Positions 1-43,589 of a stretch of 43,589 nucleotides of DNA are shown here, one piece after another. Both the position numbers and the translations under genes were made by a program. Origin of the DNA: an uncultured Neglectibacter sp. (lineage in GTDB: Bacteria; Bacillota; Clostridia; Oscillospirales; Acutalibacteraceae); NCBI GenBank assembly GCA_947647615.1, contig CANSKS010000021.1, positions 1-43,589 on the forward strand. Direction: 5' to 3'. Under the pieces are notes generated by a model. That model had not been told where the DNA came from. It saw only the letters and a list, made by a program, of their open reading frames with translations, and did not search any database. Within the stretch, counting starts at the first letter, position 1. Each line of letters starts with the position of its first letter.

Positions 1-4
1 TATT

Positions 5-50
5 TCCCCCTTCTAGGGGGTGTACAAACCCCTAGTTTACTAGGGGTTTT
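5..50. terminator. Tandem hairpins, probable terminator
   Basis: A short hairpin CCCCC/GGGGG (about 6-20) is followed by a 10-bp perfect stem AAACCCCTAG/CTAGGGGTTT (26-35 with 40-49, loop TTTA), ending in a T run on the plus strand. The two hairpins share the CCCCTAG/CTAGGGG pairing, so they could also form alternative structures. It probably ends a plus-strand gene lying before the window. I see nothing coding between here and the gdhA stop at 334. Confidence 0.5.
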
Positions 51-255
51 GATTAAGAAATCATTTTTATGCTCCTGAGGTTTAGTCGATATCCCGTGAA
101 AATCCCGTATTTCCGTGATTTTTGGAGATAATCAGAGTTGTTAATAGAAAATTAGAACCGTGTCCCGTTTTTATGTTCTATATGGTTTTTCACAACTTAT
201 TGCACCTTATCAGGTCATCTAAAGATTTCTTTGCTCACAGCAACGAATGAAAGAA

Positions 256-283
256 CTGCCGGCAGGACCTTTCCTGCCGGCAG
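256..283 (-). terminator. gdhA terminator hairpin
   Basis: Inverted repeat CTGCCGGCAGG / CCTGCCGGCAG with a short loop lies about 50 nt beyond the gdhA stop. On the minus strand it is followed by TTCTTTC, a weak U-rich tail. It is the likely transcription end of gdhA. Confidence 0.6.
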
Positions 284-333
284 AAATTTGTTAGCTAAAA
301 AATATAGGAGGTTAAAGTCCGAAAGCGCAGGGC

Positions 334-1751
<1,418 letters not shown>

Positions 1752-1857
1752 GTAAAAACTTGCACAGGAATGAAATAAAATGAAAAATTAAATTCATAAT
1801 ATTCAGAGAATCCCTGGTTAGTACAGTTTGTTATATAAAAGTGGTTTTGGGAAAAAG

Positions 1858-1887
1858 TTGACAAACACCCCTGTTTTGTGTGAAAAT
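1858..1887 (+). promoter_or_regulatory. Putative glmS promoter
   Basis: TTGACA at 1858-1863 is followed 18 bp later by GAAAAT (1882-1887) preceded by TG, an extended but weak -10. This gives a leader of roughly 160 nt before glmS. I looked for the glmS ribozyme in this leader and did not recognise its conserved core. The 1666-2052 intergenic region contains nothing else I can support. Confidence 0.45.
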
Positions 1888-2052
1888 GAAAGAAAAAATG
1901 GCGTGCTTAGCTCAAAGGGGTAGAAAAGTCTCCCGGCAAGGGGTTGCTTTTTAAACCGGAAAAGGGCAGGCGTGAGATGGCAGGTTTCGTTCTTTTGGGT
2001 TTTGTCTTTTCATAAATTTTTATAGCTGGAGAAACGAAAGGAGCGGCTTATT

Positions 2053-3882
2053 ATGTGTGGAATTGTTGGGTATACCGGTATGGAGGAAGCTTCACCGTTT
2101 TTGCTGAATGGTTTGCGAAAATTGGAATACCGCGGGTACGATTCCGCCGGAGTGGCGGTGTATAACGATACGGGCCTTCACGTGGTGAAATCGAAGGGCC
2201 GGCTCAGCGTGCTGGAAGGAATCTTGGAAGGAGGAACGAAGTTGCCCGGGCGGGTGGGCATAGGCCATACCAGATGGGCTACTCATGGGGCTCCTTCGGA
2301 TGTCAATTCTCACCCTCAGGTCAGCGATGGGGGAAAATTTGCCGTGGTACACAACGGGATTATCGAAAACTACCTGGCACTGAAAAACAGGTTGATCTCC
2401 AAAGGCGTCACTTTTACTTCCGATACGGACACCGAGGTGGTGGCCCAGCTGTTGGAATATTATTATGACGGAGACGTTCTCTCCGCCATTCAAAAGGTGA
2501 TTCAACGAGTAGAAGGCAGTTATGCCTTGGGCATCCTTTGTTCGGAGTTCCCGGAAAAGATTTTTGCCGTGAGAAAAGACAGCCCCTTGATCGTGGGTGT
2601 GGGGAAGGGGGAGAACTTCATCGCCTCCGACATTCCCGCCATTCTTGCTAAAACCAGAGAAATCTACCGGCTGAAGGACCGGGAAATCGCCGTGCTCTCC
2701 AGAGAGACGATCGAATTTTATAACGGCGAAGGGGAACCGGTAGAAAAAGAAATAGAGCATATTGAATGGGATATTTCCGCTGCGGAAAAGGGCGGCTACG
2801 AGCACTTTATGATGAAGGAAATTTGCGAACAGCCCGAAGCCCTGCGCAAAACTATTTCCCCCAGGATTCGCGACGGTCACATCGTGCTGGACGATATTGA
2901 GCTTACCGCAGAATATCTGCGGGAGATCAACAAGGTGTTTATCGTGGCCTGCGGCACTGCGTATCATGTGGGCGTGGTGGCGAAATATGCCTTTGAGAGG
3001 CTTTTGAAGGTTCCTATGGAGGTGGATGTGGCTTCGGAATTCCGCTACCGCAGCCCCATTATCGACGAAAAATCCTTGGTAATCATCATCAGCCAATCCG
3101 GGGAAACCGCCGACACTCTAGCAGCTTTGCGGGAAGCGAAAAAGCAGGGAGCCAGGGTGCTTTCCATTGTCAATGTGGTGGGCAGCACCATTGCCAACGA
3201 ATCCGACGATGTGCTTTACACTTGGGCCGGACCCGAAATCGCGGTGGCCTCTACAAAGGCCTACAGCACCCAGCTGGCGGTGATTTACCTTATTGTGCTT
3301 TATATGGCGGAAAAACTGGGGACCGTTTCTGGAAAAGAGTTTGCAGAATATGTGGCGGATCTGGAACGTCTGCCGGAATTTGTGGCTTCCTGCCTGAACG
3401 ATAAAGAAACCATCCAATATTTTGCCTCCCAATATTTCAACGCAAAGGATATGTATTTCATTGGACGGAATGTGGACTATGCAGCCTCCCTGGAAGCTTC
3501 CTTAAAGCTCAAAGAAATTTCTTATATCCATTCCGAGGCATATACGGCAGGGGAATTGAAGCACGGCCCTATTTCCCTAATTGAGGACGGCACTTTGGTG
3601 ATCGCCATTAGCACCTATGAAAAGCTATTCGATAAAATGGTGTCGAATATCAAAGAGGTAAAGGCCAGGGGAGCGGTGGTGCTGGGCATTACTACTCAGA
3701 GAAAGAGAAAGGCTATGCTGGACGCTGTGGATCATGTTTTTTGCGTCCCTAAAATTTCCGATTTTATGTTGCCTTCGCTGTCCATTATCCCCTTGCAGCT
3801 GTTTGCCTATTATGTGGCTTCTATGAAGGGCTGTGATATCGATAAGCCCAGAAACTTGGCCAAGTCGGTCACTGTGGAATAA
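2053..3882 (+). CDS. glmS: Glutamine-fructose-6-phosphate aminotransferase
   Basis: The 609-residue protein makes glucosamine-6-phosphate from fructose-6-phosphate and glutamine, the first step toward UDP-GlcNAc and peptidoglycan. It starts MCGIVGY, so cysteine 2 becomes the N-terminal glutaminase nucleophile. The class-II amidotransferase domain spans about residues 1-220 (HTRWATHG, HNGIIENY). Two SIS sugar-isomerase domains follow (about 285-420 and 455-600; ISQSGETADT and the C-terminal DKPRNLAKSVTVE). Length is typical for the family. The start is fixed by the obligatory Cys2 and by AAGGAG about 10 nt upstream. A GNAT acetyltransferase follows 34 nt later and may be cotranscribed. Confidence 0.97.
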   Translation: MCGIVGYTGMEEASPFLLNGLRKLEYRGYDSAGVAVYNDTGLHVVKSKGRLSVLEGILEGGTKLPGRVGIGHTRWATHGAPSDVNSHPQVSDGGKFAVVHNGIIENYLALKNRLISKGVTFTSDTDTEVVAQLLEYYYDGDVLSAIQKVIQRVEGSYALGILCSEFPEKIFAVRKDSPLIVGVGKGENFIASDIPAILAKTREIYRLKDREIAVLSRETIEFYNGEGEPVEKEIEHIEWDISAAEKGGYEHFMMKEICEQPEALRKTISPRIRDGHIVLDDIELTAEYLREINKVFIVACGTAYHVGVVAKYAFERLLKVPMEVDVASEFRYRSPIIDEKSLVIIISQSGETADTLAALREAKKQGARVLSIVNVVGSTIANESDDVLYTWAGPEIAVASTKAYSTQLAVIYLIVLYMAEKLGTVSGKEFAEYVADLERLPEFVASCLNDKETIQYFASQYFNAKDMYFIGRNVDYAASLEASLKLKEISYIHSEAYTAGELKHGPISLIEDGTLVIAISTYEKLFDKMVSNIKEVKARGAVVLGITTQRKRKAMLDAVDHVFCVPKISDFMLPSLSIIPLQLFAYYVASMKGCDIDKPRNLAKSVTVE

Positions 3883-3916
3883 AACGCGCGCGAATCGCGC
3901 TCCGGGAGAATGGCAT

Positions 3917-4423
3917 ATGGAATTTCGCAGGGCAGTTTTGGAAGATTTGCCCCAGCTTAAAAGCATGTATGGGGAAATTGTTGAGCACATGGAAAAGGAT
4001 GGGAATGCCATTTGGGATGATGTTTACCCCTGCTCCTACCTGGAAGCGGATATTGAGTGTGGTGAGCTGTATTTGCTGCAGAAGGAAGGGGAAATCCTTT
4101 CTGCTTTTGCGCTGTGCAGCTCCAATGCCGGGGAAACCGCTATACAATGGGAAAAGTACGGCAGCAAAGCGCTGTATTTAGACCGTTTTGGCGTAAACGC
4201 CGCCTATGCCCGGAAGGGGATAGGCAGTCTGATGCTGGAAAGGGCCAAGGATATAGCCAACACCCTGGGTGCGGAATATCTGCGGCTGTTTGTGGTGGAA
4301 AGCAATGTGCCGGCGCAAAACCTGTATGAAAAAAACGGGTTTTCACAGGGTAGAGGTATTTACGAGGAAAGAATCGAGGCAGATTACGTTCTCCGGGAAT
4401 ACGGGTACGAAATCAAACTGTGA
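3917..4423 (+). CDS. GNAT-family N-acetyltransferase
   Basis: The 168-residue protein is a compact GNAT fold predicted to transfer acetyl from acetyl-CoA to an unknown amine. The CoA-binding motif is visible as FGVNAAYARKGIGSLMLERA, followed by LFVVESNVPAQNLYEKNGF, the usual motif-B region. I chose the ATG at 3917 (MEFRRAVLED) because GNAT proteins usually begin with this strand. The frame extends 28 codons upstream into glmS without a ribosome site. It lies 34 nt after glmS and before a strong bidirectional terminator. The substrate is unknown, and a link to amino-sugar metabolism is only suggested by position. Confidence 0.85.
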   Translation: MEFRRAVLEDLPQLKSMYGEIVEHMEKDGNAIWDDVYPCSYLEADIECGELYLLQKEGEILSAFALCSSNAGETAIQWEKYGSKALYLDRFGVNAAYARKGIGSLMLERAKDIANTLGAEYLRLFVVESNVPAQNLYEKNGFSQGRGIYEERIEADYVLREYGYEIKL

Positions 4424-4478
4424 GATATTTTCATAAAAAAAGTCCTTGAGGGGCAGAATAAGCGAAAGTGCAGAAACC

Positions 4479-4519
4479 AAAAACTGTTTGAGGGGTCTAC
4501 AGACCCTCAAACAGTTTTT
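4479..4519. terminator. Bidirectional terminator
   Basis: A long stem AAAAACTGTTTGAGG.. / ..CCTCAAACAGTTTTT, with one bulged G and a tiny loop, has A-run and T-run flanks. It can terminate both the glmS-GNAT unit (plus) and the convergent gene at 4580-5818 (minus). Confidence 0.85.
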
Positions 4520-4579
4520 CTAAGAAAATATATGATATGATTGGCATGACATAACCCTTTGGAAAAATGCGGGCCGGAA

Positions 4580-5818
4580 TTACTGCTGGGCTACCCCCAT
4601 GGCGATTTCTGCCCATTGGGTCAGGCGCTGAGGATCGCGCTGAACAGTGGAAATATCTTTCAAAATGTATTCCAGGTTGACCCCGTTTGCTTTGGCGGCC
4701 TGGTAGGTGTGCTGTAAGTCTTTCCGCACCTCTTCCGGGTCCAGTTCTTCCGCTACCAGGGCCGGGGTAGGCTTGTTGGACATGATGAGCTCCGAGCCGA
4801 TTTGGGCGGCAAAATTGTCACGGTCGCTCCAGGGACTGCAAGATACCTTCTTTACATTTGGAATGGCTTTGACGTAGGAAAGCCGGTCATCCAGCCGGTC
4901 GCAGCAGCCATAGTAAATGCTTCCGAAGTATTCCGCCATGCGGTTGATGTAAGGGAACTCAAATTCCGCCATGGTCTCGGGCGCTACGCTGGAAAACAGC
5001 TGTGCCAGGCCAAAGGCCCAGCAGTTCTTGGAATCGGGCCCTTTGCCTTCCCCGGGGCCGGGCAAGAGTTCGTCGGTATAAATGTAAGAACAGTGACAGG
5101 TATTTATGATATCGTCGTGCAGGTGTTGGCGGTTGCACTGCTCAATGGCGGAAATAGTGGATTGAGTAATGCGTTCCATGCAGGCGTGGAGAAATTCCGG
5201 ACGGTCCAGAAAATCGTAGTAAATATTTTGTACTCCCATCAGCGTAGAAAGAGTATCCCAGACACCCAGATGGAACTGAATGCCGCCGCTTTGACGCACA
5301 GGAGCAATGCCCTGGAAAATCTCCGCTGCTTCCTGCATCCATAAGCGGCTTTCCTCTTCGTTGTGTGTAATCACAGGGTCTTTGATTTTTTCTACGTCTT
5401 CCGGCTCGGGAATTAAATTTTCGTAGTGCTGGGAATAGGTTTCGTTTCCCGGTTCGCTGGCCAGACGCTCCACTTCGGCTTTAATGCCGATCCCGGTGTT
5501 AGAAATTGATTTTGGAATGGTGATGAAGGGGTCCAGCACCATGTCTACCGGGAAGTGCTCCCACTGGTAAATAGCCCGGCGCAGGCGCTCCTCTACGCCT
5601 CGCCACATGGGGTCTTTTACTTGGCAAATCAAGGAACTGTCGGAATCCAGTTCATACCAAGGGATTTGATCAATCACCACCATGGGCCTTTCCATTTGTC
5701 CACGGTTCAAGGCTTTCCAAAGACGTATTTTTTCCGCTTGTACAGGCAGAGTGGCGTATTCCATATATTTGGTGGCCAACTGCCGTAAAATTTCTCGATC
5801 ACCTGGTGTAAAAGGCAT
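4580..5818 (-). CDS. Uroporphyrinogen decarboxylase-like protein
   Basis: The 412-residue protein resembles the URO-D/MtaA superfamily members of unassigned role that are common in anaerobic Firmicutes. It is not a typical HemE, and no heme genes are nearby. Visible features are an N-terminal LWKALNRGQMERPMVVIDQ stretch, a central Trp/Tyr-rich region, and late cysteines in YYGCCDRLDD and KKVSCSPWSD. The latter could supply thiol ligands like the zinc site of corrinoid methyltransferases. That suggests a methyl-transfer or demethylation role, but no corrinoid protein is encoded alongside. The start at 5818 has GGAGG 7 nt upstream. It is a single-gene unit with its own promoter. Confidence 0.6.
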   Translation of the reverse strand: MPFTPGDREILRQLATKYMEYATLPVQAEKIRLWKALNRGQMERPMVVIDQIPWYELDSDSSLICQVKDPMWRGVEERLRRAIYQWEHFPVDMVLDPFITIPKSISNTGIGIKAEVERLASEPGNETYSQHYENLIPEPEDVEKIKDPVITHNEEESRLWMQEAAEIFQGIAPVRQSGGIQFHLGVWDTLSTLMGVQNIYYDFLDRPEFLHACMERITQSTISAIEQCNRQHLHDDIINTCHCSYIYTDELLPGPGEGKGPDSKNCWAFGLAQLFSSVAPETMAEFEFPYINRMAEYFGSIYYGCCDRLDDRLSYVKAIPNVKKVSCSPWSDRDNFAAQIGSELIMSNKPTPALVAEELDPEEVRKDLQHTYQAAKANGVNLEYILKDISTVQRDPQRLTQWAEIAMGVAQQ

Positions 5819-5858
5819 GTTTTTTCCTCCTATGCTGAATGTGGTCCAGATTTCCCTT

Positions 5859-5887
5859 ATTATAAAAGATAACCAGAGCGATGTCCA
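5859..5887 (-). promoter_or_regulatory. Promoter of the URO-D-like gene
   Basis: On the minus strand TGGACA (5882-5887) and TATAAT (5859-5864) are spaced 17 bp, about 35 nt upstream of the start codon. Confidence 0.7.
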
Positions 5888-5992
5888 CCCTAGGTTTTTA
5901 GAAAATCGAAAGGAATTTCCCAGCCCAATTTAATTCATTTTTGTGGAAAGAGATGTTCAGAAACGGGAAAGCATCCTGTAGGGCCGCCTTTG

Positions 5993-6021
5993 TTGATTTT
6001 TTGTCGGGAAGCCGGTATAAT
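5993..6021 (+). promoter_or_regulatory. Promoter of the HAD phosphatase gene
   Basis: TTGATT (5993-5998), a 17-bp spacer and TATAAT (6016-6021) lie about 60 nt before the ATG at 6080. Confidence 0.75.
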
Positions 6022-6079
6022 AAAAAGCACAAAAGGAAAGCGCTGCTCATGGTTTAATTTTCTCAAAAGGAGCTGGAAC

Positions 6080-6874
6080 ATGGAACCCGTTGTTTTTAGT
6101 GATATAGACGGTACCCTGTTGAATTCGGAGCACAGAATGACTCCCCTTACTTTGGAAGCAGTGAAAAGCCTGAAAAGCAGGGGCATCCCTTTGGTGCTCG
6201 TTTCCGCCAGAAGCCCCTCCGGCATTGGCTCTCTTTTTCGGGAATATGGATTTCGTTGCCCTTTTGTCGCATATAACGGCGGGCTGCTTTTCGAGGAAAG
6301 CGGGCAGGTGGCTTTTCACGAAGGCTTGGAAAAGGAAGAGGTAAAGCAACTGCTGGAATTTGTGGAGGCCACTGGTTTTTTGAGGAACTGGTGCCTATAT
6401 TCTTTGGACCAGTGGATTGTTCAAAAAAGGAACACGCCCGAAATTCTGCAAGAAGAAGCCATTGTGAAGGTGCAGTCCCTTCAGGGCACGCTCCGTTCCG
6501 TTACGGACAGGCTTGTCAATAAAATTTGGTGCTTCTGCAGTTTTGGGAAAACGGAGGAGATAGCGGGGAAACTGCAAAAAAAGTTTCCGGGCTGCACCGT
6601 TTCCCAGGCTTCTGAGGAACTATTGGAGATCATGCCTGCCGGAGTTACCAAAGGCGCCGCTGTCCAAAGAGTGTGCGAAGCCTGGCATATCCCACTTTCC
6701 AGCGCTATTGCCTTTGGAGACGCTTACAACGATGCCGAAATGCTGGAAGCAGTGGGGAAAGGCTTTCTCATGGGGAATGCGCCCAGGGACTTAAAAGAGC
6801 GCATCCACCTGCATACGCTGGACAGCGACCACGACGGTGTATATTGGGCCCTACAGAAATTAGGGCTTGTTTGA
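6080..6874 (+). CDS. Cof-type HAD-superfamily phosphatase
   Basis: The 264-residue protein is a Cof/YidA-like HAD hydrolase, a cytoplasmic Mg-dependent phosphatase usually acting on sugar phosphates or flavin nucleotides. Motif I is DIDGT at residues 8-12, where the first Asp is the nucleophile. Motif II is LVSARS near residue 40. Motif IV is FGDAYNDAEML near residue 215, and a C2B cap lies between. The ATG at 6080 is preceded by AAAGGAG at the right distance, whereas the frame extends 30 codons upstream past its own promoter. The specific substrate cannot be told from sequence. Confidence 0.9.
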   Translation: MEPVVFSDIDGTLLNSEHRMTPLTLEAVKSLKSRGIPLVLVSARSPSGIGSLFREYGFRCPFVAYNGGLLFEESGQVAFHEGLEKEEVKQLLEFVEATGFLRNWCLYSLDQWIVQKRNTPEILQEEAIVKVQSLQGTLRSVTDRLVNKIWCFCSFGKTEEIAGKLQKKFPGCTVSQASEELLEIMPAGVTKGAAVQRVCEAWHIPLSSAIAFGDAYNDAEMLEAVGKGFLMGNAPRDLKERIHLHTLDSDHDGVYWALQKLGLV

Positions 6875-6883
6875 AAAATCGGA

Positions 6884-6912
6884 TTGACTTCTAAAATAGG
6901 GCTGGGTATAAT
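6884..6912 (+). promoter_or_regulatory. Promoter of the flavodiiron gene
   Basis: TTGACT (6884-6889), a 17-bp spacer and a perfect TATAAT (6907-6912) give a leader of about 85 nt before the ATG at 7006. Confidence 0.8.
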
Positions 6913-7005
6913 AAAACAGATTTCCTGCTTTGGTTTGTCCAGCCCTTGGAATTGCGAACCGGAAAAGCGGCGGCAACTAATTTCTTTTTAGGAAGGGGAA
7001 CGGTA

Positions 7006-8799
7006 ATGAAAATCACCAACGATATTCTCTATGTAGGCGTCAACGATCACGAAGTAGACCTGTTTGAAGGGCAGTATGTGGTGCCCAATGGGATGTCCTA
7101 CAATTCTTATGTGATCAAGGATGAAAAAATCGCGGTCATGGATACGGTAGATGCCCGGTTTACCCATGAATGGCTGGATAATGTGGAAAAAGCTTTGGCG
7201 GGCGCGAAGCCCGATTACCTGATCGTACAGCATATGGAACCGGACCATGCGGCCAATATTCACAATTTCATGAAGGCCTATCCCAACACTACGGTAGTAG
7301 CCAATGGAAAAACCTTCACGATGATGGCAAATTTTTTCCGAGATATGGATCTGGGAGGAAAAAAGCTGGAGGTGGAAAACGGGGGAACGCTTACCTTGGG
7401 CAAGCATGTCCTCACCTTTGTATTCGCCCCCATGGTGCATTGGCCGGAAGTGATGGTCACCTATGACAGTACCGATAAAGTACTCTTTTCTGCCGACGGC
7501 TTTGGCAAGTTCGGCGCTTTGGATGTAGAGGAAGATTGGGACTGCGAAGCCCGCCGCTATTTTATTGGCATTGTGGGGAAATATGGCGCCCAGGTGCAGA
7601 ATCTTTTAAAAGCGGCAGCTACCTTGGATATTCGTGTCATTTGTCCCCTGCACGGGCCTGTCCTTACCGAAAATCTGGGCCATTACTTGGAAAAATACGA
7701 TATTTGGTCTTCTTACAGCGTAGAGTCCGAAGGCGTGATGATCGCCTATACCTCCGTTTATGGCCACACGAAAAAGGCGGTAGAGATCCTGGCCGGTAAG
7801 CTGAGGGAAAAAGGCTGTCCCAAAGTGGTGGTCTGCGACCTGGCCCGCAGCGATATGGCGGAGGCTGTGGAAGACGCTTTCCGTTATGGTAAGCTGGTGC
7901 TGGCCACAACCACCTATAATTCCGAAATTTTCCCCTTCATGCGGGACTTTATTGACCACTTGGTGGAGCGAAATTACCAGAAGCGCACCATTGGCCTAAT
8001 CGAAAACGGCACTTGGGCGCCTATGGCCGCCAAAGTGATGCAAAAAATGTTGGCAGGCTGCAAAAATATCACTTGGCTCCACGACACGGTGAAGATCATG
8101 TCTTCGCTCAGCGAAGAGAATATGGAGCAGCTAGAAAATATGGCCTCTGAACTGAGCAAGGAGTATATTGCCCAGTCCGCAGAGCGGGCTAACAAAAATG
8201 ATATGACTGCCCTCTTTAAAATTGGCTACGGCCTTTATGTGGTTACTTCCAACGACGGTAACCGGGATAACGGCATTATTGTAAATACCGTGACCCAGCT
8301 TACCGATACGCCTAACCGAGTGGCAGTAAATATCAACAAGGCAAACTATTCTCACCATGTCATTAAAAAAACAGGGGTGATGAACGTAAACTGCCTTTCA
8401 GTGGAAGCACCCTTTCATGTGTTTGAAAACTTCGGATTCCAAAGCGGACGGCAAGTGGATAAATTCGCCAACTGGCCCACCTTGCGATCCGATAATGGCC
8501 TGGTGTTCCTGCCAAAATATATCAACGCATTCCTTTCTTTAAAAGTGGAGCAATACGTGGACCTGGACACCCACGGCATGTTCATCTGTACCGTTACAGA
8601 AGCCCGTGTCATGAGCGATAAAGAGACTATGACCTACACCTATTACCAGAAGAATGTGAAGCCCAAACCCCAAACAGAGGGGAAGAAGGGCTTTGTCTGC
8701 AAAGTCTGCGGCTATGTTTATGAAGGCGATACCTTGCCCGACGATTATATCTGCCCGCTCTGCAAGCATGGCGCAGCCGATTTTGAACCCATCGAATAA
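7006..8799 (+). CDS. Flavodiiron protein fused to flavin reductase and rubredoxin domains
   Basis: The 597-residue protein carries four redox modules. An N-terminal metallo-beta-lactamase-like domain has the diiron ligands of flavodiiron proteins (H76-x-E78-x-D80-H81, H145, D164, H216). A flavodoxin FMN domain begins near residue 244 (IAYTSVYGHTKKA). An FMN-binding split-barrel flavin-reductase-like domain spans about 405-545. A C-terminal rubredoxin has Cys 565, 568, 583 and 586. Such enzymes reduce O2 (or NO) to water (or N2O) in the cytoplasm and protect anaerobes. Having both electron-entry modules suggests the chain can be fed by a flavin reductant or by a rubredoxin reductase. The start at 7006 follows GGAAGGGG; the frame is open 20 codons upstream without a ribosome site. 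Confidence 0.92.
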   Translation: MKITNDILYVGVNDHEVDLFEGQYVVPNGMSYNSYVIKDEKIAVMDTVDARFTHEWLDNVEKALAGAKPDYLIVQHMEPDHAANIHNFMKAYPNTTVVANGKTFTMMANFFRDMDLGGKKLEVENGGTLTLGKHVLTFVFAPMVHWPEVMVTYDSTDKVLFSADGFGKFGALDVEEDWDCEARRYFIGIVGKYGAQVQNLLKAAATLDIRVICPLHGPVLTENLGHYLEKYDIWSSYSVESEGVMIAYTSVYGHTKKAVEILAGKLREKGCPKVVVCDLARSDMAEAVEDAFRYGKLVLATTTYNSEIFPFMRDFIDHLVERNYQKRTIGLIENGTWAPMAAKVMQKMLAGCKNITWLHDTVKIMSSLSEENMEQLENMASELSKEYIAQSAERANKNDMTALFKIGYGLYVVTSNDGNRDNGIIVNTVTQLTDTPNRVAVNINKANYSHHVIKKTGVMNVNCLSVEAPFHVFENFGFQSGRQVDKFANWPTLRSDNGLVFLPKYINAFLSLKVEQYVDLDTHGMFICTVTEARVMSDKETMTYTYYQKNVKPKPQTEGKKGFVCKVCGYVYEGDTLPDDYICPLCKHGAADFEPIE

Positions 8800-8811
8800 G
8801 TAGTTTTTCAT

Positions 8812-8843
8812 ATCTACTCCGAAGCTTTGGCTTCGGAGTAGAT
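8812..8843 (+). terminator. Terminator after the flavodiiron gene
   Basis: A perfect 14-bp stem (8812-8825 with 8830-8843, loop TTTG) starts 12 nt after the stop. The trailing tract is only moderately T-rich. Confidence 0.7.
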
Positions 8844-8873
8844 TGTTGTATGGGTCGCCTTGTGTGCTAGGGC

Positions 8874-8902
8874 TTGTATTTTCGGCCTTAATATGCTATA
8901 GT
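8874..8902 (+). promoter_or_regulatory. Promoter of the gtr-like cassette
   Basis: TTGTAT (8874-8879), a 17-bp spacer and TATAGT (8897-8902) preceded by TGC, an extended -10. It lies about 95 nt upstream of the first gtr gene. Confidence 0.65.
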
Positions 8903-8998
8903 AACTGAGCATTGGACAGTTTTTCCAGGTATGTTCCCTTGGCTTTTTGCACGGGTTTTAACATAATCGTATCTTGCCAATAGGAGGCTGGTAGTTTG

Positions 8999-10609
8999 AT
9001 GGAAGAAAGATCGGAGCGCCGGGGCTGGCCCGACTTGCTGGGCCTTTGGAGACGAATCTCAAAAGAAGCCAGGCTGGCTTTTTTGTCTGCCATGGGGATT
9101 GGCTTTGTGGTGCATCTCTATGTGTTCTCCAATTTGTTGATTAACCACGACAGCGCGGTCTGCCTGACTTCAAAAAACGAGCACCTTACCAGCGGTAGGT
9201 GGTCTTTGGGTTTTTTCTCCCAGTTCAGCTGGGTATATGAAATGCCCGTGGTAATTGTCCTGCTCTCTCTGTTTGCTCTGGCCTGCACCGCGGCCCTTAC
9301 TGTGAAGGTGTTAGATATTTCCAGCCCAGCAGGTATCTTGTTGACTTCGGGTTTTTTAGTTTCGTTCCCTTCTGTTTGTTGTGTGTTTCCCTATCTTTAT
9401 ACGGCAGATGCCTACTTTTTTGCCCTTTTGCTCAACGCTCTTAGCGTGTACTTGACAAAACGGTTTCGCTTTGGCTGGATAGCTGCGCCCTTCTGTATTG
9501 CCTTGGGTTTGGGCATTTACCAGTCTTTTGTCTGTTATGCGGTGGCCTTGTTTCTGTTTGACTGTGCGGCAGCTCTCCTTTCCGGCGGGACCATCAAAAA
9601 AGTGCTGAAGCAGGGGGGAAAGTATGTCCTCCTCATTGCGGCAGGATTGGTGATGTATCGAGTGTTCCTGGCCTTCTTCCTGTGGAGTGCCGGTACTTCC
9701 CTTTCCAATTATAAAGGCATGTCGGAAGCCTTGAACAGCGGGGTGCTGGATTATTTACGCACTTTGCCGGGGGTTTACCAAACCTTTTTCCAGTTCTTTT
9801 TGCGGCCTTCTTTTTTGACACGGCCTCTCCAGCTGTTTCAAAGGGCTCTTTTCCTGTTTGCCGGGGTCTGCGGCATTTATTATGTGTTGGCAAAGCGGAT
9901 GTATCGCGAACCTGTAAGGCTGTTGCTGCTATTTGCCGGAGCGCTGCTGACGCCACCCGCGGTAAATTTGATCGGTATTATCGCGGCAGGGCAAACGGAA
10001 GTAAACCTGTTGATGAAATACTCCTTTGTCCTGGTATTTGTATTTGTGATAAAAATTTTGGAGCTGACTTTCCGGCATTTGGCGGAGCGGGATTTTTCCA
10101 ATACGCGGTTGGGAAAGTTTTTTAAACTGAGTTGGAAATTCCCGATGGCGGCAAGCCTCTTGGTTTGCTTCCTTTTGGTGTGGCATTATTTTTGCCTGAC
10201 CAACGCCGCCTACTTGCGCGTGGAGCTGATATATGAAAATAGCTATGCTCTGGCCAACCGCATTATGGCCAGAGTGGAAGAAATGGATGAATACACTTCC
10301 TCTACTCCGGTGGTGTTTTCGGGAAGCGCAATGGGATACTTTGGAAATTTGCAGGCATTTCCGGAACTTTCGGAATTTAGCGGCATGGAGACTACCCTGG
10401 TTTCCGATTACTGCGGTACGGCTTTTGTACGAGTCTTTTTAGGCAGCCCCAAGTGTGTCGCGACCCCGGAGCAGCGCCAAGAGGTTCTGGATTCCGGTGT
10501 GCTGGATTCTATGCCAATTTATCCCCATAAAGATTCTATTCGTTATTATAACGGTATGGTTTTGGTTAAGCTGAGCCAAGGCACCAATATTTCGGTATTT
10601 CCAGGGTAA
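8999..10609 (+). CDS. GtrII-like polytopic membrane glycosyltransferase
   Basis: The roughly 536-residue hydrophobic protein resembles the Glucos_trans_II family. These enzymes move a sugar from a polyprenyl-phosphate donor onto a surface polymer on the outer face of the membrane. It has many membrane segments from about residue 28 to 400, with conserved-looking early INHDSAV and TSGRW stretches in an extracytoplasmic loop, and a soluble C-terminal domain of about 120 residues. AGGAGG at 8982-8987 serves either the ATG at 8999 or an adjacent TTG at 8996. The following GT2 and GtrA genes complete the usual three-part system, so this is the polymer-specific transferase. The target (teichoic acid, capsule or glycan) is unknown. 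Confidence 0.75.
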   Translation: MEERSERRGWPDLLGLWRRISKEARLAFLSAMGIGFVVHLYVFSNLLINHDSAVCLTSKNEHLTSGRWSLGFFSQFSWVYEMPVVIVLLSLFALACTAALTVKVLDISSPAGILLTSGFLVSFPSVCCVFPYLYTADAYFFALLLNALSVYLTKRFRFGWIAAPFCIALGLGIYQSFVCYAVALFLFDCAAALLSGGTIKKVLKQGGKYVLLIAAGLVMYRVFLAFFLWSAGTSLSNYKGMSEALNSGVLDYLRTLPGVYQTFFQFFLRPSFLTRPLQLFQRALFLFAGVCGIYYVLAKRMYREPVRLLLLFAGALLTPPAVNLIGIIAAGQTEVNLLMKYSFVLVFVFVIKILELTFRHLAERDFSNTRLGKFFKLSWKFPMAASLLVCFLLVWHYFCLTNAAYLRVELIYENSYALANRIMARVEEMDEYTSSTPVVFSGSAMGYFGNLQAFPELSEFSGMETTLVSDYCGTAFVRVFLGSPKCVATPEQRQEVLDSGVLDSMPIYPHKDSIRYYNGMVLVKLSQGTNISVFPG

Positions 10610-10694
10610 ATTCTGTCCCGCAAATACCGAAGCGACATTCGGCTCGCTCTCGGAGCCACGTTGGAGTTCTTAAAAAGGGAGTGATTCTATAAAA

Positions 10695-11648
10695 ATGCTT
10701 ACTGTGGTGGTTCCTTGCTATAACGAAGAGGCAGCGCTGCCCTTTTTCCTGCCGGAAATGCAAAAGGAAATGGACAGGCTGCTGGAGGAAGAGGAACTTT
10801 CCTGCGAATTGCTTTTTGTCAATGACGGCTCCCGGGATGGCACACTGGAGCTGCTGCGGTCTTATGCCAAGGCGGACAGCCGCATCCGCTATCTTTCTTT
10901 TTCCCGAAATTTCGGGAAAGAAGCCGCGTTGTTTGCCGGGTTCGAACATGCCAGAGGCAGTTGTGTAGTGGTGATGGACGCCGACCTGCAGCATCCTCCG
11001 GCCATGCTGCAGGAAATGTACCAGGCGTTGAAAGAGGGATACGATATTGCCGCTGCCAGGCGAGTCTCCCGTAAGGGAGAGCCCCCTATTCGTTCCTTTT
11101 TTGCCCGTATGTTTTATAAGCTTATCAATAAAATTTCCAAGGCGGAGTTCGTAGACGGAGCCTCCGATTTTCGCATGCTTTCCCGCCAGGCGGTAGATGC
11201 GCTGCTCCGCATGGGAGAATACAACCGGTTTTCAAAGGGCATTTTTGGCTGGGTAGGCTTTCGCACCAAATGGATCCCTTATGAAAACGTAGAGCGGGTG
11301 GCAGGGGAGACCACTTGGTCTTTCTGGAAACTGCTCCTTTATTCCTTGGAAGGGATTATCGCTTTTTCCACCGCACCCCTTTCTATTGCTTCTTTTTTGG
11401 GAATTCTGTTTTGTTTGGCTGCCTTTATCGGCATGGTGGTAATTGCGATAAAGACTTTGATCTGGGGCGATCCTGTAGCAGGTTTTCCAACCCTGGCATG
11501 TCTGTTGCTGCTGATTGGCGGTTCCATTCAGCTGTCTTTGGGGGTGATCGGCCAATATTTGGCGAAAACCTATTTAGAGACAAAACGGCGGCCTATTTAT
11601 ATTCTGGAAGAAACGAGTGACGTCCATGAAAGAAAAACTGATCGATAA
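10695..11648 (+). CDS. GT2 polyprenyl-phosphate glycosyltransferase (GtrB-like)
   Basis: The 317-residue protein has an N-terminal GT-A domain (VVVPCYNEEAALPFF; the metal-binding DADLQHPPAML near residue 95) and two C-terminal membrane segments (about 225-300) ending in QYLAKTYLETKRRPIY. This is the architecture of GtrB/DPM1-type enzymes, which load a sugar from a nucleotide donor onto undecaprenyl phosphate at the inner leaflet. It lies 85 nt after the membrane glycosyltransferase and overlaps the gtrA-like gene by 23 nt, so the three are translationally linked. A GGGAG site is present but about 13 nt from the ATG, longer than usual. Confidence 0.88.
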   Translation: MLTVVVPCYNEEAALPFFLPEMQKEMDRLLEEEELSCELLFVNDGSRDGTLELLRSYAKADSRIRYLSFSRNFGKEAALFAGFEHARGSCVVVMDADLQHPPAMLQEMYQALKEGYDIAAARRVSRKGEPPIRSFFARMFYKLINKISKAEFVDGASDFRMLSRQAVDALLRMGEYNRFSKGIFGWVGFRTKWIPYENVERVAGETTWSFWKLLLYSLEGIIAFSTAPLSIASFLGILFCLAAFIGMVVIAIKTLIWGDPVAGFPTLACLLLLIGGSIQLSLGVIGQYLAKTYLETKRRPIYILEETSDVHERKTDR

Positions 11649-12045
11649 AACCCTTTGGAAATTTTTGCTGGTAGGCGTAGTCAATACGTTGATCGGCTGC
11701 GGCATCATGTTTCTGTTATTCAATCTGGTTCCCTGGTCCAATAGGGATGTGGGATACTGGGTATCTTCTGCCGCTAATTATGTCATAGGGAGTGTTGTGA
11801 GCTTTTTCCTCAACAAATATTTTACCTTTCAAAAAAAAGGGTGGTCTTGGGCACAAGCAGGGAAGTTCGCTCTTAGTGTGGCGGTATGCTGGCTGATCGC
11901 CTACGGCGCGGCAAAGCCTTTGGTGCTGTACCTTTTGGCAGGCCAACCGGAGAAAATCCAGGAAAATGTGGCGATGCTGGTGGGTATGTGCCTGTATACC
12001 GGCTTGAATTATCTGACACAGCGGTTTTTCGCATTTAAGAAGTGA
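11626..12045 (+). CDS. GtrA-family polyprenyl-phosphate-sugar flippase
   Basis: The 139-residue protein has four membrane segments and the GtrA-family pattern: FLLVGVVNTLIGCGIMF early, then NYVIGSVVSFFLNKYFTF, with GLNYLTQRFFAFKK at the end. GtrA proteins are thought to translocate the lipid-linked sugar made by the upstream GT2 enzyme to the outer leaflet. I prefer the ATG at 11626 over an in-frame GTG at 11617. The gene overlaps the GT2 gene by 23 nt in another frame. Confidence 0.88.
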   Translation: MKEKLIDKTLWKFLLVGVVNTLIGCGIMFLLFNLVPWSNRDVGYWVSSAANYVIGSVVSFFLNKYFTFQKKGWSWAQAGKFALSVAVCWLIAYGAAKPLVLYLLAGQPEKIQENVAMLVGMCLYTGLNYLTQRFFAFKK

Positions 12046-12286
12046 AGCAGTTTGTGTTTTTTCCGGAAGGTTCGCTGTAGAGCGGCTTTTCGGAGTTTGT
12101 TTTTGGGGGAAATCTCATAGGTGAGAATATACCTGTAGTTGGAAAAGATTTTCGGTGAAGCATAAATATTACAAAAATGAGATATTTTACTGTGAACTTT
12201 GGAGGAAGGCCTTTGAAATTTAGAGATACAGTGCTTTTTTGGCTTGGGCAATAAGAAAATTTATGGATTTTGCAGAAGTAACGGTG

Positions 12287-12325
12287 GGTTTTCCTTGCCA
12301 GAAGAGGGAAAACCTTTCTCTTTTT
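12287..12325 (+). terminator. Terminator of the gtr-like cassette
   Basis: The stem GGTTTTCC (12287-12294) / GGAAAACC (12306-12313) is followed by TTTCTCTTTTTT. It lies 240 nt past the gtrA-like stop, and the stretch between holds no gene I can support. Confidence 0.7.
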
Positions 12326-12369
12326 TGCCAAAAAGGAAAGATGAAAGAAGGATTTTTCGGAATTGCAAA

Positions 12370-12398
12370 TTGACAAATGAACTTTAACAGCGTAGAAT
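12370..12398 (+). promoter_or_regulatory. opp operon promoter
   Basis: TTGACA (12370-12375), a 17-bp spacer and TAGAAT (12393-12398). Transcription from about 12405 would give a leader of about 270 nt before oppB. Confidence 0.8.
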
Positions 12399-12470
12399 AG
12401 GAGAATCGTTACCATTACTGTTGCGGCGCAGTGGTAGTTCTTACATGGCCATAAATATAAAATAGCACGG

Positions 12471-12526
12471 GAAACAGCCAGGCTGTTTCTGTTTTTTCGT
12501 TTCTAAAGCGTGAGAAACGAAAAAAC
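12471..12526 (+). promoter_or_regulatory. Structured opp leader with terminator-like and overlapping hairpins
   Basis: Within the opp leader a hairpin (GAAACAGC/GCTGTTTC, 12471-12478 with 12482-12489) is followed by TGTTTTTT, an intrinsic-terminator layout. The T run is itself the 5' arm of a second, stronger 14-bp stem (12491-12504 with 12513-12526, loop of 8). If transcription passes the first U run, the second hairpin sequesters it. This could be an attenuator or a site for RNA processing. No known riboswitch core was recognised upstream. Confidence 0.5.
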
Positions 12527-12677
12527 GAGGCTATGACGTTATGCCGGAGATCTTTTGTGAAACGGTTTTTCTGCTTTGAAATGTTCACGGGGAATGAACA
12601 ATGGTACATGGAAGAAGAAAAGTCTGCAAGAACGCCTTTTACAGCTTGCGTGGCAAGAGAGAAAGAGGAGTGAGACC

Positions 12678-13592
12678 ATGGTAAAGTATGTTGTAAAACG
12701 TACTATTTTGGCTGTGATTACGATCATCATTATCAGCGCCATTACGTTTTTCACCATGTACGCGGTGCCCGGTGGCCCGTTTGATGGAGAAAAGGCGTTG
12801 TCCCCCGCCGTAAAGGCGGCGTTGGAGGAGCGCTATGGGTTAAACGATCCTATTCCTGTACAGTATCTCAATTATATGCGTAAGCTAATTTTTGAGCAGG
12901 ATTTTGGTGTGGGCTTAAAAACCGGACGGAATGTGTTGGATACCATTTTGACGGGTATGAAGGTGAGCGCTGTACTGGGCCTCGCTGCGGCAGCTGTGGC
13001 CATTGTTTGCGGACTGGTGCTTGGCTCTGTGGCTGCTTTGAACAGGGGTAAAATTTTGGATCGTATCATCGTGTTCTTTTCCACTTTGGCAACCTCCGCT
13101 CCTAGCTTTGTGTTGGCAACTTTGCTATTGTTGGTGTTCTCCATTACGCTTCGGTGGGTTCCCGCCTGGTCGGCTTCCAACCCCAACTACATTTTGCCTG
13201 TCATCTCGCTTTCCATGTATCCCATGGCATATATTACGCGTTTGACCAAGACCAGTATGTTGGACGCTCTGAACCAGGATTATATTCGTACCGCTCGGGC
13301 AAAGGGCGTGGCCAGTTATAAAGTGATCTTTAAGCATGCGCTGCGGAATGCTCTCATTCCTGTGGTGACCTATGTGGGCCCTATGATCGCCTTTATCATC
13401 ACCGGTTCCATGGTGGTGGAAACTATCTTTTCTGTAGGCGGTCTGGGCCAGGAGTTTGTTTCCGCCATAACCAACCGGGATTATACCATGATTATGGGTA
13501 CCACCATTTTCCTGGCCATTTTAATGGTTGTGGCGAATTTGATCACAGATATCGTTTACAAAATTATAGATCCCCGTATTTCGTTTGATTAA
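12678..13592 (+). CDS. oppB: Oligopeptide ABC transporter permease OppB
   Basis: The 304-residue inner-membrane permease of a dipeptide/oligopeptide importer. It begins KYVVKRTILAVITIIII, has the N-terminal periplasmic-side region typical of OppB, five further membrane segments, and the EAA-loop pattern TRLTKTSMLDALNQDYIRTARAKG near residue 200. That loop docks on the OppD/OppF ATPases. The ATG at 12678 has AGAGGAG upstream; the frame extends 34 codons further without a ribosome site. It is the first gene of an oppBCDFA operon, with OppC starting 16 nt after its stop. Confidence 0.93.
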   Translation: MVKYVVKRTILAVITIIIISAITFFTMYAVPGGPFDGEKALSPAVKAALEERYGLNDPIPVQYLNYMRKLIFEQDFGVGLKTGRNVLDTILTGMKVSAVLGLAAAAVAIVCGLVLGSVAALNRGKILDRIIVFFSTLATSAPSFVLATLLLLVFSITLRWVPAWSASNPNYILPVISLSMYPMAYITRLTKTSMLDALNQDYIRTARAKGVASYKVIFKHALRNALIPVVTYVGPMIAFIITGSMVVETIFSVGGLGQEFVSAITNRDYTMIMGTTIFLAILMVVANLITDIVYKIIDPRISFD

Positions 13593-13608
13593 GGAGGGTG
13601 AACAGATT

Positions 13609-14679
13609 ATGACAAATGATATGCCTAAAAAGAATCTGCTCAGCAGCCAGATCAACTTGGGGAAGTTTTCGCCTGCCAGCGACGAGGAAAAGCGCCAGCA
13701 AGAGGTTATGAGCAAATCTACCACCTTTTTTAAGGATGGCATGAAAAAACTGATGCGGAATCCTCTGGCGGTGGGGTCCATTGTTGTATTGATTCTGCTG
13801 ATCCTTACGATCACCATAGCTCCCATGATTATTCCTTACGGTTATGAGGAGATTAATAATGTAGGCGGCCGCCGGGATCGAGGCGCCAATAATTTAGCGC
13901 CTTTTACCTATTCCGAAGCGGAATTGAAATGGATGGAAGAAACAGGTGAGAGCCGTTTTCCTCATATTTTTGGTACCGATAACCTGGGACGCGACTACTT
14001 TATCCGCGTAATTTATGGCACCAGAGTGTCTTTGGTGGTAGGTTTCTTTGCCAGTATTCTGGTGATGATCATTGGTGTGCTTTACGGTTCTATCGCAGGC
14101 TATGCGGGCGGTAAGGTGGACCTTATCATGATGCGTATTTGCGATATCATCTATTCTTTGCCGGATCTTTTGATGGTGATTTTGCTTTCGGTGGTGCTCA
14201 GTGAAACCTTGGGCGAGGCCATTAAGGGCACGGTATTCGCAAGCTTGGGCAGCAATATGTTAGCCCTGTTCATTGTGTTTGGGTTGCTCTACTGGGTAGG
14301 TATGGCCCGCTTGGTTCGTGGGCAAATTCTCACGGTAAAAGAAAATGAATATGTTTTGGCCGCCCGTACCATTGGTACCAGGCCCAGCCGTATTTTGCGA
14401 AAGCATATTTTGCCAAACTGCTTATCTGTCATCATCATTTCGGTGGCCCTGCAGGTTCCCTCCGCTATTTTCACAGAAAGCTACCTGAGCTTTTTGGGGT
14501 TGGGCGTATCGGCCCCTATGCCTTCTTTGGGAAGTCTAGCAAACGCGGCCCGCGGTGCGTTGACCAGTTATCCCTACCAGTTGGTATTTCCGGCTGTGGT
14601 AATCTGCTTGATCGTGCTTGCCTTTAATCTCTTGGGTGATGGGCTTCGGGATGCCTTTGACCCCAAACTAAGGAGGTAA
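13609..14679 (+). CDS. oppC: Oligopeptide ABC transporter permease OppC
   Basis: The 356-residue partner permease has a soluble N-terminal extension (about 45 residues), a first membrane helix, the conserved HIFGTDNLGRDYFIRVIYGTR region near residue 120, and the EAA loop ENEYVLAARTIGTRPSRILRKH. AAGGAGG lies 11 nt before the ATG at 13609. Its stop codon overlaps the first of two possible oppD start codons, consistent with coupled translation. Confidence 0.93.
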   Translation: MTNDMPKKNLLSSQINLGKFSPASDEEKRQQEVMSKSTTFFKDGMKKLMRNPLAVGSIVVLILLILTITIAPMIIPYGYEEINNVGGRRDRGANNLAPFTYSEAELKWMEETGESRFPHIFGTDNLGRDYFIRVIYGTRVSLVVGFFASILVMIIGVLYGSIAGYAGGKVDLIMMRICDIIYSLPDLLMVILLSVVLSETLGEAIKGTVFASLGSNMLALFIVFGLLYWVGMARLVRGQILTVKENEYVLAARTIGTRPSRILRKHILPNCLSVIIISVALQVPSAIFTESYLSFLGLGVSAPMPSLGSLANAARGALTSYPYQLVFPAVVICLIVLAFNLLGDGLRDAFDPKLRR

Positions 14680-14684
14680 TGGCT

Positions 14685-15803
14685 ATGAGTGAACACCTTT
14701 TATCTGTAAAAAATCTGCATACTTCCTTTACTACCGATAATGGTCAGGTTCATGCCGTAAACGGCGTCTCTTTCGATTTGGATGCCGGGAAGGTGTTGGG
14801 CATTGTAGGAGAATCTGGTTCCGGTAAATCGGTGACCGCTTATTCTATTATGCAGATTCTGGCCGAAAACGGGAGCATCACCGGTGGCAGTATCGAGTAT
14901 AAGGGCGAGGATATTACCAAGTGGAATAGAAAGCAAATGTCTTCCTTCCGGGGCAAATGCTGCTCCATTATTTTCCAGGATCCTATGACTTCCCTGAATC
15001 CGGTGTTTTCCATTGGCAGTCAGCTGCAAGAGGCTATTTTGCTCCATACGGATAAAACTAAGGCCGAAGCTCGGGAACGTTCCATAGAGCTTTTAAAACT
15101 GGTGGGCGTGAACGAACCTGCGAAGCGTATTAAACAGTACCCCTTTGAGCTTTCCGGCGGCATGCGCCAGCGGGTGATGATTGCTATGGCGCTGGCCTGT
15201 GAACCGGATATTCTCATTGCGGATGAACCTACCACGGCTTTGGATGTTACCATTCAGGCTCAGATTTTGGAACTGATGCAGGACCTGCAAAAAAAGCTGG
15301 GAATGGCCATTATTATGGTGACCCACGACTTGGGTGTTATTGCCACCATGTGCGATGAGATTATTGTAATGTATGGTGGCCGGGTTTGCGAGCGAGGAAC
15401 TGCCGACCACATTTTCTACGAGCCTGCCCACGAGTATACCAAGGGCTTGCTTCGTTCCATTCCCAATGTGGACAACGCGAAGGAGCGCTTGGTACCCATC
15501 GCAGGCAACCCCATTAACCTTTTGAATATGCCGGCGGGTTGTGCTTTTTGTTCCCGTTGTGACAAAGCAATGAAGATTTGTCTAGAAGCCGTGCCGGCGG
15601 AACGTCCGGTGGGGAAAGACCACTTGGCTTCTTGTTGGCTGAACGACTTAGCCCTGCAGGAAAAGGCCGAAACTTTGACCGCCGAGGGAATCCCGGCGGA
15701 AAAGATTCAAGAGCAGACCGGTTGGAAAAAAGATGGAAACGGTGAATGGGTCTATGACCTTGCCAGTTCCGGACAGGGAGGAGAGGTCACCTTTGAGCAG
15801 TGA
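14685..15803 (+). CDS. oppD: Oligopeptide ABC transporter ATPase OppD
   Basis: The 372-residue nucleotide-binding subunit has Walker A GESGSGKS (residues 42-49), signature LSGGMRQRV, Walker B ILIADEPTTALD and the C-terminal oligopeptide-transporter motif with clustered cysteines (CAFCSRC..C) typical of OppD/DppD. These cysteines can hold a 4Fe-4S cluster in related proteins. Two in-frame ATGs exist, at 14679 and 14685. The AGGAGG at 14671-14676 is only 2 nt from the first and 8 nt from the second, so I choose 14685. The C-terminus has a short extra tail beyond the family core. Confidence 0.93.
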   Translation: MSEHLLSVKNLHTSFTTDNGQVHAVNGVSFDLDAGKVLGIVGESGSGKSVTAYSIMQILAENGSITGGSIEYKGEDITKWNRKQMSSFRGKCCSIIFQDPMTSLNPVFSIGSQLQEAILLHTDKTKAEARERSIELLKLVGVNEPAKRIKQYPFELSGGMRQRVMIAMALACEPDILIADEPTTALDVTIQAQILELMQDLQKKLGMAIIMVTHDLGVIATMCDEIIVMYGGRVCERGTADHIFYEPAHEYTKGLLRSIPNVDNAKERLVPIAGNPINLLNMPAGCAFCSRCDKAMKICLEAVPAERPVGKDHLASCWLNDLALQEKAETLTAEGIPAEKIQEQTGWKKDGNGEWVYDLASSGQGGEVTFEQ

Positions 15804-16839
15804 ATATTTGATCGAGGTAGAACACCTGAAGCAGTATTTCCCCATTCGTACCGGATTTGTAAAAACTACTCCTTTAAAGGCGGTGGATGATATATCTTTC
15901 GCCATTAAGCCCGGCGAAACCTTAGGCTTAGTGGGGGAATCCGGCTGTGGAAAAACTACTGTGGGCCGCACCTTGCTTCAGCTTTACCGTCCTACGGGCG
16001 GCAGGGTAAAATACGATGGCGAAGTGATTTTTGATGCCGGCGATGTGCCGGAAACAGATGCTTCGGGGGAAGTGAAGCTTGGCTCTGACGGTAAGCCGCT
16101 GCTTTCTAAAAGACTTTCTGTAAATATGCTGCCCTACCGGAAAAAGATGCAGATGGTGTTCCAAGATCCTTATTCTTCTTTGAATCCTCGTATGACGGTA
16201 GAAGATATTATAGGCGAACCCTTAGATGTGCATAAGCTTTACGCCAATAAGGCGGAGCGCCGGGAGAAGATTTTAAATTTAATGGAGCTGGTGGGGCTTA
16301 ATGCAGAACACGCCACTCGTTATGCTCATGAGTTCTCCGGCGGTCAGCGTCAGCGTATAGGAATTGCCCGTGCGTTGGCGGTGGATCCTCGCTTCATTGT
16401 TTGCGATGAACCCGTTTCTGCTTTGGACGTATCCATTCAGGCCCAGGTTGTAAATATGTTTGAAGATCTTCAGCAGAAGCTGGGCGTGGCCTATTTGTTT
16501 ATTGCCCATGACCTTCTGGTAGTGAATCATATTTCGGACCGCATCGCTGTTATGTATTTAGGGAAAATGATGGAGATGGCAGATTCCGACGAGCTGATGA
16601 ACAACCCCATTCATCCCTATACCCAGTCATTGCTTTCGGCGGTTCCTCTGCCAGATCCCAAGTCTGCCAGAGAACGCCAGCGCATTGTGCTGGAAGGCGA
16701 TGTGCCCAGTCCTTTGAACATGCCCAGTGGCTGCCCCTTCCGCACTCGCTGCCGTTACGCGACGGAACAGTGTGGTGCTCAGCGGCCGGCCTTGACCGAC
16801 CGGGGCAATGGGCATATGGTAGCCTGCTGGAACAAATAA
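15793..16839 (+). CDS. oppF: Oligopeptide ABC transporter ATPase OppF
   Basis: The second ATPase, 348 residues, has Walker A GESGCGKTT, signature FSGGQRQRIGIARA, Walker B FIVCDEPVSALD and a C-terminal CPFRTRCRYATEQC cysteine motif. About 35 residues are inserted between the Walker A region and the Q-loop (VFQDPYSSLNPR), as in many clostridial OppF proteins. I take the TTG at 15793 (reading SSEYLIEVEHLKQYF) as the start, because GGAGG(A) lies about 10 nt upstream and the protein then begins where the family does. A longer in-frame reading from 15733 lies wholly within oppD. The start overlaps the oppD end by 11 nt. Confidence 0.9.
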   Translation: MSSEYLIEVEHLKQYFPIRTGFVKTTPLKAVDDISFAIKPGETLGLVGESGCGKTTVGRTLLQLYRPTGGRVKYDGEVIFDAGDVPETDASGEVKLGSDGKPLLSKRLSVNMLPYRKKMQMVFQDPYSSLNPRMTVEDIIGEPLDVHKLYANKAERREKILNLMELVGLNAEHATRYAHEFSGGQRQRIGIARALAVDPRFIVCDEPVSALDVSIQAQVVNMFEDLQQKLGVAYLFIAHDLLVVNHISDRIAVMYLGKMMEMADSDELMNNPIHPYTQSLLSAVPLPDPKSARERQRIVLEGDVPSPLNMPSGCPFRTRCRYATEQCGAQRPALTDRGNGHMVACWNK

Positions 16840-16951
16840 ACCTGTTCCGGCCCTTATACTTGCAAATTCCGGCTTCGTCTTTGACGAACCGTAATTTAAT
16901 TTATTTTTCGCGGTGGCAAATGCCACGCAACATTATGGAGGTATGAAAACC

Positions 16952-18781
16952 ATGAAAAAGCTGATTGCTCTTTTGCTGGTTCTGGCTATGTGCCTTAGTC
17001 TGGCGGCTTGCGGAGAAACCCCTGCCAGCAGCACGGCTTCCAGCAGTTCTGAGTCCAGCAGCACTAGCAGTGCTTCTGAGCCTGCGGAGTCCAGCGAAGT
17101 TTCTGAAACAGGAACTCAGGGCTACCAGATCCCTGACACTATTGATCCTGTGAACGATTGGGGCAAGTATGATGACCTCATTCAACAGATCCGTACTACG
17201 ACCGATACTGCCGAACGTGCTCAACTGATGCATCAGGCAGAGGATATGCTGATGGAAACAGGAGCTATTTTGCCCTTGTACTTCTACACCGATATCTATA
17301 TGCAGAAGGAGTACTTGAAGAACGTTTATACCACTCCCTTTGGCTATAAGTATTTTATGTTCTCTTCCTTGGACAACGGCTCCGATACCCTGCGTCTTTA
17401 CATTGCTTCTGAGCCCGATAAGCTGGACCCTGCGCTTAACTCTACCGTAGACGGCGCTATCCTGGCTATTAACTCTTTTGCAGGCCTGATGACCTACGAC
17501 GAGTCCGGCAAGCAGGTTTACGATGTGGCGGAATCTCACACTGTTTCTGAAGACGGCCTCACTTATACCTTTACCCTGAGAGACGGTTTGAAGTGGTCCA
17601 ACGGCGATCCGCTGGATGCCAACGACTTCGTTTATTCTTGGAACCGTGCCGCTGCTCCTACCACTGGCTCTGACTATGGCTACATGTTTGCTCCCATTAA
17701 GGGCTATGCGGAAATGACAGAAATGGACGACGCAGGAAATTTGGTAAATCCCGACGCCAAGTTGGAGGTTTCTGCTTCTGAGGACGGCAAGACTTTGACT
17801 ATTGTTTTGGAGGCTCCCTGCGCCTACTTCATGGATCTGGCCGCGTTCCCCACTTATTTTCCGGTACACAAGGCTTCTGTTGAAGCTGCCGATCCCGACG
17901 GCTCCAACCCCGGTGCCTGGGCTTTGGAGGCTGGCTTTGTCTGCAATGGTGCTTACACTTTGACTGGCTGGAACCACAAGAGCTCTATGACCTATGAAAA
18001 GAACCCCAACTACCATCGTGCCAGCGAAGTCACCATTCAGAAGCAAGAATTTATGCTGACTTCCGACGAGACTGCCGCTTATAGTGCTTATAACGCCGGA
18101 GACCTGGATTTCAGCGACGGTATTCCCACTGCCGAGATCGCTGCTGCCAAGCAGACCCCCGATTTCAAGCTGATTAACACTTTGGGATGCTATTATGTTG
18201 CATTCAATGTAAAGAGCGACTTGTTCAAGGATATGACTCCCGGTGAGGCCAGCACCTTCCGCCGCGCTTTGGCTCTGCTCATCGACCGCGAGTATATCGT
18301 GACCAATATTGGTCAGGCCGAGCAGGTTCCTGCCGATTCCTTCATTCCTTCCGGTACTCTGGACGGCACTGGAAACGAGTTTAAGAATAAGTCCTATTAC
18401 AGTGTGGATCCTGCCGATTATGAAGCCAATGTGGACGAAGCTATTTCCATGCTGGAAGCCTTGGGCTACAAATTTGAAGATGGCATGCTCTCCAGCGAGA
18501 CGCCTATTAGCTTCGAGTACCTGGTAAACACTCCCGGCGCCAATATTGATGTTGCCGAGGCGATTCAGCAGGACTTTGCTACGATTGGCATTGATATGAC
18601 TATCGCCGAACAGGAATGGAGTGTGTTCCTGAACGAACGTAAGGCCGGCAACTTCGACATTGCCCGCAATGGCTGGCTGCTGGATTACAACGATGCCTTC
18701 AATATGCTGGAAATGTGGACGACCGATTCCGGCAATAACGACTGCCAGTTCGGTCGTTATGATGGTTGGGATAAGAAATAA
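16952..18781 (+). CDS. oppA: Peptide-binding lipoprotein OppA, apparently circularly permuted
   Basis: The 609-residue substrate-binding lipoprotein (family 5) of the opp importer. Signal peptide residues 1-19, lipobox LAAC with acylated Cys20, then a Ser/Thr-rich linker to about 60. The expected mature start, TLRLYIASEPDKLDPALN, appears only at residue 146. Residues about 71-139 instead carry what in relatives is the last segment of the protein (AERAQLMHQAEDMLMETGAI, then LPLYFYTDIYM, then TPFGYKYFMF). The polypeptide ends at RYDGWDKK, just after GNFDIARNGWLLDYNDAF, where relatives continue into that segment. All family parts are therefore present, but rotated. I chose the ATG at 16952 (GGAGG 10 nt upstream) over 16943 (1 nt). 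It is the last operon gene, before a strong terminator. Confidence 0.92.
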   Translation: MKKLIALLLVLAMCLSLAACGETPASSTASSSSESSSTSSASEPAESSEVSETGTQGYQIPDTIDPVNDWGKYDDLIQQIRTTTDTAERAQLMHQAEDMLMETGAILPLYFYTDIYMQKEYLKNVYTTPFGYKYFMFSSLDNGSDTLRLYIASEPDKLDPALNSTVDGAILAINSFAGLMTYDESGKQVYDVAESHTVSEDGLTYTFTLRDGLKWSNGDPLDANDFVYSWNRAAAPTTGSDYGYMFAPIKGYAEMTEMDDAGNLVNPDAKLEVSASEDGKTLTIVLEAPCAYFMDLAAFPTYFPVHKASVEAADPDGSNPGAWALEAGFVCNGAYTLTGWNHKSSMTYEKNPNYHRASEVTIQKQEFMLTSDETAAYSAYNAGDLDFSDGIPTAEIAAAKQTPDFKLINTLGCYYVAFNVKSDLFKDMTPGEASTFRRALALLIDREYIVTNIGQAEQVPADSFIPSGTLDGTGNEFKNKSYYSVDPADYEANVDEAISMLEALGYKFEDGMLSSETPISFEYLVNTPGANIDVAEAIQQDFATIGIDMTIAEQEWSVFLNERKAGNFDIARNGWLLDYNDAFNMLEMWTTDSGNNDCQFGRYDGWDKK

Positions 18782-18834
18782 TCTTCTCCCTAAAAGCGGC
18801 AAAGACTAAATGCCTGTTTTAAAAGAAAAATAAA

Positions 18835-18880
18835 ATTGAGCACCGTTCGCCCGAAGAGGGCGGCGGTGCTCAATCTTTTT
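18835..18880 (+). terminator. opp operon terminator
   Basis: Outer stem ATTGAGCACCG (18835-18845) / CGGTGCTCAAT (18864-18874) with an inner CGCCC/GGGCG stem, followed by CTTTTTT. It is a strong intrinsic terminator 54 nt after the oppA stop. Confidence 0.9.
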
Positions 18881-18906
18881 TAGAAAATCATCTGGGAAAA
18901 AGAAAG

Positions 18907-19185
18907 CTAATTCTTTTGATCATGGCGGGGCTTTTCTGCCACCAAGCGGGCAGCTTCGCTGACAGCCGCCAAAATATCTGTACGGGATTGGTATTCCAGA
19001 CTCTGCAGCTCTACCATCATACGGCCAATATTAGTGGCTATGTAGTGGGGAGGCAGATGATTCAAGGCGTAGGTGACAACATCGGTTCTGCACTGCTCGC
19101 AGGTGCAGCAGCCGCAGGCCTTCATAATGTTGTCCACGTCTCTAAGAACAATGTCTTCCATCAAGTTGTGAACTTCTATGCTCAT
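18907..19185 (-). CDS. ComFB-family late competence protein homologue
   Basis: The 92-residue protein matches the ComFB family: EVHNLMEDIVLRDVDNIM at the start, then a cysteine cluster CGCCTCEQC (residues about 24-32) likely binding zinc, then DVVTYALNHLPPHYIATNIG. In Bacillus, comFB lies between the ComFA helicase and ComFC genes; here neither is nearby. Homologues without competence genes occur in many bacteria, and cyanobacterial ones have been linked to cyclic-dinucleotide signalling. Its job here is open. It converges on the opp operon and has a good promoter of its own. Confidence 0.85.
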   Translation of the reverse strand: MSIEVHNLMEDIVLRDVDNIMKACGCCTCEQCRTDVVTYALNHLPPHYIATNIGRMMVELQSLEYQSRTDILAAVSEAARLVAEKPRHDQKN

Positions 19186-19253
19186 TTACTTTTCTCACTC
19201 TCCTCGAATTCCAGTGGCCTTTTATGGGCCGGTATTTGTTTGAAACTATATTC

Positions 19254-19282
19254 ATTATAATCATCCCCCGAAAAAAAGGCAA
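19254..19282 (-). promoter_or_regulatory. Promoter of the comFB-like gene
   Basis: On the minus strand TTGCCT (19277-19282), a 17-bp spacer and TATAAT (19254-19259), about 70 nt upstream of the ATG at 19185. The rest of the 19186-19551 gap shows no gene, and I could not fix a convincing promoter for the plus-strand gene at 19552. Confidence 0.7.
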
Positions 19283-19551
19283 CTGGTTTTTCCAGAAGAG
19301 CACAGGGTTTCTCTTTGCCGGCATTTCTTTCGGTACAAAGAGAGGGGAGAAGGGGGAAATCTTCTGGGATAACTACCGGAATAGACCATTTTGTTCTGTT
19401 CTGGTGCTTCTGGTTTCAAATTTTTCTTTTCTGAATGGGAAAGATGTGGTAAACTTAAAAGGTCCGGTAAGAGAAAGTCCCAGACTGGCTTTGAATTTTT
19501 TGATTGAGAAGCCGGTTTTTGGATAGGTAAAGATAGGAGCAGGTGAAAACG

Positions 19552-20322
19552 ATGGAAGAGAAAAATTTGGTTTCCCAAGTTATTTTGGTAGCAGAGGCGG
19601 CAGGTAAGCTGGTGCTCAGCATAGAAAAGCCCCGGGTTACCAGCAAGGAAGGCCATGCAAATTATGTGACAGAGGCTGATGTGTCCTCACAGCGGTATTG
19701 CATCGGTCAGCTGACGCCTTTGGTAGAGGGGGCGCATTTCTTTGCGGAAGAACAGGAAGAAAACCGTCTGGCGCCCGGTTATAATTGGGTAATAGACCCC
19801 ATAGACGGAACCACAAATTTTATGCGCGGCTATCGCCATTCTGCTATTTCTATTGGGCTTGTAAAAGATGGGGAGGCCGTTTTAGGCGTTGTGCATAACC
19901 CTTATACCGGCGAAACCTTTTCTGCTGTGAAGGGAGAAGGGGCCTTTTTGAACCATACCGCCATTCAGGTGGAAGAGACTCCCATAGCCGATTCCCTAAT
20001 TGTTTTTGGTACTTCCCCTTATTACCGGGAAAAAGCAGATGAGACCTTTCGAATTGTCAAAGAGATTTTTCTCAACTGCGGCGATGTCCGCCGTTCCGGT
20101 TCCGCAGCGCTGGATCTTTGTTATGTGGCTGCGGGCCGTTGTGATGGTTTTTTTGAAAGCTTGCTTTCGCCCTGGGATTATGCCGCCGCTGCAATAATCC
20201 TGGCGGAGGCTGGCGGAAAAATAGGTACGGCAGGGAATAGACCGGTAACTTTTGAAAAGAAGCAGCCTATTTTGGCAGGATCGCCCCGGATTTTCGATTT
20301 TTTGCAGGAGCAGATGCCTTAA
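19552..20322 (+). CDS. Inositol monophosphatase family protein
   Basis: The 256-residue protein belongs to the Li-sensitive, Mg-dependent IMPase/FBPase fold (SuhB/CysQ group). These enzymes dephosphorylate inositol-1-phosphate, 3'-phosphoadenosine phosphates or similar small molecules in the cytoplasm. Metal-binding motifs visible: EEQEE (about residue 64), DPIDGTTNF (about residue 83), and SPWDYAAAAIILAEAGG (about residue 205). The ATG at 19552 is preferred; an in-frame GTG at 19543 lies too close to the AGGAG. Substrate choice between inositol phosphate and PAP-like compounds cannot be settled from these motifs. Confidence 0.88.
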   Translation: MEEKNLVSQVILVAEAAGKLVLSIEKPRVTSKEGHANYVTEADVSSQRYCIGQLTPLVEGAHFFAEEQEENRLAPGYNWVIDPIDGTTNFMRGYRHSAISIGLVKDGEAVLGVVHNPYTGETFSAVKGEGAFLNHTAIQVEETPIADSLIVFGTSPYYREKADETFRIVKEIFLNCGDVRRSGSAALDLCYVAAGRCDGFFESLLSPWDYAAAAIILAEAGGKIGTAGNRPVTFEKKQPILAGSPRIFDFLQEQMP

Positions 20323-20461
20323 AAGCGGAGCCGCTGGGGGAAATCTCTTCCAGCGGTCCTTTCTCAATTTTTCCGTGGAGCTGTGTTGTACGAAGGCGGC
20401 GTTTTAGAAAGGCTGCTTTACAAAAAAGTTTTAAAGAACACAAGAAAAAGCAAATTTTTGC

Positions 20462-20490
20462 TTGACATTTCTTTCCGAACAAGTTATAAT
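20462..20490 (+). promoter_or_regulatory. Consensus promoter of the tRNA cluster
   Basis: Perfect TTGACA (20462-20467), 17-bp spacer and perfect TATAAT (20485-20490), about 30 nt before the first tRNA. It is the strongest promoter in the window and likely drives all three tRNA-type genes. Confidence 0.9.
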
Positions 20491-20521
20491 AATCAAGCAC
20501 GTTAAGTGACGCGATTTTTTT

Positions 20522-20597
20522 GCTGGTGTAGCTCAGTTGGTAGAGCAGCTGATTTGTAATCAGCAGGTCGGGGGTTCAAGTCCGTCCACCAGCTCCA
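20522..20597 (+). tRNA. tRNA-Thr(TGT)
   Basis: A 76-nt tRNA with encoded CCA. Acceptor stem GCTGGTG/CACCAGC, D-arm with GCTC..GAGC, anticodon stem GCTGA/TCAGC around loop TTTGTAA (anticodon TGT, reading ACA), T-loop TTCAAGT. The T-stem contains one G-G mismatch. Confidence 0.95.
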
Positions 20598-20610
20598 CTG
20601 CAAAAGCAAA

Positions 20611-20735
20611 GCTGGTGTAGCTCAGTTGGTAGAGTAGCTGATTTATAATCAGCAGCTAGGAGTGCTGATCTCCGGTGAAGACCGTTAGGCACCGACCGAT
20701 GCGGCAACGGAGATCAAGTCCGTCCACCAGCTCCA
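20611..20735 (+). tRNA. Unusual tRNA-Thr-derived gene, anticodon TAT, with large insertion
   Basis: The first 45 nt match the preceding tRNA-Thr with two changes: one turns the last D-stem pair into G-T, the other turns the anticodon from TGT to TAT (20644-20646, loop TTTATAA). The last 21 nt, including the acceptor 3' strand and CCA, are identical. About 50 extra nt separate the anticodon stem from the T-loop, giving 125 nt. The insert can fold as an 8-bp stem GATCTCCG/CGGAGATC (20667-20674 with 20708-20715) enclosing smaller hairpins. Alternatively ACGG (20707-20710) can pair with CCGT (20720-20723) to rebuild a T-stem with a 9-nt loop, leaving a variable region of about 53 nt. It could be a decoder of AUA, a degenerate copy or a non-decoding RNA. 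Confidence 0.55.
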
Positions 20736-20796
20736 GCGGGAACGGGCCCGGCTCCAGAAAGATTGGGCGTGCTGCATTAAAAAACAGAATAACTAT

Positions 20797-20881
20797 GGGG
20801 GAGTTCCCGAGTGGCCAAAGGGGGCAGACTGTAAATCTGTTGTCGACGACTTCAGTGGTTCGAATCCACTCTCCCCCACCA
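20797..20881 (+). tRNA. tRNA-Tyr(GTA)
   Basis: An 85-nt class-II tRNA with encoded CCA. Acceptor stem GGGGGAG/CTCCCCC, anticodon loop CTGTAAA between CAGA/TCTG (anticodon GTA), long variable arm, T-loop TTCGAAT. Confidence 0.95.
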
Positions 20882-20920
20882 AAACGGCTTGAAACTGCGG
20901 TTTCTGGCCGTTTCTCTTTT
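20882..20920 (+). terminator. tRNA cluster terminator
   Basis: Nested stem AAACGGC/GCCGTTT (20882-20888 with 20907-20913) with inner GAAAC/GTTTC, followed by CTCTTTT. It abuts the tRNA-Tyr CCA end. Confidence 0.7.
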
Positions 20921-21120
20921 ACGTTTATTCTGTGAAGTGCTGTGCTTTGTAAATTTCGTTTTCTTCGCTTTGCATACTCACTGGATATTTTTGCATTTCT
21001 TTTTCAGGTAAAACCTGGCGTTTTTTGCCCTAACCCACACCGTGGTCTCGCCTGCCGGCTCGGTCGGTTCGCACATGAGCGCCACTGGCGCTCGCTCACC
21101 CCACACGCGGATAGAACCAG

Positions 21121-21162
21121 AAACGGCTGGTTCCGTCCGGAGAGGATAACCAGCCGTTTTTG
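21121..21162 (+). terminator. Second downstream terminator
   Basis: A 12-bp perfect stem AAACGGCTGGTT (21121-21132) / AACCAGCCGTTT (21148-21159) followed by TTT. The region between this and the tRNA terminator contains no gene I can identify. It could also reduce read-through into the minus-strand pseudogene beyond. Confidence 0.75.
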
Positions 21163-21173
21163 CTATTAAAAAA

Positions 21174-21801
21174 TTATATTTTCCTGGCCCATATGATAGC
21201 TCGGTTTGTGTTTTCGGTTATTGGGTTGCGCTTATAGTCTCCGTACTCTTCTTGAATAAAAAAACTATTGGCAGAAAGCCAAGTGTGAATCTGTTCAAGC
21301 GTGGCGAAATGCTTTACAGAAGGTATATCTTCTGTTATTACACGGCCGTCGTTAAGAGTGAGTTTAAAACTGCGAGTGAATTGGATTATCTTGCGTCCCT
21401 TGTCAAATGTGCTGTTAACTAAACTCATGCGCCCGGCATTCCCACTACTGCCAGTACCTTCCCAAATTATGGTTTCACCGAGTTTATTAAACCATGCTTC
21501 CGGATGCATGGTATATGCATAATCAGTATAAACATTTTCTCCAGGCGTCAGTACATGGGCAGCCTTTCTAAAAAGCAGCTGCTGTGCTTCTTCATAATCC
21601 ATAAACCATATGTCCAGCCTTCGCCATTGGAACAAGAAAACGTCCACTCCCGCAAGCGATCTCAAGGATTTTTTGGGGAGCCCCGCCAATAACAGACAAA
21701 GCAAACTCAACATCGTCTATTTCTCTTTCGTTGAGATCATACATCTCGGCATTCCACTTTGCAATAATAGCCTTTTCGTTAAACAATTTCGATTCCTCCA
21801 T
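21174..21801 (-). pseudogene. SAM-dependent methyltransferase, internally deleted
   Basis: The N-terminal part (minus strand from ATG 21801) shows a class-I methyltransferase start with motif I, KILEIACGSGRFLVPMAKAG, then hits a stop at about 21592 (..GHMVYGL). The C-terminal part continues in another frame from about 21610 (MDYEEAQQLLFRKAAHVLTPGENV.. to IIWARKI). The central segment expected between motif I and this region, roughly 60-70 residues, is missing. The gene thus has a deletion plus frameshift and cannot make a normal enzyme. Its ATG follows a weak site. A short upstream ORF of 18 codons (MKKRIFVRRGKIRRDTVF, about 21816-21872 minus) precedes it with an AAGGTGG site. It sits beside a decayed insertion sequence. 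Confidence 0.75.
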
Positions 21802-21968
21802 TTTGCCGGCAGGGTTAAAATACAGTGTCTCTCCTGATTTTTCCTCGTCTCACAAAAATGCGTTTTTTCATGATAAACCACCTTTTTCTTTTATTTTGTT
21901 ATAGCTTAGCCTATCATTTCTTAGCCGAAATATCAAGATTACTTATATTATTGCAAGTCGCGGCCTGT

Positions 21969-23007
21969 TGTAGGATTGTCAAACAAATTGGATAAGGAAG
22001 TGGGAAGGAGAAAGCCAATTAAGAGGCCTCATGGGGAAATTGTTGGAGCGGCGGTTGTGAATAGAAAGCTGGTTTGCAAAATCGTCGAGAGAGTAGAAAC
22101 GGTGGCAGGAGTAAAAACGCTTTTGGTCCTCACGGTGGCTACGTTCGACCTTGCCGTTATGCCGTGGGGTATACGGGCGAATCAGTTTGTGCCGGATCCC
22201 CAATTGAGCAGCGGTCTTCTCAAAAAGGGTTGGGATATCCCGTTTGCTGTTAGAGAAACGGTTGGTGAACTCAAAACCATTGTCGGTCTGGACGCATTCA
22301 ACATGGAGGCCCCGTCGTGCGTACCACTTGACCAGCTTTTTGAGGAAGTCAGCGGAAGAGTAGGTTGACTGCTCGGGATAAGCGGCGAGAAAACGTAGAC
22401 GGGTAAACTCGTCAATAGCGGTGTATTGGAACAAATGCAGCTCTGGGTCTGTGATACACCTGCGTGGGACGACTTTGACATCTACCTGAATGCGTTGGCC
22501 GGGATAGGTCATCTGTTCATAAGGTTTGGGCTTGTAGACAGATTTCTTCTCTTTCTGAGGAAGCATTCCCAGCTTGCGCATGACACGGAATAAACTCTCT
22601 GGGCGACGGGTATATCCCCGTTTCTTGAGCCGGTACCATAATTCGATCATGCCGGGGTCAGGATTCCTACGACGCATATCTCGGATCAGCTTAAGTTCCG
22701 CCTCTGTATGCTGATTTGGGTGGCTGTGAGGCTGCCGGGACTGACAGGACAGAGACTCTATACTGCCGTCCCAGCGGGCAGATGTATGATCGGCTCTTGT
22801 TGTACTCCTACTGGCACGGCTGACACCGTATTTCTCCGCGTACTTCATCAGGGATTACCGATAGGTCATGTCTTGTGTTATACTCTTACTCATGAAGGAT
22901 CTCGTCTCCTTTTCGTACAGTTGTTGTGTGGTAACTCAACTATACCCTATGAGACTAAATCCTTCATCCTTTTTTATTCACTGTCCAATATGTATTGTAC
23001 TCCTACA
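21969..23007 (-). mobile_element. Decayed IS481/IS3-like insertion sequence
   Basis: The 1.04-kb element is bounded by imperfect inverted repeats that both begin TGTAGGA: 21969-21992 and, on the opposite strand, 23007-22984. They match at 18 of 24 positions without gaps. It contains one transposase gene on the minus strand that is broken. No target-site duplication is evident next to the repeats. It separates the methyltransferase pseudogene from the envelope operon. Confidence 0.8.
21979..22893 (-). pseudogene. Transposase (DDE integrase core), disrupted
   Basis: The protein has an N-terminal helix-turn-helix region and an rve-type DDE core: VDVK near the first Asp, VQTDNGFEF with the second Asp, and GKVERSHREDQKRFY with the catalytic Glu. 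The natural start is probably the ATG at 22893 (MSKSITQDMTYR), with AAAGGAG upstream. A TAA at 22855-22857 replaces what looks like a CAA glutamine codon. Shortly after, the reading RASRSTTRADHTSARWDG shows a compensated frameshift; the alternative frame there reads EYNKSRSYI, as expected for this family. An in-frame remainder of 289 codons from 22848 is open to the end, but it lacks an intact DNA-binding domain. Confidence 0.85.
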
Positions 23008-23037
23008 TGCAGGTATACGAATTTCTGTGTACTGGGC

Positions 23038-23066
23038 TTGTGCTCTGTGAGAATATATGATATAGT
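23038..23066 (+). promoter_or_regulatory. Promoter of the envelope operon
   Basis: TTGTGC (23038-23043), 17-bp spacer, TATAGT (23061-23066) preceded by TGA, an extended -10. It lies just outside the insertion sequence and about 45 nt before the lipoprotein ATG. Confidence 0.7.
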
Positions 23067-23111
23067 TTTTCTGTTAAAGTTGCAAAATTTGTCGATTTAG
23101 GGAGAATAGAT

Positions 23112-24800
23112 ATGAAGAAGATCATCTGCGCGATTCTCTGTGTTGTGCTATTGTTGAGCTTAGCAGGATGCTCGCAATTAGAGAATGCCGCTTTGGAGTT
23201 GGCTGGGGTTACAAAAGGTGAAAATTACCAGACATATTTAGACTTGCAGGAAAAAGGCGAACTGGACGAGAATGGGCATTATGACGTTTCGAATGCTCAA
23301 GAAGCCCCTCAGGGAAGCATACAAGTAAGCTTTGCAAAAAATTCCTGTTTGGATGTGGAATATTTTACGGATGCTGCCTGTATCGAACCCATTGAGAGTG
23401 CAGTATGGTATTTTGAGCCGGGGGATGTCGTGTACGCAAAAGAGCCAGAGGTTGTGGCAAAGTTTAGTGCCTTTTATGAATTTGAAGGTTTCAAACTCTA
23501 TACCTATGATGAGAAAGGGAACCGTTCCGATTTTTCTCAAGAAGATGTTGGAAATGGGGTGGTGTTGCGCATTCCGGAGGGATGGAAAAATATTTCCTTT
23601 TCTGTGGTACCGATGGGACACTATGTCACGAAAACTTTGACGTTGGAAGATTCTTTTATAGATGAAACAGGGGTATGTAAGCCATTAAACGATGGAAAAT
23701 GGACAGTAAATGACATGGTTTCCGAAAGTGGCAAGTTAGAGGTGCAGCCCGTTAACTCCTACCTGGTAGATTATACATATGACCCTCAAATCTATTATGT
23801 AGTGAAAACGGAGCCGGCTGCATACACGCAGATGGAGGGACAGGTACAGTTTGAGGAAGTCAGCGCGGGCAGTGATGTAGACAAATTTTCGGTGGAGCTT
23901 GCTCTTTATAAAAAAGTAGATATTCAGGTTGTGCTGGAAGAAAATCTGGGTAGCCGCAAGCTGGATTTGTTGGAAGGAAATAAGGCAGAAGGCCTTGTAT
24001 ATGACAAAGAGGCAGAAAAAGCGGGAAAAGGACGCATTGCGTTTCAAGGGAAAAAGGAAGGAAAGGCGCTTGCACTGCGCTCTTTAGAACCCATTACAGA
24101 AGGCAACGCGTTAAAATTGGCAATTTCGAAAAAGAATGATGTAGGGGAAGAACAGAAAACGGTGCAATATTGGCTGCCTACTAATGGCGCATTTGACCTG
24201 AGTCTATATAGTTCTCCTCAAGGCAAGTCTTTTAACTGCAAAGAGGCAGTTGTGACAATAAGCCAGGTTAAAGTAGAAGATTATGAACCAGTAATCGTGG
24301 AAAATGGTGTGGTTTCTGTCTCCGTAAAGGAAGGGGGCTGGGAACTGCAGGATGGATCTGTGCTGGAAAAGAACTGTGAGGTACAAGTGACAATTATCCC
24401 TGAAAATGGATATGCAGTAAAAGGTTCTAAAGAAGAAAGCGGCATTTACACGGAAACCATGAAATATGAAAAGTGGGAGAAGGATTCTAAAAAGATATTG
24501 GAAGAGCACCCTTGTGAAAAATGCGTTTGGATAACGCTGGAGCCAGCAGATGAACACGGCACTTGCGTGTATAAGCTAGATGGGAAAGAAGTAAAGGGGA
24601 AGGTGCTGGTACGTCCGGATTCAGAGTTGAAATTGGAGTATACTTTGACAGACGTGAGATACAAAATTGCGAGGGATTGGTGGAACCTCAATAAGTATAT
24701 CAGCAGCGGCAGCATCACGGTCACTATCCCTGTTTCGGATGAATTGGATGGAAAAACCATCAAGCGCGAAGATTATGTCGCTTTGGATGAGGAGGGATAA
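23112..24800 (+). CDS. Large lipoprotein of unknown function
   Basis: The 562-residue protein begins with a lipoprotein signal peptide ending in lipobox LAGC (Cys20). The rest is a long beta-rich extracellular part with repeated Lys/Glu-rich strands and no catalytic motif I recognise. Repeated elements of the type VSVSVKEGGWELQDGSVLEK and VTIIPENGYAVKGS suggest tandem immunoglobulin-like or bacterial-repeat modules. GGGAG lies 7 nt before the ATG. Its stop is 2 nt from the next start, and two membrane-anchored partners follow, so it is probably the exposed component of a three-protein envelope complex. Base composition looks more A+T-rich than the opp genes. Confidence 0.8.
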   Translation: MKKIICAILCVVLLLSLAGCSQLENAALELAGVTKGENYQTYLDLQEKGELDENGHYDVSNAQEAPQGSIQVSFAKNSCLDVEYFTDAACIEPIESAVWYFEPGDVVYAKEPEVVAKFSAFYEFEGFKLYTYDEKGNRSDFSQEDVGNGVVLRIPEGWKNISFSVVPMGHYVTKTLTLEDSFIDETGVCKPLNDGKWTVNDMVSESGKLEVQPVNSYLVDYTYDPQIYYVVKTEPAAYTQMEGQVQFEEVSAGSDVDKFSVELALYKKVDIQVVLEENLGSRKLDLLEGNKAEGLVYDKEAEKAGKGRIAFQGKKEGKALALRSLEPITEGNALKLAISKKNDVGEEQKTVQYWLPTNGAFDLSLYSSPQGKSFNCKEAVVTISQVKVEDYEPVIVENGVVSVSVKEGGWELQDGSVLEKNCEVQVTIIPENGYAVKGSKEESGIYTETMKYEKWEKDSKKILEEHPCEKCVWITLEPADEHGTCVYKLDGKEVKGKVLVRPDSELKLEYTLTDVRYKIARDWWNLNKYISSGSITVTIPVSDELDGKTIKREDYVALDEEG

Positions 24801-24802
24801 TT

Positions 24803-25507
24803 ATGAAGACGGATGCTAAAAGAAAGATGCTGCCGGTTTTGATCATCCTATTATTTGTTGTACCAATAGCTGTTGGCTTTGGGATTTACCGCGTTGGTAA
24901 AAACATAGGAACTGGTGCAGGCATTGTTGCAGGAAAAGCCGTAGGCTCTTTTGAAGGTGTAACAAGCGGGCTAGCAAAAGGAAGCAGCGATGGGAAAGAA
25001 AAAGGGTTGAGTGCAGATGATACGCAGGCTGTCATAAAAGAAATGAAAGCATCTGGAAAATTTCGGGTTCTGCGGGCCGATCTAAAGCTAGATAATCTCC
25101 ATACCATAGGGGAAGATTATGTGGCACTGTATAAAGAAGATGGGTATGCAATCTATACGGTAGATTTGCAGGAGGCTGTGATAACAGTCAATGAGGATGG
25201 ATCTGGCATCGTTATTACTGTGCCGGAACCGGAGGTGCAGCTTAACTGGAATGCGGAAAGCTTAAAAGAACTGGCCCACTATCAAAAGTACTCTTTTACT
25301 GGGAGCGCAGAAGAGGGTCTGCAAGCTTTCAAGAATTCCTTTATGAAAACAGATGAAGAAGTATGGAAGCGACTGGGAAATTATGAAACTCTAATGGAAC
25401 AGGCTAGGGATTCTGCAAAAAAGCAGATACAGGCGCTGGCAGTTTCTGTGCGGAGTACACCCGGAACTGTGGAGATTCAATTTAAGGGTGAAGGAGGAGA
25501 AAAATAA
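24803..25507 (+). CDS. Single-pass membrane protein, envelope operon second gene
   Basis: The 234-residue protein has one N-terminal membrane helix (about residues 9-30). A Gly/Ala/Lys-rich segment follows (IGTGAGIVAGKAVGSFEGV, about 34-52), reminiscent of a flexible or amphipathic stretch. Then comes an extracytoplasmic domain with YAIYTVDLQEAVITVNEDGS and a C-terminal helix. The domain's layout resembles that of its downstream neighbour, which I compare to DUF4230, so the two are likely paralogous partners. GAGGAGG lies 8 nt upstream. Its stop overlaps the next start codon (TAATG). Function unknown. Confidence 0.75.
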   Translation: MKTDAKRKMLPVLIILLFVVPIAVGFGIYRVGKNIGTGAGIVAGKAVGSFEGVTSGLAKGSSDGKEKGLSADDTQAVIKEMKASGKFRVLRADLKLDNLHTIGEDYVALYKEDGYAIYTVDLQEAVITVNEDGSGIVITVPEPEVQLNWNAESLKELAHYQKYSFTGSAEEGLQAFKNSFMKTDEEVWKRLGNYETLMEQARDSAKKQIQALAVSVRSTPGTVEIQFKGEGGEK

Positions 25508-26286
25508 TGGGCCAAAAGGAATTGGACAAGCAGGATTCCACACAAGAACTCCGGGAAGAAGAGGCGCAGGAAACAAGATCTCCGAGGCAGATAAGGAAAT
25601 TCCTTACCTGGAAGATTGGCATCCCTGCTATCATAATTGGTTTAGTGGGGATAGTTGGTTTTTATTTCTTGAAAACTGGAATTAAGGATGCATATGCTTC
25701 GGCCTTTGAACAGGAAGTGGAAAATACATACCAGCGGTTTTATGACACTGCTTATGAAAACGCGGAGAAAAATTATCATGTATCCAACCAAGTAACCATT
25801 GAGATTGGTCGTGTACAGGAGATAGCCAAGTTGGAGGTGCTGGTAGTACCCGCTACAGAGTATGTGATTAGAAAGGCTGAGGATAATTCCCAGAATATGG
25901 AATCCTGGATACGGGTAAAAGGGGAAGGAGTATTCACTGTCGACTTGTCTATCGGCGAGTATATTGTGGATGCAGAGCATAAAACAGTGCTGGCTCGTGT
26001 CCCTGTGCCTGTGCTTAGTGACTGTAGAATCGATAACGAAAACGGTGTAGAGATTATGCATTTTAGTAATGATATCTGGAATGATGATTTTCATACTGGG
26101 GAAAAACTGGCCCAAGACCAAATTGCTCAAGGGCAGGCTAAGATTCGCAATTCGATTTTGGGAGACCGGGAATATAATAGCGCAGCCAAGGAATTTGCTG
26201 AACGGCTGATCATTCAACAAATTAAGGAATTCAATCCGGAAACCCCTGACTTAACTGTAGAAGTAGAGTTTCTCACAGGCGAATAA
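25507..26286 (+). CDS. Single-pass membrane protein with DUF4230-like domain
   Basis: The 259-residue protein has a charged cytoplasmic N-terminus, one membrane helix (about residues 37-57) and an extracytoplasmic domain. The pattern VKGEGVFTVDLSIGEYIVDA followed by VLARVPVPVLSDCRID, then a helical part rich in Gln/Ala (EKLAQDQIAQGQAKI) and a final helix, resembles DUF4230 proteins, whose role is unknown. GGAGG lies 8 nt before the ATG, which overlaps the preceding stop. It is the last gene of the three-gene operon. The DUF assignment is from memory of the family pattern only. Confidence 0.7.
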   Translation: MGQKELDKQDSTQELREEEAQETRSPRQIRKFLTWKIGIPAIIIGLVGIVGFYFLKTGIKDAYASAFEQEVENTYQRFYDTAYENAEKNYHVSNQVTIEIGRVQEIAKLEVLVVPATEYVIRKAEDNSQNMESWIRVKGEGVFTVDLSIGEYIVDAEHKTVLARVPVPVLSDCRIDNENGVEIMHFSNDIWNDDFHTGEKLAQDQIAQGQAKIRNSILGDREYNSAAKEFAERLIIQQIKEFNPETPDLTVEVEFLTGE

Positions 26287-26527
26287 GTAACTACAAATCA
26301 ATTGGATTATAGGGAGTCCTTGTTTGGTAAAGTAGCTTCTGCATGTGTTTTTGGGGGTGGGCGTGTGGAACTTTTTTGCACCTGCCCCCAGTTCAACTTG
26401 TGGTAGTTTTTCTGGCTGCGAATTCAGGCTTTCTCAACTGTTACATGGCCATAAGCTCGGGGAAGGCCCTTGGCAATTTTGGGTTTTGGCGCTGCTGTTT
26501 CCCATAGGCTCCAACTCCTCGCAAAAT

Positions 26528-26560
26528 AAAAGGACACTGGCAAAACCCGGTGTCCTTTTT
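26528..26560. terminator. Bidirectional terminator
   Basis: A 13-bp stem AAAAGGACACTGG/CCGGTGTCCTTTT with loop CAAAAC, flanked by T on the plus strand and A/T-rich on the minus. It separates the envelope operon from the convergent glycosidase gene. The 26287-26527 stretch before it has a G/C-rich imperfect hairpin near 26354-26390 and no gene. Confidence 0.85.
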
Positions 26561-26584
26561 ATGAAAATGCTACAGATTCTAAAA

Positions 26585-27526
26585 TTATTTCAGCGCTTCA
26601 TTCAGTGCTTTCATTTGCCGGCGGTACGCTTCCGGGATGCCGCCGTTTCGCTCCAGCGGCGCGTCCCAGGTAATTACGCCGCCCTTTGCTAAAATTAGTT
26701 TGCTGTACCCAATTACTAGTTCATCTGGGAAACGGGGCTGGCCTGCGCTCCATGTCTTTCCAAGGTAGGAGAGGATGTGGAGCTTTTTCCCATGGAGGTT
26801 ATCCAAATCCTCTTGGGAAGGGATGGGAAGCTGTTCCCCAACCTCTCCGCTCGTATAATCGTCACTTTGGCTTTGAATTAGGAAGGGAGTCTCCAACCCC
26901 CGGTTAAAGCCGATGACAGCATCGGGGTTTCCGGCCCTGGCCGCCGCCGCAAAGCTCGTAAAGTTTGGCTCATCCGAGAATAGGTACATATCTTCCGGAT
27001 AGTAACACCCGTCAAACCACCAGCCTTTCACCTTTTTACCCCAGCGCAGCGACCATTCTCGTATAACCGCTTCCCACTTTTTTTGGAATGAAATTAGGCG
27101 CTGATGTTTATTTGGGGCCAACTTATCGTTGTTGACCCATTCCAACTTTTCAACAGCTTCCAAATCGTGCTCTGGTGCACCAGAAGGAAGGTAAGCCCAC
27201 AAATCAATGCCATATGGTTCTAAAGATACTGCGATATCGTGAATTAAGTCCCGGCGGGCACATTTGCTGGGGACAATGCCGGTTAATTCATCGTAAACTG
27301 CGTTGGGGGCATTATAGTGCCCGGAATTCTGCCCGATGGTAATGCAGAAATAATCGGCTCCAACTTCATGAAGATGCTTTGCAAGAAGCTCTGTGTCAAA
27401 GGCGTCAATCCGCCGGTTCCAGTCTTCGGCACTGCAAAAATCACCTGCTCCATCTCCTGCTGGGACAGGTAGGTAGTGGGTGAACATTCCCCAACGTTTT
27501 CCGGTAAACCAATCTTGTCTGTTCAT
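26585..27526 (-). CDS. Alpha-L-fucosidase-like (GH29-type) glycosidase
   Basis: The 313-residue protein resembles the catalytic barrel of GH29 enzymes. It starts with WFTGKRWGMFTHYLP, then ADYFCITIGQNSGHYNAPN where fucosidases carry the substrate-binding His region. It has VKGWWFDGCYYPEDMY, whose Asp (near residue 170) aligns with the GH29 nucleophile. It lacks a signal peptide and the C-terminal beta-sandwich, so it is shorter than usual (about 400-500) and probably intracellular. GGAGG lies 6 nt before the ATG at 27526. No transporter or sugar-pathway genes adjoin it. The activity is a family-level inference; relatives of this short kind are mostly uncharacterised. Confidence 0.65.
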   Translation of the reverse strand: MNRQDWFTGKRWGMFTHYLPVPAGDGAGDFCSAEDWNRRIDAFDTELLAKHLHEVGADYFCITIGQNSGHYNAPNAVYDELTGIVPSKCARRDLIHDIAVSLEPYGIDLWAYLPSGAPEHDLEAVEKLEWVNNDKLAPNKHQRLISFQKKWEAVIREWSLRWGKKVKGWWFDGCYYPEDMYLFSDEPNFTSFAAAARAGNPDAVIGFNRGLETPFLIQSQSDDYTSGEVGEQLPIPSQEDLDNLHGKKLHILSYLGKTWSAGQPRFPDELVIGYSKLILAKGGVITWDAPLERNGGIPEAYRRQMKALNEALK

Positions 27527-27751
27527 AATCTGCCTCCATTTATTTCATATTCCCATCATAACTCTGCTGCCGTTTTGGCAGCACTTTTGAATGCCGGCGG
27601 CCGAAAACTCCTCCACAGAGGCATCAGGACTTCTGGCGTCGATAACAAAATTAATATATACATCATTGTAGGCTTTGTCAAGGGCTTCTGGTTTTTGGGA
27701 GTTCTTAACTGTGTATGTGATCTAATAAAGAAAGACAAGCAAAGAAAAAGG

Positions 27752-27882
27752 TAGCGAATAGGGACGATCTGTAATGCGGTAAAGTCGCTTAGACCAAACC
27801 GGGAGGCAGGCGTCACCTATTCGCTATGATAAGATAACACAAAATCACAATGTCCACCTCGAGAACCACCATGAAGGTGGAC
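27752..27882 (-). other. Structured intergenic stretch with two inverted repeats
   Basis: In the 27527-27989 gap I see an 11-bp perfect inverted repeat TAGCGAATAGG (27752-27762) / CCTATTCGCTA (27816-27826), followed on the minus strand by CCTTTTTCTTTG. An 8-bp stem GTCCACCT/AGGTGGAC lies at 27852-27859 with 27875-27882. The first may terminate the MATE transcript despite its 53-nt loop, or may be a remnant of a small mobile repeat. No gene is recognisable here. Confidence 0.4.
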
Positions 27883-27989
27883 GGGAAAGTCACTTCATCC
27901 CCAAGTTGTACATTTAGAGAACGTTGAACACTCTGTACTGCATTGCCGTTGATGGTTGTATTGGATTTTGCTGCAGAAAAGTAAGAGGT

Positions 27990-29414
27990 CTATTTTGCAA
28001 AAAGGTTTTTTCCAGTGGGTTGGGAGATTCCTAGCATGCGGTAGGTATAAGTGATCACCACCGCGCAGATCAGGAAGGTCAGCACATCGGATACGGGCAT
28101 GGAATACAGCACTCCGTCCAGCCCGAACCAAATGGGCAGCAGCAGTGCGAACCCCACGCCGAATACCACCTCCCGCACCAGGGAAATAACCGTTGATGCG
28201 AATGCCTTGCCCAGAGATTGCAGATAGATGAACGTCCCCTTGTTTATGGTGGCCAGCATTGTCATGCACAGATAAATCCGGAAACACTTAATCGCGTATT
28301 GGGTGTAATAGACACTCTCGTTGGCTGCGCCGAATATGCCGATGAGCTGCCGGGGGAACAACTCCACAATGAGCAACGCTGCAGCTCCTACAAGGGCCTC
28401 TGCCCCCAACAGGCGAGTGAACAGGGCTTTGGCCCTGTCTTTCCTCTCTGCTCCGATGTTATATCCCACTATCGGAATGCATCCCGCCGCCAGCCCTACG
28501 GCAATGGAGATGACAATCTGAAAGAATTTCATGACAATTCCCAGCACGGCCATGGGGATCTGGGTATACTGTTCCTGGCCGAAGATGGAGTCAAGGGCGC
28601 TGTATTTCAGGGTCATATTCTGGATCGCCGCCATAGCCATGACCAGGGAAATTTGGGAAAGAAAACTGCATATCCCCAGTGGGATGTATTTTTTTACCAG
28701 CTTTCTATGAATACGGAAGCTTTGCCTTCTCAACTTGACGGCTTTCATATGGCAGAGGTACCAGACGGCTAAACTTGCTGTCAGTACCTGACCCAAAACG
28801 GTAGCTGCCGCTGCTCCCATCATGCCCCAGCGGAACAAGAAAATAAACACCGGATCCAGTACAATGTTGACCGCGGCTCCGGCTAGTGTGGAGGCCATAG
28901 CGAATTTTGGACTGCCGTCAGAGCGGATAATAGGATTCATAGCCTGGCCGAACATATAAAAGGGTACGCCCAGGGAGATGTAGAAGAAATACTCTTTTGC
29001 CTGCCGGAAGGTTTCAGGGTTAACCCTACCGCCAAACAAGGTCAAAATTTGCTCGCTGAATATAAGGTATCCCGTCATCAGCAGTATTCCTGCGGCAGTA
29101 CAGAGCAGTACTGCACTGCCAATGCTCTTGTGGGCGGCATCCTGGTCCCCTGCGCCCAGACTGATGCTCACAAAGGCGCAGCAGCCGTCGCCAAACATGA
29201 CAGCAATAGCCAGGGCCACGACAGTCAAAGGGAAAACTACCGTGTTGGCGGCGTTGCCCTGGGAACCCAGATAATCGGCGTTGGCAATGAAAACCTGGTC
29301 TACAATGTTGTACAGGGCTGCCACCAGTAGAGAGATGACGCAAGGCACGGCGTACTTGCCCATGAGCCTGCCCACCGGCTCGGTTTCGAGAAACGTGTTT
29401 GACTTGTTGTCCAT
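27990..29414 (-). CDS. MATE-family multidrug efflux transporter
   Basis: The 474-residue protein has the twelve hydrophobic segments and two-fold layout of MATE exporters, which expel cationic drugs or metabolites using a Na+ or H+ gradient. The N-terminal half has PVGRLMGKYAVPCVISLLV and ALYNIVDQVFIA, the family hallmark. GSQGNAANTVVFPL and ADYNYMIG-like second-half equivalents (GLAAGCIPIVGYNIGA) follow. I start at the ATG at 29414, where AGGAGG lies 9 nt upstream; the frame is open 29 codons further through the leader terminator. It is divergent from the marR-ABC operon, sharing its control region. Confidence 0.92.
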   Translation of the reverse strand: MDNKSNTFLETEPVGRLMGKYAVPCVISLLVAALYNIVDQVFIANADYLGSQGNAANTVVFPLTVVALAIAVMFGDGCCAFVSISLGAGDQDAAHKSIGSAVLLCTAAGILLMTGYLIFSEQILTLFGGRVNPETFRQAKEYFFYISLGVPFYMFGQAMNPIIRSDGSPKFAMASTLAGAAVNIVLDPVFIFLFRWGMMGAAAATVLGQVLTASLAVWYLCHMKAVKLRRQSFRIHRKLVKKYIPLGICSFLSQISLVMAMAAIQNMTLKYSALDSIFGQEQYTQIPMAVLGIVMKFFQIVISIAVGLAAGCIPIVGYNIGAERKDRAKALFTRLLGAEALVGAAALLIVELFPRQLIGIFGAANESVYYTQYAIKCFRIYLCMTMLATINKGTFIYLQSLGKAFASTVISLVREVVFGVGFALLLPIWFGLDGVLYSMPVSDVLTFLICAVVITYTYRMLGISQPTGKNLFAK

Positions 29415-29491
29415 AATAAAAAACCTCCTGATAATCCAGAAAGCTGGACTTACGCTCTTTGGCCGCACACTTTCTATAGACATAATAGGAC

Positions 29492-29544
29492 AAAAAAGCA
29501 ACGTGCAGCTTTCAACCGGAATTACGCGGTGACGCTACACGTTG
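29492..29544 (-). terminator. Intrinsic terminator in the MATE leader
   Basis: On the minus strand an 11-bp stem CAACGTGTAGC/GCTGCACGTTG (29544-29534 with 29509-29499, one G-T pair) encloses an inner ACCG/CGGT hairpin. It is followed by CTTTTTTG. It sits between the MATE promoter and the MATE start codon, so it would stop transcription before the gene unless something prevents it. Confidence 0.65.
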
Positions 29545-29552
29545 TGAAATTT

Positions 29553-29582
29553 AGTATAGCAAAAGGAATTAAGGAAAGTCAA
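29553..29582 (-). promoter_or_regulatory. MATE promoter
   Basis: On the minus strand TTGACT (29577-29582), 18-bp spacer, TATACT (29553-29558) preceded by TGC (extended -10). Transcription would begin near 29546, immediately before the leader terminator. Confidence 0.7.
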
Positions 29583-29596
29583 GAAAAAAAATTTAA

Positions 29597-29645
29597 AAGG
29601 TACCTTGATAAATAGGACGCTGAGATTTAATATATTAAGGTACCT
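29597..29645 (+). promoter_or_regulatory. marR promoter flanked by two AGGTACCT operators
   Basis: TTGATA (29605-29610), 17-bp spacer and TAATAT (29628-29633) form the promoter of the marR-ABC operon. The palindrome AAGGTACCTT (29597-29606) overlaps the -35. A second AGGTACCT (29638-29645) lies just past the -10. Their centres are exactly 40 bp apart, about four helical turns. Two dimers of the MarR protein could bind on one face and repress their own promoter. Confidence 0.65.
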
Positions 29646-29671
29646 AATATAAATTGAGAGGAGCTCTATGT

Positions 29672-30340
29672 ATGAGACATGATGAAAACTATGAAAAGCA
29701 CATAGCTTGGCGCAGGGCGCACTATGAACAGGAGGACACAAATGGAAAGCTGGTCATCAACTTGAGGGATTTGGGCCATGCTTTGCGGGCCTTGTCAGAG
29801 GGACGGGGCAGCCAGAAGCGCATTTTAATTTTGCTCTTGGAGACCGGATCCATCACTCAGCGAGAGCTTACCCAGCGTCTTGGCATCCAGCCAGGCTCTG
29901 CCAGCGAAGTGATTGCCAAGCTGGAAAATGCGGGGCTTGTGACACGCAGAGAAAGCGAAGCCGACCACCGTACTGCCGATATTGCTCTGACAGAGGAGGG
30001 AAAAAAGCATGCGGAGGAATCCAAGGCTAAGCGGACAGAGCAGCACGGGGAGATGTTCTCCATCCTGTCGGAGAACGAAAGGGCCCAGTTACTCACCCTG
30101 TTGGAGAAAGTGAATCGGGACTGGGAGAAGCGTTTCGCAGACAGGTGGTGGGAACCCCTCCACGGTCACGGAGAAAGGGGCCGCAACCCCCACGCGGAGA
30201 TGGAAGGGCGTCATCCCCACGGAGAAGGTGAAGGCCGCCTCCAAGGGGAGGAGAGAAGAAGGCACTCCTGCAACTATGACTGTGCAAACTGCCCTGCCCC
30301 CTGCGGTAAGGGCAGGGCGCTTCGGGAAAGTGATAGGTAG
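29672..30340 (+). CDS. MarR-family regulator with His/Cys-rich tail
   Basis: The 222-residue protein has a winged-helix MarR core (about residues 30-150): RILILLLETGSITQRELTQRLG, then a recognition helix in PGSASEVIAKLENAGLVTRR and wing ESEADHRTADIALTEEG. The C-terminal 60 residues form a tail with six histidines (HGHGERG, RHPHGEGEG) and a CX3CX2CX3C cluster (CNYDCANCPAPC), likely metal-binding. The ATG at 29672 has AGAGGAG at good spacing; a TTG at 29654 is the upstream alternative. The first ABC gene starts 6 nt after its stop. It probably represses itself and the two exporter genes. Confidence 0.9.
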   Translation: MRHDENYEKHIAWRRAHYEQEDTNGKLVINLRDLGHALRALSEGRGSQKRILILLLETGSITQRELTQRLGIQPGSASEVIAKLENAGLVTRRESEADHRTADIALTEEGKKHAEESKAKRTEQHGEMFSILSENERAQLLTLLEKVNRDWEKRFADRWWEPLHGHGERGRNPHAEMEGRHPHGEGEGRLQGEERRRHSCNYDCANCPAPCGKGRALRESDR

Positions 30341-30345
30341 CCATT

Positions 30346-32085
30346 ATGTGGAAATATATCAGGCCTTTCCTGTTTTACGCAGTGTTGGGTGGACTGTTCA
30401 TGGTGGGCGAAGTGCTGATGGATCTGGTGCAGCCCGGCCTTATGAGCCGCATTATAGATGAAGGCGTGCTGGGGCTGCATACCGGCGGCGCAGGGGACCT
30501 GCGCCTTATCTGGACGCTGGGCCTGCAGATGATAGGGCTGGTGTTGCTGGGGGGATTAAGCGGCTCGTTGTGCAACGTGTTTTCCCACCTGTCCAGCCAG
30601 AGCATCGGCAACGAAATCCGCAAGGATGCCTTCCGCCGGATGATGGCTTTCTCTTTTTCCCAGATGGATAAATTCGGTGCCGGATCCCTGGTGACCCGGG
30701 TGACCAATGACATTACCCAGGTACAGTTATTCGTAGCGGCCTTCTCCCGGGGGCTGATCCGCACCAGCATGCTCACCCTGGGCAGCATTTGCTTTATGTT
30801 CCGGTTGGATGTGGCCTTTGGGTTCATCGTGCTGTGCGCTTTTCCGTTTATTGTGGGGGCGATGGCCCTCTGCCTGTGGCGGGCCATTCCTTTGTTTCCC
30901 AAACTGCAGGCCCAGCTTGACAGCATCAACGCTATCATGCAGGAGGACGTGTCCGGCATCCGCACCATCAAAGCCTGCGTGCGGGAACTGTATGAAAAGG
31001 CCCGTTTCGGCAAGGCAAACGACGCTTTGATCAAAACTCAGCTGCGAGTGTTGGTGATTTTCGCTTTTATGAATCCGGCGGTGAATGCTCTGATGTACTT
31101 GGTCGTGGCAGCGCTGTGTTGGTCTGGTTCGGCCCAGGTGGAGACGGCGAGTGCAAGTCCTGGTGTGGTCATGGCGGCTATTACCTATACTGCCCAGATG
31201 CTCAACGGCGTCTTGATGCTGGTGATGCTGTTCCAGAACATCTCCAAGGGACTGGCCTCCTGGAAACGAGTTAAAGAGGTGCTGGACAGCCAGCCGGAGT
31301 TGGAGGACGGAAGCTTTGCGGGAGACACCCAGGAGCGGGGCTCGGTAGAATTCCGGGACGTAAGCTTCTGCTATCCCGGCTCAAAGCGTCCTGTGCTGGA
31401 GCATATCAGCCTGAAGATACGCCCAGGCGAGACGGTGGCAATTATGGGTGCTACGGGTTGTGGCAAGACAAGCCTTGCAAATCTTATTCCCCGCTTTTAT
31501 GACGTGCAGTCCGGCGCGGTGCTGGTAGACGGCGTGGACGTGCGAGATTACAGCCAGCAAGTGCTGCGGTCGAAAATTGCTGTCACTTTGCAAAAAGCCG
31601 AGCTGTTCAGCGTGCCCATCGGGGAAAATATCGCCTGGGGCAGATCCGGAGCCAGTCAGGAAGAGATCCGTCTGGCGGCAGAAATTGCACAGGCGGACGA
31701 CTTCATTTCTGCCCAAGCCGAAGGCTATCACACAGTGGTAGCAGAACGAGGAATGAGTCTTTCCGGTGGGCAGAAGCAGCGGCTTTCCATTGCCCGGGCA
31801 GTAGTGAAGCCCGCGGAAATCCTAATCCTTGACGATTCCACCAGTGCTCTGGACTTGCAGACGGAAGCAAACCTTTACGAAGCCTTGGACAGCGTCCGGA
31901 AAGGAGTTACAAAAATTATCATAGCTCAGCGCATCGCCTCAGTCCGCCGGGCAGACCGCATTGTGGTGTTGGACAAAGGGATCGTAGCGGCGGTGGGCAG
32001 CCATGAAGAGCTGGTGGAATCCTGCGCGATTTACCAGGATATTTGCCGCTCGCAATTGGGAGAGGAGGACGAAAAAATTGCCTGA
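30346..32085 (+). CDS. ABC multidrug exporter, subunit with degenerate ATPase site
   Basis: The 579-residue half-transporter has six membrane helices (about 1-310) and a nucleotide-binding domain (about 335-575). Visible motifs are Walker A GATGCGKTS, signature LSGGQKQRLS and Walker B ILILDDSTSALD. The residue after the Walker B Asp is Asp rather than catalytic Glu, as in the degenerate-site subunit of heterodimeric exporters such as TM287/288 and BmrCD. It lies 6 nt after marR and overlaps its partner's start. Substrates are unknown; drugs or peptides are likely. Confidence 0.92.
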   Translation: MWKYIRPFLFYAVLGGLFMVGEVLMDLVQPGLMSRIIDEGVLGLHTGGAGDLRLIWTLGLQMIGLVLLGGLSGSLCNVFSHLSSQSIGNEIRKDAFRRMMAFSFSQMDKFGAGSLVTRVTNDITQVQLFVAAFSRGLIRTSMLTLGSICFMFRLDVAFGFIVLCAFPFIVGAMALCLWRAIPLFPKLQAQLDSINAIMQEDVSGIRTIKACVRELYEKARFGKANDALIKTQLRVLVIFAFMNPAVNALMYLVVAALCWSGSAQVETASASPGVVMAAITYTAQMLNGVLMLVMLFQNISKGLASWKRVKEVLDSQPELEDGSFAGDTQERGSVEFRDVSFCYPGSKRPVLEHISLKIRPGETVAIMGATGCGKTSLANLIPRFYDVQSGAVLVDGVDVRDYSQQVLRSKIAVTLQKAELFSVPIGENIAWGRSGASQEEIRLAAEIAQADDFISAQAEGYHTVVAERGMSLSGGQKQRLSIARAVVKPAEILILDDSTSALDLQTEANLYEALDSVRKGVTKIIIAQRIASVRRADRIVVLDKGIVAAVGSHEELVESCAIYQDICRSQLGEEDEKIA

Positions 32086-33898
32086 GCAGAGGCCAAACTT
32101 GGAACAGAGGAACATCTTTGAAATGATGAGCCGTGGCCCCGGGGCGCGTTTCGCCGCCGTGGAGCATGCAGAGAACGCCGGGGTCGCCTTAAAGCGCCTC
32201 GTGGCTTACTTTGCCAAGGAGAAGTCCATGATGTTTTCCATGCTGGTAGTGGTGGTTTTCGGCACTTTGTGCGGAGTATATGCCCCAAGCTTGCAAAGCA
32301 GAGCCATCGATATCATCGCCGGTACACAGGGCGGGGTCCTGGGGGCCGTGCTGACGCTTATGGTTTTGATGTACCTGCTTTACAGCGTCAGCCAGCTTTT
32401 CCAGGGGATCATCAGCGCTCGGCTCAGCCAGCGCATCGTTAAGCGCATGCGAGAGGAGCTTTTCGGGAAGCTCATCGACCTGCCTGTCAAATACCTGGAC
32501 ACCCACTCCCATGGGGACGTGATGAGCCGCATGACAAACGACGTAGAGAATATTTCCACAACGGTCTCCCAGTCACTGCCGTCCCTATTCTCCGGGGTGC
32601 TGACCCTCTTTGGTACTGTGGCGGTGATGCTGTGGTACTGCTGGCAGCTGGCGCTGTTGAGTTTTGCCACGGTGCTGCTGACAGTATTGGCTACCAAGAT
32701 ACTCTCCGGACGTGTGCGGAAGTTTTCCCGCAAACGGCAGGCGTACCTGGGCAAGCTTAACGGTACAGTGGAGGAGATGGTGGCAGGTTACCATACTGTA
32801 GTGGCCTACCAGCATGAGAAAATCACCACAGAAGAATTTTGTAAAACCTCGGATGAGCTGACCAAGGCCGGAATAAAAACTGATGTTTTCAGCGGTGTCA
32901 TGGGACCTATCATGAACTGCATCGGCAACATCGGTTTTGTGATCATTGCAGCCTTCGGCGGGTATTTTTCCGTAAACGGGTTGATTTCTGTGGGTGTTAT
33001 CTCCGCTTTTATTGTGTACGCCAAACAGTTCAGCCGTCCCATTAACGAGATCGCCCAAGTCTATGGCCAACTGCAGACCGCCATCGCCGGGGCCGAGCGA
33101 GTCTTTCTGGTGCTGGATGAGGAAAGCGAGGACATGTCTGGAGAATCGCTGAAACCTCAGCAGGCAGCGGTGGAGTTTTCCCACATAGATTTCTCCTATG
33201 ACCTGGGACGTCCTATTTTAAAGGACTTCACTCTGCAGGTTCCCCCCGGAAAAAAGGTGGCCTTGGTGGGCGCTACCGGCAGCGGCAAGACCACGGTGGT
33301 AAACCTCCTGATGCGCTTTTACGACGTTGACAGCGGTTCTATCCGCATAGATGGGCAGAATATCAGTGGAGTAAGCCGGGATAGCCTGCGGAAAAACGTG
33401 GCCATCGTCTTGCAGGACACGGTGCTTTTCAGCGACACCGTACGCCAAAACCTCTTATACGCTAACGAAAACGCGGAAATGGCAGATGTAGAAAAAACGG
33501 TTTCCATGAGCTGCTGTGAAGAGATGATCCAAAAGCTACCCCAAGGGTACGACACAGTCCTCACAGGTTCCGGTGAGAATATCAGCCAAGGCCAGCGGCA
33601 ACTGCTGGCCATAGCCCGGGCCTTTGTAGCCGACCCAAAGATCCTCATCTTGGACGAGGCTACCTCCAACGTGGACACCCGTACGGAAAAGACTATTCAG
33701 CGGGCCATGCAGAAGATCATGGAAGACCGCACCAGCATCGTCATCGCTCATAGGCTCTCCACCATCCGAGATGCGGATATCATTGTAGTGATGGATCAAG
33801 GCCAAATTGTGGAGAGCGGCAGCCACGAGGAACTGCTTGGCAGAAAAGGGAAGTATTACGATTTGTACATGACCCAGTATGCCGGCTTTGCAACGTAA
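32078..33898 (+). CDS. ABC multidrug exporter, catalytic subunit
   Basis: The partner half-transporter, about 606 residues, has a longer N-terminal segment of about 40 residues before six membrane helices. Its ATPase domain has Walker A GATGSGKTT, signature ISQGQRQLL (a Q in place of the second G) and Walker B ILILDEATSNVD with the catalytic Glu. I take TTG at 32078 as the start because GGGAGAGGAGG lies upstream and the overlap with the preceding stop is 8 nt; the ATG codons at 32123/32126 are alternatives. Together the pair forms one heterodimeric exporter. No clear terminator follows. Confidence 0.9.
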   Translation: MPEQRPNLEQRNIFEMMSRGPGARFAAVEHAENAGVALKRLVAYFAKEKSMMFSMLVVVVFGTLCGVYAPSLQSRAIDIIAGTQGGVLGAVLTLMVLMYLLYSVSQLFQGIISARLSQRIVKRMREELFGKLIDLPVKYLDTHSHGDVMSRMTNDVENISTTVSQSLPSLFSGVLTLFGTVAVMLWYCWQLALLSFATVLLTVLATKILSGRVRKFSRKRQAYLGKLNGTVEEMVAGYHTVVAYQHEKITTEEFCKTSDELTKAGIKTDVFSGVMGPIMNCIGNIGFVIIAAFGGYFSVNGLISVGVISAFIVYAKQFSRPINEIAQVYGQLQTAIAGAERVFLVLDEESEDMSGESLKPQQAAVEFSHIDFSYDLGRPILKDFTLQVPPGKKVALVGATGSGKTTVVNLLMRFYDVDSGSIRIDGQNISGVSRDSLRKNVAIVLQDTVLFSDTVRQNLLYANENAEMADVEKTVSMSCCEEMIQKLPQGYDTVLTGSGENISQGQRQLLAIARAFVADPKILILDEATSNVDTRTEKTIQRAMQKIMEDRTSIVIAHRLSTIRDADIIVVMDQGQIVESGSHEELLGRKGKYYDLYMTQYAGFAT

Positions 33899-34142
33899 AG
33901 AAATGGTGACATATCATAAGGGATTTGTTGACAAAGTCGAGTTTAGAAAAAAGATGTCCGAAATCAGAGAATATGCCGAAAGTGTCTGAAAGACAAGGCT
34001 TGTTTTCTTGTTTGTGCATTTTACGGACAAGTGCTCTTTGCTTGGGACTTTCTTAACAGACCCAATATATACCAACTTCGCCCAAAGAAAGTCAAACATT
34101 TCAAATGCTTTTTTGCTATATTTATTGCGGGAGGTGAGAGGG

Positions 34143-35018
34143 ATGGATATGCTGGAACAGTTGAATGCTGCTGTAGAATACATAGAGGCGAATTTGTGCG
34201 CAGGGTTAGACCTCGATACGGCAGCTGGAATTGCCTGTGTTACGGCCGATAGCTTTATCCGGTTTTTCAGCTATATGACCGGTATGACACTGACGGAATA
34301 TGTAAGGCGCAGGCGTCTAACTCTCGCAGCCCAGGAACTGCGGTATAGCAAAATGCCAATTATTGACATTGCCATGAAATATGGGTATGACAATGCGGCG
34401 GCATTTTCTAGGGCATTTGCGAAGCAGCATGGTATTACACCGTCGGCCTATCGCAAAGGCAAAGGTTCTCTCAAAGTGTATCCCCCTGTTTCCTTTCACA
34501 TTATGGTAAAAGGAGCAAAAGCAATGGACTTCAGAATTTTAGAGCTTGAAGAAACGGTACTGTACGGCGTGTCAAAGCAGTATGAGGGGAAAGGTTATAA
34601 AACTAGGGAGGAACTGCGCAATTCCATGTGGGCGGACTATTATGACGATGTGCCGGGGCAGCTTTGCGAAGGCAAATGGAACCAGCCGGGAAACACTTCT
34701 TACGACGGTATTTGGTTTGGCCTGTGGCAGGATGGTAAATATATGATCGCTCGTGAAAGGGCTAATATTAAGACTGGCGATTTCGAGACACGCAAGCTTC
34801 CTGCGGGTACTTACGCAGCTTTCAAAACCGAGACTGGCGGGCTTGCCTGGGAGGAGTTCCCAAAACTTTTCGAACAAATTTTCGGTTCTTGGCTTCCCAC
34901 ATCCGAATATAGGCAGAAGTATAACCTGGCGGTGGAGGTTCTGCATTTGTGGACAGATCACGACCTTCGCCAGAAAAAGCGTTATTATGAGGTGTGGATT
35001 CCTGTTGAGAAAAAATGA
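34143..35018 (+). CDS. AraC-family regulator with GyrI-like effector domain
   Basis: The 291-residue protein has two AraC helix-turn-helix motifs in residues 1-105 (ITPSAYRKGKG closes the domain; IDIAMKYGYDNAAAFSRAFAKQHG is the second motif). A GyrI/BmrR-like effector-binding domain follows from about 125 to the end (YYEVWIPVEKK). This is the SoxS/Rob-type layout, in which the C-terminal domain binds drug-like or small hydrophobic ligands. GGGAGG lies 8 nt before the ATG at 34143. It follows the ABC exporter by 245 nt and may govern it or other efflux genes. Confidence 0.9.
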   Translation: MDMLEQLNAAVEYIEANLCAGLDLDTAAGIACVTADSFIRFFSYMTGMTLTEYVRRRRLTLAAQELRYSKMPIIDIAMKYGYDNAAAFSRAFAKQHGITPSAYRKGKGSLKVYPPVSFHIMVKGAKAMDFRILELEETVLYGVSKQYEGKGYKTREELRNSMWADYYDDVPGQLCEGKWNQPGNTSYDGIWFGLWQDGKYMIARERANIKTGDFETRKLPAGTYAAFKTETGGLAWEEFPKLFEQIFGSWLPTSEYRQKYNLAVEVLHLWTDHDLRQKKRYYEVWIPVEKK

Positions 35019-35106
35019 ACTGCCAGTAATTGCTGGCACTTTGCGAAAAGGGGGCAGTTGCCAGCAAACGTTCTAATTTTTCCTCTAAAATCGTGGGTTT
35101 AGACAG

Positions 35107-35149
35107 GAAAGGACCCTCTTTTGTATGCCAATCAAAAGAGGGTCCTTTC
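35107..35149. terminator. Strong bidirectional terminator
   Basis: A 17-bp perfect stem, GAAAGGACCCTCTTTTG (35107-35123) with its complement (35133-35149), loop 9 nt, followed by GGTTTCTTT. It ends the araC-like gene and may also serve the convergent esterase gene. Confidence 0.85.
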
Positions 35150-35278
35150 GGTTTCTTTGGGGCAAGCTGGAAAGATGTGGCTAAACAGGCGGGCAGTCAT
35201 ATTTTTTGGTAGAAGTAGCTTCCGAAAGTTCTGGCACCAAACATTTGAAAAAATGGCGGGAGCGGAGATCCTGCGATT

Positions 35279-36028
35279 TTATTGCTCTGTGATTTCCATA
35301 AACGCATGAAAATACCTGCGCCCCAGCTCGTACAAAGCATTTCGGCAGAAGTGAATGGTATCGTCCGTACCCAGCTTTTGGGCGTTGGAGAGAAGTCCAT
35401 TGGTTTCCACGAATTTTGCATTGCGCAAATCCCGGCACAAATCGCGTATTGCGCCAACAACAGGCTTGCAGATTTCAGCATTCTCCCCAACCCATTGCTG
35501 AACAAAATCGCCCGCAACAAAAGGCAGTTCAGGGCAATGAAACTTCTCCCTCACGGTTTTAATTAGAGTGGAAAGATTACCGTAATGCGTGTCGTAAGAT
35601 GCGTTCAGCAATGCGTCGGTTTCACCTTGATGCCATAGAAACGCTTTGAGCCGGTTTTCGGGATTCAACTCCAGGGCAGTTTGCGTCATTTCAAGCATGT
35701 GTAGGTACAAATCATCTTGAAGCCCCCAGCGTTTATCCAAAAATCCGGTTCCGCCGACGGAGGTACGCAGAATCAACAGATTTCGTCCGTTCTTCAAAAG
35801 TCCGGAGCCTCTGTATTCATCGGCAAATGTAAGAGAATAATCGCCCCAAATGTCGTTAGCGACCACTCTTTCTGAGGCGACTGAGATTGTCATATTGGCG
35901 TTTAAGTAATATATGTCTTCCTTTGGAACATAGGGGACATCGGCGTCCCCAATACCTGTCCCGTCGCTGTTTGACTGTCCCGCTTGAATTATGATATCAA
36001 ATCTTTCTTTTGTAAAATCTTTTAGCAT
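35279..36028 (-). CDS. SGNH-type esterase (sialate O-acetylesterase-like)
   Basis: The 249-residue protein shows the SGNH/SASA pattern: IIIQAGQSNSDGTG with the nucleophilic Ser near residue 17, LRTSVGGTG with the oxyanion Gly, LWHQGETD with the block-III Gln/Gly, and DTIHF carrying the catalytic Asp and His near the end. Such enzymes remove acetyl groups from sugars or polysaccharides. No signal peptide is visible, so it is probably intracellular. GGAG (plus-strand CTCC, 36037-36040) precedes the ATG at 36028; a TTG at 36085 opens the same frame but has no ribosome site. The closest relatives act on carbohydrate esters, but the substrate is unknown. Confidence 0.8.
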   Translation of the reverse strand: MLKDFTKERFDIIIQAGQSNSDGTGIGDADVPYVPKEDIYYLNANMTISVASERVVANDIWGDYSLTFADEYRGSGLLKNGRNLLILRTSVGGTGFLDKRWGLQDDLYLHMLEMTQTALELNPENRLKAFLWHQGETDALLNASYDTHYGNLSTLIKTVREKFHCPELPFVAGDFVQQWVGENAEICKPVVGAIRDLCRDLRNAKFVETNGLLSNAQKLGTDDTIHFCRNALYELGRRYFHAFMEITEQ

Positions 36029-36204
36029 TTCAGCTGCTCCTTTCCTTACTGTTTTAGGTTTGCAAGACGGCAAAAGGCCAAACAAAGTGTATAATATTTT
36101 TGTGGCAATATCAACCTTTCTTCAAACTAATTTTGAAAATGTTAGAAAGTCCTGCCCGCCTGTGTCCAGATCGCTTTGGAAGTGCGGCATCTCATGGCAG
36201 CAAA

Positions 36205-36238
36205 AAAGCGTCCAGAGGGATCATCCCCTGGACGCTTT
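36205..36238 (-). terminator. Terminator of the dehydrogenase gene
   Basis: Stem AAAGCGTCCAG/CTGGACGCTTT (36205-36215 with 36228-36238) plus an inner GGG/CCC, followed on the minus strand by TTTTTT. It is a classic intrinsic terminator 19 nt after the stop at 36257. Confidence 0.9.
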
Positions 36239-36256
36239 CGATATACTTCTTAGTAT

Positions 36257-37282
36257 TTACAAATAATACTCCATCGGGTAGGTCAAATACTCGACCGGGT
36301 CTAACTGGTCGGCAGTCACATATCCTGAGGGAGCACACAGCAAAGAGGGCAGACGATTGACTACAGTAGCACAGGTGTGTTCTACAGTGGCAGGCTTTAC
36401 CACATGGTATTCCGTGTTGGGCTCGCCGGTGAACCACCAGTCGCACTGGTCGCCGTCTTCAGGGCCATAAACCTTACCAATGGTTTCTTCTTCGACGGTA
36501 ATTCCTTGCAGGGTCTCAATGGTCACCACGGCAGACATACCAATGCACTTGCCGGCCGGAATGGTCTTGCCCAGGGTTTCGGAGTAGATGTCTTTATCAA
36601 TGACGCAGGGCACATGCTTCTGGTCGATAGACTTGACCGTAAGGCCCAGCTTGTTGCAGATGGCCTCGGCGGCATTCCAAGCGTAGGAAGGCTCAAACTC
36701 CTCCGGATGGGCAATTTCTTTCTCGAACTCTTCAGGAGTCAGGTCACAGCCGTGAGCCTTGGCCAAGGCTAAGCCGTATTCATCTACATTATAGCTATAT
36801 GCGCCCTTGATCTTCTCTATTTTATGGCAGCCCGCAGCGGCCATAGCCACCATGTTAATCCAAAAAATATCCTGCATCCCGGAACCGGTGATGGTGCAGT
36901 TGTTTTCTTTCGCTAGGGCGTCCAACCTGTTGATCTGGGCGGCGCTGGTGGTCCAGGGATAGATGGCTTCTTCACAAGTAGTGATCACGTTGATTCCCCG
37001 GCTTACGCATTTTTCTACATGTTCATAAATATCGTTGATAAAGCTGAACAGGGTGACAATTGCTACGTCCGCGTCGCATTCGTCCAGCACCTTATCTGCA
37101 TCGGCAGAGATAATGACACCGGTCTTCACGCCCAACTCAGCGTAATCGCCCACGTCCATGCCAACCACTTCAGGGTTTACGTCAATAGCGCCCACGATCT
37201 GCGCGCCGTTTTCATGGAGATAGCGTAACGTGTACTTTGCCATTTTGCCACAGCCATACTGCACAACCTTGATTTTTTCCAT
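36257..37282 (-). CDS. 2,4-diaminopentanoate dehydrogenase-like / dihydrodipicolinate-reductase-fold oxidoreductase
   Basis: The 341-residue NAD(P)-dependent enzyme has an N-terminal Rossmann fold ([17 protein letters not shown]; dinucleotide glycines at residues 10-12) and a DapB-like substrate domain. Its length and sequence pattern ([12 protein letters not shown], then [14 protein letters not shown]) resemble 2,4-diaminopentanoate dehydrogenase of ornithine fermentation and its uncharacterised relatives. No other ornithine-fermentation genes are present, so that substrate is only one option. GGAGG lies just upstream of the ATG at 37282. It is monocistronic and probably under the adjacent MerR protein. 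Confidence 0.65.
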
Positions 37283-37348
37283 AATACAGGATGCCTCCCT
37301 TTATAAGATAGTAACAATTTTTAATATGCCCACTTCTGGGACATCTCT

Positions 37349-37379
37349 ATTATATAGTCTGTTCTAAGAAGAGAGTCAA
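37349..37379 (-). promoter_or_regulatory. MerR-type promoter with 19-bp spacer
   Basis: On the minus strand TTGACT (37374-37379) and TATAAT (37349-37354) are separated by 19 bp, the over-long spacing of promoters activated by MerR-family proteins. An imperfect dyad centred on TTCTTAGAA fills the spacer. A conventional reading with TATATA at 17 bp is also possible. The -35 overlaps the stop codon of the merR-like gene. Confidence 0.65.
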
Positions 37380-38230
37380 GGCTCTTTTTTATCAAAACTT
37401 ATGGGTACCTGCAGCCGCAGGAACATACTGCGCTGCTCTCCGCCAAAAACATTAAATTCGGTCATCACTTCACAGATGTAATCTCCGCTGATGGAATAGC
37501 CTTGCTCCCGGCAAAAATCCAGCAGGGCCAAAGCGGAACACTCTTCCTGGTCAAAGCTGTCGGCATAGGTGCAAGCATACATCCCGCTGTCTACTAAGCG
37601 AGAATTTTCTTGAGTTTTGGACGTGTCTTGGCCCAAGAAAGCGAAAATTTCATAGGGCAATAGGTGCCTGTGGGTAAACTCTTCCCGGCGGATACTGGTC
37701 CCGACAATGTAGCTATGTACCTGTAAAAGTCTCGCCTTCCGCATAACATGCCGGAGTTGGGCCAAACAGCGCTCATAACTGCCAATGCCTTGCTTGTAGA
37801 AATCCTCGGGGCATGGGATGGCCAAGATTTGCCTGCGGTCTATATATTCCAGAGAGATGGTGCCGGTACGGGGGGATTTACGGTACCGTTCAATGCTTTC
37901 AATGGCTCGCTCTACTGCCTCGTGCCGGAAACGCAGCTGACGAATTTCTTCATGGATCTGCTCGTTTTTCCGAGAAAGAATTTCCTCGATTAACGTGATG
38001 TCCTCCTGCCGGAGCACACCGGCGATTTCCGAAAGGCTCATGCCAAGCTCTTTCATGTAGGTGATCATGTCGAGCCTGGCGTTTTGATGGAGGCTGTAAT
38101 ACCGATAGCCGCTGTCCGGGTCCACATAATAAGGCTTTAGCAGCCCCAATTTATCATACAGCCGCAGAGTGGCGATAGTGATATCGTTATATTTCGCCAT
38201 TTTCCCAATAGGAATTAAATCGCTGTCCAT
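37376..38230 (-). CDS. MerR-family regulator with GyrI-like effector domain
   Basis: The 284-residue protein has a MerR winged helix at residues 1-75 (IPIGKMAKYNDITIATLRLYDKLGLLKPYYVDPDSGYRYY layout), a dimerisation coiled coil (about 80-115), and a C-terminal GyrI/BmrR-like ligand-binding domain (about 120-284). BmrR-type activators twist promoters with 19-bp spacers when a drug-like ligand binds, and exactly such a promoter lies at the 3' end of this gene. GGAGG lies 5 nt before the ATG at 38230. The likely target is the next gene downstream. Confidence 0.92.
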   Translation of the reverse strand: MDSDLIPIGKMAKYNDITIATLRLYDKLGLLKPYYVDPDSGYRYYSLHQNARLDMITYMKELGMSLSEIAGVLRQEDITLIEEILSRKNEQIHEEIRQLRFRHEAVERAIESIERYRKSPRTGTISLEYIDRRQILAIPCPEDFYKQGIGSYERCLAQLRHVMRKARLLQVHSYIVGTSIRREEFTHRHLLPYEIFAFLGQDTSKTQENSRLVDSGMYACTYADSFDQEECSALALLDFCREQGYSISGDYICEVMTEFNVFGGEQRSMFLRLQVPISFDKKEP

Positions 38231-38239
38231 AGTACCTCC

Positions 38240-38264
38240 AAACTCTATTGTTAAAGGAGAGTTT
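38240..38264 (-). promoter_or_regulatory. Putative operator upstream of the merR-like gene
   Basis: Inverted repeat AAACTCT (38240-38246) / AGAGTTT (38258-38264) with an 11-bp centre lies 10 bp from the start codon, overlapping the region of the ribosome site. It may mediate autoregulation. The rest of the 38231-38575 gap shows no gene. Confidence 0.4.
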
Positions 38265-38575
38265 TTGTTAAGATCAGTTTATACGATCTGGAAAAAATTT
38301 GCAAGGGTCAGAAAGGAGCGGGCACTCCGGAACAGGCCGATATATCCCGGAACCTATGCTTGCTTCGGCGAGCGGTTTGGCAGGCGGCGAGAAACGCGTT
38401 TGTGATTTCCTGCTGCCTGTGATATTATGGTCGAAGCCGAGAAGGCTGGGCAAAAGAGCCGGAAAAGCGTTTGCAAGTGCCCGTGAAAGCATATTTCGGT
38501 AAAGTCGAAGAATCGTCGGAGGCTGTTTTAACGAAGCCAAAGGGGCGAGGGCATTTGCCTTTTTGGAGTGTTATT

Positions 38576-38603
38576 TTGAAAAATAAACTTGAGACAGTAA
38601 AAT
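38576..38603 (+). promoter_or_regulatory. Putative promoter of the fusion gene
   Basis: TTGAAA (38576-38581), 16-bp spacer, TAAAAT (38598-38603). It lies about 70 nt before the fusion start codon and immediately before a short leader ORF. Confidence 0.45.
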
Positions 38604-38616
38604 AAGGAGGCACACG

Positions 38617-38643
38617 ATGGGAATTTGCGATTCTCTCTTGTAA
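38617..38643 (+). CDS. Possible leader peptide ORF
   Basis: Eight codons, MGICDSLL, follow a strong AAGGAGG at 6-7 nt spacing and end 27 nt before the fusion gene's ATG. Short leader peptides often control Gram-positive resistance genes by ribosome stalling, and the downstream protein carries an aminoglycoside-kinase-like domain. No mutually exclusive hairpins were worked out, so regulation is a guess. Confidence 0.4.
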   Translation: MGICDSLL

Positions 38644-38670
38644 TGGTAGAAAATACAGGAGGATTAAAAA

Positions 38671-40506
38671 ATGGAAAAAATTTTACTCGATACAGATATT
38701 GGCGGAGATATTGACGACGCGATTTGTCTTGCGTATTTATTAACAGAACCCCAGTGTGAGCTTGTCGGTATTACAACTGTCTGCGGCGATTCGGAAATAC
38801 GGGCAGCAGTTGCAGACGCGATTTGCCGAACCGCGGGCAGAAAAATTCCGGTTGTTGCGGGGCTCGACACCACTATGCAGCCTATCCTCGTATATCCTAC
38901 GCCGGAGGGTGCGGCAATGTTGAAGTTTTGGCCCCACAACACCTACGAAAAAGCGGACGCGCCCGCTTTTCTGTACCAGAAACTAAAAGAAAACCCTCAT
39001 GAGATCGTGCTAATTGGGATAGGTAATATGACGAATATCGCTACGCTTTTCTCTACCTATTCCGACGCCGCCGGGTTGCTAAAAGGCTTGTATGTCATGA
39101 ACGGCTATTTTGGGGAAACTCCCTTGCCGGAACCTTATTACAACTGGAATTCTTGGGCAGATCCCTTGGCTTCCAAGATTGTGTTCGAGTCCAATGTCAC
39201 CCTGCATAGGGTGGTTCCGTTGGAGGTTACAAACACGCTTACGATAGAAGCAAAGCAGGCGGAAATCCTGTTAAAACCGGACAGCGATTTGTTAAAGGCG
39301 GTTTTTTCTTTTGGGAATGCGTGGCTGGAAAGCTCCGAAAAGCTGACTTTGCACGACCCGCTGGCGGCAGTTTGTGTTTTTCATCCGGAAATTTGCTGCT
39401 TTAAAAGAGGCAGTGTGCAAGTAGAAACGGAACAGGAAAACCGGATGGGGGCCACCTCTTTTTTTCCATCGCCAAAGGGCAATGTGGAAATTGCACGAAC
39501 GGTGGATAGGGAAAGCTTCTATCACATTTTAAGCACTGCCCTGTGCGGAAGGCAGGGAAAAAAGGCAAAACATACGGTGCCGCCGCTTGTTTTTGGCCGT
39601 GCCAAATCTGTGGGAGCTTTGGGGGAAGCATGGCTTGCCAACCTGGACAAGACGGTTTCGGAATTGGAGGAAACGTGGCACATTTCCGTTGGGGATTCGT
39701 TATCCGGCGGTACACACGCTCTTGTTGCCAATGCAGAGGGGGAAGACGGCAAAAAGTATGTGTTAAAAATAGACATGCCGGAAGATCTCGGCGGTGAATT
39801 TGCAAACAGCATAGCCGCCCTGAAAATCGTAAACGGAAACGGGTATCCAGAGCTTTATGCCTATGACCTGGAAAGAAAGGCCTGCCTTTTAGAGCGTTTG
39901 GGAAAGCCTATCAATCAACTGGGGTATTCTGTTCATGAGCAGCTTCAAATTATTTGTGAAGTCTTGCACAAAGTATGGTCAACCCCCTTTGTGAACGAGG
40001 GGATGACCAGCGGCAAAGAAAGCGTTGTGTGGTTCAGGGGATTCCTGGGAGAGGCCTGGGAAAGGTTAAATCGCCCTTGCTCCCGTAAAGTAATAGAACA
40101 GGCGTTTTCTTACTTACTGGCCAGGGAAGAGGCGATCCGTCCGGAGGAATTTGTCTTGCTTCACGGCGATGCCCATGGAGGTAATACGCTCAAGGAGTTG
40201 TCGGGAGATGGCTTTAGACTTGTTGACCCGGATAGTATCTTTTATGAAAAGGCCTATGATTTGGGTGTACTTATGCGGGAATGGGTTGAAGAATATGAGC
40301 AGGACCCGAGGCAAGCGGGAAAAGAGCGCTGCGCCTTTCTTCATCGCCTGACAGGTGTCCCCGAGCAGGCCATTTGGGAATGGGGCTATTTGCAGACTGT
40401 TTCCACCGCATTTGTGGCGCTCCAAACTGGTCAAGAGAAAATTGGAAAGCAAATGCTTCGTGTTGCGGAATGTTGGGCAAAAGAACCTGTTGAGGGCAAA
40501 GGCTGA
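38671..40506 (+). CDS. Nucleoside hydrolase - aminoglycoside 6-phosphotransferase-like fusion
   Basis: A single 611-residue frame joins two enzymes. Residues 1 to about 290 are an IUNH-type nucleoside hydrolase: Ca-binding DTDIGGDIDDA (7-17), GIGNMTNIA (116-124) and the catalytic LHDPLAAV (His228, Asp229). This class cleaves nucleosides to base and ribose. After a short Lys-rich linker (about 293-303), residues 304-611 are an APH(6)/hydroxyurea-kinase-like domain, complete from PPLVFGRAKSVGALGEAWL through LLHGDAHGGN (catalytic Asp500, Asn505) to VDPDS (metal-binding Asp519). AGGAGG lies 8 nt before the ATG. The kinase may phosphorylate released ribose, a nucleoside-like compound or an antibiotic. 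The fusion is seen directly; the joint function is inference. Confidence 0.88.
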   Translation: MEKILLDTDIGGDIDDAICLAYLLTEPQCELVGITTVCGDSEIRAAVADAICRTAGRKIPVVAGLDTTMQPILVYPTPEGAAMLKFWPHNTYEKADAPAFLYQKLKENPHEIVLIGIGNMTNIATLFSTYSDAAGLLKGLYVMNGYFGETPLPEPYYNWNSWADPLASKIVFESNVTLHRVVPLEVTNTLTIEAKQAEILLKPDSDLLKAVFSFGNAWLESSEKLTLHDPLAAVCVFHPEICCFKRGSVQVETEQENRMGATSFFPSPKGNVEIARTVDRESFYHILSTALCGRQGKKAKHTVPPLVFGRAKSVGALGEAWLANLDKTVSELEETWHISVGDSLSGGTHALVANAEGEDGKKYVLKIDMPEDLGGEFANSIAALKIVNGNGYPELYAYDLERKACLLERLGKPINQLGYSVHEQLQIICEVLHKVWSTPFVNEGMTSGKESVVWFRGFLGEAWERLNRPCSRKVIEQAFSYLLAREEAIRPEEFVLLHGDAHGGNTLKELSGDGFRLVDPDSIFYEKAYDLGVLMREWVEEYEQDPRQAGKERCAFLHRLTGVPEQAIWEWGYLQTVSTAFVALQTGQEKIGKQMLRVAECWAKEPVEGKG

Positions 40507-40528
40507 GGGAGCGAAAAAGCAAACAGAG

Positions 40529-40571
40529 GGTTCTGGCTGCGGCATCCCCAGCCTATGGAACAGCCAGAACC
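40529..40571 (+). repeat. 11-bp inverted repeat after the fusion gene
   Basis: GGTTCTGGCTG (40529-40539) pairs perfectly with CAGCCAGAACC (40561-40571) across a 21-nt loop. No T run follows, so termination is uncertain. Confidence 0.5.
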
Positions 40572-40655
40572 ATGGGAGGTTAACTCGTCTGCTCTGTATG
40601 GCCTGGCAGGGTGGGCGGTATCGCCTCCTTTTTACAGGAATATAAGTTGGGAAAA

Positions 40656-40698
40656 GATCAATTCGAGGCGTACCAAGGTCAATTCGAGGTGTTGCTAT
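40656..40698. repeat. Two-copy 21-bp direct repeat
   Basis: TCAATTCGAGG occurs at 40658-40668 and 40679-40689, a 21-bp period, equal to two helical turns. It may be a pair of protein-binding sites for the downstream surface-protein gene, or simply a decayed repeat. The remaining 40507-40841 stretch shows no gene. Confidence 0.4.
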
Positions 40699-40841
40699 TG
40701 ACCTTCTCCGGCAAAACGATAAAATGGAAACAGGTGTAAAAAGCGTTCGAGATGCCACCCCAAAGCGGCACACTCAGTTTATTACAGACTGTTCCCTGCT
40801 CGGCAACAAAAATTGGGCGGCAGGGAAGCGAAAACCATGGA

Positions 40842-40886
40842 GAAAGGGGAATTCCCCTTTCTTAGTCTCCCCAAGGGGAGACTAAG
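40842..40886 (+). terminator. Two adjacent palindromes upstream of the surface-protein gene
   Basis: A perfect 20-bp palindrome, GAAAGGGGAATTCCCCTTTC (40842-40861), abuts a 12-bp inverted repeat CTTAGTCTCCCC/GGGGAGACTAAG (40861-40886), which is followed by CTTCCTTTTC. The second is terminator-like. Because both precede the next gene by about 40 nt, they could also act as leader or operator structures. Confidence 0.45.
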
Positions 40887-40924
40887 CTTCCTTTTCAGAA
40901 TTTCTATTTTAAGGAGAATGTGCC

Positions 40925-43589
40925 ATGAAACGCAAACTTTTCAGTATCCTTACTGCCTTGGCTTTATGCCTGGGGGTGCTGCCGGGGACGGTTTTCGCGG
41001 CGGAGGAGCAGGAGGATAAATCCAGCGGGTGGATTGAGCTACTGGCGGTGAATCTGCCGAAGGAGGAAGTAGTCTATAAAGCGGGCAGCGGCACCATCAC
41101 ATGGACGCCTGAATTGAACAGTGAAGGGGTACCGGCCAGCGGTACCGTGACGCTGGATAGCGCGGCCATCACCGCCGAAAAGGGAGGAATCATCCTGCCC
41201 GTCCCCTTTACCCTGGCGCTGAAGGGCAGCAGCACGATTACCACCAAGACAGGCAGTCCGGTCTCGTCGGAGGGCGTGGAATGCGCCGTTTTCAGCCGCT
41301 TGACCTCCTTGACCATCACCGGGCCGGGCTCTTTGACCATCAACAGCGCGGGCCGGGCGATTATGGCGTTCGGCGATCTGATCATCCGGGACGGAGCGAC
41401 CGTGACAATGAATACACAGGGTGGGGATCACGCAGTCTATTCGGGTAATATTAAGACAAGTGATATTAACATAGAACGCGGCAATATCACCATAGAGGAC
41501 AGTACGCTTTTCATTACGGCCAATAGCACCAACCCTCCGCTGGACGCGAACGGGGGAAGGCTGTCGATCAAAAACAGCCATGTGTACGTAAAAAGCGCAA
41601 AGACAAGTACGCAATACGGGGTGCCAGCGATTTCCGGGCGGTCCGTCTCCATGAAAGACAGCGATGTGGCTGCGATTGGGTCGTCCTCCCAGGCAGGCGT
41701 CGGGGTCATTCATTTTAACAGAGCGGAAAGCGATTTTGGTATGGACGGCGGCATATTGTATGTAGAAAACACCGGCAGCGGCGGATATGATTTCGATTAT
41801 GGCGATCCTTATGCAACCGCCAGTAACAATGCGGTTATCTGTTATAAGGGAAACCTAAACTACATGATCGTGAACGGGGACAATATTCAGTATGCGGGCT
41901 GCACCTATGATGAATCCAGCCATAAAGTGACCTCGGTCCAACACGGGTACGTTAACGGCGGCCTGACCTGGAATGAGGAAATGCCAGCCCCACCAGACTA
42001 TTTTGTCTATCTGTATACGCTGCGCTATAATAACGGCTGGAATTACATTCCGACCACCTTGACCATTCCCGCAGGGGCAGAGGCGGAGATCCCTGCAATC
42101 GGTATCTCCCGTCCCGGAGGCAAACTCATTAACAACGGCACACTGACCAGCGTCATCGGAATCCGTAACTTTGGAACCATCGAAGGGACCGGCAGGCTGA
42201 ACGCCTCGGTGCAGACGCGGGAGACCGTGGACGCAAGCAACATCAAGGACACCTTTACCGCCCATGGGGACGCGACGTTCTGGACGTCCTTTACGAAGAT
42301 TGGCACCACCAGTAGCAACGGCATTACCACCCAAAATATCATTGTTATCCCCGCCGGAGCGTCCCTGACCATTCCCCAGGGAGCGACGCTGGACGCGACG
42401 GCCAGCGGGACGATCACGGCCGCTACCCTGGCGAACTACTTTACCAACAACGGCACGCTGATTGTGAACGGGACCGCCAAATTTCCGGCGGGTACCGACC
42501 TTGGCAGTTTAGGGACCATTACCGGCAGCGGTCAGGTCATTGTTGGCGAGAGTACGGCCTATCCCATCACCGTCACCGGCGGCACAGCGGACAAGAGTCT
42601 TGCCGCAGCGGAGGAAACTGTCACGCTGACGCCTGAGCCGGACAGCTCCACCAAACGGTTTAAGGGCTGGACGATGTCCCCGGCCGTGACGATCAGCGAG
42701 AATAACACATTCACCATGCCCAGCCAGGCGGTGACCATTACTGGAGAATATGACGCGCTGTACACCGTTGCTTTTAACACGCAGGGCGGCAGCCCTATCG
42801 CGAGCCAGATCGTGGTGGACGGAGAAAAGGCACAAAAGCCGAAACTCGATCCCACCCGCGAAGGTTACATTTTCGGCGGCTGGTACACTGACGCGGACTG
42901 TAAAACTACCTATGATTTCGACAGTGCCGTCGTCGCCTCCCTGACCCTCTACGCCAAATGGCGGATGGTTTTGCCTGACCCGCCCACCGCCGGGGACGGC
43001 AAACAGTACCAGCTGGTGATGGACGAGGGAGTCGGCGAGGTACCTACGGGACTGCAAGGCACTTATCGGACCCCGGAAGCCCTGGAGAGTGCCATGAAGC
43101 TCCAGATCACCGAGGCTGCTGCTGGCGTACCTGCGGAAAATATCGCCGTCTACGATGTGACTTTGCTGGTGAGCTCTGACGGCGGCAAGACCTGGACCTC
43201 CGCCACAAAAGATAATTTCCCCGCCGATGGTCTTACCATCACCCTGCCTTATCCGACAGGGACAGACAGCAGCTGCACCTTTACAGTAGTCCATATGTTT
43301 ACCACCAATGACTTCGGAAAAACCCCCGGCGACATCGAAACCCCAGCGGTAACCAATACCCCTGACGGTATCCGATTCACCGTCAAAGGTCTGTCTCCGA
43401 TCTCCGTAGGTTGGGTGAAGCCCGCTTCCAAGCCCTCCGGAGGTGGGAGGGGCACCTATGCCATCATTTTAGAAAAGCCAGCCAATGGTAAGGTCATTGT
43501 CAGTCCTACCAGTGCCGACAGCGGCAGCACTGTCACCCTGACCGTCACTCCGGACAGCGGCTATGCGCTGGACACCCTCACCGTCACCG
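40925..43589 (+). CDS. Large secreted repeat protein, C-terminus beyond the window
   Basis: The frame is open from the ATG at 40925 (AAGGAG 7 nt upstream) to the window edge, 888 codons, with no stop. Residues 1-26 are a Sec signal peptide (TVFAAEE cleavage region). Residues about 30-340 contain repeated strand-turn units (LTITGPGSLTINSAGRAIMA, VSMKDSDVAAIGSS), suggesting a beta-helix. Residues about 545-608 and from about 845 are bacterial-repeat modules with TVTLTPEPDSS/ TVTLTVTPDSGYAL. Residues about 612-678 form an InlB B-type repeat (VAFNTQGGSPI..GYIFGGWYTDAD..LTLYAKW). Such proteins are usually cell-wall or S-layer anchored through domains at their far end, which is not visible here. 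The gene looks richer in G+C than its neighbours. Confidence 0.88.
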   Translation, partial: MKRKLFSILTALALCLGVLPGTVFAAEEQEDKSSGWIELLAVNLPKEEVVYKAGSGTITWTPELNSEGVPASGTVTLDSAAITAEKGGIILPVPFTLALKGSSTITTKTGSPVSSEGVECAVFSRLTSLTITGPGSLTINSAGRAIMAFGDLIIRDGATVTMNTQGGDHAVYSGNIKTSDINIERGNITIEDSTLFITANSTNPPLDANGGRLSIKNSHVYVKSAKTSTQYGVPAISGRSVSMKDSDVAAIGSSSQAGVGVIHFNRAESDFGMDGGILYVENTGSGGYDFDYGDPYATASNNAVICYKGNLNYMIVNGDNIQYAGCTYDESSHKVTSVQHGYVNGGLTWNEEMPAPPDYFVYLYTLRYNNGWNYIPTTLTIPAGAEAEIPAIGISRPGGKLINNGTLTSVIGIRNFGTIEGTGRLNASVQTRETVDASNIKDTFTAHGDATFWTSFTKIGTTSSNGITTQNIIVIPAGASLTIPQGATLDATASGTITAATLANYFTNNGTLIVNGTAKFPAGTDLGSLGTITGSGQVIVGESTAYPITVTGGTADKSLAAAEETVTLTPEPDSSTKRFKGWTMSPAVTISENNTFTMPSQAVTITGEYDALYTVAFNTQGGSPIASQIVVDGEKAQKPKLDPTREGYIFGGWYTDADCKTTYDFDSAVVASLTLYAKWRMVLPDPPTAGDGKQYQLVMDEGVGEVPTGLQGTYRTPEALESAMKLQITEAAAGVPAENIAVYDVTLLVSSDGGKTWTSATKDNFPADGLTITLPYPTGTDSSCTFTVVHMFTTNDFGKTPGDIETPAVTNTPDGIRFTVKGLSPISVGWVKPASKPSGGGRGTYAIILEKPANGKVIVSPTSADSGSTVTLTVTPDSGYALDTLTVT

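Follow-up and report, generated by a model that had tools for sequence, protein, structure and literature searches.

The window, which is the whole stretch of 43,589 nucleotides analysed here, carries on its plus strand the importer genes oppBCDF directly upstream of a gene for a circularly permuted peptide-binding protein. The two permeases are encoded by oppB (12678..13592; PF00528 and PF19300) and oppC (13585..14679; PF00528 and PF12911, OppC_N), and the two ATPases by oppD (14679..15803) and oppF (15733..16839), each with matches to PF00005 and PF08352. The mechanically called oppB frame starts with TTG at 12576, and the ATG at 12678 is the more likely start. A stem-loop with a T-run (18858..18871, plus strand) lies behind the operon as a terminator-like consensus match only; three such sites were found in the window against 2.0 expected in shuffles, which is not above chance. 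About 3 kb downstream of the operon, the minus strand encodes an integrase/transposase-like protein (21979-22848), which we take, by eye, to be IS3-like.

The binding-protein gene (16952..18781, plus strand) encodes a lipoprotein of 609 amino acids. The signal peptide (16952..17011) ends in the lipobox LAAC (residues 17-20), whose Cys20 is invariant in all 13 rows of alignment A1, and is followed by a Ser/Thr/Glu-rich linker (17012..17146), with pLDDT below 50 at residues 14-55 of the predicted structure; the open reading frame, lipobox and linker are as described in the first-pass annotation. Behind the linker lie the displaced C-terminal segment, named Z (residues 66-139; 17147..17368), a short joining stretch from the old C-terminus to the old mature N-terminus (17369..17383), which differs in length by up to 8 residues across A1, and the body of the protein (residues 145-600; 17384..18751), whose internal order is canonical. 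Toward the end of the body is the RNGWLLD motif (18665..18685), of which Arg572, Trp575 and Asp578 are invariant in 85 aligned permuted proteins of the same type; the motif Asp corresponds to Asp419 of OppA from S. typhimurium, which binds the peptide amine. As the motif is invariant, ordinary peptide binding for OppBCDF would be expected. The chain closes with a new C-terminal tail, GRYDGWDKK (18752..18778). On the opposite strand, an open frame of 633 codons (16901-18802) spans the whole gene and is probably an effect of codon usage.

SBP_bac_5 (PF00496) is the sole Pfam family found in the protein, which scores 261.6 bits (cut-off 32.4) over residues 189-596. Because this model spans only the middle of the protein and gives one ordinary-looking match, the rotation is easily overlooked. 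The best match among PDB sequences, OppA of B. subtilis (8are), was obtained by phmmer in two swapped pieces, residues 142-598 of the query aligning with chain positions 17-450 and residues 73-136 with positions 457-520 (i-Evalue 1.1e-6). DppE (8ay0) gave a corresponding second piece (query 72-133 on chain 452-513, 1.2e-9), and OppA of S. typhimurium (1b05) matched in the same place with a value that alone is not significant (1.5); these three alignments were inspected out of 82 phmmer matches. The split and swapped matches exclude chance and identify residues of about 66-139 as the C-terminal segment of the family, as had been proposed for residues 71-139. If the canonical order is named a-b-c-d-e-f-Z, with the C-terminal segment last, the window protein reads Z-a-b-c-d-e-f, a permuted variant designated CP1. 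Two details of the initial proposal fared less well. The motif IASEPDKLDPALN, placed at residue 146 as the usual mature N-terminus, begins at residue 151, and the resemblance between NDWGKYDD near the new front and RYDGWDKK at the new end, suggested as a possible leftover overlap, is weak, the RYxGWD tail occurring in 4 of the 13 A1 proteins and the other nine having dissimilar short tails; a leftover overlap is not supported.

Conservation and predicted fold of the CP1 order

The permuted order was found with a seven-segment HMM map in 120/120 homologues, the window protein included; these are the listed ones of 7674 proteins found, and the list is redundant, many rows having identical last 400 residues. 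A scan of genome contigs gave 240 relatives, from which 80 loci were retained, and the C-terminal segment stands in front in all 80. Loci sharing an identical sequence were dropped from the rows analysed. According to their titles, the 80 loci come from Lachnospiraceae, Ruminococcaceae/Oscillospiraceae-type genera, Proteiniclasticum and Solobacterium, and in a few cases from Chloroflexi/Anaerolineaceae and Spirochaetales MAGs, for which the titles may be wrong; L051 and L058 are titled as isolates. Within the retrieved stretches, 69 of 86 CP1 genes are preceded on their own strand by all of oppB, oppC, oppD and oppF. In the close pair L046/L051, the dN/dS ratio (NG86) is about 0.07 in the moved segment as against 0.03 in the core, and selection is purifying in the pairs tested.

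A match to the lipobox pattern is lacking in 14 of 86 CP1 proteins vs 7 of 74 canonical ones, some of the latter merely missing the pattern used; anchoring is therefore not always kept among CP1 proteins. About ten of the 14 have Ala-X-Ala-like signal peptides (L047, L056, L057, L062, L075, L076, L077, L093, L103 and L142), of which L047 is doubtful, having a Cys near the cleavage site. In L098 a hydrophobic helix is followed by a coiled-coil-like stretch, L138 has a Cys and no Met start in view, and two of the 14 are truncated. Several loci show other peculiarities. At L106, one oppBCDF set is flanked by a canonical receptor upstream (1650-3506) and a permuted one downstream (7788-9584), and the permuted protein of L043 (7995-9974) has an insertion of about 50 residues within its body. 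L114 and L116, one permuted and one canonical gene from two genomes, have in-frame stops at about the same protein position between two frame pieces, for which decay, sequencing error or recoding are possible; these broken genes were counted as pieces, the front piece of L114 being among the 86 CP1 proteins and one piece of L116 being used in the trees.

The genome of the window is a fragmented assembly of 94 contigs. In 28 other genomes of the same genus, no match at E <= 1e-20 takes in the front segment, and the search gave 23 loci of relatives, of which 21 could be mapped, all 21 canonical. In 14 genomes of the same genus, the best match to the window OppC has 44-48% identity; an additional match, which is partial, reaches 53%. 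For an inositol-phosphatase-like gene close by, identity is 56-67% in 16 of the 17 same-genus genomes with a match, the remaining one being a 41% fragment. Since OppC diverges more than this gene within the genus, the operon may have been gained horizontally or selectively retained, either of which would fit. The fragmented assembly, the lack of the front segment in the genus and the divergent OppC could also be taken to mean that fragments of two neighbouring binding-protein genes were joined in the wrong order during assembly or binning, a chance made very small by the identical order at all 80 loci, from separate assemblies and two titled isolates, and by the open frame and purifying selection in relatives. 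Of the outcomes that would have spoken against the first-pass annotation, a mismatch of residues 71-139 with the family C-terminus did not occur, and misassembly is highly improbable given the shared order in many separate assemblies.

An AF2 model built from 13 close sequences was discarded (pLDDT 57.8). The retained model of the window protein confidently predicts the OppA fold, with pLDDT of about 90-96 in segment Z. The permuted chain is thus predicted to fold as an ordinary OppA receptor, and segment Z would dock in place of the C-terminal segment of OppA. When the model is set against OppA, sequential structural aligners omit segment Z. This omission could suggest that the front segment is an added domain and that the true C-terminus was simply lost, a reading that is most improbable, as the segment matches the C-termini of OppA and DppE at the values given above, is modelled with high confidence, and is recognised by the same segment HMM that matches the back of canonical relatives. 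Among the 60 of 82 PDB matches listed for the window protein, no best stretch spans both front segment and body, and none spans both parts among the matches of a CP2 and a CP3 query (14 and 15 at E <= 1e-30; both orders are described below). Going by these matches, no permuted member of the family seems to have been solved. The swapped matches, the shared order, the operon genes and the confident fold together bear out the proposal of a circularly permuted receptor in an intact oppBCDF setting.

Further rotations, their number and their probable route

The first-pass annotation had regarded the permuted protein as a rarity; the permutation is real, but the protein is not an isolated oddity, as it belongs to a large clade whose relatives include two more permutation types. 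In CP2, the order is f-Z-a-b-c-d, with the cut near canonical residues 410-430, and in CP3 it is d-f-Z-a-b-c, with the cut near canonical residues 312-336. A search at order level covered 394 genomes, 49 of which had a match at E <= 1e-60, and yielded 29 new loci (17 canonical, 5 CP1 and 7 CP2), with one canonical and one CP1 locus broken; at class level, 391 genomes gave 26 new loci, 2 of them CP1 and 24 canonical. Further loci L167, L186, L190 and L191 have the CP3 order, and L177 encodes a diverged CP2-type protein. An orphan f-Z piece (6457-7101), of another subfamily by eye, lies right behind the CP3 gene of L191. One CP2 and one CP3 protein also match OppA in rotated pieces among PDB sequences. 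Many of the relatives with rotations are gut Clostridia.

Of the 120 proteins listed for a CP3 query, 119 follow the CP3 order; in one of these, P0178, Z is doubled, and in two segment b stayed under the threshold. The remaining protein, P0121, is a mixed form. P0121 as query added 115 proteins (77 CP2, 29 canonical and 9 CP3). All rows together comprise 206 CP1, 132 CP3, 103 canonical, 85 CP2, 2 fused CP1-CP1, 1 mixed and 5 fragments, counts that include some proteins twice and, coming from permuted queries, are not prevalences. On the numbering of canonical P0295, the ends of CP2 proteins lie at 409-422 and their starts at 416-431 (85/85), and CP3 proteins end at 318-325 (132/132) and start at 312-336 (119/132), the first piece of the other 13 being a signal-peptide match. 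In the coordinates of L143, CP1 proteins end at 502-514 (204/206) and start at 494-514 (136/206), with 69 other starts being signal-peptide matches. Counted by hand along alignments, the cuts correspond to S. typhimurium OppA near 278-287 (CP3), 353-356 (CP2) and 441-446 (CP1). By this mapping all three would fall in domain III, which we take to extend over residues 271-486. Each rotation would therefore move the N-terminus, and with it usually the membrane anchor, to another lobe.

Counted conservatively by parsimony, at least four rotations are needed: one gave CP1, one set the CP2/CP3 clade apart, one separates CP2 from CP3, and one produced L177. L177 is sister to canonical L161/L196 (support 100/99), and an AU test rejects its grouping with the remaining CP2 proteins (p 2.09e-57); its CP2-type order arose independently. 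Canonical proteins separate CP1 from CP2/CP3 in the tree, and the CP2 side groups with canonical L118, L124 and L164 (support 99/98). Higher numbers come from quick trees, in which the four states need 6 changes for 106 rotated sequences and 8 for a set of 75 rows. AU tests also point to more than four origins in total, CP3 as one clade being borderline (p 0.036); the test of CP2 as one clade does so less (p 0.087, not rejected). These higher counts are not firm, because a single origin of CP1 (p 0.307, in a test that left out the long branches L138, L192 and L159 and the L116 piece) and a joint CP2+CP3 clade (p 0.266) stay unrejected. Two canonical proteins, L117 and L143, cluster with the CP1 protein L100 among the CP1 branches, with support of 98/92 and 98/90 in one tree and 90/88 and 97/89 in another; if correct, this placement implies a return to the canonical order or several gains of CP1. 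An independent CP1 origin of L138 and L192, considered on account of their divergence, was discarded, as a quick tree puts both within the CP1 clade.

The most likely route to these orders would start with a tandem duplication or a fusion that kept the reading frame, after which front and back were trimmed. Two fused CP1-CP1 proteins have one signal peptide in front and an Ala/Val/Glu-rich link; each places two permuted receptors in one frame behind oppBCDF, in L068 (5613-9599, 1329 codons) of a MAG titled Anaerolineaceae and in L071 (7542-11462, 1307 codons) of a MAG titled Chloroflexi. P0178 carries a near-identical tandem copy of Z. P0121 (879 amino acids, order a-b-c-d-f-Z-a-b-c, on a 3.5-kb metagenome contig) was considered as a true intermediate and rejected, as piece-by-piece BLAST gave different nearest relatives: the back (Z-a-b-c) shares 95-99% identity with CP3 proteins, and the canonical-like front shares 77-80% with its nearest relatives, which are canonical. 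Judging from these pieces, P0121 is a recombinant or an assembly chimera. No clean one-and-a-half-copy intermediate was present among the proteins mapped, and a search for leftover fragments beside binding-protein genes gave only one orphan piece behind a permuted gene, that of L191.

Interpretation and comparison with known systems

In sum, it is highly probable that the gene product serves the neighbouring OppBCDF importer as a functional peptide-binding lipoprotein. In its CP1 chain the last 75 or so residues of the family come first, behind signal peptide and linker; the ordinary receptor fold is predicted, and the peptide-binding motif is kept. Its lipid anchor, going by the alignment and by the domain limits assumed above, would be shifted from domain I to domain III. 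The same explanation includes the duplication-and-trimming route and a recurrent series of rotations, the relatives carrying at least two others, with every cut in one and the same half of the chain.

Why rotations recur is a separate question. Selection might have favoured them because an anchor moved to domain III changes how the receptor is tethered and presented at the importer. That all cuts put the N-terminus in the same half, by the hand-counted mapping and assumed domain limits, speaks for this reading, and an anchoring idea is raised for the permuted receptor TpMglB-2 by the authors who describe it (PMC4990184). The reading is tentative and less likely than not; against it, 14 of 86 CP1 proteins have no lipobox match, and about ten of these have Ala-X-Ala-like signal peptides. 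Rather doubtful is the more extensive proposal that receptors of gut Clostridia were rotated repeatedly at three cut sites, one of them twice independently, with a possible return from CP1 to the canonical order, that the tether moved from domain I to domain III each time, and that this re-tethering was itself selected. The rotations may instead be neutral, a reading that we consider about as likely as not; domain III loops would tolerate cuts, tandem duplication is common, and neither a new function nor an advantage of the anchor would be involved. In agreement with neutrality, a CP2 protein and its unrotated sibling at 69-72% identity are both found directly behind oppBCDF, and P0178 carries an ordinary recent tandem duplication. 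Three cuts in one domain, with one site used twice independently, hint at selection instead, but loop tolerance alone could yield the same pattern.

As a rule, the natural circular permutations that are known are solitary, ancient events after which hardly any sequence identity remains. The present family would provide a natural series for testing the re-ordering of protein chains, since three rotations, rotated and unrotated siblings at 69-72% identity and the dual-receptor locus L106 open several points to experiment, namely by what steps genes become permuted, what makes certain cuts tolerable, and whether an ABC importer is sensitive to where its lipoprotein receptor is tethered. In the open-licence literature, outside which lie most subscription journals and bioRxiv, no title or beginning of an abstract on permuted OppA or SBP_bac_5 was found; tentatively, permutation in family 5 may be new to the literature.

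The closest known proteins are OppA and DppE of B. subtilis (8are, 8ay0), family-5 proteins that we take to belong to cluster C. They share with the window protein PF00496, the predicted fold, the oppBCDF context and an RxGWxxDYND-type motif, and differ in chain order: the window protein, as a CP1 member, opens with the C-terminal segment, and CP2 and CP3 proteins open with other blocks. The listed PDB-sequence and fold matches of the window protein are of family-5 type, with no sugar receptor of the TpMglB-2 kind among the structural ones; TpMglB-2 itself was outside this comparison, which therefore excludes nothing. A protein family naturally permuted in more than one way is described in a report on cpRAS and YRG/YlqF-type GTPases (PMC2430557), which are unrelated to family-5 receptors. 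TpMglB-2 (Tp0684) of Treponema pallidum is a circularly permuted glucose-binding protein that retains ligand binding and is proposed as Type Ic/Cluster Bc, with homologues in treponemes and gut Gram-positives (PMC4990184). It resembles the present case in being a binding protein of an ABC importer whose chain was circularly permuted in nature, and it differs in having the sugar-binding Type I/Cluster B fold instead of that of family 5 (PMC4990184). According to the same source, TpMglB-2 represents one permutation with a poorly conserved moved part (PMC4990184), whereas the receptors described here have three cut sites and rotated and unrotated siblings that are still 69-72% identical.
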